From NCBI RefSeq assembly GCF_000314995.1, contig NZ_BAEO01000062.1, positions 372,001 to 436,000 of the forward strand: a stretch of DNA of 64,000 bases, read 5' to 3'. Both the position numbers and the translations under genes were made by a program. The stretch comes from Paraglaciecola arctica BSs20135 (lineage in GTDB: Bacteria > Pseudomonadota > Gammaproteobacteria > Enterobacterales > Alteromonadaceae). This document shows positions 1-64,000 of this stretch, piece by piece. Each line of letters opens with the position of its first letter. Position 1 is the stretch's first letter. The notes below the pieces were generated by a model. It ran no database searches. It was not told the DNA's origin and saw only the letters and a list, made by a program, of their open reading frames with translations.

Positions 1-382
1 CACTGACGCCTTCATCATCTAGGCTGAATTCTATATTTTGTTCTAAATCTACCAGTTGCTCGATATCATCACCATTATGTTTGTTACGACGAAATTCATC
101 AATTAACTGGTTGCGCGCCAATGTAAATAACCAAGCTTTAAATTGTCCTGAGCGCTGATAAAGATGTTTTTTTTCTATAACTTTCAACCAAGTCTTTTGG
201 CAGATATCTTTCGCTAAAGTAGGGTCAGAAAGTGTGAGTACAAAGTGGTATAAGTCGTTACCACATGTATCGTATAACTTGGAAAGTAACGCTCTGTCAC
301 CCGAATGGGCATAACGCAACATCAGGCTTTCATTAGTTGTTCTATCGAATAGTCTTGTTTTTAAGGTCAACGCAAAACTCAT
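1..382 (-). CDS. ECF-type RNA polymerase sigma factor (partial, C-terminus beyond window)
   Basis: The minus strand is open from an ATG at 380-382 to the window edge (about 127 codons). An AAGGA ribosome-binding site lies just upstream. The visible protein has a sigma region 2 layout: a helix with LYDTCGNDLYHFVLTL, then DPTLAKDICQKTWLKV and GQFKAWLFTLARNQLIDEFRR, which are the core-binding and -10 recognition helices of extracytoplasmic-function sigma factors. Region 4 would lie beyond the window. It sits about 95 bp downstream of a TonB-type gene on the same strand, so the two may be co-transcribed. No anti-sigma gene is visible. The family call is firm; the subgroup and the stimulus are unknown. 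Confidence 0.85.
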   Translation of the reverse strand, partial: MSFALTLKTRLFDRTTNESLMLRYAHSGDRALLSKLYDTCGNDLYHFVLTLSDPTLAKDICQKTWLKVIEKKHLYQRSGQFKAWLFTLARNQLIDEFRRNKHNGDDIEQLVDLEQNIEFSLDDEGVS

Positions 383-477
383 AGACGTTCCTTATTAAAA
401 TTAGCTTTGCCCACGCATTAAATATAAACAAGTGGGCAGCTTAGATTTATCCTTAATTTCTTAGCACCAAGTTACAG

Positions 478-1116
478 TTAACTAGCCAATTTAAAATCTA
501 GCATGACCATCATGCCATCTTGAGCTTGTGCTTTGCCAGCTTGAATATTCGGTTTATATTTCCATTTTGCCAATGCACGTTTAGCTGCTTGGTTAAACAT
601 TCGTTTGGGTTCGGCATCTAGTACTTGAATATTATTGACTGTACCAGATGGGGTAACCGAAAAACTTAGTTTAACCCAACCTTCAATACCGTCTTTGGCG
701 GCCATAGTCGGATATTTAGGTTCCACTCTAACTATGGGTCTAGCATCTCCACCAGGGGAACTAAAGTCCGGTTTTATGTTATTTCTGATATTTGGCGCAT
801 TGAAGGTTGACGCGAATAATGTCGTATCTATGCCAATATCAGGGTCTGTATTAATTATCTTAGCAACTAACTTAGGAATTGGCAGGGGAATGGGTTTAGG
901 CTTAATTGTACGTCGCTCAATGGGTGGTTTTTCTTTTATATCTAGCGTTAATGTAATTGTTGGATGTTCAGTTACCTTAGTGACATTGATTTGATCATTC
1001 TTAATCAGTTTTTGCATGCCGACAAATAATGCAAAGGTAATCACTATGGCAACTGTAGTTATAGCTATAAACTTATTCAGTTTGAAGTCTGTGGTTAGCG
1101 CAGGCAGTGTATGCAT
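478..1116 (-). CDS. TonB family energy transducer
   Basis: A 212-residue protein with one N-terminal membrane segment (about residues 15-35), a proline/lysine-rich periplasmic linker (KPKPIPLPIPK) and a C-terminal TonB domain (about 120-212). The C-terminal domain contains RVEPKYPTMAAKDGIEGWV and the AKRALAKWKYKP motif typical of the family. TonB couples the proton-motive force, through ExbB/ExbD, to outer-membrane TonB-dependent receptors. No exbB or exbD lies next to it in this window. It precedes the ECF sigma gene on the same strand. Which receptor it serves cannot be told from sequence; two receptors are encoded further along this window. Confidence 0.88.
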   Translation of the reverse strand: MHTLPALTTDFKLNKFIAITTVAIVITFALFVGMQKLIKNDQINVTKVTEHPTITLTLDIKEKPPIERRTIKPKPIPLPIPKLVAKIINTDPDIGIDTTLFASTFNAPNIRNNIKPDFSSPGGDARPIVRVEPKYPTMAAKDGIEGWVKLSFSVTPSGTVNNIQVLDAEPKRMFNQAAKRALAKWKYKPNIQAGKAQAQDGMMVMLDFKLAS

Positions 1117-1235
1117 AATATTTCTCCGTTGGTTTCATCTGAGTAACGAAACACAAAACTAAAAGGGGGGAAATATTTTTAAAACTTTTGAATTTTATGG
1201 GCTAAAGAGCATAGTCTTAATTGGTCAGTTGAAGG

Positions 1236-2068
1236 CTAAATGATCAATTTTTCAAGGTCTTTCACCCTCAAACCCTTCCAATCAGAATCGAATATGATGC
1301 TGTCGACTAGATTTTGAGCGTTTTCTAAGGTCGAATTTTTCATATTTCCATGGAACTTGAAATATTTAGTGTTTATTCCTGGGTTTCGTTTTACATATTC
1401 AGTATACAAACCATGCCAGACCGCGGCCTTATAATTATCTTTGTTTTTAAGTAATACAAGATATAAAATTCAAAAATTTCAGGTGCGAGATCGTTTAATA
1501 ATTCTGTACGATCAAGTATCAAATCAGCAATTTTTCTGGCCTCACCCATACTCCGAGATGCCGCTTCAGCCATCATCACAGTGTAAACGTCCTGATGAAC
1601 GTTTTCTACCATATCTACGCCATTAACCATAGACTCCCAATAATCAGAATTGCCAGTTTTTTTGTAAAGCCACAGGTTGATCTCAGGCCTTATTCCTTTA
1701 GTTTCTTTGACTATTTTATCTTGATATTTTGGGATATTGGCAATAGCTAAAAATCGTGATATTTCATCAGACTTTTGTATAGAGCTTTGTGCTAAAACCA
1801 CATTCTCTAAGCAGGCCTTGTACTTATCAAGCACGGTTAGGGCTACATATGCATTCTTGACAGTCTTATTGCGACTTTGGTTAACAAGAGCCCGGATGGT
1901 ATTTGCCCTAGGTAAACTACATAAAGCACCATCGTGTGTTAAATCACATATTTCTTTATGTTTTTGATCAGTACATAACATCACAGCCGAGCCGGTAACT
2001 TCTGCGGTTTCATCTTTAGAACATGACATTAAAACTACAAATATAAAGATGAACAGGATGTTACGCAT
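1236..2068 (-). pseudogene. DUF2989-like lipoprotein gene with a frameshift
   Basis: The likely start is the ATG at 2066-2068, which gives a lipoprotein signal peptide ending in the lipobox LMSC. An upstream start at 2134 in the same frame would add 22 residues before the signal sequence and is less likely. The reading frame runs to a stop at 1391, but its last residues look out of frame. Shifting by one base near the T-run at about 1465-1470 opens another frame that continues with KNKDNYKAAVWHGLYTEYV and stops at 1236. The break therefore looks like a one-base deletion in a homopolymer, either real or a sequencing error. Conserved cysteines (LCTDQ, EICDL, ALCSL) resemble DUF2989 lipoproteins of gammaproteobacteria; that family call is tentative. 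Function is unknown. Confidence 0.6.
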
Positions 2069-2316
2069 TGTCGTTTTCACAAAGTTGTGATGATTGAGTG
2101 TCGGAAGAATAGGCGTTATCCCTGTTCTAAGCAATGGTGAATATGCCCAGTAGCTTCAATTCAATAGCGATGGTATAACGCCAAATTGACAGATTTTGGG
2201 GTCACATTGCTGTTGTTTTAGGGATTGTAATGGAGATCTTCTTTAACTAAATAAGTTATTTCTGGTGCGATTATTGCTCTTAAATATACTTCTACAAATG
2301 GAAAGAGGTTTTTATT

Positions 2317-3165
2317 GTGTTAGTGAAAAGTCATGGACAGCCAATTTTAATGGGTAATGAGACGTTACTGGGAACTTCAGGGAAGGAATATCGTTCTTCA
2401 TTAAACGGAAAAACATTGCCGCAGAGCACCAATACTGAGTTAGGCATGGCTTTTTCCCAATCATTAATGCAAATAACTCAAATACGTCCCTCAGTAACAT
2501 CAGTTGATGATAATCAAATTACCAAAACTGAAGAGTTGTCTGAAGTCGCTGCTCAAAAAAAATTAGCATCTGCAATGCCTCTTTTAATACAGGCGCTAGA
2601 AAAACTGGAGGTCGGAACTACTCAACTTGCTGAAACCTATAATCAGGTGACTATTAACAAAGGTGTGTTAACAAAATCTGATATTCTAAAGTTGGCTGAT
2701 TTAGAAGAAGAAATAGCGACAACAAGAGCTGAAATTGAACAGATCATGGCGCCCTTAGATAGCAGTGAATTACAAACACAACAATTATCAGCACTGTTGT
2801 TACCTGTTTTTGAAAAAATTGATGCGGAATTAGAAACACTGAATGAATTTAATAAAAAAGCGGCGGAACAACTAGATGCAATAGAGGCCAATAACGAAAT
2901 TGTGACTTTCGATTTTGCTTTTAAATTAAGCCCAGAAAGCTTTGACTTAATTGACCAAGAGAAAAGGTTGCTTCCTTTTAGTTTTGAGGCAGACGATTTA
3001 AGGGTCATTAATAATTTTTTATATAAAAACTATAACGATGACAACGTAGTTTCATTACAACAAGGTATTAAAAATACGGCAGAATTTATCGAGTCATTTG
3101 AAAAATATCAAAATGTTAGAAAAGAAGCTTATTTTGCCCAAAGGAAATTAAGAATTGATGCCTAA
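2317..3165 (+). CDS. Hypothetical coiled-coil protein
   Basis: A 282-residue protein of unknown function. The GTG start at 2317 is chosen because GAAAGAGG lies 8 bases upstream; an ATG at 2350 is an alternative. There is no signal peptide or membrane segment. The first 60 residues are polar and low in structure. Residues about 75-200 are rich in E, L, Q and K with heptad-like spacing (LADLEEEIATTRAEIEQIM; FEKIDAELETLNEFNKKAAEQL), suggesting a long helical or coiled-coil region. It stands alone between a divergent lipoprotein gene and a convergent one. No family was recognised. Confidence 0.7.
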   Translation: MLVKSHGQPILMGNETLLGTSGKEYRSSLNGKTLPQSTNTELGMAFSQSLMQITQIRPSVTSVDDNQITKTEELSEVAAQKKLASAMPLLIQALEKLEVGTTQLAETYNQVTINKGVLTKSDILKLADLEEEIATTRAEIEQIMAPLDSSELQTQQLSALLLPVFEKIDAELETLNEFNKKAAEQLDAIEANNEIVTFDFAFKLSPESFDLIDQEKRLLPFSFEADDLRVINNFLYKNYNDDNVVSLQQGIKNTAEFIESFEKYQNVRKEAYFAQRKLRIDA

Positions 3166-3174
3166 AGAATACTA

Positions 3175-3215
3175 AGAAAAGTACTTCACCATTAGTTAAT
3201 TAACGATACTTTTCT
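3175..3215 (+). terminator. Probable bidirectional terminator
   Basis: Arms AGAAAAGTA and TACTTTTCT flank an AT-rich loop between the two convergent genes at 2317-3165 (plus) and 3241-3711 (minus). The T-rich right arm and A-rich left arm would serve both strands. The loop is long, so confidence is moderate. Confidence 0.45.
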
Positions 3216-3240
3216 CATAAGCTAACTCTTAGAACTCTTC

Positions 3241-3711
3241 TTATGGAAGAGACTGATTAGCATTGTAGTCAATCCGTACAACACTGTACTGTCTACTATA
3301 ACTGTTTTGAGACATGACAATCACACCTGTATTTTCATAGAACCAGGATTGTCGACGTCGATCATTTAACCAGCGTCCAGCGAATGGGATCCAACTTTTA
3401 CCGGTGCGGTAACTGGTTTTTTGGCCGGGTTTACCTAGGATATCTGTTACAGCGTCATCAGACATTCCTATGTTAATTTTGGCAAATATACTATCAGCAG
3501 GGATAGGTGCACTGGTATTTTTCGCTTCAGCTTCGGCAATTGCTTTATCTTCTTCTGCTGCTTTAGCTTTTTTCTCTGCTTCTGAGTCCTGAGTTGAACT
3601 ATTAGATCCTGAATCAGAATTACTGCCAGTTAGTTCGCTAACCTGGGCACAACCAGACATCGCGAGTAGTAGCGTTAGAAATAACGCCGTGTGTAGATGA
3701 GTCTTTACCAT
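3241..3711 (-). CDS. BamE/OmlA-like small lipoprotein
   Basis: A 156-residue exported lipoprotein. The signal peptide ends at the lipobox AMSGC. Next comes a low-complexity Ser/Asp segment and an Ala/Glu/Lys helix (about residues 45-65). The C-terminal domain (about 70-150) begins with FAKINIGMSDDAVTDILGKPG, the SmpA/OmlA fold signature, where a G-M-x-x-x-x-V helix precedes a GxP turn. BamE itself belongs to the outer-membrane protein assembly machine, but this protein lacks close resemblance to BamE beyond that fold. It is probably an envelope protein of unknown specific role. It is monocistronic. Confidence 0.7.
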   Translation of the reverse strand: MVKTHLHTALFLTLLLAMSGCAQVSELTGSNSDSGSNSSTQDSEAEKKAKAAEEDKAIAEAEAKNTSAPIPADSIFAKINIGMSDDAVTDILGKPGQKTSYRTGKSWIPFAGRWLNDRRRQSWFYENTGVIVMSQNSYSRQYSVVRIDYNANQSLP

Positions 3712-4167
3712 GTTGTTATTACTCCTTGTTTATTTAAGATGGCGAAATAATCATTCGCCAGATTAGCATCACATAATGGGAGAAATATTGGAAGCCAGAT
3801 TGCGACTTATACTGCAGGGTCAAGTTATCCCATTACTAGTGATATTAATCCTAGCGTTTAACAGAGGCTTAGTAGCCTGTTCTTAAATGGACGGATATTA
3901 GTGTTCACAGTGTTGTAATTTATTCAGTCATTGCCCCTGTGGATATTTGGCACCTAAGTACTTAGGTTTAAACCCCTCAACAACCAACAAAATATTTTAT
4001 TTGATTAGTGTTGCGATTAGTGAGGTAAACGTCGCTCTGCATGTTGATTTGGGGGCTTAAATGGGCGTTTAAGACGATCTCAACTTGTTGTTTTATATGA
4101 CTTTGTTTTTGTTGTTACCCAAGCCGTAAATGCTAGTCTTCGGTTTTATCTTTAATCAAGGCGGTTT
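3712..4167. other. Intergenic region without recognised gene
   Basis: About 455 bp between divergent genes. It presumably holds the promoters of the lipoprotein gene and the qnr-like gene. I saw no LexA-type CTG-N10-CAG box upstream of the qnr-like gene, no RNA gene and no repeat. Confidence 0.5.
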
Positions 4168-4824
4168 ATGACAAAAAATAATGAAGTGTTTGCTCAAGTT
4201 GATTTTTCAAAGCAACAATTGAGCGAGTCAATTTTTAAAAATTGTAAATTTTATAAATGTGATTTTAGTCGCGCTAATTTGAGGGATGCACAGTTTGTTG
4301 ATTGTATCTTTGTAGAGCAAGGTACTATTGAAGGCTGCCATTTTGATTATTGCGATCTGCGTGATGCATCTTTTAAGAACTGCCAATTGTCCATGTCTAA
4401 TTTCACAGGTGCGAAATGTTTTGGCATTGAATTTAGAGACTGTGATTTGAAGGGAGCTAATTTCATGCAAGCAAGTTTCTCAAATCAAGTGAGCAGTAGA
4501 ATGTATTTTTGCTCCGCATATATTACTGGATGTAACTTATCCTACGCAAATTTTGAACGACAATGTTTGGAAAAATGTGACTTATTTGAAAACAAATGGG
4601 TTGGTACTAATTTACAAGGTGCATCTTTAAAAGAGTCTGATTTAAGTCGTAGTACATTTTCAGAAGATTGTTGGGGGCAGTTTGCTATGCAAGGCTGTAA
4701 CTTAAGTCATTCAGAATTGATTGGATTGGATCCTAGAAAAGTTGATCTAAGTGGTGTCAAAATTAATGCCTGGCAACAAGAGCAGTTACTTGAACAACTT
4801 GGAGTGATTGTTTTTCCTGATTAA
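4168..4824 (+). CDS. qnr: Qnr-type pentapeptide repeat protein
   Basis: A 218-residue pentapeptide-repeat protein, the same length as QnrA/QnrS. It is built almost wholly of A(D/N)LXX-type repeats (SRANLRDAQF, CDLRDASFKNC, GANFMQASF). Regions match the Qnr family closely: WFCSAYITNTNLSYANF of QnrB corresponds here to YFCSAYITGCNLSYANF, LEKCELWENRWMGA to LEKCDLFENKWVGT, and the tail LLMERLGIAVI to LLEQLGVIVFPD. Qnr proteins form right-handed beta-helix dimers that mimic DNA and protect gyrase and topoisomerase IV from quinolones; chromosomal copies occur in aquatic Vibrionales and Shewanella. It is monocistronic, with no mobile element beside it, so it looks like a resident gene. Whether it confers protection cannot be told from sequence. 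Confidence 0.88.
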   Translation: MTKNNEVFAQVDFSKQQLSESIFKNCKFYKCDFSRANLRDAQFVDCIFVEQGTIEGCHFDYCDLRDASFKNCQLSMSNFTGAKCFGIEFRDCDLKGANFMQASFSNQVSSRMYFCSAYITGCNLSYANFERQCLEKCDLFENKWVGTNLQGASLKESDLSRSTFSEDCWGQFAMQGCNLSHSELIGLDPRKVDLSGVKINAWQQEQLLEQLGVIVFPD

Positions 4825-4947
4825 GTTATTGGCATCCTAATTTCTTAATAAAAAGTGTTTCTGTGAAGAGATTGTCAATGACAGCCCTCTATTCCGAGTA
4901 TTTCTGCTTTTTGCTTGTCGAGCAACTTTGGTATTGGTTGATGCTGG

Positions 4948-4978
4948 AAAAAAAAAGCCCTGTTGATTTAACAGGGCT
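4948..4978 (-). terminator. Rho-independent terminator of the btuB-lipoprotein operon
   Basis: A perfect 9-bp stem (AGCCCTGTT / AACAGGGCT) with a 5-base loop. On the minus strand it is followed by a run of about nine T. It lies 65 bp beyond the stop of the lipoprotein gene at 5044-6516. Confidence 0.88.
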
Positions 4979-5043
4979 AGGAGTTTGACATCATTTATTT
5001 TTTTTCATTTCATTTTAAAAACTTAACTAAAATTTCTAGTTAG

Positions 5044-6516
5044 TTATTCTTCGATAAAACGAATCACGCTTGGGTTTAATTGGGTTTCTAAGCGAGTCAC
5101 AACTGCTGTATTGGTTTTGGTATCAATGATTTCAACTCCAGGTGCCGCATCCTCTTTTACACTTACCCATAAAAAGCCGGCTGCATCAATGTCGATAAAA
5201 CTGATGCTGTTGCTATCAATATCAAGTACCGTCTCATTACTTATTTCGCCTGTGGTGGGATTAAATTGATAAAGTGTCGACTCTTCATGGTATGGGGTAA
5301 AGAACGTTTCATTAGCAAAAAAGTACCCTTTTTCAGCAGAAACAATCGCTGCAGATTGGATGAATTTTGTACTGTTATCTGTAATGTCTGCCGCACTTAA
5401 TACAGTGGTTAAGCTGTAGTCGTTGGTGTTTACGGCTTCGATCATACTTTGGTCTACGCTTGCAGCTGTATAAGAGTTACGACTAGTAATATAGACCTTA
5501 TCTTCGAAGGCTATAACACTGTGTTCTAGCGGGTTTAGGCCAAGTAAAGGAATGCCCATTACGCTATCAGTGGCATCTGCATTGGTTTCAATTTCGCTAT
5601 CGGTTGTGGTATCAAATACGGCTAAATAAGTTGAATTAGTACTTCCGTAAGAATCATCTGAACGCTGCATGACTACAAATAATTTTCCATCGTTGATAGA
5701 GGCAGCTGAAGGCCTTGGTGTGCCAGATGTATTGTTATCAGGCACATAACTGGCTAAGTCCAATTCGCCAATTTTAAAACTCTCAAAGTCAGTGGCTTGT
5801 GGGTTAACAATCCAGATTTTGTCTGAGCCGTAACGTAGCAAATATGCTTTTTCTGCACTCAATGACACTAATGTGTATGGGTTTCGGGTTGTAGAGTCTA
5901 GATCATCTTGTGTTGAATATGACCAGATTTCAGTGCTGGCATCATCTGTATTGTATTTACTGATGGTATCAATAAAATAGCGGCCAATATGGTATACGTC
6001 ACTTTGATAGATACTAATGCTGTAGTCAGATTGTGTTTTTGCATAAAAGCCGTCTTCAACAGTCTGCGATGCATAGTTTAAATAGGCGACTTGTGAACTA
6101 GAATAATCAGCAGCCACAGTTTGCACCAATGCCAATGAAGGTGTATCTAATACATCTCCAACGTTCACTGTTACATCAATTGAATCAGTCAAACCTTCAG
6201 CATCAGTAACTGTAACAGTGAAGTTATAAGGTCCAGTATCGCCACTATCAAAATCAGGAGCGTTAATAAATTCAACTGTACCTGTATTGTCAATGGCAAA
6301 AAGTTGCAGGTCTGAACCTGTGATGCTGTAGGTCAACTCAGTTCCATCGTCAGTTGCAGTGTATTGGCTCACCTCAGTGGTATTTTCTGCCACTGTTACT
6401 AAAACATTGCCGGATAGCTCTGGGGCGTCATTACTGTCGCTACCACATCCACCTAAGATAGATAGAGTAGTGATTAAGCTCAGAGTAAGCGCTGACTTTT
6501 TGAATAGTGTTAACAT
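5044..6516 (-). CDS. Surface lipoprotein, cadherin-like domain plus beta-propeller; candidate BtuG-like protein
   Basis: A 490-residue lipoprotein. The signal peptide ends at the lipobox LSILGGC. Residues about 30-130 form a cadherin-like Ig fold (VTVAENTTEVSQYTATDDG, FTVTVTDAEGLTDSIDVTV). Residues about 130-490 are a string of beta-rich repeats with blade-like units, each ending in a value or label statement (IWIVNPQATDFESF, LAVFDTTTDSEI, LYQFNPTTGEI, VEIIDTKTNTAV), as in YncE/DUF5074-type propellers. The start codon directly abuts the end of btuB, so it is translated from the same riboswitch-controlled message. In Bacteroidetes, BtuG is a surface propeller lipoprotein that captures B12 and caps BtuB. 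A comparable role here is an inference from architecture and position. Confidence 0.75.
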   Translation of the reverse strand: MLTLFKKSALTLSLITTLSILGGCGSDSNDAPELSGNVLVTVAENTTEVSQYTATDDGTELTYSITGSDLQLFAIDNTGTVEFINAPDFDSGDTGPYNFTVTVTDAEGLTDSIDVTVNVGDVLDTPSLALVQTVAADYSSSQVAYLNYASQTVEDGFYAKTQSDYSISIYQSDVYHIGRYFIDTISKYNTDDASTEIWSYSTQDDLDSTTRNPYTLVSLSAEKAYLLRYGSDKIWIVNPQATDFESFKIGELDLASYVPDNNTSGTPRPSAASINDGKLFVVMQRSDDSYGSTNSTYLAVFDTTTDSEIETNADATDSVMGIPLLGLNPLEHSVIAFEDKVYITSRNSYTAASVDQSMIEAVNTNDYSLTTVLSAADITDNSTKFIQSAAIVSAEKGYFFANETFFTPYHEESTLYQFNPTTGEISNETVLDIDSNSISFIDIDAAGFLWVSVKEDAAPGVEIIDTKTNTAVVTRLETQLNPSVIRFIEE

Positions 6517-8529
6517 TTATATTCCTTGTATTGAGAGTTTGAATTGGATGTTTTGGCCCTGAGCAGGGCGGTTTGCTAAATCTTGGTACTCTTGGTCAAA
6601 TAGGTTATTTATATTTAAGTTAAAGCTGTAGATATCATTTATGTAGCTCAGTTGAATATCTGTCACTCGACGTTGTGCTGGCTTGCCAGCTTGACCCTTA
6701 GATGATGTGAATATGTTGGCGCGATTAAAGTACAAGTCTTTGTCTAACGCACTACGCAGCTGTATTTTCCAAGCTGGATTAAATTGGTAGTTGACCGAAA
6801 AACTGTACTGCTGATGATAAATACCAGGTAGTTTCTTATTGTTAAAAGCTTTGATTGCCGCACTGGTCTGGCTATCAATAATATTGGCTTGTAAATTGAT
6901 ACTAAAAGCCGGTGATACTGCTAGTTTTGTTTCTAGCTCTAGTCCATTTAATCTTGCGTCACTGACATTTTCATAAGCCCCAACACCACTGCTGTTAAAA
7001 ATAGCCACAATGGCATTGTCTGACTGTTGATGATAAACCGAGGCATTGAGTGTGTAGCTCATCTGGGCTAATTGGTTGTTATAAGCTGCACCTAGGCTGA
7101 GGGTTTTAGCTTGTTCTGGTAATAACTCGTCGCTACCTTTAAATAATCCTCTGTCACCAAATAATTCAAATAGGGTAGGGGTGCGAATACCGTTACTGGC
7201 GACAAGTTCCGTTTTTAATCGTTCTCCCTGATACACCACTCCTAACTCTTGAGTGTGATGATCCTGCTCACTGTTGAGTGTTGTTGCATTAGCTTGATTT
7301 ACTGCAATATTTTGATTTTCTTCGTTTAGCTGGGTAAGCAATGAGTAGGCTGATAAAGGGCCATTATTTTGTCCCCATTCAAACCGTGAGCCAATCAACA
7401 ACTGAGTTTGCTCAGCAATAACGTCGCAGCTACTGATCCCGTTGCAGTTTATCTGACCATTATTATCAAAACTTAAAGAATCAAACTGCTGTTTGTTAAA
7501 CCCAACAAAAGGGCTAATACCAAAAACACCGTATTGGCTATCAAAAGTGGAAGATGATGTTAAGCCTGCATGGGTTTTTGTGGTGTCATAATTAGCATCT
7601 AAACGTGTTATATCGGCCAGTATATCCAAGTAACGTTCTTTTTTGATTTCTTGATAAGCTTCAAACTCAAGGTTGTCTAGCCACTCAATATCGGTGTAAA
7701 TACTGTGATTATAACCCAAGCGCCAAGAATCAGATGAAAGGCTAGAAGCATTTTCAGGAGTATTGTTTTGGTAATTAGGTAAGGCTTTTTGTTGTTCGTT
7801 ATATTGAAGAGTGAGCCTGATTTTCTGGTTTTTGAATGCTAGGTTATTGTTTACATACAGGTTTTTTTTCTCAAACTGATTATTACGTAATGGTTCTGTA
7901 TTCGACTGGTTACTACTGGTAAAACTTTGGGGGACAAGATAATCGTAGTTATTATCGGTTTTAAGGTAGCTGCCACCAATAGATAAACTATTTGTTTGAA
8001 ATGCCTTGTTGTAAACAAGATTGAGTTCTTTGTGGTCAAGTGAGCCAAGTGCAAGGGTGAGTTTCAGTTTATCTTTGCTTGGATTGTAGGTATTAATTCT
8101 GATCACTCCACCAATCGGAGTAGTTCCTGCGCCTATGGCTTGGTTTTTACTGATCTCAATACTTTGAATTTGTTCAGTAGGTATTTGGTTTAAATCGAAA
8201 CCACCAAATTGACTGTCGTTAACTAACTGACCATCAATATACAATTGCACTTGTTTACTGCTCGAACCACGGATAGAAACTGAAACAGGATTACCTAAAC
8301 CCCCAATTTGGCGAATTTGTAGGCCATTAATCGATTGCAATATATCCGCTAGGGTCTGTGATGAATGAACAAAATCTTCACGGGGGATAAGCTGATAGTT
8401 ATTCGAAAATAGCGATGGTTGCTCATAAACAGTGAGTACCTCGATATCTTCAGAAGGTTCACTGGCTTTTGCCCAAGCAACGCTGAAGAAACCTATCAGT
8501 AAAAAGATTAAGTAGTTTTTAAAAAACAT
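6517..8529 (-). CDS. btuB: TonB-dependent vitamin B12 receptor BtuB
   Basis: An outer-membrane receptor of 670 residues from the chosen start. The ATG at 8527-8529 is preferred because it begins a clean signal peptide (MFFKNYLIFLLIGFFSVAWA) behind AGAGG. The longer frame to 8631 would put 34 non-signal residues in front. A TonB box-like EDIEVLTVYE follows, then the plug (LADILQSINGLQIRQIGGLGNPVSVSIRG, with IDGQLVND and IQSIEISKNQ) and a 22-strand barrel ending in an aromatic strand (FKLSIQGI). The cobalamin riboswitch directly upstream supports B12 or corrinoid as the substrate. It is co-transcribed with the propeller lipoprotein that follows. Confidence 0.92.
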   Translation of the reverse strand: MFFKNYLIFLLIGFFSVAWAKASEPSEDIEVLTVYEQPSLFSNNYQLIPREDFVHSSQTLADILQSINGLQIRQIGGLGNPVSVSIRGSSSKQVQLYIDGQLVNDSQFGGFDLNQIPTEQIQSIEISKNQAIGAGTTPIGGVIRINTYNPSKDKLKLTLALGSLDHKELNLVYNKAFQTNSLSIGGSYLKTDNNYDYLVPQSFTSSNQSNTEPLRNNQFEKKNLYVNNNLAFKNQKIRLTLQYNEQQKALPNYQNNTPENASSLSSDSWRLGYNHSIYTDIEWLDNLEFEAYQEIKKERYLDILADITRLDANYDTTKTHAGLTSSSTFDSQYGVFGISPFVGFNKQQFDSLSFDNNGQINCNGISSCDVIAEQTQLLIGSRFEWGQNNGPLSAYSLLTQLNEENQNIAVNQANATTLNSEQDHHTQELGVVYQGERLKTELVASNGIRTPTLFELFGDRGLFKGSDELLPEQAKTLSLGAAYNNQLAQMSYTLNASVYHQQSDNAIVAIFNSSGVGAYENVSDARLNGLELETKLAVSPAFSINLQANIIDSQTSAAIKAFNNKKLPGIYHQQYSFSVNYQFNPAWKIQLRSALDKDLYFNRANIFTSSKGQAGKPAQRRVTDIQLSYINDIYSFNLNINNLFDQEYQDLANRPAQGQNIQFKLSIQGI

Positions 8530-8647
8530 TTCGGCCTCTGAAACGAGGACGTTAGGAATGACGAAACACCACCTAAATGCAAATACACTTAAGTGCGGAA
8601 GTTTCAATACAGTTCCTAGCGCCCACCGCACTATAATTTGTAATATA

Positions 8648-8795
8648 TTGACAGGCCGGTCTCCGGGCTTAACTGATATTCAGTATTACCGTTGCGGGGG
8701 CAGCGTTAGAATTAAACACTAGTGTGTTGCACTAACTTCCCGATTATCTCTTGTTTTTCAACTGATAAAATACAATTGAAAAGAGCACCTGAGCA
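8648..8795 (-). promoter_or_regulatory. Cobalamin riboswitch upstream of btuB
   Basis: The minus strand carries the class I cobalamin-element features in order. AGGTGC lies near the 5' end (about 8787). Then come a GATAATCGGGAAG core, the B12-box part GCTGCCCCCGCAACGGTAA (8686-8704), and the 3' closing segment AAGCCCGGAGACCGGCCTG (about 8652-8670). It ends about 120 bp before the btuB start. A possible expression-platform stem (AGTGCGG / CCGCACT) spans 8592-8632. Binding of adenosylcobalamin would be expected to switch off btuB and the lipoprotein behind it. Confidence 0.92.
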
Positions 8796-8944
8796 ATTTG
8801 AAGACGAGTTTGAGGATGTTTGATTCAAAAGTCAATTCAGTAGAAGGGTTTAGCGAGTTAACACTTATACTAATTGGATCATAGAAAGCACTATTAACAA
8901 GGTAGGAACTCCTAGTAGCCGTTTATCTTTATGTAAGCGCAGTA

Positions 8945-11167
8945 TTATTGCTTTTCATCGACCATTCGTTTGGCTTGTTCAACAATAAGCTCGCAAGAAG
9001 GTAACACTTGAAAACTCGCTAAGCCTAGGGGGATAAAACTGTCGTGTGCGGTTAAGCGTTCAATTTTTCGCTTTGAATAATCGACATCACTTTCAATTAA
9101 TAAGGTGAACAAGGCTTCGCTAATGGATCCCGTTTTGCGACACTCATCCACTATGAGCACATTTTTTATGTCGCCAATAGCCGCAACTATGGCCTTTTCG
9201 TCTAACGGGGCCAGCCAGCGTAGATCAATCACAGTACAGTGAATATTTGACTCTACGAGTATTTTTTCAGCCTGACGACTCAAGTAATAGCCGTTGCCAT
9301 AACTGATAATACACAGATCCTTACCCTTGCCAAAACTCCCTAGTTGCCCTGTTTTAATGGGGTTTGCAGCATTGGGTTGCACGTAATCAAATGACCAAAG
9401 TGCATCTCCTTCTTGATGTAAATCTTTTTTCATATATAGCGCAATAGGCTCGATAAAAATAACCACCCGCTGCTCTTCTTGCGCCAATCTGACTGATTCT
9501 CTGAGCATTTCAACCGCGTCGGCGCCGTTTGAAGGACATGCAATAATTAACCCTGGGATATCACGAAATACCGCAAAGGAATTGTCGTTATGGAAATGCC
9601 CACCAAAGCCACGCTGGTAGGCTAAACCTGCGATCCTGATAACCATAGGGTTAGTGAATTGCCCATTAGAAAAGAACGGCAAAGTAGCAGCTTCACCTCT
9701 TATTTGATCTTCAGCATTGTGCACATAAGCTAAAAACTGAATTTCAGGCATAGGTAGAAATCCATTGTGCGCTAAGCCTATTGCCATGCCCAAAATTGAC
9801 TGTTCATCTAGTAAAGTATTGATGATCCTTTGTGGGCCAAACTTATCTGATAATTTACTGGTAACGTTATACACACCGCCTTTTTTACCAATATCTTCAC
9901 CACACATCACAATATTTTGTTGCTCTGCCATTAGGTCGAACATGGTCCAATTGAGTAATTTAGCGAGGTGTTGTTTCTTGGTTAGATTGTGTTTTTCATG
10001 GCTGAATAATTGGGTGCGTTCGTCTTTAGATACTTTACTGCGATAAACCTTGTGCAATTTAGGTGGGATAATACTGTGTTTAATTTTTTCAGCACAAGTC
10101 AGCTTAGGCTTAGTGATCACTTGTTGACTGATTTCTTCAACAGTCACTGCTACTTGTTTGTATAAATCGATAATTTGCTGGCCTTTAAGGCAGTTGTGTT
10201 TCAACAGCAGGGCGGCACTATACAGCAGCGGATCATGAGCTTCAGTATCCTCAATATATTCATTACTTCGGTAGGTAAATTCAGAGTCTGAACCCGCATG
10301 GCCCAGTAAACGCACTGTTTTCATATGTAAAAACACTGGCTTGCGTTGTTTTCTGGCAATTTCTACAGCTTGTTTGGTTTTATGATAGGTATCGAGTAAA
10401 TCTAGTCCATCACACTGCATATAATGCAGCCCCGCTCTATGTTCAAAGTTTGCCTGTACCCAACCTTTTGGAGTGGCGGTTGAGATACCAATACCGTTAT
10501 CTTCACAGATAAAAACTAGCGGCATAGGCACAGACTGGTACGCAGCCCATGCTGCTGCATTAATGGCACCTTGTGCTGTGGAGTGATTCGACGAGGCATC
10601 ACCAAAATTACATAGCACAACGCCGTCTTTTGCCAATAGGTTATCTACTGCTACCTTACGTGACAGGCTAATACTAAAAGCCGTGCCTACGGCCTTAGGT
10701 AAGTGTGATGCTATGGTGCTGGTTTGTGGTGGAATAAATAGGCTCTTGCTGCCCAATACTTTGTGGCGGCCACCAGAAATAGGATCGTCAGAAGAAGCTG
10801 CAAAACTTAGCAATATGTCGTACAAAGGGTTCTGCCCTGGTACTTGTTTCGAGCGTTGAATAACAAAAGCGCCACTTCTGTAATGTAAAAACGCCATGTC
10901 ATTAGGCCTAAAAGCCAAGGCACAAGCAGCGTTACCTTCATGGCCTGCACTGCCAATTGTATAAAAACTTTGACCTTGTTTTTGCATCACTCGTGACTGA
11001 AAGTCTAAGTGACGACTCATAACTTGTGATTCAAATAGGTCTATCAATTGGGTATTTGACAAACCTACCTCAGCAGGCGTGAATGATGAGTTTACAGCAG
11101 GTAAAGAGTTAGACTCTATCGCCTCAATAATTTGTTGTTTAACCTTAATATTACGATCTTGCATCAT
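8945..11167 (-). CDS. Fused alpha/beta ThDP-dependent 2-oxoacid dehydrogenase E1
   Basis: A 740-residue protein joining both E1 subunits in one chain. Residues about 20-370 are the alpha-type domain: YRSGAFVIQRS, the ThDP/Mg motif GDASSNHSTAQGAINAAAWA ending in EDNGIGIST, and the phosphorylation-loop equivalent TVRLLGHAGSDSE. Residues about 400-740 are the beta-type (transketolase-like) domain, with the catalytic Glu in GEDIGKKGGVYNVT and the C-terminal LIVDECRKTGS. It probably decarboxylates a branched-chain or related 2-oxoacid and passes the acyl group to an E2. No E2 or E3 gene is nearby. The gene is divergent from a LysR regulator 144 bp away, which probably controls it. The exact substrate is uncertain. 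Confidence 0.85.
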   Translation of the reverse strand: MMQDRNIKVKQQIIEAIESNSLPAVNSSFTPAEVGLSNTQLIDLFESQVMSRHLDFQSRVMQKQGQSFYTIGSAGHEGNAACALAFRPNDMAFLHYRSGAFVIQRSKQVPGQNPLYDILLSFAASSDDPISGGRHKVLGSKSLFIPPQTSTIASHLPKAVGTAFSISLSRKVAVDNLLAKDGVVLCNFGDASSNHSTAQGAINAAAWAAYQSVPMPLVFICEDNGIGISTATPKGWVQANFEHRAGLHYMQCDGLDLLDTYHKTKQAVEIARKQRKPVFLHMKTVRLLGHAGSDSEFTYRSNEYIEDTEAHDPLLYSAALLLKHNCLKGQQIIDLYKQVAVTVEEISQQVITKPKLTCAEKIKHSIIPPKLHKVYRSKVSKDERTQLFSHEKHNLTKKQHLAKLLNWTMFDLMAEQQNIVMCGEDIGKKGGVYNVTSKLSDKFGPQRIINTLLDEQSILGMAIGLAHNGFLPMPEIQFLAYVHNAEDQIRGEAATLPFFSNGQFTNPMVIRIAGLAYQRGFGGHFHNDNSFAVFRDIPGLIIACPSNGADAVEMLRESVRLAQEEQRVVIFIEPIALYMKKDLHQEGDALWSFDYVQPNAANPIKTGQLGSFGKGKDLCIISYGNGYYLSRQAEKILVESNIHCTVIDLRWLAPLDEKAIVAAIGDIKNVLIVDECRKTGSISEALFTLLIESDVDYSKRKIERLTAHDSFIPLGLASFQVLPSCELIVEQAKRMVDEKQ

Positions 11168-11311
11168 GCTGTTACGCCTTAAATCATACCGCTATAAAAT
11201 CGGCCTAAATTAAACTTGTACAAATCATAAGCATTATTTAGCTAAAGGAATAATATTAATAATCTTTATTTGCTATAGTTTTTACCTATATCAGATGTAA
11301 GAGCATACAAC

Positions 11312-12136
11312 TTGGATTTACGTGCATTAGAGTATTTTGTCGCTATTTACGAAAGCGGTAGTTTAAGCGCAGCTTCAAAGAAAAAATTTGTCGCTCAGCC
11401 TTCCATATCGTCATCGTTGAAACAATTAGAACAGAGTTTATCGACCAGCTTATTTGTGCGTCATGCTAGAGGTGTTCAGGCAACCCATGCAGGTGAGCAG
11501 CTTTATCCTTTAGCCAAACAATTATTGGATCAAGCCGTAGCTATTCGAGATGTTTTTAGTACCGACACCACAAAAACACCTTTTAGGTTGGGGTTGATTA
11601 AAGGTTTAGGGGTAGCGCGAATGAGCGACTTGCTTGGACGGTTTACCCGTGCAGTTGACTCTTTAGAGCTAACCTTAGTGTCTCAGGATGAGCCTTGCCA
11701 AGCGCGGATCATTAGCCGCGACTTACAATTAAACAACGAACAATTTGTGCCTATGTGGCAGGAGGAATATCAATTGGCTATTCCCCTGCATCATGGCTTA
11801 GCTTTAATCGATAACATTAATATTTTGGATTTGCAGGATCTAGCTTTTATACAACGAAGCCCATGTGAAGGCTGGGCTTATTTAAAACAAGCACTTAAAA
11901 ATGCCAATGTAAGGGTAGATACTAGAGCCAAAATACAAACTATAGAATATGCCTTAGGCTTAGTGAAAGCCGGTTTAGGCTGTGCTTTTATTCCAGTATC
12001 CGATGATATTATCAAAGATCAAAAGATTCACTTTAAACCCATAAAAGACTTGTCAATTTCACGGGAAATTGGCTTAGGTTATACCCATATGTCTGACACA
12101 GTTAAAATGTTACAAGCAGTAGCATGTCAAAATTGA
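11312..12136 (+). CDS. LysR family transcriptional regulator
   Basis: A 274-residue LysR-type regulator. The N-terminal winged helix-turn-helix is clear (YESGSLSAASKKKFVAQPSISSSLKQLEQSL, residues about 14-45, then LFVRHARGVQATHAGEQL). The effector-binding domain (about 90-270) is shorter than usual for the family, which averages about 300 residues. Translation starts at TTG 11312, since MDLRALEYF is the canonical beginning and no ATG lies nearby. It is divergent from the E1 dehydrogenase gene and probably regulates that gene and itself. The effector is unknown. It converges on the last gene of the cobalamin operon with only about 10 bp between the stop codons. Confidence 0.9.
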   Translation: MDLRALEYFVAIYESGSLSAASKKKFVAQPSISSSLKQLEQSLSTSLFVRHARGVQATHAGEQLYPLAKQLLDQAVAIRDVFSTDTTKTPFRLGLIKGLGVARMSDLLGRFTRAVDSLELTLVSQDEPCQARIISRDLQLNNEQFVPMWQEEYQLAIPLHHGLALIDNINILDLQDLAFIQRSPCEGWAYLKQALKNANVRVDTRAKIQTIEYALGLVKAGLGCAFIPVSDDIIKDQKIHFKPIKDLSISREIGLGYTHMSDTVKMLQAVACQN

Positions 12137-12146
12137 GTTTAGATAC

Positions 12147-13247
12147 TTATCCCGAGTTTAGGTTTGACATAACTATGGATTCTAAAGCCAACTGCAGTCG
12201 TAATAGTTCTTTACTTAATGGAATACCAAAACGTAATGCCTGTTTGTCATCGCATAGTCTAACGTAAACCCCTTGCAGGCATAGTTGTTCAAAAACCATT
12301 TCTGCTTGCTCACATTGAATGGTTTGAAAAAGAGCAGTGCCTTTAGGTGTTTGTTTGAAGGTTTTTTGTAATAGCTTAGCCAATTGCAGACTTTGGGTCC
12401 GAAGAAACTTAGCTTGTTGTGTTTGCCATGTTTTATTGGTTAATGCCTGTTGCGCAATATATTGGGCGGGGCCATTGATTGACCAAGGGCCAAGATGAGC
12501 TGCAAATAACTTTAACCAATTCACAGATGCCGCCACAAAACCCAAGCGTACGCCCGCTAAACCAAAAAACTTGCCGACTGAGCGTAAAACAATTAACTGT
12601 TCGCTAGTCACTTGGCGAATAAATGAATCTTGCGGCGAGCAATCCATAAAGGCTTCGTCAATAATAAGCAGTCCATTTTTTTGTTCAATATGGCTAAACA
12701 GCTGTTCTACCTGTTTATAGCAATATACTGTACCGCTCGGATTATTGGGGTTGATTAACACCACTATATCTTGCTGATCTAGGTGTTTTAGTTCCTTTAT
12801 ATCCTGATAAAAAAGCACAGTATAATCAGCACCTTGCCAGGCTTTACGATGTTCTTGATAGCCCACTTTAGGTAACCAAACACGGCTGCTGCCATAACCT
12901 TGTTGTGCGGCTATGTGGGGGAGTTGTTGAATGATAACTTGGCTGCCAGGAATAGCTAATAAGTGTTCGGTTTGATAATAATCACAGGCTGCTTTTTGTA
13001 GCGCATCGCTTGGTTGTGGTAAACGCTGCCAAACTTCGGCGGGGATCGCTGGTATAGGATAACTAACAGGGGCTATGCCAGTCGATAAGTCGAGCCATTG
13101 TTCTATGGGGATAGCGTATTGTGCAGCGATTTTATTTAATTGCCCGCCGTGTATCAGTGGCGCGTTTTTCTTTGTATCTTTCCCAACGCCTTTCTCTACA
13201 GTTTTATCTCCAATCTCTGCAACATTAGTTGTTATAACACCTGACAT
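12147..13247 (-). CDS. cobD: L-threonine-O-3-phosphate decarboxylase CobD
   Basis: A fold-type I PLP enzyme of the histidinol-phosphate aminotransferase-like group (366 residues from the chosen ATG). Visible landmarks are LIHGGQL near the N-terminus, VVLINPNNPSGT, LIIDEAFMD and the PLP lysine in RSVGKFFGLAGVRLGF. In cobalamin synthesis it makes (R)-1-aminopropan-2-ol phosphate, the linker that CbiB joins to cobyric acid. The ATG at 13245-13247 is preferred because AGGA lies 5 bases upstream; a GTG at 13280 in the same frame lacks a good site. With this start it overlaps cbiB by 16 bp. It is the last gene of the operon. Confidence 0.88.
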   Translation of the reverse strand: MSGVITTNVAEIGDKTVEKGVGKDTKKNAPLIHGGQLNKIAAQYAIPIEQWLDLSTGIAPVSYPIPAIPAEVWQRLPQPSDALQKAACDYYQTEHLLAIPGSQVIIQQLPHIAAQQGYGSSRVWLPKVGYQEHRKAWQGADYTVLFYQDIKELKHLDQQDIVVLINPNNPSGTVYCYKQVEQLFSHIEQKNGLLIIDEAFMDCSPQDSFIRQVTSEQLIVLRSVGKFFGLAGVRLGFVAASVNWLKLFAAHLGPWSINGPAQYIAQQALTNKTWQTQQAKFLRTQSLQLAKLLQKTFKQTPKGTALFQTIQCEQAEMVFEQLCLQGVYVRLCDDKQALRFGIPLSKELLRLQLALESIVMSNLNSG

Positions 13248-14173
13248 AATATTCCTATTACTAACACTACTATCACCCACAAATAACTAGCCTGTTTGAC
13301 CAGTTGAATACTGGCGGGGATGTCGGCTAATGTGACTTGTCTGCCCGAACCAAGAACAGTGCCTTCTACGATTCTGCCATGGTAACTGGCGCTGCCACCA
13401 AGACTAAAGCCTAAAACTTGTGCGCCTACCGACATACACAAACCGCCATTTTTGCTTTTGTACTTTTGGCTTTGTTGCCAAGCACAAATAAGTATCTGTT
13501 TTATCTTACTCAAAGGACGAGCTTGCATAACGTAGAGCAAACAACTGGCGCAAGCACTGAAAAATCCAAGTAAGTCATCTAATTTTGCTGCGCACCATCC
13601 AAAGTACAAAAACTGCGGGGTTTTGTAGCCCCACATGGCATCCAATGTATTAACCAGTCGATGCAAAATAACCAGAGGTGCGCCGCCTAATAAAAAATAA
13701 AACAAGCTAGCGAGTACGGCATCGTGACCGTTTTCTAACACTGACTCTACCGTTGCTCGTGTCATATCTTGTTCCGACATATCTTGGGTGTCGCGACTCA
13801 CAATATACCCAGTAAAGTGGCGAGCGGTTGCAAAATCATTTTGTTGTAAAGGTTGGAATATTTGCTGGGCATGTTGTGCCAAACTGCGTTGCCCAATCGC
13901 CAAATATAAAACAAAGGTTTCTAGTAACCAAAACGTTGCAGTGTCACTTTTTAAGACAAAAAATAATATGGGCAGAGGTAGCACAATCATTAGGCACGCA
14001 AGTGTCCCTAAAACACGGCTTTTGGCATGTTGAGGAAGATTAGACTTAGCTTCTACAAGATGAGCAATTTTGCCAAAACCCACCAAAGGATGATAACGAG
14101 GGAATTCACCAAAAAGTTTATCTAACAACAAAGCGCCTACCATTTGTAAGGCGATAATCAGCAAGCTGTGCAT
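13232..14173 (-). CDS. cbiB: Adenosylcobinamide-phosphate synthase CbiB
   Basis: A 313-residue integral membrane protein of the CbiB/CobD family. Signature stretches are LLDKLFGEFPRYHPLVGFGK at the N-terminus, SRDTQDMSEQDMTRATVESVLEN in the middle, and NTLDAMWGYK. The C-terminal LGLGG-like segment (SLGGSASYHG) and a terminal membrane helix are present. It attaches aminopropanol (phosphate) to the propionate of adenosylcobyric acid, giving adenosylcobinamide (phosphate). It overlaps the genes on both sides by 16 bp, so translation is coupled. It works with cobD next door, which supplies the aminopropanol phosphate. Confidence 0.93.
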   Translation of the reverse strand: MHSLLIIALQMVGALLLDKLFGEFPRYHPLVGFGKIAHLVEAKSNLPQHAKSRVLGTLACLMIVLPLPILFFVLKSDTATFWLLETFVLYLAIGQRSLAQHAQQIFQPLQQNDFATARHFTGYIVSRDTQDMSEQDMTRATVESVLENGHDAVLASLFYFLLGGAPLVILHRLVNTLDAMWGYKTPQFLYFGWCAAKLDDLLGFFSACASCLLYVMQARPLSKIKQILICAWQQSQKYKSKNGGLCMSVGAQVLGFSLGGSASYHGRIVEGTVLGSGRQVTLADIPASIQLVKQASYLWVIVVLVIGILCQVL

Positions 14174-14763
14174 TGTTCATCCCAAACAAAACTATTTGTG
14201 TTTTTAACTAAGCGTAAATGTTGACTATTGCTGATGTTTTTAGGTGTTGTCCATTTGCTTAGCAAACAGTCTATGGCATCTCCGTGGCTGATAACTAGTA
14301 TGTTTTCAGTGTGATTTTGGCTAAGTAAATTTAGCTGTTTTAACATACGGCTGCGCACATTTTCTGTGGACTCTGCACCCTCACAAGGTAGCCAATCTTT
14401 TTTTAAATAACACTGCTGTTTGAATACTGCAAAATCAGCTAACTGCTCGATGAAGGAACCTTGCCAATGTCCGTAATGACGCTCTTCAAATCCACTGCAA
14501 ACCGCCATTGATAACTTAAGTGCCTGTGCACAGATATCTGCAGTTTGTTGAGCGCGGCCTAAAGGCGAACTGATGATGTGTTTAATATCCCAGGCTTTGG
14601 CCCTAAGGGCTAAATCCCTAGCTTGTTGTTTGCCTAAACTGGTGAGTGGGCTTTCGAGTTGGCCTTGGAGTCTTCCATAAGCGTTGTACTGGCTTTGTCC
14701 GTGGCGACACAAATACAAATAGGTCGGGTTTAGTGAGTGTTTAATAACACAATCCTTGCCCAT
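14158..14763 (-). CDS. Histidine phosphatase family protein (second phosphatase of the cob operon)
   Basis: A 201-residue phosphoglycerate-mutase-like phosphatase. The catalytic motif is LCRHGQSQYN at about residue 20, with a second Arg in SSPLGRAQQTA, a Glu in FEERHYGHWQG and the second catalytic His in VISHGDAID. It is encoded inside the cobalamin operon, overlapping the methyltransferase gene by 34 bp and cbiB by 16 bp. The operon also encodes another family member (18454-19104). One of the two probably removes phosphate from alpha-ribazole or adenosylcobalamin 5'-phosphate. Which one does this, and what the other does, cannot be decided from sequence. Confidence 0.8.
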   Translation of the reverse strand: MGKDCVIKHSLNPTYLYLCRHGQSQYNAYGRLQGQLESPLTSLGKQQARDLALRAKAWDIKHIISSPLGRAQQTADICAQALKLSMAVCSGFEERHYGHWQGSFIEQLADFAVFKQQCYLKKDWLPCEGAESTENVRSRMLKQLNLLSQNHTENILVISHGDAIDCLLSKWTTPKNISNSQHLRLVKNTNSFVWDEQCTAC

Positions 14764-15347
14764 TTCACGTCTTCTTTATTTGCTAAAATACTGTTTTGAT
14801 TGGTTCTTGACAACAAAGATTGAAAACCTAGATTTTCAAATTGCCGAATTGTTTGCTTAACATCTGTGGCAAAAACTCTTGAGCCTAGCCCAGCAGGGCC
14901 ATTTCTTAGGGAAATAGCACACTTTCCCCCTTTTTTAATTAGTGTGGATAAGCGCAATACAGCCAGTTCTCTTTGGGTTTCGTCTAAATGATGCCAAACA
15001 GCAGCGATTAATACAAAATCGAATTTTTCTAATGATTTATCTAATGTTAGAGGTAAACAATTAAGCTGTGGCAAGTCGCCTTGCAGCCATTTTACAGCTT
15101 GCGTTGTGTCAGCTTCTTTAGATGCTTCTAGAAAGCTTTGTACGGGTTCAACTGCTGTAACCTTAAAACCCAGAGCAGCAAGCGCTATCGCATTTTGACC
15201 TGCCCCTGAACCCACATCCAGCACCTTTGCTGGAGGCTTAGGTAAGAAAGCAATAAAGTCTGCACAAACCTTATGGAAGTCCAGTTTGCGGCTGGTTTCA
15301 ATAAATAGTTGCGCAGCGTTTTCGTAACCTTCTGTTCCTTTTGTCAA
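14730..15347 (-). CDS. Class I SAM-dependent methyltransferase in the cob operon
   Basis: A 205-residue Rossmann-fold methyltransferase. SAM-binding motif I is VLDVGSGAGQNAIALAALG (about residues 40-58), with the acidic end of strand 2 in VTAVEP, then FDVLI-like FDFVLIAAVWHHLD (motif IV region). No substrate domain is recognisable. It does not resemble the corrin-ring methyltransferases (CobA/CbiL type), which have a different fold. It lies 28 bp after btuF and overlaps the following phosphatase gene by 34 bp, so it is part of the cobalamin operon. Its connection to corrinoid metabolism is unknown and it may methylate something unrelated. Confidence 0.82.
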   Translation of the reverse strand: MTKGTEGYENAAQLFIETSRKLDFHKVCADFIAFLPKPPAKVLDVGSGAGQNAIALAALGFKVTAVEPVQSFLEASKEADTTQAVKWLQGDLPQLNCLPLTLDKSLEKFDFVLIAAVWHHLDETQRELAVLRLSTLIKKGGKCAISLRNGPAGLGSRVFATDVKQTIRQFENLGFQSLLSRTNQNSILANKEDVKWARIVLLNTH

Positions 15348-15375
15348 AGCTGTTACCTATTCATACTGCTAACAA

Positions 15376-16299
15376 TCATTTATTTTGAGCCTTTTGTCCG
15401 AGATAAAACTGCCGCGCAGTATGAATTTGCTCACACATAATAACCACTTCATCCAACATACGGCCTGTCATGCGATGCGTTTTGTCTGGGTTAGGGTGAA
15501 AAATAAAGTCATGCTGTACTGCTGGAATATGTCGCCACTGTCGCCAATTTAATCCATCTGGGCTGTCTGCACTGTGGGGATCCGGTTGGATAACCACTTG
15601 GGGTAATGTGACTAACACTTGTTCTAAGCCCACACTAGGGTAATCATCTGTGGCTTTAGCAAAGGGGTTAGCGCCGCCACAAAGTTCGATTTGTTGTTGT
15701 AACCAAGCATTTTTTGCCACTGTACGTATGGGGCGAGCCCATAATTCATAAAACACACTAATAGGCGCCTGATTTCGATATGTGCTGCTGATTTTGTTTA
15801 ATTTATCTAAATACTCATGAGCGTATTTTTCGGCCATCTCTTCTCGGCCTGTTACTTTGCCAAGCATCAGTAATTCACTGGCCACGTCTGCTAGTTTCCT
15901 AGGATCAGAATAAATAACATTTAGCCCATATTTTTCTAATCTTTCTAAGTCATCAGCTGGATTGCCGGTTCTCCAGGCAATAACTAAATCAGGTTTAAGC
16001 TGAATGATTTTTTCGATTTGTAAGCGTGCATAATTGCCTACTCGTAAGATATTTTCTGCCGCCGCAGGATAATCGGCGTGGTCGGTGGTGCCAATAATTT
16101 GTGCGCCTGCTCCAATTTGATAAAGAGACTCAACAATATGTGGCGCAAGAGCAATGATCCTACGTTGTTGTTTTTGTTCTTTAGTCAGATCTTTACTCAG
16201 CGCAACATCTTCATTAAGAGACTGGTCTTCACTAAGCACAGTCAGGCTCACAGCTAATAAGCATAACCCCCAAACACTATGTTTAAATTTACTCACCAA
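15376..16299 (-). CDS. btuF: Cobalamin-binding periplasmic protein BtuF
   Basis: A 307-residue class III solute-binding protein. An N-terminal signal peptide (residues about 1-24) is followed by a polar linker. Then comes the fold: RIIALAPHIVESLYQIGAG, IIGTTDHADYPAAA, VGNYARLQIEKIIQLKPDLVIAW, and the C-terminal lobe with VFYELWARPIRTV, SVGLEQVLV and DEVVIMCEQI. This pattern (ALAPHxxE, TDHxDYP) is typical of BtuF. It delivers corrinoids that BtuB has moved into the periplasm to BtuCD. The start overlaps the end of cobO by 7 bp. It sits in the middle of the operon, away from btuC and btuD at the front. Confidence 0.9.
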   Translation of the reverse strand: MVSKFKHSVWGLCLLAVSLTVLSEDQSLNEDVALSKDLTKEQKQQRRIIALAPHIVESLYQIGAGAQIIGTTDHADYPAAAENILRVGNYARLQIEKIIQLKPDLVIAWRTGNPADDLERLEKYGLNVIYSDPRKLADVASELLMLGKVTGREEMAEKYAHEYLDKLNKISSTYRNQAPISVFYELWARPIRTVAKNAWLQQQIELCGGANPFAKATDDYPSVGLEQVLVTLPQVVIQPDPHSADSPDGLNWRQWRHIPAVQHDFIFHPNPDKTHRMTGRMLDEVVIMCEQIHTARQFYLGQKAQNK

Positions 16300-16913
16300 T
16301 CAATGCCTTTTTGTGCTTTGATGCCATTATCAAAGGCATGTTTAACCGGTCTAACTTCGCTAACAGTATCGGCTAATTCAATAATAGAACGATGACAAGC
16401 GCGGCCAGTAATCACTACATGTTGATCTTTGGGCCTAGCAGTTAACGCTGCTAATACCTCATCCAAATCGATATATTTGTAGGTGACCATATAAGTGATT
16501 TCATCCAGTAATATCACGTCAATGGATGGGTCTTGCAGCAATTTTTTGCTATGTTCCCAAGCAGCTTGAGCGGCTTGAATATCGGTGTCTTTGTCTTGGG
16601 TTTCCCAAGTAAAGCCAGTACCCATAACATGAAATTCAACGCCATTTTTTTCCAAAAGATTACGTTCGCCACACTCCCAGCCACCTTTAACGTATTGCAC
16701 TACTGCGGCTTTTAATCCGTGACCCACTGCTCGGGCGATGGTGCCAAAACCCGCTGTGGATTTACCTTTACCGTTGCCGGTTAAAACTAACAATAAGCCT
16801 TTGTCTTCTTGGGCGGCGGCAATACGCTCGTCTACTTTGGCCTTTTGTTGTTGCATGCGTTTTTTATGGCGATCGTTGTCTTTTTCATTTGAGCTGTCTT
16901 TTTCATCAGTCAT
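16293..16913 (-). CDS. cobO: Cob(I)yrinic acid a,c-diamide adenosyltransferase CobO/BtuR
   Basis: A 206-residue adenosyltransferase of the CobA/CobO/BtuR type. After a charged N-terminal tail (about residues 1-35) comes the ATP-binding motif [12 protein letters not shown], then [25 protein letters not shown] and the C-terminal [17 protein letters not shown], all characteristic. It adds the adenosyl group from ATP to cobalt(I) corrinoids. It overlaps cobQ by 8 bp and btuF by 7 bp. In E. coli and Salmonella nomenclature the same enzyme is BtuR or CobA. Confidence 0.94.
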
Positions 16914-18450
16914 TTTGGTTACTCTCTATTTTCAGCGTTTTATTTGTAGTGTCTGTTTGATCCGTAATAAATCTTTGTATTTTTTGCCAATCTAGATGTG
17001 TCATAAAAGTATCGGCTAGACGGTCTAATTCATGTTCTTGTTGGCTAGTATAATTTTCTGCTTCATGGGTATCTGCACCGGCCCAAGCGATAATCTGTTG
17101 CAACGCTTGGGGTGAGTCGAACATGCCATGTAAATAACTGCCAGCGACTTGGTTGTCAGTGCTGACACAACCGTCTAGTTGTCCATTGGTTAATAGCGAA
17201 AAGGCTTCAGAGCCTTTTTCTGGTTCTGTATTTCCAACATGTATTTGGTAGCCTGAGATTGTCGCTCCAATATGTTTATTGTGGCCATCTGACTTTAATA
17301 ATAGTGTGCCCTGACTATGGGTCAGCTGCTTTGCTACTTGCAGTGTTGTGTTTATGGGCAGGTATCCCAAACCTTGGGATGTACCAATAGTGCCTTCAAT
17401 ACCTGTTGGGTCGTGGATAGTTTGGCCTAACATTTGATAACCTCCACAAATGCCTAATACTTTGCCACCGTAACGCAAGTGTTTGGCAATGTCTTTATCC
17501 CAACCGTGTTGTTTTAGCAGATCTAAATCTGCTCTGACATGTTTACTGCCTGGTAAAATAATAAGATCAGTTGCTGGCAAACTTTGCCCTTGGCGCACAA
17601 AGGTTAGCTCTAGCTGTGGATGAGCGCGCAACATATCAAAGTCGGTATGGTTACTGATGCGTGAAAACACCGGCACCACTATACGTAAACGAATATCATC
17701 TTGGGCTAGGGTTTGGGTGGCTTGAATGGCGTCTTCTTCAGCTAATTGTAAGTCCATTAAATAGGGTAATACCCCTAACACCGGTTTATTGGTGCGCGCT
17801 TCTAACCAATCTAAACCACTTTGTAATAAGGCAATATCACCGCGAAATTTGTTGATCACAAAACCTACCACGCGGTTCTGTTCGCTTGGCGAAAGTAGCT
17901 CTAGTGTGCCAACTAAGTGAGCAAACACGCCACCTTTATCGATATCGGCCACAATGATCACCGGACAATCCACTGCTTCGGCAAAACCCATGTTGGCGAT
18001 GTCACCTTCACGTAAATTGATTTCTGCTGGGCTACCGGCCCCTTCAACCATTATCACTTGATATTGTTCAGATAAACGCTGGTGGGAGTCCAGCACTGCT
18101 TGCATAGCCACTTTTTTGTAATCATGGTAAGCCTGAGCCTGCATGTTACTGATGGCTTTGCCGTGAATAATAACCTGGGCACCCGTATCACTGCTTGGTT
18201 TAAGTAATACTGGGTTCATATCGACATGTGGCTCTACACCGGCTGCTTGGGCTTGCAGGGCTTGCGCACGGCCTATCTCGCCGCCATCTGCGGTAACCGC
18301 ACTATTTAAAGCCATATTTTGTGGCTTAAATGGCACAACCCGATAACCCATACGTTTTAAGCAGCGGCAAAACCCTGCAACTAATACACTTTTACCTGCG
18401 TCAGATGTGGTGCCTTGGATCATTAATGTGGCTGATCGGGTATTGGTCAT
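16906..18450 (-). CDS. cobQ: Cobyric acid synthase CobQ/CbiP
   Basis: A 514-residue glutamine-dependent amidase of full family length. The N-terminal ATP-binding domain opens with [20 protein letters not shown], followed by [11 protein letters not shown] and [13 protein letters not shown]. The C-terminal class I glutamine amidotransferase-like domain holds the nucleophile Cys in [11 protein letters not shown] and His in GSYLHGMF. It amidates four side chains of adenosylcobyrinate a,c-diamide. Its presence without corrin-ring genes nearby suggests salvage of partly amidated intermediates, or ring genes elsewhere in the genome. It is separated by 3 bp from the cobC stop-start region. Confidence 0.95.
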
Positions 18451-18453
18451 GGT

Positions 18454-19104
18454 TTACTCAAATTCGTTATGTCCAAAGTCAGCGGGTAGACCAATAAAAG
18501 CAACACTGGGTTTTGCCTCTGGATAAGCAGGGATAATAATGCGGGTTAAACTGGCGTAGCCTATTTGTAATTGGCTGTACCAATCGCCTGAGCGCCAATC
18601 TGTGTTCAGGATATGGGCTAAAATTTGCCTGATAACGCCACCATGACAAACCAATAAGTTGTGTTGTCCTCTGTGTTGCTCACATAGCGACTGCCAACTT
18701 GTTACGACTCTATTATGAAAGGTTTCTAACGACTCACCTTGAGGTGGAGTATTGTGATTGGGATCTTGCCAGAACGAAGTCATTAAAGGCCATTGCTGGG
18801 AATGGTTGTCAAATTTAATGCCATCCCATTCACCAAAATCGCATTCCTGAATGCCTGCTTCAATTTGTAGTGTTAATTCATATTCACTGGCGAGCTTTTG
18901 AGCAAAGTTTTGGCAGCGTCTAAGGGGTGAACTAATGATATTTTCGATAATATGCAGACGGCTAGTTTGTTGATACATCTGTTGCCATCCTTCACTGCTT
19001 AAGGCTACATCTGTGCGACCATATAACGCCGCTGGCCCATCAATTTGACCATGACGGATGATATCGAATTGAGTGACATTTAACTGGTTAAGATCGTCTG
19101 TCAT
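18454..19104 (-). CDS. cobC: Histidine phosphatase, probable alpha-ribazole phosphatase CobC
   Basis: A 216-residue histidine phosphatase. It has FDIIRHGQIDGPAALYGRTDVALS near the N-terminus, SSPLRRCQNFAQKLA, the acidic QECDFGEWDG and the second His in LLVCHGGVIRQI. The RHGxxxGPxxxxGRTDVxLS form is the pattern commonly seen in CobC, which dephosphorylates alpha-ribazole 5'-phosphate or the cobalamin phosphate made by CobS. It overlaps cobU by 4 bp (ATGA arrangement) and lies beside cobS and cobT, which supports the assignment over the other phosphatase of the operon. Confidence 0.82.
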   Translation of the reverse strand: MTDDLNQLNVTQFDIIRHGQIDGPAALYGRTDVALSSEGWQQMYQQTSRLHIIENIISSPLRRCQNFAQKLASEYELTLQIEAGIQECDFGEWDGIKFDNHSQQWPLMTSFWQDPNHNTPPQGESLETFHNRVVTSWQSLCEQHRGQHNLLVCHGGVIRQILAHILNTDWRSGDWYSQLQIGYASLTRIIIPAYPEAKPSVAFIGLPADFGHNEFE

Positions 19105-19640
19105 AGGGTGGTATCTTTTAGTGTCATGGGTAAACCTGCTGCTGTAAAGGTGACTTTATCAGCACAGGCTGCCAACGCTTGGTTAAGCCTGCCTGCTTGG
19201 TCGACAAAAGTACGACTCACTTCCCCCATAGGGATGACACCTAGACCAACTTCATTGGATACCAAAAAAATGTTACATTTGCTGGTTTTTAGAGCGCTGA
19301 GCAATTCGCTAAATAAGGTTTCGAAATTTTGCTCAGGGTATTCAAATAATTGATTGTTTAACCATAGAGTTAAACAATCAATAAGCAGAATTTGTTTAGG
19401 TAAAAATTCTGTTTCTTCTAGAAATAAGTTGAGACGCAGTGGTACCTCAGCTACGCGCCAGTAGTCGGGACGTTCAGCTTTATGATAAGCAATTCTTTGT
19501 GCCATTTCTGGATCAATTGCTGTGGCGGTAGCAACAAAAGTAACAGGTAAGTTTTTGCTTTCGCTTAGTTGCATAACTTGCTCCAAAGCAAAGCGAGACT
19601 TACCCGAACGAGCTCCCCCTAGTACCAGATGTATCATCAA
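19101..19640 (-). CDS. cobU: Adenosylcobinamide kinase/guanylyltransferase CobU
   Basis: A 179-residue bifunctional enzyme (CobU/CobP). The P-loop LGGARSGKSRFALEQ stands at residues about 6-20. VTFVATATAIDPEMAQRIAYH leads to the His that is guanylylated (HKAERPDYWRVAEVP). Further motifs are LLIDCLTLWLNN and FLVSNEVGLGVIP. It phosphorylates adenosylcobinamide and transfers GMP to give adenosylcobinamide-GDP, the substrate of CobS. It overlaps cobC by 4 bp and lies 13 bp after cobS. Confidence 0.95.
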   Translation of the reverse strand: MMIHLVLGGARSGKSRFALEQVMQLSESKNLPVTFVATATAIDPEMAQRIAYHKAERPDYWRVAEVPLRLNLFLEETEFLPKQILLIDCLTLWLNNQLFEYPEQNFETLFSELLSALKTSKCNIFLVSNEVGLGVIPMGEVSRTFVDQAGRLNQALAACADKVTFTAAGLPMTLKDTTL

Positions 19641-19653
19641 TTAACTCCTTGTT

Positions 19654-20442
19654 TTATAGTGTTATTTGTGAATTCGATAAAATAATCAAATAGATCAATA
19701 ATTCTTGTAATTGTTGCGCAGTGCCGAGGCAATCGCCGGTGTAACCATTAATATGTTTAGTCATCCACAAGCGTAACCAATATCTTAAAATTAAGCTGCT
19801 AATTAACACCAAGATGGCAGTCCAAAAAGGTAACAAAATACAGGCCATTGCCCCGGTTATTAATACAAATATCAATACTTTTGGGCTAAAAGGTTTAGCA
19901 ACAGTTTCGCTCTTACTGTTACTATTTGGTACTCGATTAGCCAAGTAGGGCATGTCTTGAACTAGGCTAATTGCCATGGCTCTGGATAGTGGATAAGCCA
20001 GTAACAAACTCACCTCAAGCAAACCTTGTTCGGCAAGACTACTAAGCAAAACAAACTTACTTACTAATGTCATAACTAAAGCACAAGTGCCGTAAGTACC
20101 AATACGACTGTCCTTCATAATGGCTAATTTTCGCTCAGTAGTGAAACCACCAAAAAAACCATCAAAGGTGTCGGCCAAGCCATCTTCGTGCAAAGCGCCT
20201 GTCATTAGTAGACTCAGAATCATCAATAAACACATGGCCGCGGAAATGCCAACCAAAGGCGCCATCAGCCAATAGACTGCTATAAGCAAAGCTGCCAAAA
20301 GCCAACCTACTAATGGAAAATAACGGCCAGCCCTGCGCATTTTACTTGGGCTGTATTGAATGTTTATGGTCATAGGCAGGCGGCTGAAAAAACTCAGCGC
20401 TAATAAAAACAAATTCAAATGATACTTAAGCCATCTTTGCAT
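19654..20442 (-). CDS. cobS: Adenosylcobinamide-GDP ribazoletransferase CobS
   Basis: A 262-residue membrane protein with about six helices. The family signature MTGALHEDGLADTFDGFFGG (about residues 80-100) is complete, with the acidic residues thought to bind Mg. KDSRIGTYG and NGYTGDCLGTAQQ are also conserved. It joins adenosylcobinamide-GDP with alpha-ribazole (phosphate) to give cobalamin (phosphate), the last coupling step of the nucleotide loop. It lies between cobT and cobU, the two enzymes that make its substrates. Confidence 0.95.
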   Translation of the reverse strand: MQRWLKYHLNLFLLALSFFSRLPMTINIQYSPSKMRRAGRYFPLVGWLLAALLIAVYWLMAPLVGISAAMCLLMILSLLMTGALHEDGLADTFDGFFGGFTTERKLAIMKDSRIGTYGTCALVMTLVSKFVLLSSLAEQGLLEVSLLLAYPLSRAMAISLVQDMPYLANRVPNSNSKSETVAKPFSPKVLIFVLITGAMACILLPFWTAILVLISSLILRYWLRLWMTKHINGYTGDCLGTAQQLQELLIYLIILSNSQITL

Positions 20443-20452
20443 TATTTATTAC

Positions 20453-21547
20453 TCATACCCTGACTTGCGCACTATCAAAGGTGGCCATATTGTTGTAGAA
20501 ATTGGCTGCAACTTTAAGTAGTGGAACAGCCAGCGCTGCACCCGTGCCTTCGCCTAAACGTAAACCTAAATCGAGTAAGGGGTTGGCCTGCAATTCTTTG
20601 AGTAATAGTTGATGCGCGTTTTCTGCTGAGCAGTGAGCGAAGATCATAAACTGTTGTGTGTTAGGCGCGATACGAGTGGCAATTAATGCCGCAACTGAAA
20701 CAATAAAACCATCCACCAATATCGTTTTTCCGGCACTAGCTGTGGCCAACATTGCCCCAACTATTTGAGCAATTTCAAAACCACCCACTTCCATTAATAC
20801 TGTACCTGGGTCTAAGTTTTCATCAGGATACTTTTCTTGAACGCGTTTTTGAGCAAGACTAATAAGTTGGATTTTTTTATCTAACTGCTGCGCTGTAATA
20901 CCTGTCCCCACACCAGTGGTGTGCTGTGCTGATAGACCAGTTAACACACTTAGCAGCGCTGATGCAGCACTAGTATTACCTATGCCCATTTCGCCAAAAC
21001 CTAAGACGTTAGTGCCAGTCGCTAGTTGTTGTTTAGCGGCTTGTTCGCCCATCAATAAACATTGTTCGGCCTGAGCCAGAGTCATAGCTGACTCGATAGA
21101 TAAGTCAGCAGTGCCTGCAGCAATACGCTGGTTAATTAAAATAGGGTGGGGGTTTTCGACTGGGAATAACATACCCGCATCCACCACTTTTATCTGCACA
21201 TCTAAGCTATCGCAAAAACAATTAATGGCCGCACCGCCCGCTAAAAAGTTTGCCACCATTTGCCCGGTTACTTCGCTTGGTGCAATGCTCACCCCGTTTT
21301 TGGCAATACCGTGGTCGGCCGCAAAAATCATAATAGTGGGTTGTTTGATCTCAATATGTTGGTAATTACCTGAGTTGTAACCTTGAATCAAACATAACTG
21401 TTGCGCCAGTGTTTCGAGTTGTCCCAAGGCACCTAATGGTTTAGTTTTAGTGTCAATGTGACGCTCAATGGCGGGTAACTGGGACTTATCCAGTTGTGGA
21501 ATATTCCAATATTCGGCTGTAAAAACTGCAGGCGTAGGTGTGTTCAT
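20453..21547 (-). CDS. cobT: Nicotinate-nucleotide:dimethylbenzimidazole phosphoribosyltransferase CobT
   Basis: A 364-residue enzyme of normal length. Landmarks are DTKTKPLGALGQLETLA near the start, IMIFAADHGIAKNGVSIAPSEVT, GFGEMGIGNTSAASAL, VGGFEIAQIVGAML, and the C-terminal LRLGEGTGAALAVPLL that carries the catalytic Glu. It activates the lower-ligand base to alpha-ribazole 5'-phosphate. No dimethylbenzimidazole synthesis gene (bluB or bza) is in this window, so the base may be scavenged or made elsewhere. It is the third gene of the operon, 22 bp after btuC. Confidence 0.95.
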   Translation of the reverse strand: MNTPTPAVFTAEYWNIPQLDKSQLPAIERHIDTKTKPLGALGQLETLAQQLCLIQGYNSGNYQHIEIKQPTIMIFAADHGIAKNGVSIAPSEVTGQMVANFLAGGAAINCFCDSLDVQIKVVDAGMLFPVENPHPILINQRIAAGTADLSIESAMTLAQAEQCLLMGEQAAKQQLATGTNVLGFGEMGIGNTSAASALLSVLTGLSAQHTTGVGTGITAQQLDKKIQLISLAQKRVQEKYPDENLDPGTVLMEVGGFEIAQIVGAMLATASAGKTILVDGFIVSVAALIATRIAPNTQQFMIFAHCSAENAHQLLLKELQANPLLDLGLRLGEGTGAALAVPLLKVAANFYNNMATFDSAQVRV

Positions 21548-21569
21548 ATTATTTGAGATACCTTGTTCA

Positions 21570-22595
21570 TTAATTTCGCCTCTGGCTCATCACCAGCAGA
21601 AAAAATACACTACCAATAGCAGAAGTGATAATGCCTATGGGGATTTCTTGGTCGGGTAGGGTCACACGAGCTAACACATCTACCCACACCATAAAGCCGC
21701 CGCCAAGCAACACGCAGCCAATAATCACAATACGACTGGTGACACCCAACCAACTTCTAACAATATGTGGGATCATCAAGCCAACAAAACCAATGCCACC
21801 ACAATAAGACACAATACAGGCTGTTAGGGCGGCGCAAATTGCCAGTGATAAAATACGTAATTGGGTGACTTGTACGCCTAAGGTTTTAGCGTTTTCGTCG
21901 CCCAGTAATAAAGCATCCATATGTCTGCCATAAAGCAACAATATTGCCACGCTTATCAATACTACTGGCAACATGATCCAGGCATACCAGGCTTCGACTC
22001 GGGCTAGACTTCCCATTAGCCAAAATATCACTTTGTTAGCGGCAAAAGGCTCACCTAAAAATAATATAAAGTGACTCAGGGCACTGAGCATAAAAGACAC
22101 GGCTATACCGGCTAACAACATATGTTCGGTTTTACTGCCAAAGGTTTTGGTGGCTAAAAGTTGCACTAAAAACACCGCGAATAATGCGCCTAAAAATGCT
22201 GCAAAAGGTAAAGCCAACGAAAAAGATAAACTTGGGAACATTTGCATCAGCCCAAACTGTTCGGCTAACTTGCTGTCAAATAACAAGGTGGCAATACTAG
22301 CGCCTAATCCAGCGCCCGAAACTACCCCAAATAAATAAGGATCGGCTAAACCATTACGAGTAATATTCTGCAAAGTCGCACCGGCTACCGCTAAACCAGC
22401 ACCAACTAAAAAGCCCACAAATACTCTTGGGGCGCGTATTTCCCAGAAGATCATGTTATTTACCGGATCTTGGCAACCTTGGGTGATACATTGGATCAGT
22501 TCTGAGCTAGATAAATCTGCCGCACCAAAAAACAGGGCTCCCAATGGAGATAGGATGGCCAACAAACATAAAAGTAACCATTTTTTATTCATCAA
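21570..22595 (-). CDS. btuC: Cobalamin ABC transporter permease BtuC
   Basis: A 341-residue FecCD-family permease with about ten membrane helices. Conserved segments include IFWEIRAPRVFVGFLVGAGL, NGLADPYLFGVVSGAGLGAS, VIFWLMGSLARVEAW, GGIGFVGLMIPHIVR (the coupling region) and LARVTLPDQEIPIGIITSAIG. With BtuD and BtuF it moves corrinoids across the inner membrane. The family also imports iron chelates, but the riboswitch and the neighbouring genes point to B12. It overlaps btuD by 11 bp. Confidence 0.92.
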   Translation of the reverse strand: MMNKKWLLLCLLAILSPLGALFFGAADLSSSELIQCITQGCQDPVNNMIFWEIRAPRVFVGFLVGAGLAVAGATLQNITRNGLADPYLFGVVSGAGLGASIATLLFDSKLAEQFGLMQMFPSLSFSLALPFAAFLGALFAVFLVQLLATKTFGSKTEHMLLAGIAVSFMLSALSHFILFLGEPFAANKVIFWLMGSLARVEAWYAWIMLPVVLISVAILLLYGRHMDALLLGDENAKTLGVQVTQLRILSLAICAALTACIVSYCGGIGFVGLMIPHIVRSWLGVTSRIVIIGCVLLGGGFMVWVDVLARVTLPDQEIPIGIITSAIGSVFFLLVMSQRRN

Positions 22596-23421
22596 GCGGC
22601 TCCTTACCAGCAGGAGAAGTGTCTAATTCGACTTCATCAGGAGCGTAGAAGTCCACCCTAAACGCGGAGTTGATGCCGTCATGTCTTATTTGGCAAGGGA
22701 TCTTAAATACTTGTTGTAAACGCTCAGCTGTAAGCACTTGTTCAGGTGTGCCTTGAGAGACCATTTTACCTTGGTCTAATAAACATAAATGGTCGCAATA
22801 ATTAGCCGCTAAATTGAGCTCATGTAGGCTCATCACCACAGTGATATTTAAGTTATGCGCAAGGGAGCGCAACAAACTCAGTACTTGGTATTGATAATAC
22901 ACATCGAGGTGATTAACCGGCTCATCTAAGATGATAAGTGCCGCTTTTTGCACTAACGCACGGGCGATTAAACCTCGTTGTTGTTCTCCACCAGACAAGG
23001 AGCTAAAGGTTTGTTGCGCTTTGTTATCTAGACCGACTCGGGATATGGCGTCTTTGATACTTTTTTCGTCGTCAGCTGTGTGTCTGCTAAGTAATGATTT
23101 GTGGGGTAACAAACCCATGCGTACTATTTGGTAAAGGTCTAATGCAAACACACTTTCGTTAAGCTGATTGACCACAGCAATTTGCTGCGCCAAAGACATT
23201 GGATCGTAATCTGTCAGCGTCTTATTGTTCCAACTAACACTATTGTGACTATTTAGCTGCCCCGATAACATTTTAAGTAAACTGGTTTTACCGGCACCAT
23301 TTGGCCCCAGTACACCCATAACCTTACCGGCGCCTATATTAAGACAAATATCAGACAAAATCTGATGTTGACCAATTTTTAGGTTCACATTATTAGCAAT
23401 AAGGGATCTTGGGCTAGACAT
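22585..23421 (-). CDS. btuD: Cobalamin ABC transporter ATPase BtuD
   Basis: A 278-residue ABC ATPase and the first gene of the operon. Walker A is GPNGAGKTSLLKM (about residue 38), the Q-loop is AVVNQLNE, the signature is LSGGEQQRGLIARAL and Walker B is LIILDEPVNHLD with the switch His in VMSLHELN. The C-terminal extension of about 25 acidic residues (ending PAGKEPLDE) is not part of the core. The cobalamin riboswitch starts about 205 bp upstream. It powers BtuC-mediated import. Confidence 0.92.
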   Translation of the reverse strand: MSSPRSLIANNVNLKIGQHQILSDICLNIGAGKVMGVLGPNGAGKTSLLKMLSGQLNSHNSVSWNNKTLTDYDPMSLAQQIAVVNQLNESVFALDLYQIVRMGLLPHKSLLSRHTADDEKSIKDAISRVGLDNKAQQTFSSLSGGEQQRGLIARALVQKAALIILDEPVNHLDVYYQYQVLSLLRSLAHNLNITVVMSLHELNLAANYCDHLCLLDQGKMVSQGTPEQVLTAERLQQVFKIPCQIRHDGINSAFRVDFYAPDEVELDTSPAGKEPLDE

Positions 23422-23625
23422 TTACTGGCTCGCACTTACGCTTGTATTTAATAGTCAGAAAAACATTCAAAATCAAGATGTTGACTCAAGTGTCACGAGA
23501 AAGGAAACACATCATAAACAGCATAGAAGCGGTTCAAAGATAATGTATCCGTGTGTTCCCGCACGAAAATTTAAAGGTGTCTTTAAGTAAACTCTTTATT
23601 GTAACTGTTTACTGTAAAGGTATAT

Positions 23626-23737
23626 AAGGCTGGTATCTGACTTACGTTTTGATAAACGTTTACAGTTGCGGGTACAGTTTTGGACTTTCACCAAATTCCC
23701 ATTTAGTTTGTGTTGTTGTAAAACGACACTAAACCTT
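23626..23737 (-). promoter_or_regulatory. Cobalamin riboswitch upstream of the cob/btu operon
   Basis: On the minus strand it contains, in order, AATGGGAATTTGGTGAAAGTCC-like core sequence (about 23675-23705), the B12-box part CCCGCAACTGTAAACG (23658-23672) and the closing AAGTCAGATACCAGCC (23628-23643). An upstream stem pairs GGTTTAGTGT with ACACAAACTAA. It lies about 205 bp before btuD and would repress the 13-gene operon when adenosylcobalamin is plentiful. It is a different sequence variant from the one before btuB. Confidence 0.92.
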
Positions 23738-23819
23738 ATTTATATGCGGGCGAATATAGCAAGTAAGTGGATGGGATTCGAGGGGTAATTGTTTTTTATG
23801 CTTTAGTGGGCTCTGTTTT

Positions 23820-23940
23820 TACAAGGTGCTAAAACATGCGCTGGCGCTTACTGCCTTCCTTGGCAGTTTTTACACCGAATCCCTTCGATGCGACTTACTT
23901 TTTGCCAACAGCAGCAAAAAGTAAGCAAAACGTACCTAAG
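23820..23940 (+). repeat. Structured intergenic element, copy 3 (short form)
   Basis: After a CATGCGCTGGCGCTTA lead the element has three hairpins. H1 is ACTGCC-ttcctt-GGCAGT (23850-23867), followed by TTTTT. H2 is CGAA-TCCC-TTCG (23876-23887). H3 is CTTACTTTTTGC / GCAAAAAGTAAG with loop CAACAGCA (23894-23925). The same order of hairpins with other stem sequences is found at 41030-41122 and 41805-41896, and in reverse orientation at 47640-47870. It lies between thiI and the riboswitch of the cob operon. Confidence 0.6.
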
Positions 23941-23945
23941 TGTAA

Positions 23946-25400
23946 CTAAGGACGATATACCTGCACTTGTGTATAACCATGTTCATGTAACAACAAGGCT
24001 TGTAATTGACTCATCACGCCGCGATCACAATACAGAAAATAGGCTTTATCTTGTGGCAGTAAAGGAAACTCTAAGGCCAATTTAAAAAAGGGAATGTGTT
24101 TCACTGTTAGCTCGGGTAATAACAGCGGAGCTTGTTCTTGTTCTTCAGCGCTGCGGATATCTAGTACCACAGAATCTGCTGGCAGTACTTCTACGTTTGT
24201 TACATATTTAGTTTCTTGTTCTGCCTCTTGGCCTATGGAGCGAATATCGCGCATTCTAGCTTCGTCTACTACGCGCTCAATTATGCTGAAATCGAGTTTG
24301 CTTTCTTCAAATTCAATTTTTTCCAGTTGTGCTTTAACCGTTGGTTTGCGTGAAATAACGCCGCAATATTCGGGCATGATCTTGGCAAAGTCTTCGGTGC
24401 CTATTTGTTTGGCTTGATTGATAATTTCCATCTTATCCATGCAAATTAATGGTCGCAGTATGAGTTTATCTGTAGCTTTATCGATAACGCTTAGGTTGGT
24501 TAACGTTTGACTGGATACCTGCCCTAAACTTTCACCTGTTACTAAAGCGTTAATGGCCAGTTTATCAGCCACCTTGCTGGCAGCTCTTAGCATCATACGT
24601 TTGAGTACTACACCCATTTGACTGTTATTCACATTTTCAAGGATATCGGCCACAACTGGCGCAAAATCAACAGCGACAAATTTGACGCGGTGAGATTCGC
24701 TGTAACGTTTCCACAGATAATAACTAACCTGCTTAACACCTATTTCATGTTCGCGGCCTCCCATATTGAAAAAACAGAAATGGGTGCGCGCACCGCGGCG
24801 GATCATTTGATAAGTCGCTACACCCGAATCATAACCCCCGGATACAAGGGATACGACTTCTTCCTGAGTGGGTAATGGCATACCACCTAAACATTTAATA
24901 CGGCGGTGATTTTGGGTCAAAGTGTCGTCGTTCACTTCAAATTCGATGATTAAATCGGGAGCGTTAAGATTGACTCCGTTAGTTTCGCAATTTTGCTTGA
25001 GGTAGCCACCCACATTGCGTTCAAGCTCCATGGACGAAAATGGGTGCTCGCCACGACGTTTAACACGAACCGCAAAACTTTTACCTAGTAATAAGGGTTG
25101 CCAGATTTGTTTAACTTGTTCGCGGATATCCTGTAAATCAGTAAATTTACTTTCTTGTACCAGCAATATCTGATCAATACCTGGAATACGTTGTAGCAGG
25201 TCAATAATGTCATTTTGTTTGTCGAGGGATTGTGGATTAACCTTCAAGCCCAGCTTATCCCAAAATGAAACCACCTCAACCGACAGCTGATTAAGTTCAA
25301 AAATTCGTCGTACATTGCCTTCCAGCAAAAAGGTAAAACGTTTACGCACCCTGCGACTTTTCATGATGATTTCTGGGTGAAGTTTGATAATAAACTGCAT
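23946..25400 (-). CDS. thiI: tRNA 4-thiouridine sulfurtransferase ThiI
   Basis: A 484-residue enzyme, the E. coli-like long form. The N-terminal ferredoxin-like and THUMP domains (about residues 1-165) precede the PP-loop SGGYDSGVATYQM (about 183), then the conserved Cys in EYCGVISRKP. A C-terminal rhodanese domain (about 405-484) carries the catalytic Cys458 in LYCDRGVMSQ. It transfers sulfur from IscS to U8 of tRNA, and in the long form also supports thiazole synthesis for thiamine. It is monocistronic. Confidence 0.95.
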   Translation of the reverse strand: MQFIIKLHPEIIMKSRRVRKRFTFLLEGNVRRIFELNQLSVEVVSFWDKLGLKVNPQSLDKQNDIIDLLQRIPGIDQILLVQESKFTDLQDIREQVKQIWQPLLLGKSFAVRVKRRGEHPFSSMELERNVGGYLKQNCETNGVNLNAPDLIIEFEVNDDTLTQNHRRIKCLGGMPLPTQEEVVSLVSGGYDSGVATYQMIRRGARTHFCFFNMGGREHEIGVKQVSYYLWKRYSESHRVKFVAVDFAPVVADILENVNNSQMGVVLKRMMLRAASKVADKLAINALVTGESLGQVSSQTLTNLSVIDKATDKLILRPLICMDKMEIINQAKQIGTEDFAKIMPEYCGVISRKPTVKAQLEKIEFEESKLDFSIIERVVDEARMRDIRSIGQEAEQETKYVTNVEVLPADSVVLDIRSAEEQEQAPLLLPELTVKHIPFFKLALEFPLLPQDKAYFLYCDRGVMSQLQALLLHEHGYTQVQVYRP

Positions 25401-25680
25401 AGTTACAAGGCTTTTAGGTGGCGTAGAAGAAATTAAAGGGCAGGATTATAGCTAGCCCGTAAGCTAATGCAAACGTCCTAGCCAAGGAGTCATTAAAAAT
25501 CAAAATTAGCAGTGGATTTTGTTCAAATCATCATATTAAACAAAATTACTTTGAGTGCAGTTTTTTGAAGTTTCAATTTTAGCTACTTTCGCCACTATTT
25601 TTTGTAAATATAGCCATTAGAGCAGACATAGCTGTTATTATTTTTCGCAGTATTTAGTTTCTAAACTAGAAAGGAAAATC

Positions 25681-26433
25681 ATGAAAAAATCACTGTTAAT
25701 TCTGTTAATAGCTTCTACCTCTTTCTCGGTAGTTGCTGCACTTAGTCCATTTCAAGAAAAGGTGCTAGCAACTATAAAAATGGAACATCGAACCGAAGAA
25801 GATACTGCTCGCGACCCTAATCGCGACCCTCTATATGCTCTTGAGTATTTTGGTCTAAAAGAAGATATGAAGGTTATTGAGTTCGCACCAGGAAATGGCT
25901 GGTATAGCAAAATTTTGGCGCCACTTTTAAAAGATAAAGGAGAGCTACATCTCGCTTACCCCGAAGTATGGTTAAATAATATGAATGACTTATTGGCACT
26001 TGATCCAATGAACAAAGCGAAAAAATTACCTATAGAATTGGACTGGAACAACAAAGAGCAGCAATACCAATTAGGTCATTTAGACTTTGCTATGCACGAT
26101 GCTGATATGTTGTTGAACATTCGTGAATATCATAATTTTGATGCCCAAGACAAAGTCAAATTAAACCAAGCGACATTCGATGCTTTAAAACCTGGTGGTA
26201 TTTATGTGATTGTTGATCACAGTCGTCGCCATATGGCCCCTGAAACTCACGAACTACGTAGACGTGAAGATGCAGTAAAAGTCATACTTGAAGTACAAGC
26301 CGCGGGTTTTGTTTTAGAAAAATCATCAGATCAGTTTTATCGACCAGACGATGCCTTAACCTTTGAAGTAGGCCGTAAAACAGTGACAGGAAATACCGAC
26401 CGTTTTATTCTTGTTTTTAGAAAACCGCAGTAA
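25681..26433 (+). CDS. Exported class I methyltransferase-like protein (COG4798 type)
   Basis: A 250-residue protein with a clear Sec signal peptide (MKKSLLILLIASTSFSVVAA) followed by a Rossmann methyltransferase fold. Landmarks are VIEFAPGNGWYSKILAPLLK as motif I, the acidic residue after strand 4 (LGHLDFAMHDADMLL) and LKPGGIYVIVDHSRRH. Predicted exported methyltransferases of this type are known, but their substrates are not. A methyltransferase outside the cytoplasm would need SAM in the periplasm, so it may act before export or on another cofactor. GAAAGGA lies just before the ATG. It is monocistronic. Confidence 0.8.
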   Translation: MKKSLLILLIASTSFSVVAALSPFQEKVLATIKMEHRTEEDTARDPNRDPLYALEYFGLKEDMKVIEFAPGNGWYSKILAPLLKDKGELHLAYPEVWLNNMNDLLALDPMNKAKKLPIELDWNNKEQQYQLGHLDFAMHDADMLLNIREYHNFDAQDKVKLNQATFDALKPGGIYVIVDHSRRHMAPETHELRRREDAVKVILEVQAAGFVLEKSSDQFYRPDDALTFEVGRKTVTGNTDRFILVFRKPQ

Positions 26434-26785
26434 ATAGTTGGTTTTTATAGCTGTATTATAAGGTGATATGACTAAGGTATGTGCTTGGCGCTTGCAGTCG
26501 ATGTTTATTGCCTTGGCCTAACAAACATAAATGGTCACAGTCGCCTGAGGGGAGAGATTGATTTGTTGTTAATGAACCTAAATTCCCAATTTATTCTCAA
26601 CCCGATCAAACAATTGTAAAAATAAGACATGAAATAGGAGATGAAATAGAGCATTATTGTAAACGCTTGAAATCACAGTTGATTTTTTGTGTGTTTCAGC
26701 TCACTAAAATATAAAATCTGTTGTTTTTAACAATTAGAATTTAATAAGAAATAGACATCGGTACTAATAACTAAGGAAAAGTTTC
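26434..26785. other. Intergenic region without recognised gene
   Basis: About 350 AT-rich bases. The leader of the following large gene is here, with AAGGAAAAG before its ATG. No RNA gene or repeat was recognised. Confidence 0.4.
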
Positions 26786-29056
26786 ATGTTAAGTATGAGT
26801 TACTTTAGAAAAGCATTGTTTTTCACAATACTAGTATTAGGGGGGACTATTATTCCTACCCAAGTTTTTGCACAATTTGCACCAAAAGTACCCTGCAGCA
26901 ACAATGTGTGCGAAGGTCCAATACCGTATTTAGAAAGCCCAGCATATCCCGATGGGATGGACGATGAGGAGGAATATGAATGGTCAGACGATATACCTGA
27001 CGATGGTTTTTCCTTAGGCACTCATACCGTAACCTGGCAGCTTATTGCATTAAACGACGGTGACAAAGTAGTTAGTACCTTCGAACAAGTTATTGAAATT
27101 GTAGATACTACTGCCCCTGAGTTGAACGACTATGAATTAGTAGAACTACCAGCTCAAGATTATTTAACCAAGATCACATCTGAATTATTAGGTGGCGCTC
27201 CAGAGGTGTTTGATGCTTTTGATCCTAACCCTAGCGTAACATTCTTAGGTCTTTTTGATGTTATTATTTTGGACACTCTTCATGATGAAATTTTTGCTGA
27301 TGTCACAAATGCCGAAGAGGCTACAGCAGCTAGTGCTATTTTTACTGCTGCTTTGAATGACTTACCTACAATATTTAAGGTACCAACAGGCGCATACTTT
27401 GCTAAGTGGCAGGCAACGGATAGCAACGGCAATACTTCTTATCTATATCAAGAGGTCGTAGTTATCCCTGTAGCTACCCTATTGCAATCGCCTACTGCTG
27501 TTATTGGTGGTGAAGTTAAAATTACGATTGAATTAAATGGTAAACCACTATCTGATTTTTATGGTCCTGATTCTCTATTGAAACGTGAAAACTTTAATGT
27601 TGCTGCGAAAAGTGAAAATATAAAAGACTATCCGCTAGCTGGATTTATAGTTGAATTCTCGGGAACTGTTATAGATAAAATAATTCACAACGACGACGAC
27701 GACGATGATTATATTGAAATATACATTGAAGAAGGCCAGACAGTTGGGACAGAGTATTTTGAAATACCAGACAATATTGGCATAACCACTAGTGATACGT
27801 TATTTGCCACAGTTGTTGATGGTTTTGGTTATTTAGAATTAGGTGAGCAAGACTCCATCACTATTCCATTAACCGATCAAAACATTGCACCAAGGGTTGG
27901 CGAATTAAAGGCTTACTTAAATGATAGTTACTGTGTAGGCGCTAAGGCAATAGGTAAAGTATCGGCTAAATGCTCGCCTAAGCCGCTTTATGGTATATCT
28001 TTTAATAAAAGCAATAGCTACCCTGTCGTGATAGAAACAAATGTTATTGATGAAGATGACACCACAAGTGTATGGGAAATTACCGGGGCCACGGAATATA
28101 GCTCTGGTAGCGAGTACTTCAGTTTCATACCCGATCAAGCAAGTGCCAATATAGTTAAAGTTAAACTAACAGTGACTGACGAAGGTGGTTTAGCTACAAC
28201 AAAAAGCCTCGATATCTTATTAACCAGCGCTAACCCACCACCGCTAAGTACTGATGATACTGACGGTGACGGCACTTCCGATAGTGAAGAAGGAACAGGC
28301 GATAGCGACGGCGACGGCATTGCAGATTATCTAGACAACAACCCAAATATTAATCAGTTACCTCTGGGTAATGATAATGATCCAATGTTTGTGGGATCAG
28401 GCATTACGTTAACATTAGGTACTACAAAACGTAGCGCAGATACCTATGGCGCCGATAATGCGACTGTTTCTGATGATGATTTGATAAATCATGGTGATAA
28501 GGGGGCAGATGCACCCAATAATACTAGCGATTCTAGTTATCCAATTGAAAATCGTATTTCGCCAGTCATTGATTTTGAAGTGAGAGGTTTTGCAGAAGGT
28601 GAAACTATCGATATAGTTATACCTTTGCCAGATGGTGTCTCAATTCCGAATAAGGCCGTGTATCGTAAATATACAGCGGCTGATGGTTGGAATAATTTTA
28701 AGAAAAACGCAAAAAATGCTATTGCTTCAGCGCCTCGTAATTCTAATGATAGCTGTCCTGCTGTTGCCAGCAACGACTATACTTCTGGTTTAACGAAAGG
28801 TGATCAATGTATACGTTTATCCATTGAAGATGGTGGACCTAATGACGCTGATCTTGAAGCTAATGGTGTTATTGTCGATCCGGGCGTATTGACGCAACCT
28901 AACGCAGTTGATACTACAACTCCAGTTGTTGCGCCGGTATCTACAACAACTACTACCACCACTTTTACTCCTGGTGATAGTGGCGGTGGTAGCACTGGGT
29001 TATTGCTGTTGTTATTGTTTCCTTTGACAATTTTTAGAGTTAGAAAGCTAAAATAA
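26786..29056 (+). CDS. Large secreted protein with Ca-binding repeats and a GlyGly-CTERM-like tail
   Basis: A 756-residue exported protein. The signal peptide runs to about residue 30 (ending TQVFAQF). A HYR/Ig-like segment follows (SLGTHTVTWQL, STFEQVIEIVDTTAP). The middle holds beta-rich domains with an acidic stretch (HNDDDDDDYIEIYIEEGQ). Residues about 490-515 are thrombospondin type 3-like calcium repeats (DTDGDGTSDSEEGTGDSDGDGIADYLDNNP). The C-terminus has GDSGGGSTG, then a run of about ten hydrophobic residues and RVRKLK, which fits the GlyGly-CTERM signal cut by rhombosortase. The likely place is the cell surface or outside, through type II secretion. Function is unknown. Confidence 0.75.
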   Translation: MLSMSYFRKALFFTILVLGGTIIPTQVFAQFAPKVPCSNNVCEGPIPYLESPAYPDGMDDEEEYEWSDDIPDDGFSLGTHTVTWQLIALNDGDKVVSTFEQVIEIVDTTAPELNDYELVELPAQDYLTKITSELLGGAPEVFDAFDPNPSVTFLGLFDVIILDTLHDEIFADVTNAEEATAASAIFTAALNDLPTIFKVPTGAYFAKWQATDSNGNTSYLYQEVVVIPVATLLQSPTAVIGGEVKITIELNGKPLSDFYGPDSLLKRENFNVAAKSENIKDYPLAGFIVEFSGTVIDKIIHNDDDDDDYIEIYIEEGQTVGTEYFEIPDNIGITTSDTLFATVVDGFGYLELGEQDSITIPLTDQNIAPRVGELKAYLNDSYCVGAKAIGKVSAKCSPKPLYGISFNKSNSYPVVIETNVIDEDDTTSVWEITGATEYSSGSEYFSFIPDQASANIVKVKLTVTDEGGLATTKSLDILLTSANPPPLSTDDTDGDGTSDSEEGTGDSDGDGIADYLDNNPNINQLPLGNDNDPMFVGSGITLTLGTTKRSADTYGADNATVSDDDLINHGDKGADAPNNTSDSSYPIENRISPVIDFEVRGFAEGETIDIVIPLPDGVSIPNKAVYRKYTAADGWNNFKKNAKNAIASAPRNSNDSCPAVASNDYTSGLTKGDQCIRLSIEDGGPNDADLEANGVIVDPGVLTQPNAVDTTTPVVAPVSTTTTTTTFTPGDSGGGSTGLLLLLLFPLTIFRVRKLK

Positions 29057-29105
29057 TATAGCAGTCAGTAATGACTATGAATTAAAAAATTCATTGTTTC
29101 ATTTT

Positions 29106-29142
29106 AAAAAATCCGATGTTTTTACAACATCGGATTTTTTTT
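29106..29142 (+). terminator. Rho-independent terminator
   Basis: A perfect stem ATCCGATGTT / AACATCGGAT with loop TTTAC (29111-29135 region), followed by eight T. It ends the large secreted-protein gene. A run of A before the stem could let it work on the other strand as well. Confidence 0.88.
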
Positions 29143-29364
29143 AGGTTTTAAACCCCTATTAAAAAATTGGCTTTTATCTCTCAATGTCATTGTTCTGCTA
29201 TTTTTAAATTTGTTAATTACAAATCATTTCTAAATTCTCATCTTTAGTTGAAGAAATAAACGGGTTAGCTACTATCCTTGGCAGTTGCTTAATTTCTATT
29301 TTATTGACGTCTTAATCAGTTGTTGGTATGGCTGTAAAGTGGCACCACTAGATGAGCTCATCTA

Positions 29365-29395
29365 TAAAAAACGCCCCTTCTTATGAGCGTTTTGT
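29365..29395 (-). terminator. Terminator of the secD-secF operon
   Basis: Arms AAAACGC and GCGTTTT lie 38 bp past the secF stop. On the minus strand the right arm runs into a T-rich tract. The stem is short, so confidence is moderate. Confidence 0.55.
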
Positions 29396-29432
29396 TTGAG
29401 TGTTTAACTATTAGCACTTATGAGTGTGATGT

Positions 29433-30416
29433 TTAGGGTTGCTCGTGAAGCAGCAACTCTTGAGCACGATGCTGATAAAACTCTGGATGTAGGCCGATGA
29501 GTTGCGGAATGGTTGCTGATAATGCGATCGACGATAAAGTACCGAATACCACACCGGCAAAAAGGCCGATTGCAAAGCCTTGTAACGGCTGACCACCAAA
29601 TATCCAAATTGCGCCTATAGTTGCCAAGGTTGTGCCTGAGGTAATAAGTGACCGAGTGAGGGTTGACTTAACCGCTGTGTCTACAAGATCACTCATGTTC
29701 ATATTGGTTTTGGCGCGCATCACTTCACGTAATTTATCACCGATAACAATAGAGTCATTCAGCGAATAACCGATAATGGCGAGCACACTGGCAAGCACTG
29801 TTAAATCAAAGGATAAGCCCAACCACGCGAATAAACCTAGCACTACTAATACATCATGCACTAAGGCGACCAATGAGCCACAGGCTAGGCGCCACTCAAA
29901 ACGCCAGGTCAAATACAGCATCATGGCTATGGCCGCAACAAGCAGGGCTAAACTACCGTTGTCGATGAGTTCTGAACCCACTTGTGAGCCAATATATACC
30001 GAATCTTGCGGAGTAATCTTGTAGCTACTTTGATTCGCAAAAGTATTTAACCAATCTTTGTCTATGATACTCGCGGCTCCATCTGCTTGGCGAATGGTCC
30101 ATTGGGTATTGGTGGCGCTGCTGTTTAGCTCAAAGTCATCAGATAAATGGCTGGCAAGTTGGCTTTGCATTTGGGTTTTGTCGATACTTTGTGAGGTGGT
30201 GAACTCAGTCATATAACCACCGGTAAAATCTAGTCCCAAGTTTAAACCTTTGAAACCCAGCCCAATAAGGGATAACACCATCAAACTAATCGCCAAATAA
30301 AAACCTGCTAAACGATATTTGCTGAAAGTGGATAGTGGCGTAGTCACAGCAGTAGTTTCACTTATTGTATTTTGCTCGTTGCAATTGGATGCAGGGATAA
30401 TTGTTTTAGTCGTCAT
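29433..30416 (-). CDS. secF: SecF-like protein-export membrane protein
   Basis: A 327-residue, six-helix SecF. The conserved first periplasmic motif is GLNLGLDFTGGYMTEF, and the membrane core includes VLASVLAIIGYSLNDSIVIGDKLREVMR, corresponding to the usual SIVVFDRIRE segment but with Gly-Asp-Lys where Phe-Asp-Arg is common. A longer N-terminal cytoplasmic tail (about 35 residues) precedes the first helix. With SecD it forms the proton-driven unit that helps proteins leave the Sec channel. The start overlaps the secD stop by 1 bp. No yajC is present, which suggests that this is an extra copy beside a standard yajC-secD-secF locus elsewhere. Confidence 0.88.
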   Translation of the reverse strand: MTTKTIIPASNCNEQNTISETTAVTTPLSTFSKYRLAGFYLAISLMVLSLIGLGFKGLNLGLDFTGGYMTEFTTSQSIDKTQMQSQLASHLSDDFELNSSATNTQWTIRQADGAASIIDKDWLNTFANQSSYKITPQDSVYIGSQVGSELIDNGSLALLVAAIAMMLYLTWRFEWRLACGSLVALVHDVLVVLGLFAWLGLSFDLTVLASVLAIIGYSLNDSIVIGDKLREVMRAKTNMNMSDLVDTAVKSTLTRSLITSGTTLATIGAIWIFGGQPLQGFAIGLFAGVVFGTLSSIALSATIPQLIGLHPEFYQHRAQELLLHEQP

Positions 30417-32287
30417 TAGATTTGCTCCTGATGTTTAGCCGCTACTTGTGCTTTAACTTTGATTTGTGGTTTAACTAGATACGTCAGTACGTGGGCAACA
30501 AATACGCCGCTAAACATACTGGTTAAAATACCTAAGCTAAGGGTCATGGCAAAACCTTTGACTGGGCCATAACCAATGCTCAGTAGAATAAGCGCGGTGA
30601 TCATAGTGGTAATATTGGCATCTAAAATAGTCGCGAAGGCCTCTTTGTAACCTGTTTCAGTTGCCATAAAGCTACTTCTTCCTCGCTGGCGTTCTTCTTT
30701 TATACGCTCAAAAATCAGCACATTGGTATCAACCGCCATGCCCACTGTTAAAACCAGCCCCGCTATGCCAGGTAATGTCAGTACCACGTTAGGCAATAAA
30801 GCCATTAAACCTAATAAACACACTAGGTTGAGCACTAAGCTGGCATTGGCAATCAGCCCTAGTTTGCGATACCACAGCCCCATAAAGACCAGCGTAATCC
30901 CTAAACCAATAGCTAAAGCCATAATGCCGTTGTTGACGTTGTTTTTACCGAGTGAGGCTTGAATGGTACGTTGTTGCACTATAGTGATGGGGGCGTCTAA
31001 CGAACCGGCGCGTAATAATAACGCCAGATCTGCAGCCGTTTGTGGGCTGTCTAAATTGGTGATGCTAAAGCGGTTCCCTAATTGAGCTTGGATAGTTGCG
31101 ACGTTGATGACTTTACTCTTTTTGATCATCTCATCGGCAGTGTTTTTGTGGTATTCAGAAAAAACGGTAACCATAGGTTTGCCGATGTTATCTCTAGAAA
31201 ACTCAGACATCTTTTTGCCGCCTAATCCATCGAGCGACAAGTTCACCAGTGCCATACCCATTTCATCACGCCCCGCACTTGCATTTTCGATGTTCGAACC
31301 GCTGAATATTGGCTTAGGTGCAACCCGTAAACGTTGACCATTTTGGTCGGTAAAACTCTTAGCGCTGGCAGTGCCGCTGTTGGCCATTTCATAAAAATCT
31401 AATGAGGCGGTGGCACCAATAATGCGTTTGGCTTGCTCAGGATCTTTTACCCCAGGTAACTCGATTCGAATGCGGTTGGGTCCTTGGCGTTGAGTCACCG
31501 CTTCGGTGATCCCTAGTTCTTCGATACGGCCACGTAAGGTGCTAAGAGCCTGCGCCATAATTTCTTGGTGAAAGGTACTAATGTTCTGCTCTAGAAAAGT
31601 TAAATTGCCGCTGCGGTCATTAGTTTGTGAGTAACTGATGCCCGGTAAACGTTGCTGTAATTCTTTAACAACTAGCTTTACCTGCGCTGCTTGATGACTA
31701 AGAAAATGTAAGTCAATTTTGCCTATGCTGTTGGTTGTTGTATCAACCTTGTTATCAGCAGCAGCGATTTTCACACTCATACCCCGTAAACCTTGGTCGT
31801 GGATGATTTGTAAGGTTTCGTCTTTAGCATTACTAAGACGTTCTTGGTCGGCTTTGTGGGTATCCACTTCTAAAACAAACAGCACACCGCCGCTTAAGTC
31901 TAATCCCAATTTAATAGGCGACACGCCTAGTTCTTGCAGCCACTTAGGTGCAGCCGATTGATTGCCCAAGCGCACGTTATACTCATCGCCTAAGGTGGTT
32001 TTTAGCTGCTGTTGGGCGCGCATAAGGGCTTCGTCGTCGCCATCAATAACAATTTTGCTATCAGACGCACCGTTGATGATTTGGGTTACTTGCACGTTTT
32101 TTTGCTGCATTATTTTTCGCAGCTGTTGCGGGTTAGGCAGTGCTTGAGTTGGATTAACAGTGCTTATCAACAAAGCATTGTTGTTACCGTATAAAGTAGG
32201 GATGGCATTTAAGCCCAGAATAACCACAGTGATAATGATCACCAAAATTTGCCAAGTATGCTTGGGCTTTGTATTTGATTTACGCAT
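30416..32287 (-). CDS. secD: SecD-like protein-export membrane protein
   Basis: A 623-residue SecD of normal length, with an N-terminal helix, the large periplasmic domain (about residues 40-445) and five C-terminal helices. The essential membrane Asp is kept in LTVGMAVDTNVLIFERIKEE. The first conserved motif reads LGLDLSGGVLF, whereas the usual form is GLDLRGGVHF, so the normally conserved Arg is Ser here. IRIELPGVKDPEQAKRIIG and the SLDAPI segment are typical. It is coupled to secF and lies 180 bp after a small exported-protein gene that may share its promoter. Confidence 0.9.
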   Translation of the reverse strand: MRKSNTKPKHTWQILVIIITVVILGLNAIPTLYGNNNALLISTVNPTQALPNPQQLRKIMQQKNVQVTQIINGASDSKIVIDGDDEALMRAQQQLKTTLGDEYNVRLGNQSAAPKWLQELGVSPIKLGLDLSGGVLFVLEVDTHKADQERLSNAKDETLQIIHDQGLRGMSVKIAAADNKVDTTTNSIGKIDLHFLSHQAAQVKLVVKELQQRLPGISYSQTNDRSGNLTFLEQNISTFHQEIMAQALSTLRGRIEELGITEAVTQRQGPNRIRIELPGVKDPEQAKRIIGATASLDFYEMANSGTASAKSFTDQNGQRLRVAPKPIFSGSNIENASAGRDEMGMALVNLSLDGLGGKKMSEFSRDNIGKPMVTVFSEYHKNTADEMIKKSKVINVATIQAQLGNRFSITNLDSPQTAADLALLLRAGSLDAPITIVQQRTIQASLGKNNVNNGIMALAIGLGITLVFMGLWYRKLGLIANASLVLNLVCLLGLMALLPNVVLTLPGIAGLVLTVGMAVDTNVLIFERIKEERQRGRSSFMATETGYKEAFATILDANITTMITALILLSIGYGPVKGFAMTLSLGILTSMFSGVFVAHVLTYLVKPQIKVKAQVAAKHQEQI

Positions 32288-32467
32288 GTTCGTTCTCTTT
32301 TGTTCCCAAGTGACGGTGATGAAATGCTAAAAGTGCATTGGTCAAATGGGCAGCGCAGGCGCAGTAATACGCGGGCGCGAAATAAATTTCAGTTCAAAGT
32401 CAGTACAGATGTACTAATAAAACTCATAAAATTAATAAAAGTGCGCTGTAAAAAGCGCGAGAACGAA

Positions 32468-33049
32468 TTAACTAAGGTAGGTGATAGTGCCGCTGTACAG
32501 GGTGTTACCGTCTTTCCAGCCGGCAACACGGCCATGACTATTAGCTGCGTCGGGACGCAAGTACCATGGCACAGCATTGTTAGCGATTAACGGCGCTAAG
32601 AAATGCTTAAGACCTAAAATTTCGGGTTGAAATTCATAGGCTAAAACAAAAATAGGTTCATTTTGAGAGACTGAGCCAAATACACTGGCGGCTTGGCGCT
32701 CAAAGGCTGGCAAACTGATATTAGGATTAAATCTGCCTTGATAAGATGGCGTCTTACTTGGGGGGGTGCTATCGCCGTCATCTTTGCTGTTATCAATGTC
32801 AGGCTGGGTTTTTGACTTGCCTTTTTGTTTGGACAACAGATAGTCAGAAAGTAAGGACTGAGTGAGTAATGTACTATTGTTAAAGGTTTTTGTACTGTCT
32901 GTATTGCTGAAGTCACTATGCAAATCAACCAACAGGTTAGCAGTATATTGATGGCTTTGTGGTGAATTTTCTAACGCGCGGGCAGGCGCTGATATTGCTG
33001 TCAAAAGAGCAATACTTAAGCTGAAAATAAACGCGCGCCAAACCCACAT
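32468..33049 (-). CDS. Hypothetical exported protein upstream of secDF
   Basis: A 193-residue protein with a signal peptide (cleavage probably after APARA, residue about 25). A Ser/Thr-rich, probably disordered stretch follows (KGKSKTQPDIDNSKDDGDSTPP, about 95-115). The C-terminal half is more structured (FNPNISLPAFERQAASVFG, FVLAYEFQPEILGL, WYLRPDAANSHGR). No family was recognised. It precedes secD on the same strand by 180 bp, which could mean co-transcription and perhaps a client or partner of that SecDF pair; this is a guess. Confidence 0.65.
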   Translation of the reverse strand: MWVWRAFIFSLSIALLTAISAPARALENSPQSHQYTANLLVDLHSDFSNTDSTKTFNNSTLLTQSLLSDYLLSKQKGKSKTQPDIDNSKDDGDSTPPSKTPSYQGRFNPNISLPAFERQAASVFGSVSQNEPIFVLAYEFQPEILGLKHFLAPLIANNAVPWYLRPDAANSHGRVAGWKDGNTLYSGTITYLS

Positions 33050-33232
33050 AAAGATTAATTAAATTTGTATTTCAAAGTGAAGCTATAGTAGGGGCGAAAC
33101 TCACAAATACAAGTGAAATATTGTGGCTAAATACAAAAATGTCCCCTTTTTAAAAGACTGAATGATTGCTCAAGTGGTTAATCAATCGAGTTGCTGATGG
33201 CTAGATACATAAAAACGTCATAATAAAATGCC

Positions 33233-34378
33233 ATGCTTAGGTATGCTATTTATGGGCGCTTGATTATGTTAGCAACAATAGAGTTTGATTCGATTAAAAC
33301 TCGCTTAATCATTATTATCGCGGTGTGTTTGTTGGGGATGTTAGTGTTGGTTGGCAACCAAATTTATAACTCAAACCGGTTAATTATCCTTAATACCCAA
33401 AGTAAACAGTTACTTAATTTGAGCAATGAATTGCTGCAATTACGTCGCCATGAAAAAGACTTTTTATTACGTTTAGAACCCAAATATGTAGAGCAGTTTA
33501 AAGATCGCGCTGATAGTTTTTCTCAGAAAATTAACCAGATCCAACCTGTTTTTGCCAAGCTAGGTGACACCGATCCTCTATTTGATGAACTAAGTTTTAG
33601 TTTTGCCCAGTATCGCTCGCAATTTTTTTCTTTGGTGACATTACAAACTCAAATTGGACTCGATGAAAATAGTGGTTTTCAAGGGCGTTTTCGTGAAGCA
33701 ACCCATAGTTTAGAAAAGCAATTACAACGGCTCAATCAAACTGATTTACAAGTACTTTTACTGCAAATGCGCCGTAGTGAAAAAGACTTTTTACTGCGTA
33801 AACATATGGATTATGTTGAACGTGAGACTTTGATTTACCAACAATTATCCTTAGCTATTAGTCAAAGCAACCAGCTTAATGTGCAGCAACAACAAAGCTT
33901 ATTGAACACTTACCAACACAGCTTTTTGCAGTTGGTGAAGGCTTATCAAACTATTGGTTTAGACCATACTCTTGGTTTACAGGGGCAGTTTCGAGAGCAA
34001 GCTCACACCCTAGAAGCACAACTGACTAGCGTAAATAACCAACTGGCAGTACTTATCACTGATGCTGAAGAACAGGTAGAGCGTATCAGTTTGTTGATTA
34101 TGACTATTACCTCATTGGCGTTAATTATTTTACTGATTAAAAGTTACATTACCTTTCAACGTGCTTTTTTAAACTTTGTGATGTTTTTTTATCGATGCAA
34201 ACGGGAATATCAACATATGGATGGCAAAAAGTTGGGGTTCTCGGAGTTTAAATATTTAGCCACGATTGCCAACGAAATGATCGACGCCCGTTGTGATATT
34301 GAGCGACAACTACAAGCCGCCCACAAACATATTGCTGAATTAGAAAAAGTGAATGATGACAGCATTAAAGCGCAGTGA
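33233..34378 (+). CDS. HBM-type membrane sensor protein without an output domain
   Basis: A 381-residue membrane protein. One helix lies at about residues 24-44 and another at about 285-305. Between them is a helical-bimodular (HBM-like) sensor built of two similar halves: LLQLRRHEKDFLLRLEPKYVEQF and LLQMRRSEKDFLLRKHMDYVERE, and TQIGLDENSGFQGRFREATHSLEKQL and QTIGLDHTLGLQGQFREQAHTLEAQL. Such domains bind small ligands in chemoreceptors and kinases. The cytoplasmic tail is only about 75 residues of helix (DIERQLQAAHKHIAELEKV), with no methyl-accepting, kinase, GGDEF or EAL domain. The start is uncertain; an ATG at 33266 is also possible. Signalling would need a separate partner. Confidence 0.78.
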   Translation: MLRYAIYGRLIMLATIEFDSIKTRLIIIIAVCLLGMLVLVGNQIYNSNRLIILNTQSKQLLNLSNELLQLRRHEKDFLLRLEPKYVEQFKDRADSFSQKINQIQPVFAKLGDTDPLFDELSFSFAQYRSQFFSLVTLQTQIGLDENSGFQGRFREATHSLEKQLQRLNQTDLQVLLLQMRRSEKDFLLRKHMDYVERETLIYQQLSLAISQSNQLNVQQQQSLLNTYQHSFLQLVKAYQTIGLDHTLGLQGQFREQAHTLEAQLTSVNNQLAVLITDAEEQVERISLLIMTITSLALIILLIKSYITFQRAFLNFVMFFYRCKREYQHMDGKKLGFSEFKYLATIANEMIDARCDIERQLQAAHKHIAELEKVNDDSIKAQ

Positions 34379-34632
34379 ATAGATAGAGGTTTGTTAGTAA
34401 CTGAACTTGTGGGGGCAGAACCGATGATACTTTTTATTGACTCCGATTTTTTCACAGACAGCCACAAACATTATTTTGGCAATCGTCAAAATCCCTAAAG
34501 CCAAAGGCAAAAAATTAATATAACTGGTAATTCTATTGTGAAATTAGGTAGCAATATTGAATTACTCTGCGGCTTATGGATTACTGACTAGTTGTAAAGT
34601 TTGTCATGTAAAGTGATGTATAAGGAGTCAAT

Positions 34633-35805
34633 ATGAAAGCATATAAAAAACCATTTTATTGGTTGATATTAATCCCATTAGGATTGATGAATTTTGGGGC
34701 ATTTGCTGCCAATAGCAACAACAAGCAAAGTGATCTCATTATTTTAAAAGAATCATTTAAAGGAGCGTTTAAAGTTGGTGTTGCAACTAATCACGATATT
34801 GTGACCGGAAAAGATGCCGTTTCCCAAGGCATCATCACGCAACAATTTAATACCATTACCGTTGAGAATGACATGAAAGCCGCGCCAATTAACCCTCAGC
34901 CCGGTGTGTACAACTTTGCCCCTGCCGATGCTTTTGTGGAATTTGGGCAAAAACATAACATGTTTATTGTTGCTCACACTCTGGTTTGGCATAACCAAAC
35001 TCCCGACTGGTTTTTTACTAATGCAGATAACCAACCGAATACACCCAAGCAGCAACTTGAGCGGATGAGAGAACATATACAATTAGTCGCCGGACGTTAT
35101 GCCGATAAAGTGCATGCCTGGGATGTAGTGAATGAAGTGATAGACAACGACGGTTCCTATCGTCCTACAACTTGGGTTAACTCTGTGGGCGACGGCGATA
35201 CTATGGTACAAGCCGCATTTAAATTTGCGCAACAATATTCACCGAATACTGAGCTGTATTACAACGACTTTAACGCTTGGCGCCCAGAAAAGCGTGATGG
35301 CATAGTACGAATGGTGAAAAAACTTCAAGCTGCAGGTATACGTATTGATGGTATTGGCATGCAAGGCCATTGGGGGCTCAACTTCCCTAAAAACAAGTAT
35401 ATTGAAGATGCGATAGATGCCTATGCCGCATTAGGCTTAAAAGTGATGATTACCGAGTTGGATATCGACGTTTTACCTGTCACTAAAGAAGGGCAAGTGA
35501 TTGGCACTGGTTTGCTGCATCCGCAATTTCAGTTAGAAGAGTTTGAGGTTTTCCTCGATCCCTACAAGCATGGTCTGCCTGATGACGTACAAACACAACT
35601 CGACCAACGTTATGCTGAAATCTTTGAAATTTTTTATCGAAAACGAGACAAAATAGATCGCGTCACCTTTTGGGGATTGCACGACGGCATGTCATGGAAA
35701 AATGATTACCCCATTGCAAACAGAACCAATTACCCGCTGCTTTGGGACAGAAATAAACAGGCAAAATCAACAGTAAAATCCATTGCGGCCATCGCTGAGC
35801 AATAA
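34633..35805 (+). CDS. Endo-1,4-beta-xylanase, glycoside hydrolase family 10
   Basis: A 390-residue exported GH10 enzyme. The signal peptide ends near residue 25 (MNFGAFAA). The single (beta/alpha)8 catalytic domain shows VENDMKAAP, HTLVWHNQTPDWFF, HAWDVVNEVIDN with the acid/base Glu168, ELYYNDFNAW, GIGMQGHWGLNFP, and the nucleophile Glu275 in VMITELDIDVL, plus VTFWGLHDGMSW. No carbohydrate-binding module is attached. It cuts the backbone of xylan outside the cytoplasm, in line with use of algal or plant polysaccharides. AAGGAGT precedes the ATG. It is not in a visible polysaccharide-use cluster. Confidence 0.95.
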   Translation: MKAYKKPFYWLILIPLGLMNFGAFAANSNNKQSDLIILKESFKGAFKVGVATNHDIVTGKDAVSQGIITQQFNTITVENDMKAAPINPQPGVYNFAPADAFVEFGQKHNMFIVAHTLVWHNQTPDWFFTNADNQPNTPKQQLERMREHIQLVAGRYADKVHAWDVVNEVIDNDGSYRPTTWVNSVGDGDTMVQAAFKFAQQYSPNTELYYNDFNAWRPEKRDGIVRMVKKLQAAGIRIDGIGMQGHWGLNFPKNKYIEDAIDAYAALGLKVMITELDIDVLPVTKEGQVIGTGLLHPQFQLEEFEVFLDPYKHGLPDDVQTQLDQRYAEIFEIFYRKRDKIDRVTFWGLHDGMSWKNDYPIANRTNYPLLWDRNKQAKSTVKSIAAIAEQ

Positions 35806-36010
35806 CATTATTGGGGAAATGCAATCTTAAGTTTGCTTGGGATCTTGAAATTGAAGTTCTTAAATAGCTGAAATATTGATTGTTTTCTCCATTCAAATTT
35901 TAAATTCCCAGAGATAGTTAGTTCAACAAAATGCAGTGGCATGGGTATAATGCCCATCTGCACTTATTGCACCGAAATAACTTATTTTTAGAAGTCTGGG
36001 AAGAGTCACA

Positions 36011-37246
36011 ATGAAGATACTGCATACCTCTGATTGGCACCTCGGCCAAAGTTTCTTCACTAAAAGCCGCAAAGACGAGCACCAAGGGTTTATTGATTGG
36101 CTGTTACAGCAGGTAGCAAGCGAGCAGATTGATGCTGTGATTATTGCTGGTGATATTTTTGATACCGGCACTCCGCCCAGTTACGCTCGTGAAATGTATA
36201 ACCAGTTTGTGGTAGACATGCAAAAGCTCAACTGTGTGTTGGTGGTGCTTGGCGGCAATCACGACTCGGTGTCTACGTTAAACGAATCAAAACAAATTCT
36301 CGCCTGTTTGAATACTTTTGTAGTGGCCAGTACGGGTATTTCTATTGATGAGCAAGTGTTCACTATCCCCGACAAGCTAGGCCAGCCAAGGGCCATTTTG
36401 TGTGCTGTGCCTTTTATTAGGGCTAGAGATGTATTGCAAAGTGTCGCAGGTGAAACTGGGCTAGAAAAGCGCCAAGCACTGGGCGATGCTATCAAACAGC
36501 ATTATCAAACACTTTACCAAATAGCCTTAACTAAGAAACAAGACAGCGGACTAGATTTACCTATTATTGCCACCGGTCATTTAACCGCGCTAGGTGTGAG
36601 CCAGTCTGAAAGTGTCCGCGATATTTATATCGGCACCTTAGATGGCTTTGCAGCAGACGGTTTTCCACCGGCTGACTACATTGCACTGGGGCATATTCAT
36701 AAACCGCAAATAGTCGCCAAGTCTGAACATATTCGTTATTGCGGCTCACCTATTCCTTTGAGTTTTGATGAACTGGGCAAAGCCAAGCAAGTGATGCTGG
36801 TGGAATTTAGTGGCGCACAGTGCACAAGTTTACAGCCAATTGAAGTGCCATTGTTTCAGCCCATGCAGGTGATCAAAGGCGACTTGGTAGAAATAGAAGC
36901 CGGGTTACAGTCTTTAAAAACTAACTCGTCAGAATTACCTTGCTGGTTATGCCTAGAAGTTGACAGCCAAGACTATCTGTCTGATTTACAGCAGCGCATT
37001 CAAACCATGACCGAAGGGTTAAATGTTGAGGTGTTGCAACTACGCCGTTCGCGCAACGAGCGCAGGCAATTACTTAGCCAAATGCAAAGTGAAACTCTGG
37101 CTGAGTTAACCCCCGCAGATGTATTTGAAAAACGCTTAGCTATGGAGTCGTTCGAATCCGACGATGAAAAAGAGACGCGGCAACACGTGCGAGAGCGCTT
37201 TAGCCAAATATTGTCTGAGGTAGAGCATCAGGGGACTGATGCATGA
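36011..37246 (+). CDS. sbcD: Exonuclease SbcCD subunit D
   Basis: A 411-residue Mre11-type nuclease. Metal-binding phosphoesterase motifs appear in order: HTSDWHLGQ, IAGDIFDTG, VVLGGNHDS, ATGHLTALG and ALGHIHKPQ. The C-terminal capping region is about 130 residues. With SbcC it opens and degrades DNA hairpins and protein-blocked ends. The stop overlaps the sbcC start by 4 bp (ATGA), so translation is coupled. The gene is preceded by GAAGAGTCACA. Confidence 0.95.
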   Translation: MKILHTSDWHLGQSFFTKSRKDEHQGFIDWLLQQVASEQIDAVIIAGDIFDTGTPPSYAREMYNQFVVDMQKLNCVLVVLGGNHDSVSTLNESKQILACLNTFVVASTGISIDEQVFTIPDKLGQPRAILCAVPFIRARDVLQSVAGETGLEKRQALGDAIKQHYQTLYQIALTKKQDSGLDLPIIATGHLTALGVSQSESVRDIYIGTLDGFAADGFPPADYIALGHIHKPQIVAKSEHIRYCGSPIPLSFDELGKAKQVMLVEFSGAQCTSLQPIEVPLFQPMQVIKGDLVEIEAGLQSLKTNSSELPCWLCLEVDSQDYLSDLQQRIQTMTEGLNVEVLQLRRSRNERRQLLSQMQSETLAELTPADVFEKRLAMESFESDDEKETRQHVRERFSQILSEVEHQGTDA

Positions 37247-40200
37247 AAATTTTAAGCATACGATTAAAAAACCTCAATTCACTTAAGGGTGAATGGAAAA
37301 TTGATTTTACCCAATCACCCTTCGCTGAAAACGGCCTATTTGCTATCACTGGGCCAACAGGCGCAGGTAAAACTACCTTACTCGATGCAATCTGTTTAGC
37401 CCTTTATCATCAAACCCCTAGGCTTGGGCAAATCACTAATTCTTCCAATGAAATTATGACCCGAGGCACCAGCGAGTGTTTGGCCGAAGTAGAGTTTGAA
37501 GTAAAAGGCACCGCTTATAGGGCTTTTTGGAGTATGCGCCGTTCAAGGGGTAACGCGGATGGCAACTTACAACCAGCAGATGCTGAATTGGCCGAAGTGG
37601 CCACAGGCAAAGTATTGGCCACACAAATTCGCCAAAAAAGTGAAGAAATAGAAAAACTCACCGGCCTAGATTTTGGCCGCTTTACTAAGTCTATGATGTT
37701 ATCCCAAGGTAACTTTGCGGCGTTTTTGAATGCCGATGAAAATAAAAGAGCTGAGTTACTCGAAGAGCTAACCGGCACTGAAGTCTATGGGCAGATTTCA
37801 GTTAAAGTGCATGAACATCACAGCCAAGCCAAACAAAGATTAAATGAATTACAGATGGGGGCGAATACGTTTCAAGTGCTCAGCGCAGAGCAGAAACAAG
37901 CTTTACAAGACGAACTCAAACAACTACAAGACAAACAAAGCGGCATTGAGCAACAAATTACTACCCATAGCAACCATATGAATTGGTGGGACAAACAACT
38001 CAGTGCCCAGCAAAGCCAACAAGCCGCCAACATATTAAACACCGAGGCTAAGCAAGCCTTTGCTGACGCAAAAGTTGAGTTGAGTTTGCTCGAAAAAAGC
38101 GAGCCAGCTGAACGCCTGCGACCTAATTGGCAACGTTTAGTTGAGGTAACCCAGCAACAGACTAAAACAAATGAGCAATTGGCTGCCCAGCAAGAATCTA
38201 AAGCCAAGTTACAGATAGAGCTAACAAACGCTGCCGACAAGTTATCACTGGCCGAAGACTCCTTAAAAAGAAGCAAACAAGCGCAGCAAAGTCAGGAACA
38301 ACTTATCACCGAGCAAGTTATGCCCCTTGATAGTCAAATTAGCGCCTTAACTGAAAAGCACAGTGATAAACAACAGACTATTCGCCAGTTACAGCAACAA
38401 CAGCAAGAGTCGGCCACAAAACTGCAAGACTTACAGGTGGCGTTAACAGGCTTAAACGAGCAGCACAGCCTTGCCCAAAACTACCTAACTGAGCATGCTG
38501 CAGACAGTGCTGTAGGCGAGCAACTCAGCGGCTGGAGTGCGTCACTTGCGCAACTTGAACGAGATAGTCAAACCGCCCAAACTCTGCAAAAACAAACCCT
38601 AAGCATCGACAGCCAGCTCAATGAGAACAACAAGGTTAAACAACAACTACAGGGGCAATGGCAAAACCTTTCCGAACGTTTAAAACAGCAACAGGCGGAA
38701 CTTGCAGAAAAAGAATCGCAATATCAAGCCTTAACCCTTGAGTCAGACGTAACAAGTCTTGAAAACCACTTAGCCGCTATTAATCTTCGCTGGCCTGAAT
38801 TACATAGCGCCAAAGAAATCCAACGCCGCTATTTGCAATTAGATAAAGACAAAACAACCAACCAGAGTGAGTTGCAAACTAGCCAACCACAAGCTGAAGA
38901 ACTAAGGGCACAGCGCAATACTTTATTGCAGAAGTACCAAGAACAAGCGCAACATTGCAAAGATTTACAACAACTAGTTAGCCAAGAAGAACAACTGGCT
39001 CAGTATCGTCAGTTACTTAAAGCAGATCAAGAATGCCCATTGTGCGGGGCGACCGAACACCCCAAATCTTCTGAGATGGCGATAGATATTCCTGAAACCG
39101 TGACCAGAAAACACCAAGCAGAAACGCTGTTAAACCAATTAGAACAAGACGGTAAAGCGGTTCGCGAAAAACTCGACTCCCTAGAGCTTAAAATCAATCA
39201 GCTACAAAGCCACTTGGCTGAATTGAACACACTCGAAACTGAGTTATCCGCTTTATGGCAAGGCCGAGTAGAAACCTTACAATTAGACTTTGCCATAAGC
39301 GATCAGCAGAGCATGCAAGCCTTCGAGCAAGGTATGCAAAATCAGTCCGAACAACTATCAAAACAATTAAAGCAACTTAGTCAGCTAGATAAAGAACGCC
39401 AAACAAACAAAGAAGCGTTAAACATTACCGAGCGGGAAGGGGACAAACTCAACAGCGAACTAAAATTACTGGATCAAAGCCAACAATCCTTGCAACAAAG
39501 CAGTCAAAAAACGTCCCAAGAATACGCAACGCTTATTGAGTCTGTAGATAAAAACCGAAAGGCTTTGATCGCCAATATAGTTGCCTTAGGTTACATTGCA
39601 CCGCCAGAAAATGAACTGCTGCAATGGCTACAAAGTAAACGTCAAGACGTTCAGGTTTTTCAACAAAAAACGCACCAAAAAGAGCAGTTAAGTCAACAAG
39701 TAGCAGTTAAAAGTGCTGAACATGCAGCAATTGAGCAGCAGTTGCTGGGTCTGTATGAACAAGTGATATCGATGCAGTTAGAAGAAGTTACCCTAAAACA
39801 GCAATGGGAAGAAGCCACTAAACAGCGCCAACAGTTATTTGGCGACAAAACCGTTTTGCAAGCAAGGGCAGAAGCTAACAAACAGCTCGACAGCGCAGAA
39901 CAAACAAATCAGTCAGCGAGTCTGATCCATAAAAATATTGCGCAACAAGATAACGATCTATTAGCCGCCATCAAAGCAAAACAACAACAACAAACAGAGC
40001 TAGAACTTTTACTAAAAGAACGCACCGAAAACTGGCATGAATTACTCACCAATAGCCCTTTTGTTAACCAAGCCGAATTTGAAATGGCACTGCTACCCGA
40101 AGAACAACGCAACCATCTTATAAGTGTAAAACAAAAACTAGATACACAATTACAGCGTGCTAATACCTTGTTAGAACAATCCGCCACTCAGCTCAACGAG

Positions 40201-40914
40201 CTTAATAATGTCGAAGACGCAGCCTTGTGGCAGCAAACCCCACAAGATGAAGTCAAAGTAATTCTACAACAGTTACAAACTGAAAAAGACGTGCTTGTAG
40301 AACGCCGAGGTGGCATTAGTAGCCAATTGTCAGCAGACCAAAAAGAAACGTCACGCCAGCAAGCATTACTCGATCAAATCGAACAACAAAAACAAGATTA
40401 TGATCAGCTAAGTTACCTGCACGGCTTAATAGGCTCAGCCAACGGCGACAAATTCCGCCGCTTTGCCCAAGGCTTAACCCTAGATAATTTGGTATACCTA
40501 GCCAACAAACAACTCGATCGCATCCATGGTCGTTATTTGCTTAAACGTAAAGAAGAGCAAGGTCTAGCCCTGACTGTGCTTGATACTTGGCAAGGTGACG
40601 TAGAGCGGGATACCAAAACCTTGTCGGGTGGTGAAAGTTTCTTGGTTAGTCTTGCCTTGGCTTTGGCCTTATCTGACTTAGTCAGCCATAAAACCAGTAT
40701 TGATTCACTGTTTCTTGATGAAGGGTTTGGCACGTTAGATGCTGAAACTTTGGATATCGCTTTAGATGCGCTGGATAACCTAAATGCTTCTGGGAAGATG
40801 ATTGGGGTGATCAGTCATATTGAGGCGATGAAAGAGCGGATACCTACGCAGTTAAGGGTGACTAAGAAGAGTGGGTTGGGGGTGAGTGAGTTGGATCGTG
40901 AGTTTGCGGTTTGA
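37243..40914 (+). CDS. sbcC: Exonuclease SbcCD subunit C
   Basis: A 1223-residue Rad50-type ATPase. Walker A is GPTGAGKTTLLDAI (about residue 39). Two very long Gln/Glu/Leu-rich coiled coils (about 190-560 and 640-1040) flank the zinc hook CPLCGATEHP at about residue 597. The C-terminal half-ATPase carries LSGGESFLVSLALALALSD and Walker B SLFLDEGFGTLD. The protein is longer than the E. coli one (1048) mainly in the coiled coil. The last 90 codons are repeated 771 bp downstream in a fragment (41416-41685). SbcCD targets hairpins, and the region right behind this gene is packed with hairpins. Confidence 0.95.
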   Translation: MKILSIRLKNLNSLKGEWKIDFTQSPFAENGLFAITGPTGAGKTTLLDAICLALYHQTPRLGQITNSSNEIMTRGTSECLAEVEFEVKGTAYRAFWSMRRSRGNADGNLQPADAELAEVATGKVLATQIRQKSEEIEKLTGLDFGRFTKSMMLSQGNFAAFLNADENKRAELLEELTGTEVYGQISVKVHEHHSQAKQRLNELQMGANTFQVLSAEQKQALQDELKQLQDKQSGIEQQITTHSNHMNWWDKQLSAQQSQQAANILNTEAKQAFADAKVELSLLEKSEPAERLRPNWQRLVEVTQQQTKTNEQLAAQQESKAKLQIELTNAADKLSLAEDSLKRSKQAQQSQEQLITEQVMPLDSQISALTEKHSDKQQTIRQLQQQQQESATKLQDLQVALTGLNEQHSLAQNYLTEHAADSAVGEQLSGWSASLAQLERDSQTAQTLQKQTLSIDSQLNENNKVKQQLQGQWQNLSERLKQQQAELAEKESQYQALTLESDVTSLENHLAAINLRWPELHSAKEIQRRYLQLDKDKTTNQSELQTSQPQAEELRAQRNTLLQKYQEQAQHCKDLQQLVSQEEQLAQYRQLLKADQECPLCGATEHPKSSEMAIDIPETVTRKHQAETLLNQLEQDGKAVREKLDSLELKINQLQSHLAELNTLETELSALWQGRVETLQLDFAISDQQSMQAFEQGMQNQSEQLSKQLKQLSQLDKERQTNKEALNITEREGDKLNSELKLLDQSQQSLQQSSQKTSQEYATLIESVDKNRKALIANIVALGYIAPPENELLQWLQSKRQDVQVFQQKTHQKEQLSQQVAVKSAEHAAIEQQLLGLYEQVISMQLEEVTLKQQWEEATKQRQQLFGDKTVLQARAEANKQLDSAEQTNQSASLIHKNIAQQDNDLLAAIKAKQQQQTELELLLKERTENWHELLTNSPFVNQAEFEMALLPEEQRNHLISVKQKLDTQLQRANTLLEQSATQLNELNNVEDAALWQQTPQDEVKVILQQLQTEKDVLVERRGGISSQLSADQKETSRQQALLDQIEQQKQDYDQLSYLHGLIGSANGDKFRRFAQGLTLDNLVYLANKQLDRIHGRYLLKRKEEQGLALTVLDTWQGDVERDTKTLSGGESFLVSLALALALSDLVSHKTSIDSLFLDEGFGTLDAETLDIALDALDNLNASGKMIGVISHIEAMKERIPTQLRVTKKSGLGVSELDREFAV

Positions 40915-41415
40915 TTGTGGTTTACAGCGTGATTCCATCACTCCGTAACTCCGTCATTCCGTCACACCGACATTCCGTGACTCCCCCACACCGTCATTCC
41001 GGTAGTCTTTTGGGCCGGAATCTCCTTGTTTATAATGCGCTGCGCTTACCTGCATCAATGCAGTTTTTCGATTGGCATCCCTGCCAAACGACCATACTTT
41101 TTTTCTACAGCCAAAAAAAGTAGGCAAAAAAGGCCGCTCGAGGGCAATGCTCTTCATCCAACTATTGCTTCAATTTAGCAGGTCGCGCTGAGCCGTTCCC
41201 GACGGCGCACCGCTCAATCGCCTGTCCATGGCGATTGACCTACCAAATTGAAGCAATAGTTGGCGAGCCTTGAGTCGAGGGTAAGTCAAAAGCATCGGCT
41301 TCGCCGACAACAACTGTGGTGGCTACGCCACTGCTTTTCCGCAGTACCATTTTCCGTAGTGTATTGATTTAATTATGCTTTATCGTTTTTGTTACAGTGG
41401 GTGTCTTGATAAGCG
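40645..41415 (+). repeat. Tandem duplication, unit 1 (sbcC tail plus downstream element)
   Basis: The segment from codon GTT-AGT of sbcC through the non-coding block is repeated with a period of 771 bp. The sbcC tail and the first 110 bp after the stop are very similar in both units. The middle (about 41020-41300) is much more different in sequence but keeps the same order of hairpins. The right end (GTGTCTTGATAAGCGG, 41401-41416) directly meets unit 2. Confidence 0.85.
40970..41360 (+). repeat. Structured intergenic element, copy 1 (long form)
   Basis: The hairpins in order are: ATTCCGG/CCGGAAT (about 40995-41023); H1 CTGCAT-ca-ATGCAG (41050-41063) followed by TTTTT; H2 TTGGCA-TCCC-TGCCAA (41072-41087); H3 TACTTTTTTT/AAAAAAAGTA with loop CTACAGCC (41095-41122). 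Next is a branched structure closed by a perfect 19-bp stem (41158-41176 with 41245-41263), with two inner arms whose loops are TTCCCGA and TGTCCAT. It ends with ATCGGC-ttc-GCCGA and GTGGC-tac-GCCAC. There is no ORF and no transposase. Confidence 0.75.
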
Positions 41416-41685
41416 GTTAGCCTTGCGCTTGCTTTGGCGTTGTCTGACTTAGTTAGTCATAAAACCAGTATTGATTCGCTGTTCCTAGATGAAGGGTTTG
41501 GGACTTTGGATGCTGAGACTTTGGATATCGCTTTAGATGCGCTGGATAACCTTAATGCTTCTGGCAAGATGATTGGGGTGATTAGTCATATTGAGGCGAT
41601 GAAGGAACGTATTCCTACGCAGTTGCGGGTGACTAAGAAGAGTGGGTTGGGGGTGAGTGAGTTGGATCGTGAATTTGCGGTTTGA
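41416..41685 (+). pseudogene. Duplicated C-terminal fragment of sbcC
   Basis: This fragment has ninety codons including the stop. Counting from GTT at 41416 the encoded residues are identical to the end of SbcC (VSLALALALSD to ELDREFAV). About two dozen base differences separate it from the parent segment (40645-40914), and all that I could align are synonymous. It holds Walker B but lacks Walker A, the hook and the signature Gly pair, so it cannot be a working SbcC. A TTG at 41434 could start an 83-residue peptide, but there is no ribosome-binding site. It is a remnant, either of a duplication followed by exchange or of an incoming allele. Confidence 0.85.
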
Positions 41686-41739
41686 TTGTGGTTTACAGCG
41701 TGAAGCCGTCACTCCGTAACTCCGTCATTCCGTCACACC

Positions 41740-42150
41740 GACATTCCGTGACTCCCCCACACCGTCATTCCGGTAGTCTTTTGGGCCGGAATCCCTTTTC
41801 TTTAAAAGCATGCGCTGCGCTTACGTCATTCATGACGTTTTTCGATTGGCATCCCTGCCAAGCGACCATACTTTTTTTCTACAGCCAAAAAAAGTAGGCA
41901 AAAAAGGCCGCTCGCCAACTATGTTCTTCATCCGACTATCAGGCAAATTTAGTGGGTCGCTTGTACTCGTTCCCGACGAGGACAAGCTCAATTTGCGTCC
42001 TTGCAAATTGCCCCACTAAATTCACCAGATAGCCGGCGAACATAAATGCGAGGGTAAATCAAAAGATAAAAAAATCGGCTTCGCCGACACCACTTTGGTG
42101 GCTACGCTACTGCTTTTTCCGCAGTACCATCTTCCATAGTGTATTGATTT
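41740..42150 (+). repeat. Structured intergenic element, copy 2 (long form)
   Basis: The architecture is the same as in copy 1. H1 is ACGTCAT-tc-ATGACGT (41823-41838) followed by TTTTT; H2 is TTGGCA-TCCC-TGCCAA (41846-41861); H3 is TACTTTTTTT/AAAAAAAGTA (41869-41896). The branched part is closed by CCGACTATCAGG.. / ..CCAGATAGCCGG (imperfect, about 41932-42037). Its inner arms are GCTTGTaCTCG-TTCCCGA-CGAGgACAAGC and CAATTTGC-gtcctt-GCAAATTG. The stems differ from copy 1 while the loops TTCCCGA and GTCC are kept. It ends with ATCGGC-ttc-GCCGA and a GTGGCTACGC(T)AC hairpin. Confidence 0.75.
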
Positions 42151-42180
42151 TATTATGCTTTATCGTTTTTGTTACAGTGG

Positions 42181-42230
42181 GTGTCTTGATAAGCGGGGCA
42201 TTGATAAGCGGGGCATCTTGATAAGCGGGG
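42181..42230 (+). repeat. Short tandem repeat of GATAAGCGG units
   Basis: Three consecutive units end in TTGATAAGCGG: GTGTCTTGATAAGCGG, GGCATTGATAAGCGG and GGCATCTTGATAAGCGG. The first matches the right end of duplication unit 1 at 41401-41416. Array growth at this boundary suggests slippage or recombination. Confidence 0.75.
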
Positions 42231-42505
42231 CAAGAGCATCGGCGTTGCCGACTAAAGGGTTGCTTCGCAATTAATTATCATGGATGTCCTGTTAATTCGC
42301 TGTTAATTCGACATATTTAAAGCTACTTTGCTTGATAGTGAGAAATATTACTTTTTATTGGCAGAAGCAAGGAATATTGTCCGCGAAAAATAAAACAATA
42401 TGCAACAAGGGGGCAGCTAAATTGATTTGTTTTTGACTCCATCATAGATGAGTTTAATAATGGAGAATTAGAAGACACCAACATAAAAATTGAAGGGCTT
42501 GATTT

Positions 42506-43375
42506 ATGCACACTATAACGCTGGATGCGAAAATAGATAAAACAGCATGGCAAACCGATGATAAAATTTGGGCTAAACAGCGCCTGCAGCAGTGGAAAAA
42601 GCTCAGTAGCGCGTTACGAAAAGAAGGTGCTTTGCTTCCTAAAGATGTGAAATATTACAAACATTATTTTTTAACAGGACACATTATTAAAGACGGTATT
42701 GAATTCGATTTTGCACCAACTCTTAATGCCGTAATATTTATGATGTTTCATCCAGATCAATCAGCAGAAAATTTATTAACTATTTATACGCAATATACCA
42801 CCGTTTATAGAAAAGACCGCTGTGATAATAGCGCTAGGTATTTTACGCGTGAAATTGCAGGGCATTATTTTGGTGAAAACGGTATTTTAAACGGTATTTT
42901 AAACGGTAATGAGGCGCTATATTGCCAAATTTTATTTGGTGACTCAAAGGCAGAGTTTGCGAAGTTGCATATGATAAAAGACTATACCGCCTTTCGTGGT
43001 TATTGCCAGGAACTCATCCCATTTTTACTTGATAGTCAAAGTTACATTCATCATTATAAACAGTATTTAACTGATTTTTATTTTTGTACGAGTCGTAAAA
43101 CCGATTATACAGTAACAGCTAAAGTGAGAGAGGTTAATTTTTTCCTACGGATTATTGCATATTATGAGTTATTAGACCCATTTAAAGGGACTGACGAATT
43201 ACATTATAAACGCGCATGGATATTGGTTAATAAGGTACGTGAAAAATTAACAGAGCCTGATTTACCTGAAGCTTTGCTTGAGCTTTGGGAAAGTGCTCAA
43301 ACGGTGGAAGGCAAGCAGCAATTATTTGAAAAAATTGAAGATAAATACCCCTCATTACAAATATTATCAGCGTAA
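42506..43375 (+). CDS. Hypothetical protein of unknown family
   Basis: A 289-residue protein without signal peptide or membrane segment. It is mostly helical and rich in Lys, Tyr and Phe (KYYKHYFLTGHIIKDG, YIHHYKQYLTDFYFC, VNFFLRIIAYYELLDPF). A short in-frame duplication gives GILNGILNG (15 bases repeated near 42885-42905). The base composition is more AT-rich than in sbcC and radD, which may hint at later arrival. The gene lies just behind the duplicated repeat block and alone on its strand. No ribosome-binding site stronger than GAAGGGC is seen. No family was recognised and no function is proposed. Confidence 0.65.
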   Translation: MHTITLDAKIDKTAWQTDDKIWAKQRLQQWKKLSSALRKEGALLPKDVKYYKHYFLTGHIIKDGIEFDFAPTLNAVIFMMFHPDQSAENLLTIYTQYTTVYRKDRCDNSARYFTREIAGHYFGENGILNGILNGNEALYCQILFGDSKAEFAKLHMIKDYTAFRGYCQELIPFLLDSQSYIHHYKQYLTDFYFCTSRKTDYTVTAKVREVNFFLRIIAYYELLDPFKGTDELHYKRAWILVNKVREKLTEPDLPEALLELWESAQTVEGKQQLFEKIEDKYPSLQILSA

Positions 43376-43569
43376 AGTAAAACAAGAACCTACGGGGTCG
43401 TTCGTTGGAATAAAGTAGTTACTGGATAAATTATCCGCAACAGTCACCCATCGGACTCTAGTCCTTGGTTTGTTAAGGCCAATTCCCCATGTTATGCAAT
43501 GGGGTAAACGCACAGAGAATGTGGCTAGGCTTCCACCTTCCAGCCTCTATTTGGCTTAATAAAAGAAAT

Positions 43570-43605
43570 AACAAAGCAACCGTCTATCTAGAGGGGTGCT
43601 TTGTT
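43570..43605 (-). terminator. Terminator of the outer-membrane barrel gene
   Basis: A perfect 9-bp stem AACAAAGCA / TGCTTTGTT lies about 20 bp past the stop codon at 43624. On the minus strand a T-rich stretch (TATTTCTTTT) follows. Confidence 0.7.
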
Positions 43606-43623
43606 AGTTAAATATTTAATGGA

Positions 43624-44211
43624 TTAAAATTTATATTCAAAACCAATCGCAGCATGTTTTAAATCGGTTGAAAAATTAGCGTCATCGATATCATCAGTGG
43701 CACTATCAATATTTAAGTCACTATCATACAAGGTGTAATCAACTTTTAAGGTCCAATCCTCGTTCAGGTGATAACCTAGACCTAAGCCAGCAAATAATCC
43801 TTCATCGTCGGTCGAGTCGTTCACACCCAAAACATCGTAGTCGGTTTCGTACCAAAGTTGACCACCTCGAGCATAAATAGACAAGTTATCAGTGATGGGT
43901 AATCCCAATCTAATACCTAATGTATACCCATCTGTAGCAGCCTTTGCAATATCGTTACCGTAATCACCAAAATCAATGTAACTCGCCTCTAAAGCAAAGT
44001 AATCATTGAACCCATAACCTAAAGTCCCTTGATAAGCGTCTTTATTGTCGTCAAACTCATTATCACCATCTACTCTAAGGTGGCCGTAACTAGCCCCTAT
44101 ATATAAACCGGATGAATCATCATTATACGAAGTGGATTGGGCTATGGCAGAAGATGATAAAAGGCCAGTAGTCATAATTGCGGTAATTGAATGGCGAATA
44201 TAATTTTTCAT
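43624..44211 (-). CDS. Outer-membrane beta-barrel protein (OmpA/opacity-like)
   Basis: A 195-residue exported protein with a signal peptide ending at SSSAIAQ (residue about 25). About eight amphipathic beta strands follow (SGLYIGASYGHLRV, FALEASYIDFGDYG, TLGIRLGLPITDNLSIYARGG, GLFAGLGLGYHLNEDWTLKVDYTLYDS). It ends in the outer-membrane signature AAIGFEYKF with a terminal Phe. There is no peptidoglycan-binding domain. The size and strand pattern fit the 8-stranded OMP_b-brl group. A specific function cannot be given. GAGGAAA precedes the ATG. Confidence 0.85.
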   Translation of the reverse strand: MKNYIRHSITAIMTTGLLSSSAIAQSTSYNDDSSGLYIGASYGHLRVDGDNEFDDNKDAYQGTLGYGFNDYFALEASYIDFGDYGNDIAKAATDGYTLGIRLGLPITDNLSIYARGGQLWYETDYDVLGVNDSTDDEGLFAGLGLGYHLNEDWTLKVDYTLYDSDLNIDSATDDIDDANFSTDLKHAAIGFEYKF

Positions 44212-44582
44212 CGTTAGATTTCCTCATGTGGTTAATAAATGTTTGTAGTCTTAATCCTTAAATAACAAGTTACATGCCAACTATTTTTCCTTAAAATAGC
44301 CATTTTTTGTATGTTTTTCATGCTGTTATGAAGTGATGTATGAAAATATGAAACACTGTGTGAGTAATTTTTACAGCTTCAATTGAGCGACTTAAGTATC
44401 TTGGGTCAGGGTAAACTTTTAAGCCTAAGCACTAACTAGACATCCATCGTAAAGAGAAACTAGCGCAATTCTGTCTGTGGGCGCTGTTTTCTAATATCGA
44501 CTAATTTAAGTTAATTTGATTTTAATTACTGGTGGTACCCTATAAGTTGGGGGAATTTTGGAATAGAGCGAAAGGAGGTGTT
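44212..44582. other. Intergenic region between divergent genes
   Basis: About 370 bp holding the leaders of the barrel gene and of the truncated cold-shock gene (AAAGGAGG at about 44570). Nothing else was recognised. Confidence 0.4.
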
Positions 44583-44714
44583 ATGCAAGGACGAATAATA
44601 CGATGGAATGATGATCGAGGATTTGGGTTTATTTCATCAAAAGACTGTGATGGTGATGTGTTTGCCCATATGACCTGTGGGGTCAGGTTCTTTGAACTAT
44701 TAATTACTAACTAA
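44583..44714 (+). pseudogene. Truncated cold-shock domain gene
   Basis: An excellent ribosome-binding site (AAAGGAGGTG) precedes ATG 44583. The first 29 residues, MQGRIIRWNDDRGFGFISSK then DCDGDVFAH, are the beginning of a cold-shock domain with the RNP1 motif RGFGFI. Homology then stops abruptly: the frame continues with MTCGVRFFELLITN and ends at 44714, running into the end of the converging radD gene. The remaining half of the domain, and any C-terminal membrane part (as in DUF1294 fusion proteins), is missing. The junction lies at a small palindrome TGACC-tgtgg-GGTCA. It is probably a deletion remnant. Confidence 0.75.
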
Positions 44715-46464
44715 GCTCATTCGCCTTTCGATAAGGCCCCTCGTAATCAAATAAACGTTCGGTCACTTGCCAGTGATTTTTTTGCTTTTTGGCTATCACA
44801 AAGTCAGGCGTTGGTAGGTAAGGTAAAAACTTCTCTAATTCTTCAAGTGAGTTGAACTGAATCGACTGACTGCCATTGGCTATTCTTCGTGCAAATAAAT
44901 CGTTAAAGGCTTGTCGCGAATTTTTATAATTAAAGCGGAAGGTTTCCGATAACGTGAGGCCGTCTTCGTCGTGGTAGGTGATTTTTAAGCACTTGTCGGC
45001 CTTGTTAATCTCTGGGGTAATGGCAGCGCAGCGTAGTACTTTGTTATTTTTTAAATTTAACGCTTTTCTTAATAAATCATCGGGATCAATTAACTTCTCT
45101 GAGCAATGTTGGCATTGTCTGGCGGCGATATCGTTTTCTTGGTTACAGTGAGGACAGTGTTTGAAGCGAAAACGGTAAGTGCATTGGGTTTCGCCTTCTG
45201 GGCCCTCAATCAAGCCATGACAACGACGGCCAAAATGTTCAAGAATATTACCTTCTGGGTCTTTTCTGCCCCAAAATGCATTGGCAAAATCACATTGAGG
45301 GCAGTGGATTTGAACCGCAACTGAATCTTGTGTGGGCTTCTTCTCTCCAATTTCTGGCTGAAAAATATTGTAACCATTATTGGTGTAATCCAATACTAGG
45401 CAGTCCTTTTTTCCCGGACTTAGGCGCAAACCACGACCTACAATTTGTTGAAATAAACTGACCGATTGAGTGGGGCGCAAAATAGCAATGACATCCACGT
45501 GGGGCGCATCAAAGCCTGTCGTCAATACAGAAACATTCACTAGGTACTTAATTTTTTTGGCTTTAAACGCGGCTATTAGCCCATCACGTTGTTTTATTTT
45601 TGTGGTGCCGGTAATTAAGGCCGTTTGCTCTGCTGGTAAATAACCGCAGATTTCTTGGGCGTGATCTATGGTTGCAGCAAAAATCATCACGCCTTGTCGG
45701 TCTTGGCTAAGCTGTATAATTTGCTCGGTAACTGCCTTTGTGACTCGTGGGTGTTTGTGGATGAGTTCATTTAAGGCGATATCATCGGTGTTTTGTTCAC
45801 CGTCCAAGCTTTGTGTCAACAAACTAAAGTCATAATGGGCAATAGCCGCATCATAGTGAATGGGTGGCGTTAAATAACCTTTTTTTACCATGTGCTGCAG
45901 TGGTAGTTCGAAAATACACTTTTTAAAAAAAGAGTCGGTGAAGGGTCGTGTATAACCATGGTAATGATGCTGATAAATCCAGCCGCTGCCCAATCGATAG
46001 GGTGTAGCAGTTAAGCCAAGGATCTTTACGTTAGGATTAAGGGTGCGAAAATGCGCCAGGGTTTTATGGTATTGACCGCTATCGTCTTGGCCCACTCGAT
46101 GACATTCATCAATAATAATCAAGCTGGCAGGGGCCTGAAAAGCGTCTAGGTTAGCAGAAAGTGATTGAATACTGGCAAAGACTGTTTTTGCGGTAGTATT
46201 TTTTTGGCCTAGCCCTGCCGAAAAAACACCCGCTGGCGAACCCGTAGCAAGAAATTTTTCATGATTTTGTTCAACTAACTCTTTTACATGGGCAAGGCAA
46301 ATAACCCGACCTTTTGCCAGTCGACTCAGCTCAGCAATCACTAAACTTTTACCTGCACCGGTAGGCAATACAATCACAGCTGGGTCATCGTCATGACGAA
46401 AGTGTTTTACAGCCGCCTCAACAGCTTGGGTTTGGTAATCTCGTAATATGAATGCTTGGCTCAT
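44707..46464 (-). CDS. radD: DNA repair helicase RadD (YejH)
   Basis: A 585-residue superfamily 2 helicase matching E. coli RadD (586 residues) throughout. Landmarks are the Q-motif region LRDYQTQAVEAAVKHFRH, Walker A VLPTGAGKSLVIAEL, the DEAH-like IIDECHRVGQ, LGLTATPYRLGSGW, LTTGFDAPHVD, and QQIVGRGLRLSPGKKDC. A C-terminal zinc-finger region follows with paired Cys (IHCPQCDFANAFWG, HCPHCNQENDIAARQCQHC), then the conserved WQVTERLFDYEG. The start at 46464 (MSQAFILRDYQ) is chosen over the longer frame to 46572, whose extra 36 residues do not fit the family. It acts in DNA damage tolerance. Confidence 0.95.
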   Translation of the reverse strand: MSQAFILRDYQTQAVEAAVKHFRHDDDPAVIVLPTGAGKSLVIAELSRLAKGRVICLAHVKELVEQNHEKFLATGSPAGVFSAGLGQKNTTAKTVFASIQSLSANLDAFQAPASLIIIDECHRVGQDDSGQYHKTLAHFRTLNPNVKILGLTATPYRLGSGWIYQHHYHGYTRPFTDSFFKKCIFELPLQHMVKKGYLTPPIHYDAAIAHYDFSLLTQSLDGEQNTDDIALNELIHKHPRVTKAVTEQIIQLSQDRQGVMIFAATIDHAQEICGYLPAEQTALITGTTKIKQRDGLIAAFKAKKIKYLVNVSVLTTGFDAPHVDVIAILRPTQSVSLFQQIVGRGLRLSPGKKDCLVLDYTNNGYNIFQPEIGEKKPTQDSVAVQIHCPQCDFANAFWGRKDPEGNILEHFGRRCHGLIEGPEGETQCTYRFRFKHCPHCNQENDIAARQCQHCSEKLIDPDDLLRKALNLKNNKVLRCAAITPEINKADKCLKITYHDEDGLTLSETFRFNYKNSRQAFNDLFARRIANGSQSIQFNSLEELEKFLPYLPTPDFVIAKKQKNHWQVTERLFDYEGPYRKANELS

Positions 46465-46686
46465 AATGCTTGGAATATTGGGTGGTTGAAAGAGGGGAAG
46501 TTGTTGATTATACAGTAACGGCAAAGTTGGTTGAGATGTTTTACAAAATATAAAAGCAGGGGGGCAAGTCACTTTTTTAAATCAACTTAAGCGCGCAATT
46601 ATCAGTAATAATGTCTGCCGGGTTTGAGTTGCCTCAGGTAGAATGCCGCCGCTTAGCTTATTCATTTTTTGGGGGACGTATTTTAG

Positions 46687-47556
46687 ATGCAAATTAATCG
46701 TGTACTGCTGACTGCCGTGGGCAGTATTTTATTAGCTATGGTGACAATTCAAATCGGCGCGTCTTTAGCAAAACAACTTTTTCCTTTGGTTGGGCCGGAA
46801 GGCACCACTGCATTGCGTTTAGGTTTTTCCGCTGCCGTACTTTGGTTAGTGTATCGCCCATGGCGAGCATTACCTCAGGGGCGAGATTGGCAGAGTATTA
46901 TTATTTACGGCCTGTGTTTAGGTGGGATGAATATTCTGTTTTACCTAGCTATTGAGCGCATTCCTTTAGGAATAGCCGTGGCTCTTGAATTTACCGGCCC
47001 TTTAGCCGTGGCTTTATTTGGGTCTAAGCGAAAAAGCGATCTGCTCTGGGTTGCTTTAGCCATAGCTGGGATTTTTATGCTACTGCCTGATTTAGCTAGC
47101 GCACAAGGGCTGGATCTTACTGGTGCCTTAATGGCATTAGGGGCTGGTGGATGCTGGGCCGGTTATATCTTGTTTGGGACTCGCACTGGCAAACAAGCAT
47201 CAGGTGGCATTACAGTGGCGCTAGGCATGACAGTGGCTGCCATAGTGATTGTGCCAATTGGCGCAGTGAGCCAAGGCTTAGCGTTAATTAGCTGGGAGGT
47301 TTTACCCCTTGGGTTATTGGTGGGGGTGTTATCCAGTGCTTTGCCTTACTCCTTGGAAATGGTAGCCCTTAGAAATATGCCAACACAGACCTTTAGCGTG
47401 CTGATGAGTTTAGAGCCAGCGATTGCGGCCTTGGCTGGTCTTGTTATTTTAAGTGAGCAACTGACCTTGCTACAGTGGGCTGCAATTGGTTTAGTCATTA
47501 TCGCTTCAATAGGTAGTAGTTTTACGCCTAAAAAAGCCATCGAGATGGGGGTGTAA
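46687..47556 (+). CDS. rhtA: RhtA-like EamA/DMT family exporter
   Basis: A 289-residue protein with ten predicted membrane helices in two EamA repeats. The sequence (GTTALRLGFSAAVLWLVYRPW, YLAIERIPLGIAVALEFTGPLAVAL, LPYSLEMVALRNMPTQTFSVLMSLEPAIAALAG) resembles RhtA, the threonine/homoserine exporter. It probably exports an amino acid or a related metabolite across the inner membrane. GGGGGA lies before the ATG. It is followed by copy 4 of the structured intergenic element. Confidence 0.82.
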   Translation: MQINRVLLTAVGSILLAMVTIQIGASLAKQLFPLVGPEGTTALRLGFSAAVLWLVYRPWRALPQGRDWQSIIIYGLCLGGMNILFYLAIERIPLGIAVALEFTGPLAVALFGSKRKSDLLWVALAIAGIFMLLPDLASAQGLDLTGALMALGAGGCWAGYILFGTRTGKQASGGITVALGMTVAAIVIVPIGAVSQGLALISWEVLPLGLLVGVLSSALPYSLEMVALRNMPTQTFSVLMSLEPAIAALAGLVILSEQLTLLQWAAIGLVIIASIGSSFTPKKAIEMGV

Positions 47557-47636
47557 CCCCGTTTCTAATCTTCCTTTATAATCGATGGGCCAAGTTCGTT
47601 GAAACGGATAAATGAGTCAAAGTCGCTGAAATTTTT

Positions 47637-47870
47637 GTGGCTCAGCCACTGCTTTTTCCGCAATTAGGAACTTTAGCAGCGAGCGGCTTTTCTTGGTTAC
47701 TTCTTTTGGCTGTTCCATATTTACGGGATAAATATGGAACAGCTTTAGCTGGCCGGTAAGATTAACTGCATGGACGCATTTAATAAAAAGAAGTAACTGG
47801 TTCGAAGGGATTCGAGATAAAAACCATCAGGACGATGACGCGCAGCGTGCTCCGGTTTTTATTCGCTGTT
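47637..47870 (-). repeat. Structured intergenic element, copy 4 (reverse orientation)
   Basis: Reading the minus strand, H1 is CATC-gtcct-GATG (47824-47836) followed by TTTTT. H2 is TCGAA-TCCC-TTCGA (47802-47815). H3 is GTTACTTCTTTT / AAAAGAAGTAAC (47786-47797 with 47696-47707), here holding an inserted perfect 13-bp hairpin (47711-47723 with 47729-47741, loop cggga on the plus strand). After that comes AAGCCGCTCG and a GTGGC-TGA-GCCAC hairpin, as at the right ends of copies 1 and 2. It lies between two convergent genes. Confidence 0.65.
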
Positions 47871-48660
47871 ATATTTTTCTTTTGGCTACTAGGTTAAATA
47901 CCAGATTAGGCGCGTAACGCTTTAGGGTGAGTATAAAAATCGATAATCCTTTACCCACTACAATTTCTTTCACCCCTTTATTCATTTTATTAACAATGAC
48001 TTGGGCGCATTGGTCAACATCCATCCCATTTTTAATATCATCGTCTTCTATGCCAAATTTATCGCCATTGCTGGTGATAGCGTTAATCGACACATCGGTT
48101 TTTATAAATCCCGGCGTAATAGTACTTACTTGAATGTTATTTTCGGCAACCTCTGCTCGTAATGCATCAAAGAACCCCATTACTGCATGTTTAGCTGCGC
48201 AATAACCGCTGCGTAACTTCACGCCAACTTTACCCGCTACGCTTGAGGTCACCGCTATGTGTCCCGAGCCCTGTTTAAGCATAATCGGCAATACCGCCTT
48301 GGTTAAGGCAATTTGACCAAACACATCTACTTCAAACAGGGTGCGATAGGTACTTAGTTCAGTATCAATACACAGCGAACGTTGAGAAATCCCAGCATTA
48401 TTAATCAGCACATCTATACGACCAAATTCTGCTAACACAAGCTCAACTTGAGCTGGCATGATGTCTACTTTTAGCAAATCTAGGGGCAACACAAACACAT
48501 TACTGTCGGCACAACCTAATTCAATACAGGCTTGTTTTACCTGCTCAAGTTCGGGGACTCGCCTAGCAGATAAAACTAATTTTGCGCCTTGTCTGGCATA
48601 TTGTTTTGCAAGCGCTTCACCGATACCAGAAGACGCTCCGGTAATCCATACAACTGCCAT
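47869..48660 (-). CDS. Short-chain dehydrogenase/reductase
   Basis: A 263-residue classical SDR. The coenzyme motif is ITGASSGIGEALA at the N-terminus, with NNAGIS, the catalytic Ser in AVTSSVAGKVG, and YCAAKHAV with the catalytic Tyr and Lys. Arg33 in SARRVPEL after strand 2 suggests NADP(H). A hydrophobic C-terminal stretch (LSIFILTLKRYAPNLVFNLV) resembles DHRS7-like SDRs that associate with membranes. The substrate is unknown. It is monocistronic. Confidence 0.88.
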   Translation of the reverse strand: MAVVWITGASSGIGEALAKQYARQGAKLVLSARRVPELEQVKQACIELGCADSNVFVLPLDLLKVDIMPAQVELVLAEFGRIDVLINNAGISQRSLCIDTELSTYRTLFEVDVFGQIALTKAVLPIMLKQGSGHIAVTSSVAGKVGVKLRSGYCAAKHAVMGFFDALRAEVAENNIQVSTITPGFIKTDVSINAITSNGDKFGIEDDDIKNGMDVDQCAQVIVNKMNKGVKEIVVGKGLSIFILTLKRYAPNLVFNLVAKRKI

Positions 48661-48848
48661 ATTTCACCCAATGATTGTGTTAACTTAGGTAGGCACTATC
48701 TGATATTTTATGCAGCTTATCAACAGCTAAAAAATCTATTGGTAGCAGAGGAAGCATTGGCTTCGACATAGTGGGGGGATGACCTCACAGGTGTTTAAAG
48801 TCAGTATCTTCTCAACCATGCTCTGCTGTATCGGATAGGCTGTGTGTC

Positions 48849-49850
48849 TCAGTAACTTTTTTTGATTGTGGCTATATGTCGTTGAAATGCGCGGCTGTCA
48901 TCCCAACTAACGCGTTTGGGTTGTAATTTTCCTGAGAGTAATTCTAGACTCACATACTCAATTTGGTGATTAAAACCTTGGCAAGATCGCGACTCAGTAT
49001 AGGTATCAATACATTGTTCTTGTTCATACAGTTTGGCGTCTCGTGCCCCCCAGTAATCAGATATGGAAATAAGTCCCTTGTCTCCAATAAGTGTTAGGTA
49101 ATTTGGTAATTTACGGCGGAATGAGGCACTTAACTGTGCGGTAGCGGTATTTTTATTATATGAATTAAACACAGCAATATCATCTTCAACGCCATTTTCG
49201 GCGTTGTGATGCCATACGTTTTGGCTGTCAGGATCTTGTTTTAAAAATAACCACGCCATTGCGATAGGGTATATTCCCATATCAAATAGGCAACCTCCAG
49301 CTAGGTTTTTGTCGTATTCTCTGAGGTCTGGGTTATACGGCAAGTGAAATCCAAAGTCTGCTCTAACGTGGCGTAATGTACCAATGCGACCTTGTTGTAT
49401 CCATTGTTGTGCTTTTAATATGACCGGCAGGAAGTAGGTCCACATGCCTTCCATAAAGTAGCGGCCTTCTGCCTTGGCTACTGTCAGTACCTCTTCTAGC
49501 TCTTGAGGAGTGATGGTTGCAGGTTTTTCGCATAACACGTGTTTGCCTGCGCGCAGTGCTGCGATTGATTGTTCTTTGTGGTGGGTGTGAGGTGTTGCGA
49601 TATAAACAGCATCAATCTCGGGGGACGCGAATAGCTCAGCATAGGATCCATAGGCGGTTTCGATCGAACATTCGTTTGCAAAAGCTTGGGCAGAGTCTAG
49701 ATTACGAGACGCTACCGCAGCCAATGTTGCATGTTCTGCGAGCTGGATATCGTTAGCAAAGGTTTTTGCAATACGACCTGCACCCACAATGCCCCAGCGA
49801 ATGGTCGGATTTGTACTGTCTATATTATTCAGATTATTTATATTATTCAT
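48849..49850 (-). CDS. Gfo/Idh/MocA family oxidoreductase
   Basis: A 333-residue NAD(P)-dependent oxidoreductase. The Rossmann motif is RWGIVGAGRIAKTFANDI (about residues 18-35). The conserved AVYIATPHTHHKEQSIAALRAGKHVLCEKPA (about 95-125) carries the EKP lysine, and GGCLFDMGIYPI carries the catalytic Asp/Gly region (about 190). It probably oxidises or reduces a sugar, cyclitol or a trans-dihydrodiol-like compound. It lies about 100 bp after the PhyH-type dioxygenase gene on the same strand, and both are divergent from an AraC regulator, so the three probably form one small pathway. The substrate is unknown. Confidence 0.88.
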   Translation of the reverse strand: MNNINNLNNIDSTNPTIRWGIVGAGRIAKTFANDIQLAEHATLAAVASRNLDSAQAFANECSIETAYGSYAELFASPEIDAVYIATPHTHHKEQSIAALRAGKHVLCEKPATITPQELEEVLTVAKAEGRYFMEGMWTYFLPVILKAQQWIQQGRIGTLRHVRADFGFHLPYNPDLREYDKNLAGGCLFDMGIYPIAMAWLFLKQDPDSQNVWHHNAENGVEDDIAVFNSYNKNTATAQLSASFRRKLPNYLTLIGDKGLISISDYWGARDAKLYEQEQCIDTYTESRSCQGFNHQIEYVSLELLSGKLQPKRVSWDDSRAFQRHIATIKKSY

Positions 49851-49948
49851 AATGTTCTGGCTGCATTACCTAAATCAATTTGTTGTCGACAAGTGTTTGG
49901 AAATTTATGTGTTTGCACTGAGCGTTCCGCCTAGGAGATAGTCCTTGG

Positions 49949-50659
49949 CTACTCTATCGTTCTATCCTTAGTTACTGTGCTTGTGGGAAAGTGGTATCGC
50001 ATATTTCTATAGACACAAGTATCGGTAATGTTACTCGGCGTGTTGGCCGGGCAGCATCGGTAATTTGTTGATACACGGTATGTGCTGTTTATGGGTAATA
50101 CACGATGCCAAGTGTGGCCGTGTAACAAAACCAGCGTGCCTTTTTTGGGACTTAATACGCATTGTTCTGGTAGCTCTTCATTAACATCGCCGACGCTAAT
50201 TGCACCACCTTTGTGAGTGCCGGGCACAACCAGTGTTTGGCCGCCAGTATTTTCGTCAATATCCATGGTATAAACCAAACGATTTAGATTAAATTGCTGT
50301 TTATCTTCGGGAGGGCAGTCTTGGTGCCAAGCTTGTCCTTGTGATCCTTTTTTACTGAACATAACCATACTGTATAAACTACACCAACCGCTGCCGAGTA
50401 TCGCTTCGGTTAAGGCGATAAATCGCTGATCTTTTTCAACAATATCAAATTGATCTTTGCCTTCCTTTTGCGGAAACCAGGGGATGACATCGGTATTCGA
50501 TTTCTTCAAAAATTCTTCGTTGTGCTGAAATTCTGGGTCGTCACCAAAGTGCTCTATAATTTGGGTCTGATAGTTATCCATTAACGCATTTTCAAAAAAA
50601 CCGTCAATGCTTATATAGCCTTGTTCCCAAAATTGTTTTGCCAATAATTCTATATTCAT
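49949..50659 (-). CDS. Phytanoyl-CoA dioxygenase (PhyH) family protein
   Basis: A 236-residue Fe(II)/2-oxoglutarate-dependent oxygenase. The metal-binding triad is visible as AWHQDCPPED (His and Asp) and LLHGHTWHRVLP (distal His). The 2-oxoglutarate Arg probably lies in YRVSTNYRCCP. GGQTLVVPGTHKGG is the typical strand before the distal His. It hydroxylates an unknown substrate. It is encoded upstream of the Gfo/Idh/MocA gene, and the AraC gene is divergent 189 bp away. Confidence 0.88.
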   Translation of the reverse strand: MNIELLAKQFWEQGYISIDGFFENALMDNYQTQIIEHFGDDPEFQHNEEFLKKSNTDVIPWFPQKEGKDQFDIVEKDQRFIALTEAILGSGWCSLYSMVMFSKKGSQGQAWHQDCPPEDKQQFNLNRLVYTMDIDENTGGQTLVVPGTHKGGAISVGDVNEELPEQCVLSPKKGTLVLLHGHTWHRVLPINSTYRVSTNYRCCPANTPSNITDTCVYRNMRYHFPTSTVTKDRTIE

Positions 50660-50848
50660 TTCTAAATCCTGTTCATTGATACAGACTAGTATTCATGCTT
50701 GTCTTGGTCAAAATAGTAGTGCCATAACACTCGATACGGATAACTATGATAAATTGCATGGTCTTGAATAGTTAGGTGTAATAGTATCAATAAGTTATCC
50801 ATTGCTATCATTTGCTGTGGTGGTGGGTTGCTTTTTTAGGTGCTAGTA

Positions 50849-51673
50849 ATGTTACAAAAACAATGGCAAGACCGTTTGGAGCTTGGTTCTAAATGTCAGG
50901 AACTATTTGTAGACACTAAGCGAGTGCCGGAAATAGAAGACCTAGGTATTCAGATGTCTGGGATATCGACCATGTTGGGATCCTTTTGTCTTGAGCGAGT
51001 GAACCCTAACAATCATACATTGCTGTACACAATTGAAGGCACCGGCCAGGTAACAACACCTTACGGCACAGAGATAATTGAAAAACAAACCCTTACGACA
51101 TTACCAGCCGGGGTGCCTTTTAATATGACTCTCAATAGCCAAAAGTGGAAGTTAGTGTGGTTTAACGTAAATGATACGGCGCATTGGCGTAACTTATGTG
51201 AATACCAGCCATTGAATCAGCCAAACCAGCAGTGTCAGTCTATGTATCATGCACTCAGCCTTATTTATCATGAACCCAGTCAATTATTGCGAGCGGGATG
51301 TTTAAGCCAGTTAGTGCATTATCTGAATGAAAGTTTGAAGCCTTTGGTCACCTCTAGCCAAGGACAACACCGCTTAGAGGTTGTGTTTCTGCATGTTGAA
51401 CAGCGGTTGCAATCAGCATGGAGTATCGAGCAATTATGCACTTTGGCGTATTATTCAGCACCCCATTTGCACAGGTTATGTCAGCTGCAATACGGCCGAA
51501 GCCCAATGCAGCAGGTTATCTTTTTACGCATGGAACGAGCAAAATACCTACTGCGTCACAGTGATTTTTCCATCTCGCATATTGCCGAGAGAGTGGGTTA
51601 TCAAGAGGTCAGTAATTTCTCTAAGCGTTTCAATAAGTCGGTAGGACAATCTCCGAAACAATATCGAACATAA
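50849..51673 (+). CDS. AraC family transcriptional regulator
   Basis: A 274-residue regulator from the ATG at 50849. That start is chosen because AGG lies 8 bases upstream; a GTG at 50840 in the same frame is possible. The N-terminal half (about residues 1-160) is a cupin-type sensing domain (TLLYTIEGTGQVTTPYG, LTTLPAGVPFNMTLNS). The C-terminal 100 residues are the double helix-turn-helix domain (WSIEQLCTLAYYSAPHLHRLCQLQYGRSPMQQVIFLRMERAKYLL, then FSISHIAERVGYQEVSNFSKRFNKSVGQSPKQYR). It is divergent from the PhyH and Gfo/Idh/MocA genes and likely activates them in response to their substrate. Confidence 0.92.
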   Translation: MLQKQWQDRLELGSKCQELFVDTKRVPEIEDLGIQMSGISTMLGSFCLERVNPNNHTLLYTIEGTGQVTTPYGTEIIEKQTLTTLPAGVPFNMTLNSQKWKLVWFNVNDTAHWRNLCEYQPLNQPNQQCQSMYHALSLIYHEPSQLLRAGCLSQLVHYLNESLKPLVTSSQGQHRLEVVFLHVEQRLQSAWSIEQLCTLAYYSAPHLHRLCQLQYGRSPMQQVIFLRMERAKYLLRHSDFSISHIAERVGYQEVSNFSKRFNKSVGQSPKQYRT

Positions 51674-52336
51674 ACAACAGCACAGTTATGTATTTCCTAA
51701 TGGATCATAAGCAATTTTCTTTGCCATTATTTTACACCAAAGATAGAAGTTCAAGGGCGGACAGGATCGTTGAAAACTGTTGAATTGGATAAATGGAATG
51801 TTCTATTAAACTTTAAAATATCTTGGGTCAAAGAAAACATTTAAGTGAAGTGGCCAACTAAATCAGTACGCAGGTAATCGTTCTTTATGTTACTAACTCT
51901 GCTTTTTATAGCGTCATATAATTGTTGTAGTTATGCTCAGGATTTTTATTGTAATGCTTCAGCTTTTTTATCGTGCCTGTCTAGCTAATTTATATGATTT
52001 ACTACTAATTTATGCCAATTATATAGAAACTGGAATGCTGCTTCTATAGCCCGTCATATAAGGTCTGTGGCAGTTTTAATTGGCTGCACACAACTGCCAA
52101 AAACATCTAATTACAGAGAACTTAGGGTTACATTAGTGAAAACTGTCCATTTATACTGGTTGCATAAATGTCCAGTTAGGCTTGCTGCTGTTAAGCTTGC
52201 CGAATAACTTATTACTCGAAGCGACAAGGGTCGAGCGTGAGGATACGCATTTTTATAATAAAAGTACTAAGTATCAGATAGTTACTTAGAGGTTAGGTAT
52301 ATAACTCAACACATTGAACACTAACAAGGAAAAGAT
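51674..52336. other. Long intergenic region upstream of the receptor-SAM hydrolase pair
   Basis: About 660 AT-rich bases with no convincing ORF. AAGGAAAAG precedes the receptor ATG. I recognised no riboswitch, including no SAM-box pattern, and no repeat. A long leader or regulatory RNA is possible but not shown. Confidence 0.4.
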
Positions 52337-54748
52337 ATGAGTCATAAAATAGCTATGACAGCACTAGTCACAGCCATAGGTGCTGCACTAGCGAGTCAAT
52401 CTGCATTTTCCGCAGAAAACGACAATACTGCACAAGAAATGGAAAAAATAGCGGTGGTAGGCTCTCGAGTTGCGCCGCGCAGTGTCCATGAGAGTCCTGT
52501 GCCTATTGATATATTTGACGCCGAGAGTTTAGAAAAATCGGGTTCCATGGGCGGTGAATTAAGCCAACTATTACATAATCTAGTGCCGTCATTTAATTTT
52601 CCTCGACAATCGAATTCTGATACTGCCGATATAGTGCGTCCTGCACAATTACGCGGTTTAAGCCCTGATCACACGCTAGTGCTAATTAATGGTAAGCGCC
52701 GTCATACCACAGCAATATTGAATACTGTGGGTAAAACCGGTCGTGGCAGTGCCCCTGTTGATTTAAACAGCATACCCATGAGCGCGATTAAACGCATTGA
52801 AGTGCTGCGTGATGGCGCTGCGGCGCAATATGGCTCGGACGCTATTGCTGGTGTTATTAATATTGTATTAAAAGATGCTAACGAGGGCGGCAAGGTCTCA
52901 CTGACTTACGGTGAGCATAATACTAACTTCGATCCTACCGATGAACATCTCAAGGATGGTGAAACCGTTTTAGCTACAGCCAATGCAGGCTTTAGTCTAG
53001 GTGATGACGGTTTTATTAATGCAACTGTACAATATCGTACACGTAATGCCACCAACAGAGCTGGCTTTGACCAAGTGCCTGGTTGGGAAATGGATCCTGA
53101 GTGGTCCTGGTCAGGCGCAAGCTTTGACGCGGCAGTAGGCAACAAAAATTACACTGTGGGCGACCCAGATGAAGAAGGCTTCAGCTTATTTGCTAATATG
53201 GGAAAAACCTTAAACGAGTCCATCGAATTGTATGGTTTTGCTAATTTAAGTGAACGCGAAGCTAGGGGCTCTAACTTCTATCGTTATCCGCATAATACTT
53301 ACGATAACGTGGTAGAGATTTACCCTAATGGTTATATCCCACAAAGTGTCGGCAAAACCACTGATACATCTTTAGTATTTGGTGTTAAAGGTGGTGATGA
53401 CTGGTACTGGGATGCAAGTGTTAACTATGGCGCCAATGAATTTGAGCTCGATGTTGAGAATTCACTGAATGCGTCAATAGGCGTCAACAGCCCAACTAGT
53501 TTTCATATTGGTAATTTTGCATACGACCAAGTACTGCTTAACTTTGATGTCACTAAGTCCTTATCACTGGCCGATGTGCCGGTTGCCCTTGCATTGGGTG
53601 TGGAGTACCGCAACGAAAACTATAAAACAACCCAAGGTGATGAAGCATCCTATGCACTAGGTAGTAACTTAGGTGCAGCACCTGGTTCACAAGGGATCCA
53701 AGGATTACGCCCAGAAGATGCGATTGATGTGGATCGTGATGCAATTAGTGTATATGTCGATATTGAATTTGAAATCACTGATGAGCTGTTAGTTGGCACA
53801 GCAGTGCGTTATGAAGACTACAGCGACTTCGGTGATACTCTGGTGAGCAAACTAACAGCTCGTTATGCTATTACTGATAATATTGCCTTGCGCACGGCCT
53901 TAAGCACTGGGTTTAGAGCGCCATCTTTAATTCAAAATAACTATCAAGCCACATCCACTGACTTTGGTGAAATGGGCGCGTTATCTACTTTTGCTATATT
54001 GCCAGCGACTGATTCACTGGCACTTGCATTAGGTGCAGAAGCGTTAAACCCAGAAGATTCAGACAACATTAGTGTGGGTCTGTCTGCGAATTTGGATATG
54101 GGCCTGAATATCACTTTAGATTTTTACCGAATCGACATTGATGACAGAATTACATTAAGTGAAGGTTTATTTGTTGACCAAAACGGTGTGGCTGTTAGTG
54201 ATATGCCTGAGGCAAGTAATCACCCTGGTATTAACGGTGTGCAATTTTTCAGCAACAATGTTGATACCCGCACTAAGGGTTTGGACTTAGTTATGCAATA
54301 CACTTGGAATGCGTTTGATTTCAGCTTTGCGTACAATAAAAATGACACTGAAATCACCAATGACAGCGTGATTAATGTGGAAGAAATAAATACCTTAGAA
54401 ACCGTGGCACCTGATAATAAAATGATCTTAGCAGGGCAATGGTCATCTGGCGCATGGTCGGTAATGACCCGAGCCACACGTTACGGAAAAACCACTCGAG
54501 TGTTTGATTTTGGGGACGGCTATGAACCAGAACAAACCTATTCAGGGAATTTGTCGATAGATTTAGATGTCAATTATGTCTTTGAAAATGGTTTGTCCTT
54601 TGCGATTGGGGCCAATAATTTATTAGATGAATATCCCGATGAGTCCATCGAAGACATCGCCTATTTTGGTAACTTTCCATACGATATCATTCCGCCATTA
54701 GGCATGAATGGTCGTTATATTTATGCCCGTACTAGTTATACATTTTAA
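52337..54748 (+). CDS. TonB-dependent receptor paired with a SAM hydrolase
   Basis: An 803-residue outer-membrane receptor. The signal peptide ends near residue 25 (ASQSAFSAE). A TonB box-like MEKIAVVGSRVAPRSVHESPVPID follows, then the plug domain (LVLINGKRRHTTAILNTVG, VDLNSIPMSAIKRIEVLRDGAAAQYGSDAIAGVIN) and a barrel of about 600 residues ending in GRYIYARTSYTF. The plug wording (VLINGKRRH, RGSAPVDLNSIP) is shared with large receptors thought to take up nucleosides, peptides or sugars, but the substrate is not evident. The stop is only 14 bp from the following exported SAM hydrolase gene, so the two are probably one operon. Confidence 0.9.
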   Translation: MSHKIAMTALVTAIGAALASQSAFSAENDNTAQEMEKIAVVGSRVAPRSVHESPVPIDIFDAESLEKSGSMGGELSQLLHNLVPSFNFPRQSNSDTADIVRPAQLRGLSPDHTLVLINGKRRHTTAILNTVGKTGRGSAPVDLNSIPMSAIKRIEVLRDGAAAQYGSDAIAGVINIVLKDANEGGKVSLTYGEHNTNFDPTDEHLKDGETVLATANAGFSLGDDGFINATVQYRTRNATNRAGFDQVPGWEMDPEWSWSGASFDAAVGNKNYTVGDPDEEGFSLFANMGKTLNESIELYGFANLSEREARGSNFYRYPHNTYDNVVEIYPNGYIPQSVGKTTDTSLVFGVKGGDDWYWDASVNYGANEFELDVENSLNASIGVNSPTSFHIGNFAYDQVLLNFDVTKSLSLADVPVALALGVEYRNENYKTTQGDEASYALGSNLGAAPGSQGIQGLRPEDAIDVDRDAISVYVDIEFEITDELLVGTAVRYEDYSDFGDTLVSKLTARYAITDNIALRTALSTGFRAPSLIQNNYQATSTDFGEMGALSTFAILPATDSLALALGAEALNPEDSDNISVGLSANLDMGLNITLDFYRIDIDDRITLSEGLFVDQNGVAVSDMPEASNHPGINGVQFFSNNVDTRTKGLDLVMQYTWNAFDFSFAYNKNDTEITNDSVINVEEINTLETVAPDNKMILAGQWSSGAWSVMTRATRYGKTTRVFDFGDGYEPEQTYSGNLSIDLDVNYVFENGLSFAIGANNLLDEYPDESIEDIAYFGNFPYDIIPPLGMNGRYIYARTSYTF

Positions 54749-54762
54749 TCCAAGGAATATTA

Positions 54763-55665
54763 ATGAAATTTATTAAAACGATACTCACTTTAGTTTTAAC
54801 TGTGAGCTTTGCACAACTGAGTTTTGCCGATTCGGCTCTGGTTTTTCAATCTGATTTTGGCGACAAAGATGGCGCTGTTTCTGCCATGAAAGGTGTTGCG
54901 GTAGGTGTTGATAAACGCCTGCCTATTTATGACTTAACCCATGAAGTACCCACTTATAATGTATGGGAAGCATCATACCGTTTACACCAATCATCATCAT
55001 ATTGGCCGGTTGGCACAGTCTTCGTTTCAGTAGTTGACCCTGGGGTTGGCACTAAACGTAAGTCTGTGGTGTTAAAAACCAAAGCTGGCTATTACTTTGT
55101 CACGCCTGATAACGGCACATTAACTATGGTGGCAGAGCATCAAGGCATTAGTGAAGTGCGTGAAATTGATGAAAAAGTGAATCGTTTAGCAGGCTCTGGG
55201 CAGTCCTATACTTTTCATGGTCGTGATGTCTACGCTTATACAGGTGCAAAGCTTGCGGCAGGGGTGATTACCTTTGAGCAAGTTGGCCCTAAACTACCCA
55301 ATGAAGTGATTGCAATTGACTATCAACATGCAAGTGTTAAAGACGGTGTGATCAGTGGCAATATCCCCATTTTAGACCCACAATTTGGTAACGTTTGGAC
55401 CAACATTCATCAAGATAAACTGGCTGAGGCAGGGATTAAGCTAAATGATACTGTATGTGTGAAAGTACAAAATAAGGGTAAAACAGTGTTAGACACGCAA
55501 CTCCCCTATATCGCCTCTTTTGGTGAAGTGGCCGTTGGTGAGCCATTAGTTTATGTAAATAGCCTACTCAATGTGTCGATCGCATTTAACCAAGCCAACT
55601 TTGCTAAAGCGCACAACATTGCTTCAGGTGCTGCATGGGAAGTAGAATTTAAACAATGTAATTAA
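54763..55665 (+). CDS. Exported SAM hydrolase (SAM hydroxide adenosyltransferase, DUF62 family)
   Basis: A 300-residue protein with a Sec signal peptide (cleavage near residue 22, SFAD). It has the full two-domain DUF62/fluorinase-like fold: VFQSDFGDKDGAVSAMKGV at the mature N-terminus, YDLTHEVPTYNVWEASYRL, VFVSVVDPGVGTKRKSVVL with the key Asp and basic residues, FVTPDNGTLT, and YTFHGRDVYA with the catalytic-type His. Cytoplasmic members split S-adenosylmethionine with water to adenosine and methionine. The signal peptide puts this one in the periplasm or outside. It is coupled to the TonB-dependent receptor in front, which suggests use of imported SAM or a related adenosyl compound; that is an inference. 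Confidence 0.88.
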   Translation: MKFIKTILTLVLTVSFAQLSFADSALVFQSDFGDKDGAVSAMKGVAVGVDKRLPIYDLTHEVPTYNVWEASYRLHQSSSYWPVGTVFVSVVDPGVGTKRKSVVLKTKAGYYFVTPDNGTLTMVAEHQGISEVREIDEKVNRLAGSGQSYTFHGRDVYAYTGAKLAAGVITFEQVGPKLPNEVIAIDYQHASVKDGVISGNIPILDPQFGNVWTNIHQDKLAEAGIKLNDTVCVKVQNKGKTVLDTQLPYIASFGEVAVGEPLVYVNSLLNVSIAFNQANFAKAHNIASGAAWEVEFKQCN

Positions 55666-55690
55666 TCATTGTTTCAACATCTTTACTGGC

Positions 55691-55720
55691 AAAAGGGTCA
55701 ACACTTGTTGGCCCTTTTTT
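55691..55720 (+). terminator. Rho-independent terminator
   Basis: The hairpin AAAGGGtCAAC-actt-GTTGgCCCTTT is followed by six T, 25 bp after the SAM hydrolase stop codon. It ends the receptor-hydrolase operon. Confidence 0.85.
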
Positions 55721-55886
55721 ATTGTTTTGAGTTCTAGGCTGAACCCTAAATTTCTTAAACGTGATGTTACTCCCAACCTGATCTTAGTTTCCCCAAATGT
55801 GTCGCATAAAACTGACACTCTCCCTTGACTTGCTCATTAATTAATCTAAATTGGTGATTTAGTAGCTAATACAAGGATAGAAAAAA

Positions 55887-56960
55887 ATGTTACGTATATT
55901 TGCGATTATTATTTTTACTTTTTCATTATTGGGGTGTGGGGGAGGTGATTCTTCCAGTTCTTCCGATGAAAACAGCTCTTCAAATACAAACATCGACACG
56001 GGCTCTTCCGGCACCGATAATCCATCGTCTAAAAGTTATCGCTTAGTCACCATAATTGGAGACTATGACAATAATGGTAATGAAGACGGACGTATGGAAT
56101 TTGAATATGATTCAATAGGCCGATTGATCAATCACAAAATTATTTACGATGGTGACGATGAATTGGACAAAGTCTGGGTATGGGCTGAAGGCACAGGCAA
56201 AGACTCCACAAAATCAAAAATGCTAGATGAAACAACCATCACATATGAAAACTCTACAGATGGTCAGGTAAAAACTGTTACTCAAAGAGTTGAAACTACA
56301 ATTTCTGGATCCAATAGCGTAACTACTACTAATCATTGGGATGTCTATAATTCAGATAACCTGTTGTCAGCTATAGAATCTGAAATAGTCGAATATGGCA
56401 CGATTGTAAATACCTCATTGGAATATGATGGGACAAAACTGACAAGTTCGACGCAAAATGGTGCAGGTTATGACCGTTCTACCGTTTATGTTTATGATGC
56501 AAATAATAGAGTTATTGAATCAAAAAATGGAACAGAGGCAGACGCGACTCAATTTAGTGGCAGTAGATATACCTATACAAGTGATGGAAAAATGAAATCC
56601 ATTACTGAAGGCGAATTTAATACCACTTTAGCCAACCCTGTTGTTAAGCTGACTCATTATTGGGAAAACTTTTTCGATGGTGATAAAGTCGACAGTTTCA
56701 TTCGAAAATTTAATCATCATGGTGATGGTAGCGTTGGAGAAAGATACGATCTAATTTACCATGAGGATGGCTATATTGAAGAAGTCCATTTCGATCTAGA
56801 TGATGATGGTACTATAGATGGAAAAGAAACTTGGGTGTTTGAAGAGCAACCATGTGTGCTAACGTGGAATTTTATTCCTGGGCATGTGTGGACTGTTGCA
56901 ACAGGATCTATGGAAGATTCATTACATTATTTCTATTATTCTCGCATGGCGTGTATGTAA
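55887..56960 (+). CDS. Lipoprotein with YD/RHS-like beta repeats
   Basis: A 357-residue lipoprotein. The signal peptide ends at the lipobox SLLGC, and a Ser/Asn/Gly linker (about residues 18-48) follows. The rest is made of beta-hairpin units with the pattern YDxxGRL or YDxxxxV (FEYDSIGRLINHKI, LEYDGTKLTSST, YVYDANNRVIESKNG, YTYTSDGKMKSITEG), like short YD/RHS repeats. A calcium-loop-like DLDDDGTIDG sits near residue 310. Such lipoproteins are common in marine gammaproteobacteria, but their function is unknown. It is monocistronic. Confidence 0.75.
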   Translation: MLRIFAIIIFTFSLLGCGGGDSSSSSDENSSSNTNIDTGSSGTDNPSSKSYRLVTIIGDYDNNGNEDGRMEFEYDSIGRLINHKIIYDGDDELDKVWVWAEGTGKDSTKSKMLDETTITYENSTDGQVKTVTQRVETTISGSNSVTTTNHWDVYNSDNLLSAIESEIVEYGTIVNTSLEYDGTKLTSSTQNGAGYDRSTVYVYDANNRVIESKNGTEADATQFSGSRYTYTSDGKMKSITEGEFNTTLANPVVKLTHYWENFFDGDKVDSFIRKFNHHGDGSVGERYDLIYHEDGYIEEVHFDLDDDGTIDGKETWVFEEQPCVLTWNFIPGHVWTVATGSMEDSLHYFYYSRMACM

Positions 56961-56988
56961 TTAAAAAGCATTGTAGGGAAATACTACA

Positions 56989-57030
56989 GTGCCTATTTTT
57001 ATATTCCTTGAAATATGTAGGCACTTTTTA
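56989..57030 (+). terminator. Probable terminator
   Basis: Arms GTGCCTA and TAGGCAC with an inner AT-rich hairpin are followed by TTTTTATTT, about 30 bp after the lipoprotein stop. Confidence 0.6.
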
Positions 57031-57157
57031 TTTAGAAACCCAAGTAAGGTAAAAAGTGTTATGAATAAAGTACCTGCGGGACTACCGATAAGTCAGCCGT
57101 TATCACTCACATCTGCAAGTGGCCACAGCCCCACAGGTATTCTTTTTTGATCTATTC

Positions 57158-57259
57158 CTCTGCGCCCTCAGTGGTTCAATATCTTTTGCTTTTAAAGCTA
57201 ATTCACCACAGGGATACAGAGCGCTGCGCTACACAGAGAAAAGCGATTAGATTGTTAAG
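57158..57259 (+). repeat. Direct repeat A (about 102 bp)
   Basis: It starts with CTCTGCGCCCTCAGTGG and ends with GCGATTAGATTGTTAAG. It is nearly identical to 57338-57440, with a start-to-start spacing of 180 bp. Inside, CTGTG/CACAG words make imperfect palindromes. No ORF or terminal inverted repeat of an insertion sequence is seen. Confidence 0.85.
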
Positions 57260-57337
57260 TTAAAATTTAAAATTCTAGTAAGTTAACTACTCAATTATTT
57301 TGGTCGTTTGATTTAAATCCCTTCTTTCCTCTGTGTT

Positions 57338-57440
57338 CTCTGCGCCCTCAGTGGTTCAATATCTTTTGCTTTTAAAGCTAATTCACCACAGAGGGCACAG
57401 AGCGCTGCGCTACACAGAGAAAAGCGATTAGATTGTTAAG
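57338..57440 (+). repeat. Direct repeat B (about 103 bp)
   Basis: The second copy of the repeat at 57158-57259. The main difference is CACAGAGGGCACAGAG in place of CACAGGGATACAGAG. A third, partial copy of the left end (CCTCTGTGTTCTCTGTGCCC onward) stands at about 57455-57490. The CTCTGTG..CACAGAG theme is a common intergenic palindrome type in proteobacteria. Confidence 0.85.
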
Positions 57441-57545
57441 ATCTAAATGTTTTTTCCTCTGTGTTCTCTGTGCCCTCCGTGGTTCAAAATTTTTTTCACT
57501 ACCACTAAATCACCATTCTCGGTGGTGAAGGTTTTTATTCATTTG

Positions 57546-58757
57546 TTAGTGGCTTAAACAACCCGTAGCAGTCCAGCGGCAAACCGGATCGGTAACACTA
57601 TCGGCCAGACAGTTTTTGATTTCACAGATCACCGCGCCTAGAGTCCAACTGACGTCATTTTTAACCCTTTTCTCGGGTAATATATTAAGCGTCTTTAAAT
57701 ATTTTTTCAGGTAGATAGGCGTAAAACAAGCGGTTGCAGGGTTGTAACATAAGCCACTTTTGTTGACACAACAATTATTGATGTCTGTATCTTTGGTATA
57801 ATTGAAAGCCCCGGTTAATGACCATTGGGGGATGTTTTTTTGTGAGGTTGGAAGTGTGTTCGTACTTCCTTTTATTCCTGCCGCGGTATAATTGTAGGGA
57901 TCTCGGATCTCTGTTGCAGATCCTGCTGAGGTTATCAAAATATCATCCGCACATTTAGCTTCAGTCCAATCGGTCTGAGTGGTTGCTACACCAAACGCAC
58001 AATTAGCTGGGACGGGATCAACAAAGGGAGTCGGTAAGGCATAGGGGGCTTCATCTTGACCTAAGCCTAGAAACGAATAACTATAAATCTGTAGCGCTTT
58101 GCCATCTAAATTAATGGTATTGACTGCATCGTTTGTAGGATCACAATCTGCGCATGGGAAGGTGACTTGTGATGATGCTCCCCCCATTTCAACTATGCCA
58201 AAATCGCTTGCTGGGTTATCGCCTTTAACACTTAACCAAGCAAAGAGACCTTCTTCATATCCAGTGATAGTCCTTGTGTCTACAATTACTTTAGGCCCAA
58301 CTTTAGCTGCTAGCTTAGGTTGTAAGCTTTGCCACAAAAGCATACTTTCAGTTGCATTTTCTTGTTCAGAAATTCGCATACCTCCAGTGGCATAAACTTT
58401 TGCCGAAACCACTTTACACTGGCTGCTCCAATCAAAACCTTGCCATTTGGGCATACCGTTTTCTAACGCCCCATCGGTTTTGATCAAATCTAAAGTCGCA
58501 ACCACTTCGTCGGTGACTGCATCGATATCAGCTGGTATTTTACCTTGGTTACTGCGCACTGGATCAGCAAGTGCAGCAACCTTTGGACCTAGATGTTTTA
58601 TCAGTTGTGAGCCTGATTGTTCATATATATACAAGCGAGTACCACTACTACCCGCATCGAACATAATATAACAGGCATTTTGACTTGGGATTACATGGGT
58701 AGTTTTACAACTGACCAAGGTTAAAATACCAAAGGCTACCAGAGCTATCTTGTTCAT
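57546..58757 (-). CDS. GDA1/CD39-type nucleoside triphosphate diphosphohydrolase lipoprotein
   Basis: An apyrase of 403 residues from the ATG at 58757. That start gives a lipoprotein signal ending LTLVSC; the longer frame to 58805 adds 16 residues in front. The apyrase-conserved regions are present in order: MFDAGSSGTRLYIY (ACR1, phosphate loop), KVYATGGMR (ACR2), RTITGYEEGLFAWLSV with the catalytic Glu (ACR3) and GIVEMGGASSQVTF (ACR4). Several paired Cys (CADCDP, NNCCVNKSGLC) suggest disulphides and an extracytoplasmic site. The family removes phosphates from nucleoside tri- and diphosphates. It is mainly eukaryotic but known in some bacteria such as Legionella. Here it probably helps scavenge external nucleotides. 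Confidence 0.9.
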   Translation of the reverse strand: MNKIALVAFGILTLVSCKTTHVIPSQNACYIMFDAGSSGTRLYIYEQSGSQLIKHLGPKVAALADPVRSNQGKIPADIDAVTDEVVATLDLIKTDGALENGMPKWQGFDWSSQCKVVSAKVYATGGMRISEQENATESMLLWQSLQPKLAAKVGPKVIVDTRTITGYEEGLFAWLSVKGDNPASDFGIVEMGGASSQVTFPCADCDPTNDAVNTINLDGKALQIYSYSFLGLGQDEAPYALPTPFVDPVPANCAFGVATTQTDWTEAKCADDILITSAGSATEIRDPYNYTAAGIKGSTNTLPTSQKNIPQWSLTGAFNYTKDTDINNCCVNKSGLCYNPATACFTPIYLKKYLKTLNILPEKRVKNDVSWTLGAVICEIKNCLADSVTDPVCRWTATGCLSH

Positions 58758-59383
58758 TATTTTGATCAAAAAATCATCCTTTAAATTCTGAAAATAACCG
58801 TACACTAAGTGCCTTCAAATATTCCTGATATATCCACGTATACAAAGGCCTGTTAGCTGGAAAGAGGGTTGTCAGCTTAGTTGAAAAGTAACCATTAGAC
58901 CTGCGAGAACAAAACCTATCCATTTTTTTGGGGTGCTTCACCATTACTTATGTCTATATTCCCTGTGCAAATAGAGCTAAGTCAAAGTGACATAGGGTTT
59001 AAGCTCTGAATATTTAATAATACACTCATCCTAATTCATTCGAAATTAAAAATGGATGTTTTGTAATTAGCTGCGGATCGTTTTAAACATTTCCACTTCC
59101 TAGCCGTACTGGATTTTGACTCATTCTGTGAGAGCCGGTTACTCTTTGTTACGAATAACATCTCCTTTAAGACATCAAAATAGTTTCATTTAAACGGTAT
59201 CCCCTTATTCTGGTTTAAATAGAATCCTGATATATAAAAACATGATTAATGTGGCGTTAGCAGTTCTGTGAAGTAAAGGTTGCCAGCAATATATACTTCA
59301 CAGTTCGCCCGACTTATTAACTGAGTTACATTCGGCAAGTCTATACATTAATGGTTTATCCAAAAATAACGAGGACAGGAATT
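58758..59383. other. Intergenic region without recognised gene
   Basis: About 625 AT-rich bases between divergent genes. Only the leader of the small membrane protein (GAGGACAGGAA before its ATG) was recognised. Confidence 0.4.
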
Positions 59384-59554
59384 ATGACGAAAATGGGTCA
59401 ATATTTAATGTTTGGCGCGCTATGTTGTTTAGCACTAGTTTGTGTGTTTGTTGGCAGTACGCTCAGTGCCATTGCGTTTATCACCTTAGGGGTTTTGTTA
59501 GAACTTGCTTTTTGGATTGGTATATTTAAATCCTCTCGTAAATTCCTTTCCTAA
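59384..59554 (+). CDS. Small membrane protein
   Basis: A 56-residue protein beginning MTKMGQYLMFGAL. The start at 59384 is chosen because GAGGACAGGA stands directly upstream; the longer frame to 59351 lacks such a site. Two hydrophobic helices (YLMFGALCCLALVCVFVGS and IAFITLGVLLELAFWIGIF) are followed by a basic tail (KSSRKFLS), so it is an inner-membrane hairpin protein. Function is unknown. Confidence 0.65.
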   Translation: MTKMGQYLMFGALCCLALVCVFVGSTLSAIAFITLGVLLELAFWIGIFKSSRKFLS

Positions 59555-59659
59555 GCAAAGCAAAGTGATAACAAGTGTTATTGATAAATCTATGTGTTTT
59601 CTGAGGCACATAGTTGGCAATTTAAAACGATATCTTATTAATCAATCAAAGGTGAATAC

Positions 59660-60109
59660 ATGTTTAAAATACTTGTGAAAATTGGACTTTTCGTCTCGCT
59701 ATTCTTGCCATTATTAAGTCATGCTGCTCCTAAAGATAATCTTTCTGAGTTTCATTTATTGGTCGATAAGTTGGTGGCGGCTCAGCGCGATTTTGATAGC
59801 GCCGCACTATCAGAACTATTGCATAGCGACTATGTGGAAATTTCACCAGCGGGTGAGGTTGATCATAGAAAAGAGGTTTTGAGCTTCTATGATAAGTCTC
59901 ATAAAGTGAAAGGGCAAAATAGTCCAAAAATTGAGATCAGTGAATTAGAAACGAAAATTGATGGAAAATATGCGTTTGTAATCGCAAAAGAAACGTTCAT
60001 TATCCCAAATAGCGAACGGAAATTCTCCATGAGGGTATCCTTTACTTTAAAGAAAACGCACGGCAGTTGGTTATTCTATAATGCACAATACACAGGTATA
60101 CGGCCCTAA
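59660..60109 (+). CDS. Exported SnoaL/DUF4440-like protein (NTF2 fold)
   Basis: A 149-residue protein with a signal peptide (cleavage after LLSHAA, about residue 23). The mature part has the NTF2-like pattern: an N-terminal helix pair (LVDKLVAAQRDFDSAALSELLHSDYVEISPAGEV), the KEVLSFYDK helix, then beta strands with YAFVIAKETF and FTLKKTHGSWLFYNAQYTGI, where the W near the end is typical. NTF2-like proteins include enzymes and ligand binders; the role here is unknown. AAAGGTG precedes the ATG. Confidence 0.8.
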   Translation: MFKILVKIGLFVSLFLPLLSHAAPKDNLSEFHLLVDKLVAAQRDFDSAALSELLHSDYVEISPAGEVDHRKEVLSFYDKSHKVKGQNSPKIEISELETKIDGKYAFVIAKETFIIPNSERKFSMRVSFTLKKTHGSWLFYNAQYTGIRP

Positions 60110-60305
60110 TAGATATACTCATTGCGGATTATTTTAAAGAAGCAAAACGATGACATCATATTTACTCTCTAAGTTACATTTGGGTAATGGATTATTATTA
60201 CAAAACCTTACATTTACTAGACAAAATTCTACTATTAGTTAAGTTTCTTTACTGTAAATTATAGCCATTAAAATTCGTTTTTATCATAGTTAAGAGGATC
60301 AACAC

Positions 60306-60911
60306 ATGGTTAGAAAATTACCACTTCCATTATTATTTGCTTTTATATCAATATTTTCAGTTAGCTCTATTGCTAGAACACCTGCTAACCCACACAGCTT
60401 TGGCGGTCATGTTGCTTCAGGTGGTATTGAATTTAACAATTCAAGTTACGATGGGGATGGTGTGGTTCAGGTCTATGGTTTTTACAACTATGCTTTTACA
60501 GAAAATATATCACTTGAAGTGGGTTTAAATATAGGCGCCGATGTTGATGACTGGGAATGTTATGAAGACAGACATGATGATTGGCACTGTTCAACAAATA
60601 ATGAAGATTCGCTATTTGGCTTAGGTATCGATGAAGTTGAATATTCTAATTTAGTTACAGCGATTAAAGGGGTCATCCCGCTTACTAAACGCAATGGTCT
60701 TTACGCTAAAATTGGCGCTCAATTCTATGATTATGAATTGAGTCGTTATAACAGAACCTTGTTTGATGATAGCGGTATTGGATCCTATTTAGCCGTTGGA
60801 TGGCAATATGAGTGGGATATGGGCATTGGCATGAATGCGGGGTTTGAAAAATATAATATGGGTGACCTGGACTCAACAGTTTTCGCCGTAGGCATTAATT
60901 ATAACTTTTAG
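60306..60911 (+). CDS. Outer-membrane beta-barrel protein
   Basis: A 201-residue exported protein with a signal peptide ending near SVSSIAR (about residue 24). Eight or so amphipathic strands follow (VVQVYGFYNYAFTENISLEVGLNIGAD, NLVTAIKGVIPLTKRNGLYAKIGAQFYDYEL, SYLAVGWQYEWDMGIGMNAGFEKYNMG), ending TVFAVGINYNF with a terminal Phe, the usual outer-membrane signature. An acidic extracellular-type loop with two Cys (WECYEDRHDDWHCS) may form a disulphide. The design resembles the barrel at 43624-44211. AAGAGGATC precedes the ATG. Confidence 0.82.
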   Translation: MVRKLPLPLLFAFISIFSVSSIARTPANPHSFGGHVASGGIEFNNSSYDGDGVVQVYGFYNYAFTENISLEVGLNIGADVDDWECYEDRHDDWHCSTNNEDSLFGLGIDEVEYSNLVTAIKGVIPLTKRNGLYAKIGAQFYDYELSRYNRTLFDDSGIGSYLAVGWQYEWDMGIGMNAGFEKYNMGDLDSTVFAVGINYNF

Positions 60912-61130
60912 TTAATTCGTAATCTATCGATTGTATTAGTTAAAAACACAAGGTGACTTTATTTCTGGCCATTGCAGGCAGCCATTAACAAGGCTGATGT
61001 CTTGTTAATTTCTAATAGATTTAAAGGTAGGCTGACTTCACTAAGAGGCAGGGGGGTTGCATTCTTTAGTATCAGCAAGGAAACAACAATGGCGCAAAAA
61101 CTGAATTAACCTTGTTCTGTTCTCGAAAAT

Positions 61131-62036
61131 TTATTTGCTGCTAGTGTGTTTGTTACGAAACAAGGTATACAGGCCACTTGCGACAATAATCACTATGCCA
61201 AATAAGGTTAAGTTATCAGGTCTTTCGTTAAAGATAGTTGCCCCAATAATTAGTGCGAATACGATCCTTGTATATCTAAATGGGGCAACAACAGAAACAT
61301 CACCATTACGCATCGCGATTGTTAACCAATAATAAGCGGTAACCCCAAAGGTTGTCGCTGCCAAAATTTGCAGATTAGACATGATATCCGGCCAAATAAA
61401 GCCTTGATTAGTCAAATCGTTGCCATCAGAGCCAATATTAAAATACAGCATAAATAAGCCTGTTGGGATTAAGATAAAGAAACCATAAATACCCAATTGT
61501 AAATGCGATAAAACAGGGGAGGCGGCACGTGTTGCTAAGTCTCGCCCAGCAAAACCGAGCATTCCAATAATCCCCAATAGCGACGATATTTCGAAACTTT
61601 CAAGGCCTGGTCTTATAATAACTAACACTCCTATAAAACCAATTGATATTGCGCACCATCGTTGCCAACCAACACGCTCACCCAAAAATAAAGCGGCTCC
61701 CATAACCACAACTAATGGTGTTGCTTGCAAAATTGCGGAGGCACTAGATAAGGGGGTATAAACAATAGCTAAGGTATAAAATAATCGTCCAATTACCTCA
61801 AAAACAATTCGTAATAGGACGGGTTGAGAAATAATCTTTGGATGAAAAATAGCTTGGCCACGACTCAGAGTCATTACAATAAAAGCAAGTGTTCCTCCAA
61901 GACCAAACAATAATAGAATTTCACCTACAGGTACTAAAGCAGCGGTTGATTTTATAAACATATCTTCTAGTGCAAAAGCTGCCATCGCCAACACCATAAA
62001 CAAACTACTTCTCAAATTACTCACTACTACTTCCAA
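61131..62036 (-). CDS. EamA/DMT family transporter
   Basis: A 301-residue protein with ten predicted helices in two EamA repeats. The first is MVLAMAAFALEDMFIKSTAALVPVGEILLLFGLGG, with FYTLAIVYTPLSSASAILQATPLVVVMGAALFLGERVGWQRW closing it. The second ends VVAPFRYTRIVFALIIGATIFNERPDNLTLFGIVIIVASGL. The form (LSSASAILQATPL, APFRYT) is like the S-adenosylmethionine/amino-acid-transporter-type group of DMT permeases, but the substrate cannot be fixed. It is monocistronic. Confidence 0.85.
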   Translation of the reverse strand: MEVVVSNLRSSLFMVLAMAAFALEDMFIKSTAALVPVGEILLLFGLGGTLAFIVMTLSRGQAIFHPKIISQPVLLRIVFEVIGRLFYTLAIVYTPLSSASAILQATPLVVVMGAALFLGERVGWQRWCAISIGFIGVLVIIRPGLESFEISSLLGIIGMLGFAGRDLATRAASPVLSHLQLGIYGFFILIPTGLFMLYFNIGSDGNDLTNQGFIWPDIMSNLQILAATTFGVTAYYWLTIAMRNGDVSVVAPFRYTRIVFALIIGATIFNERPDNLTLFGIVIIVASGLYTLFRNKHTSSK

Positions 62037-62476
62037 ATATAAAAATCAAAATCATCAAAAAACTATTAAGTTGCCCATCACAATTTGCCTTTTAAATTCC
62101 CAATCGCCAACGAATTACTCTGGGAATAGATTTTTTCGGAGCAGAGGTGATTATTCTATTGCTTTGTTTTGTGGGAGCAAAAAAAGGGAGATTGGCGTGG
62201 GGGCATATTATGTCATATTCATCATGGATGATGTGCCCGATTAGGCATGCCTTTATGCTATTTCTAGCACTTTAGTAATTCTCCTGCATATCGTTTAAGT
62301 CCCTTTTTAATTGGTTTCTTTATCAAACTTCCGAGCAATTTATCTCACATTGGAGAGTCAGTGGTTAATTTTAATAAATTAACACTGTTGTTTTGTTAAA
62401 TAACCATCACATCAGGTTAAATAGCGCCAATCTTTATTGGATTGGCGCTATTGTGATTTTATACAAATTGAAGATA
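62037..62476. other. Intergenic region with one hairpin
   Basis: About 440 bp. Apart from the hairpin at 62420-62452 and a 10-bp palindrome AGGCATGCCT near 62244, nothing was recognised. Confidence 0.4.
62420..62452 (-). terminator. Hairpin, probable terminator
   Basis: A perfect 13-bp stem AATAGCGCCAATC / GATTGGCGCTATT with a 7-base loop lies 25 bp past the stop of the acetyl-CoA hydrolase gene. The T-tract behind it on the minus strand is short. Confidence 0.7.
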
Positions 62477-64000
62477 TTAACTTGGCTGTCTCAATGCATA
62501 GATAAACAATTTAGCGTAGAGCTTTTCTTTTAGAGTGCTGCAGCTTTCAAGCTTCATCATTTTCAAATAGGCTTGTTCCTTTCCTCCCGCCTTAACAAAT
62601 TGCGCTTTAATTAAGATCAGTAAGGTGGTGTATTTATTACTGGTATTGGACTTCAACCATTGTAATGCGTTAATAATGGTTTTTTCATCAGCAGTAAAAT
62701 CTTCACCATAAGGATAGGTGGGAAAATAGCCCTGATCTTTAACTGATTTAAATTGCTGGGCAAGCATTTCTGGGGTGTTGCTGGTAAATGCAACGGGGAC
62801 TTGCCAACTGGCAGACAGTTTTTTATGGCTCACAGCCTGTTTCCGTAAATCTTCTTGAAAACGACTATCTGCAATACAAATCATTCTTTGAATGCACACT
62901 TCATCGGATTGTCCTCTGAGATCTGCCATACCATATTCAGTTACCACAATATCTCGAAGGTGGCGGGGAATAGTGCAGTAGCCATATTTCCAAACTACAT
63001 TGGATTCAACTTTGTTTTTACCGCTATGCACACTGCGCAGCATTAATATAGAACGGCTGTCATCTAAAGCATGAGCCATGGCCACAAAATTGTATTGTCC
63101 GCCGACACCGCTCACCACCTGGTGGTTTTCTAGGGCGTCAGACGCCGCCGCACCCAGTACATCGACCTTCATACAAGTATTGATGAATCTGGCTTTGACC
63201 CTTTGTACCCGATCTAATGCTTCACCACCATAGAGTTCATTTATTTGACTCACGGCTGTCATTTGAAATAAAGATTTTTTCTCATCAATCAAGGCATGTA
63301 ACCACTGATAGAAGCGCTTTGATCCCATATAAAATGCGGCATGTAACACCACGCCATGATGCAGGCTCTTACCCAAGCAGTTTTGTTCAATGGCTGCCAG
63401 ATTAGTTTTTTCATCTAAATTAGTAGAATACTCACGTCCTGAACTATCCGTGATGCGGCCTTTTTTAAATGTTAATTCTGCTTTAAATATGCCCAAAGAC
63501 TGCAATCTTATAAAGGTTCTGGCGGTGATGACTTCATCTATGACATGCCACTCAAGCAAGTTTTTTATCAGGCCTGGCCTAATTTGTTCAGTGATTTTTT
63601 TGTTGTTCAATAAGGCTTGTATTTGAGCATCAGGATATACCTTTCTGCGTAATATATGAGCTTCATACAAATGCACAAAACCTTCGACGAACATCTCACT
63701 GGCACCATATAAACCTTGTTTAAACGTTCCAGTGCCACCCGTTTTTTCTATTAAGGTGTTGTAATTATTGATTATGTTACTTTTATCCAATAATGCTTTG
63801 TATTGAGTGTTGTGCTGATGCCGTAACGCTGTGCAATACACCATGGCATCGGCCAAAGAGCCAATGCCAATCTGCAAGGTGCCGCCGTCTTTAATCAAGG
63901 TGCTGACCAACAAACCAATACTGTAATCCGTCACATTGATGGGTTGAGCCGGCGTAGCAAAGGGCTCAAAATAATCTTTATCATGGTCATGGATCAAATC
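62477..64000 (-). CDS. Acetyl-CoA hydrolase/transferase family protein (N-terminus beyond window)
   Basis: The frame is open to the window edge, so only the last 507 or so residues are seen. They belong to the acetyl-CoA hydrolase/CoA-transferase family: TLQIGIGSLADAMVYCTAL, then LYGASEMFVEGFVHLYEAH, GVVLHAAFYMGSKRFYQWL, and the C-terminal domain with VSGVGGQYNFVAMAHALDDSRSILMLRS and VVTEYGMADLRGQSDEVCIQRMICIADSRFQEDL. The GVGGQxNFV and TEYGxADLRG motifs are diagnostic. It moves or releases CoA from small acyl-CoAs in the cytoplasm. The C-terminal 120 residues (FAKxx.. KSVKDQGYFPTYPYGEDFTADEK) extend past the core. Which acyl group is used is not clear. Confidence 0.85.
   Translation of the reverse strand, partial: DLIHDHDKDYFEPFATPAQPINVTDYSIGLLVSTLIKDGGTLQIGIGSLADAMVYCTALRHQHNTQYKALLDKSNIINNYNTLIEKTGGTGTFKQGLYGASEMFVEGFVHLYEAHILRRKVYPDAQIQALLNNKKITEQIRPGLIKNLLEWHVIDEVITARTFIRLQSLGIFKAELTFKKGRITDSSGREYSTNLDEKTNLAAIEQNCLGKSLHHGVVLHAAFYMGSKRFYQWLHALIDEKKSLFQMTAVSQINELYGGEALDRVQRVKARFINTCMKVDVLGAAASDALENHQVVSGVGGQYNFVAMAHALDDSRSILMLRSVHSGKNKVESNVVWKYGYCTIPRHLRDIVVTEYGMADLRGQSDEVCIQRMICIADSRFQEDLRKQAVSHKKLSASWQVPVAFTSNTPEMLAQQFKSVKDQGYFPTYPYGEDFTADEKTIINALQWLKSNTSNKYTTLLILIKAQFVKAGGKEQAYLKMMKLESCSTLKEKLYAKLFIYALRQPS

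Follow-up and report, generated by a model that had tools for sequence, protein, structure and literature searches.

What kind of sequence lies repeated between the genes of Paraglaciecola arctica BSs20135, with stems that differ from copy to copy around a fold that stays the same? The question arose in a stretch of 64,000 nucleotides of this genome (contig NZ_BAEO01000062.1, positions 372,001 to 436,000; the window), in which an earlier note had pointed out four copies of an element carrying the hairpins H1, H2, and H3. We recovered all four in the window, with these hairpins as described, and refer to them as copies A to D (Table 1). Our best reading, which we hold with modest confidence, is that the element belongs to the mobile type of interspersed repeat, and that the minus strand of copies A to C encodes a structured RNA made up of an H4 domain that resembles the Rfam family TwoAYGGAY, a triple-helix pseudoknot, the hairpins H2 and H1, and an end hairpin.

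A dispersed repeat family in Paraglaciecola

The element has a core of about 255 bp, and the family extends beyond the window. With copy A as the query, there were 35 matches at E ≤ 0.001 in the source genome (5,964,456 bases in 72 contigs). The same query found matches, some of them weak, in 20 of 22 Paraglaciecola genomes, the source genome included, and in none of 18 genomes outside Paraglaciecola at that same sensitivity. Iterated profile searches over the window and 80 fetched regions yielded 129 non-overlapping matches, of which 88 span more than 80% of the model and 69 pass a stricter length filter. Several copies are arranged as inverted neighbouring pairs, and incomplete copies include fragments that retain only the left end, right-end fragments, and internally split copies. 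Copies A and B belong to a tandem duplication, repeating every 770 bp or so, that includes the tail of sbcC as well (positions 41415-41731 match 40644-40960 at 91%), and they are therefore not independent insertions. Despite near-identical flanks, the two copies show compensated differences in several stems.

In plus-strand order, copies A and B consist of H0, H1 followed by T, H2, H3, an A-rich linker, GCCGC, and H4, which contains the inner hairpins H5 and H6. A REP-like doublet (TCGGCTTCGCCGA and GTGGCTACGCCAC) follows H4 in many copies. The earlier inventory was right for H1 to H3 but lacked H4, the largest domain; other parts that it did not include are H0 before H1, a pairing between the H3 loop and the linker, and the optional REP-like doublet. 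Across copies, the stems are variable and the loops and linkers conserved. In copy D, the H3 loop carries an insertion that amounts to an extra hairpin (47709-47743), and by eye the linker mirrors the arm with a G at the third position. When the window was scanned against Rfam, two cobalamin riboswitches came up, and the neighbourhood of the element gave no more than a sub-threshold match.

Table 1. Parts of the four copies of the element in the window (positions are those of the window).
Feature	Position	Strand	Remarks
Copy A, full-length core	41033-41289	- (taken as the folded strand)	Top row of alignment A1
Copy A, H4 domain, TwoAYGGAY-like	41136-41281	-	Long stem enclosing two hairpins, 41184-41212 and 41213-41238; RF01731 matches this domain in other copies
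Copy A, pseudoknot stem S1, RNA 5' strand	41132-41137	-	Plus strand GGCCGC; partner is the hairpin loop 41105-41112
Copy A, U-rich third strand L1	41123-41131	-	Plus strand GGCAAAAAA; mirrors the arm 41113-41122
Copy A, H3, predicted triple-helix stem	41095-41122	-	Arms 41095-41104 and 41113-41122, loop CTACAGCC
Copy A, H2 hairpin	41069-41090	-	RNA-strand loop AGGGAT (ANGGAN)
Copy A, H1 hairpin	41050-41063	-	Loop with TGA in place of GGA
Copy A, H0, small hairpin	41035-41049	-	Left end of the element
Copy A, optional REP-like doublet	41295-41334		TCGGCTTCGCCGA and GTGGTGGCTACGCCACTGC; right end
Copy B, full-length core	41808-42062	-	H0 41810-41824, H1 41823-41838, H2 41843-41864
Copy B, H3 to H4	H3 arms 41869-41878 and 41887-41896; L1 41897-41905; S1 41906-41911; H4 41910-42054	-	
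Copy C, truncated after H3	23836-23930	-	H0 to H3 present, without S1 partner and H4; adjoins the end of thiI
Copy D, inverted	47664-47847	+	H1 47825-47837, H2 47799-47816, H3 arms 47786-47796 and 47697-47707, linker 47680-47696
Duplicated stretch with sbcC tail, between copies A and B	41415-41731	+	

Covariation and the folded strand

We aligned 34 non-redundant copies (alignment A1), four of 38 with another type of H4 having been dropped beforehand. In this alignment, 94.6% of the cells pair, compared with 74.8% after shuffling; 488 cells carry double changes (146 shuffled), and 50 of the 71 pairs change on both sides. The covariation score was 0.571, against 0.192 in shuffled alignments and at most 0.096 when the partner was slid by one to three columns, and none of 500 shuffles reached the alignment in any of five covariation measures. 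The central claim of the earlier note, that the fold and not the sequence is kept, is thus borne out above both column shuffles and slid controls, and the conserved, covarying fold is consistent with the structural RNA to which it had likened the element.

The strand on which the note had drawn the hairpins is another matter, as the opposite one is probably the one to read, at least for H4. When mismatches within ungapped stems were counted on the plus strand of 69 copies under a strand-symmetric rule, there were 88 A.C and only 6 G.T, with 51 copies richer in A.C and two richer in G.T; for 38 non-redundant copies, the test gave 48 A.C mismatches against 2 G.T. One conserved column supplies 36 of the 88 A.C; leaving it out brings the count to 52 against 6. 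An A.C on the plus strand reads as G.U on its complement, and it is therefore the fold of the reverse strand that tolerates RNA wobble. The bias comes mainly from the long H4 stem. A count over alignment columns was weaker (143 A.C against 89 G.T, sign test p = 0.027) and left H2, H3, the outer H4 stem, and H6 with little or no strand bias, and the same kind of count in other lineages gave only 8 against 4. In stem S1, a reverse-strand G.U is retained in 33 of the 34 copies. The minimum free energy was lower for the reverse strand in all 28 elements of other lineages that were compared (29 loci were supplied, one of them without a strict match), although these are raw values without a shuffle baseline and only indicative. 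An anti-Shine-Dalgarno role for the UCCC loops of the plus strand was set aside because the wobble bias and the Rfam model RF01731 (see below) point to the other strand.

A predicted triple-helix pseudoknot

H3 had been described as a plain hairpin, and its stem is indeed present, but it is better read as part of a larger structure. In our best reading, H3 and the A-rich linker fit an H-type pseudoknot that contains a triple helix in its major groove: a third strand of U and C on the reverse strand is predicted to lie parallel to the purine strand and to form U.A-U and C+.G-C triples. On the plus strand, known pseudoknot geometry would take the linker across the minor groove, where mirroring of the arm is unnecessary. 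Single-stranded DNA could form the equivalent T.A-T and C+.G-C triples.

The main evidence is a match between the purine arm and the linker. The patterns with which H3 was found fixed the arm ends and demanded purines, leaving three arm and five linker positions free to be A or G. The first five positions of the arm are mirrored identically in the linker in all 75 distinct H3s found in this way (two of 77 hairpins, with short stems, were left out), whereas shuffling of the three free positions gave a mean of 25.4, and none of 20,000 shuffles reached 75. In 32 of these H3s the mirrored positions hold only A, and in the others a G occupies one of three positions (27, 11, and 5). All four patterns occur within Paraglaciecola, so that each switch required three matching changes, and 18 other groups follow the same rule. 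It also holds at all 26 places listed from a phylum-wide scan with a freer pattern and at all 34 places listed in a further pattern scan. When the linker was left unconstrained by the pattern, 49 of 68 anchored core copies matched at five of five positions and 11 had a mismatch (one of them had lost the linker); the remaining eight were mis-anchored by the script, and seven of these fit by eye. By position, 299 of 340 agree, compared with 267.4 after shuffling (none of 5000 shuffles reached this), and of the correctly anchored copies with a G, 14 of 18 match the mirror and four do not.

The H-type topology also calls for pairing of the hairpin loop. The H3 loop is complementary to bases beyond the A-rich linker, for example TGGC with GCCA in genome G151, TGTC with GACA in G138, and CTTGAT with ATCAAG and TGCC with GGCA in Ilyobacter. 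Over 56 distinct combinations of loop and linker, the longest complementary run averaged 3.16 with Watson-Crick pairs only (2.66 shuffled) and 5.23 with A.C, the reverse-strand G.U, allowed (4.24 shuffled); neither mean was reached in 2000 shuffles, and single combinations without a run above 2 exist. In alignment A1, 97.5% of the cells in which the loop faces the strand before L1 (helix 6) are paired, G.U counted.

These observations bear on the idea that the covariation is a by-product of copying, through templated palindrome repair or exchange between copies, without any selection on RNA. The tandem copies A and B, with differing stems inside near-identical flanks, would suit such a process, as would a copy at sbcC in genome G017 in which H1 is, by eye, built of two unlike arms. 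Palindrome repair, however, does not account for a linker that mirrors the arm in 75 of 75 cases, nor for the loop-linker pairing, the conserved loops, and the imbalance between A.C and G.T, and we consider this explanation extremely improbable.

The H4 domain and TwoAYGGAY

The model RF01731 (TwoAYGGAY) matches the reverse strand of H4 in genome G125 with 47.5 and 46.0 bits, above its cut-off of 43. The best score for H4 in the source genome was 41.4 bits against this cut-off, among seven loci scanned, and a genome-wide search of the source genome returned no match at E ≤ 0.1. Across 22 genomes, eight had matches at E ≤ 0.1 and five had matches above the cut-off, namely G125 (30 matches), G048 (29), G552 (13), and the two Paraglaciecola among the five, G011 (15) and G003 (11); none of 14 control genomes matched. 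A total of 111 matches were counted, 30 of which came with their loci. Downstream of many matches there is a pyrimidine linker and a hairpin, in new registers and with different stem bases. A strict, sequence-blind pseudoknot finder was positive after 15 of the 30 RF01731 loci, compared with 5 of 438 control windows and none of the 30 on the opposite strand; it was positive at none of four loci in genome G311.

On the RNA strand, H4 resembles TwoAYGGAY in having two GGA-loop hairpins within a longer stem, whereas the region of the RF01731 model covers H4 only, without the pseudoknot or H2 to H0. In the parts of the literature consulted, TwoAYGGAY is presented as a probable RNA from the human gut, gamma-proteobacteria, and Clostridiales (PMC2864571), CsrA binding is predicted for it (PMC4333381), and extra helix pairs have been noted (PMC7657543; PMC11701678); the consulted parts of these four descriptions mention neither dispersed repeats nor a triple helix. 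H4 seems to belong to TwoAYGGAY or to be closely related to it, with the copies of the source genome scoring below the cut-off; this is one part of an overall reading that we find somewhat probable. If it is true, TwoAYGGAY, a candidate RNA family, would be one domain of a larger dispersed-repeat RNA, which would bear on its frequent recurrence in some genomes (30 matches in G125 and 29 in G048) and on the strand to study.

CsrA-type loops

A csrA match was found in 20 of 22 genomes, the exceptions being G650 and a Bacteroidales metagenome-assembled genome (MAG) of unstated completeness. With double-counted elements removed, 44 of 103 RNA-strand H4 loops over 13 groups with csrA contain GGA, including 12 of 18 in Paraglaciecola (six distinct elements), 13 of 21 in G125, and 6 of 11 in G048. 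In the genomes without csrA there was none in 17 (0 of 10 in G650 and 0 of 7 in the Bacteroidales MAG, from two elements each). The motif can also be scarce despite csrA, as in G171 (0 of 4), G176 (0 of 4), G280 (0 of 5), G311 (0 of 3), and G151 (2 of 12), and few loops have it in two groups that lie outside the csrA comparison, Ilyobacter (1 of 13) and Caballeronia (1 of 10). The loops of H2 and H1 are often ANGGAN as well; in copy B, by eye, GGA is present on the RNA strand in H2, H5, and H6, and H1 is without it.

Plausibly, the RNA binds CsrA where CsrA exists. Because the pseudoknot persists in two genomes that are free of csrA, CsrA cannot explain the pseudoknot. It fits these two genomes, with four elements, that CsrA binding would be an added, host-dependent property of H4 rather than the reason for the pseudoknot. 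TwoAYGGAY shares the Rfam clan CL00106 with RsmW, and we take CsrB and RsmZ to belong to this clan too. The element resembles CsrB/CsrC and RsmX/Y/Z in that each molecule has several hairpins whose loops read A(N)GGA. Those RNAs are single dedicated genes, whereas the element is dispersed, multi-copy, and equipped with a predicted triple-helix pseudoknot, and its CsrA binding is predicted only. If the prediction is true, the many repeat copies with CsrA-type loops would form a link between genome parasites and a global regulator. CsrA-related small RNAs of Alcanivorax were also considered and, judging from the consulted part of their description, are unrelated to the element (PMC9788540).

Distribution beyond Paraglaciecola

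The predicted triple-helix module recurs in other gamma- and beta-proteobacteria, on a plasmid of Fusobacteriota, and in a Bacteroidales MAG. The strict H3 pattern matched in 12 of 369 gammaproteobacterial genomes, the source genome included (12 of 272 genera), and the reversed pattern had no match in the same 369 genomes; a freer pattern matched in 6 of 299 genomes of the phylum, again with the source genome, and its reverse in none. A pattern for the linker found 22 stretches, 14 of them in Paraglaciecola, seven in one Bacteroidales MAG, and one in an Oleispira MAG. The Oleispira place is a full-length element near the Paraglaciecola type, and the seven Bacteroidales copies have flanking repeats of their own. 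As both records are MAGs, binning errors are possible there. On plasmid records, the H3 module was found seven times in Ilyobacter (Fusobacteriota) and three times in Caballeronia. Searches of plasmid and phage collections with a Paraglaciecola copy and with a G048 copy gave no match, and neither did a pattern scan of the collection viral_contigs.

Movement, neighbouring genes, and transposases

Comparison of orthologous sites suggests, as our best reading, that the element is gained and lost between species. At the sbcC end, 8 of 14 fetched stretches from other species contain a profile match and six do not: G017 has an element directly behind sbcC, G020 has a partial match about 1 kb further on, and G001 has, by eye, H0 to H2 and then unrelated sequence. 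Gene names at the other sites are our reading of the open reading frames. At a queC-side site (L036), no fetched relative locus had a profile match, and G001 and G015 retain the neighbouring terminator. At an rluB-type site, the element is shared with G018, fragments lie nearby in G017 and G001, and G004, G015, and G020 gave no match; at a leuA-type site, a truncated copy is present in G015 and there is none in G004. Empty sites were thus found, with intergenic divergence hiding the exact element ends and any target duplications.

Such presence and absence at orthologous sites would be expected if the RNA were itself a transposition intermediate, that is, a SINE-like bacterial element copied in trans by a reverse transcriptase for whose recognition the fold is needed. 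The RNA-type wobble bias among dispersed copies and the fragments with only the left end also speak for this; right-end fragments and internally split copies are present too, however, and no target-site duplication was established at the sites compared. We consider this course unlikely.

The genes around the element suggest another possibility, that it has been domesticated as a 3'-UTR element for stability or termination and is kept for its neighbours. With crude calls of open reading frames, 34 of 47 upstream genes point the same way as the element's plus strand and 13 the other way, and downstream genes show no preference (23 against 22). In copies A and B, H1 with its T-run looks like a terminator when read on the plus strand, in line with such a host function. 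However, only 9 of 67 sense-strand left flanks are terminator-like (5 of 104 control scans), a comparison on which we also rejected terminator-targeted insertion; the strand bias favours the opposite strand, and the sites of the element differ among species. We regard a host function of this kind as very unlikely. Because upstream genes lie mostly along the plus strand, read-through would often make the strand that is not the RNA. On the RNA strand, a terminator-like hairpin lies just before H4 in copies A and B. A promoter search of positions 40900-42500 found three candidates where 2.0 were expected, none above chance.

No transposase had been seen beside the copies, and this stands for the nine open reading frames of the window that were scanned against NCBIfam, of which eight matched other families and that at 42506-43375 matched none. 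The genome as a whole does have five matches to Y1 transposases (Y1_Tnp), a group that includes the REP-associated enzymes for which a search had been suggested, but we did not meet a linked RAYT flanked by repeats of the element. When the five loci were fetched, only one (L052) had an element fragment, on one side, and the flanks of the three loci inspected by eye (L050, L051, and L052) carry other repeats.

The Y1 matches are pertinent to the view that the fold is one of single-stranded DNA, in an element of REP or IS200 type with hairpins that a Y1 (HUH) transposase recognises in trans, so that the strand preference would mark the bound DNA strand. G.T pairs and T.A-T triples are possible in DNA, and the inverted neighbouring pairs and the REP-like hairpins at the right end agree with this view as well. 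The fragment at one of five Y1 loci and the other repeats in the three inspected flanks argue against it, as does RF01731, which the consulted descriptions treat as an RNA candidate. A mirrored third-strand pseudoknot and GGA loops also exceed known REP recognition, in which we know of neither feature. On balance, we find a fold of single-stranded DNA improbable.

Proposed role and comparison with known systems

Our preferred reading remains a mobile repeat whose reverse strand is transcribed into RNA. From its 5' end, this RNA would consist of the H4 domain, the H-type pseudoknot, H2, H1, and the small end hairpin. Within the pseudoknot, the U/C linker would lie in the major groove of the A-U-rich stem, forming U.A-U and C+.G-C triples, and the hairpin loop would pair with the strand that precedes the linker. 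Known U-rich triple helices protect RNA from decay, and by likeness the triple helix may do the same here. In hosts with CsrA, the GGA loops may bind the protein, with the RNA acting as a decoy or regulating itself in dependence on CsrA. That dispersed copies are under selection for an RNA fold suggests a part for the RNA in the persistence of the element itself. It is intriguing to consider, although we think it doubtful, that this is a self-propagating bacterial RNA element, in which the RNA locked by a triple helix is the functional and possibly the copied form, often with decoy loops that tie it to a global regulator in CsrA hosts, and which ranges over gamma- and beta-proteobacteria, a Bacteroidales MAG, and a Fusobacteriota plasmid.

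We found no published description of a repeat that combines a triple-helix pseudoknot with CsrA-type hairpins in a search whose scope excluded most subscription papers and outside preprints, and a literature search with sequence words of the element returned no paper. The closest repeats are REP/BIME, RAYT-associated repeats, ERIC, Correia, and other small interspersed elements, which are likewise short, multi-copy, palindromic, and intergenic, and the element has REP-like hairpins at one end. It differs from these repeats in its length of about 255 bp, in a conserved pseudoknot module that occurs in several phyla, and in giving no match at four of five Y1 loci and only a fragment at the fifth.

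For the pseudoknot, the comparison is with telomerase RNA, the SAM-II and preQ1-II riboswitches, and ENE elements, which contain triple-helix pseudoknots or U-rich triple helices. What the element would have in common with them is the H-type topology, with a U-rich L1 that runs alongside the purine strand of an A-U stem in parallel orientation. It differs in that its third strand covaries in register among dispersed bacterial repeats, and we see no ligand, template, or poly(A) partner for it. We know of few natural triple helices with evidence of covariation in register, and it is because the third strand covaries in this way that the predicted triple helix can be read from the sequence alone.

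Tandem and neighbouring copies

The tandem duplication in the window (40644-40960 and 41415-41731) comprises the tail of sbcC, the region downstream of it and the element, the dispersed hairpin repeat. Because the 100 bp preceding the element are near-identical between the two tandem copies while several stems of the element itself differ, with compensation, these sequences hint at exchange between the copies. Elements also lie side by side at L112, L120, L130, L135 and L157, where four of the pairs are arranged head to head, with a spacing of about 9-31 bp, and one is in direct order. At the sbcC end in a more distant species (G006), arrays of small hairpins resembling H0 of the element were seen by eye ahead of it (L193, from about 2020), and the stems of these hairpins differ from one another.

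Inserts, fragments and longer units

Three larger inserts carry further hairpins, some of which, by eye, contain GGA on the plus strand, and these inserts give the impression of nested modules. In the RF01731-rich genome G048, two additional GGA hairpins follow the RF01731 match at L262 and, as judged by eye, appear to be an insertion that separates the pseudoknot strand from the third strand.

Cobalamin riboswitches in the window and larger inserts in the element
Feature	Location	Strand	Remark
Cobalamin riboswitch	window 8637-8807	minus	above Rfam cut-off
Cobalamin riboswitch	window 23611-23748	minus	above Rfam cut-off
Larger insert in H4 or H3 loop	L183 2370-2448 (G017, sbcC site)		further hairpins, by eye
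Larger insert in H4 or H3 loop	L054 about 5510-5640		further hairpins, by eye
Larger insert in H4 or H3 loop	window 47709-47743		further hairpins, by eye

In a Bacteroidales MAG (L057, L058, L059, L066, L069 and L074), the module forms part of a larger unit that is itself repeated; at L059 the H4 portion is missing between two GCTAA motifs. At L052, a fragment of the element (2395-2491) sits immediately after a gene for a Y1 (RAYT-like) transposase, and this gene is itself flanked by a GGGGTCAGAG-type repeat.
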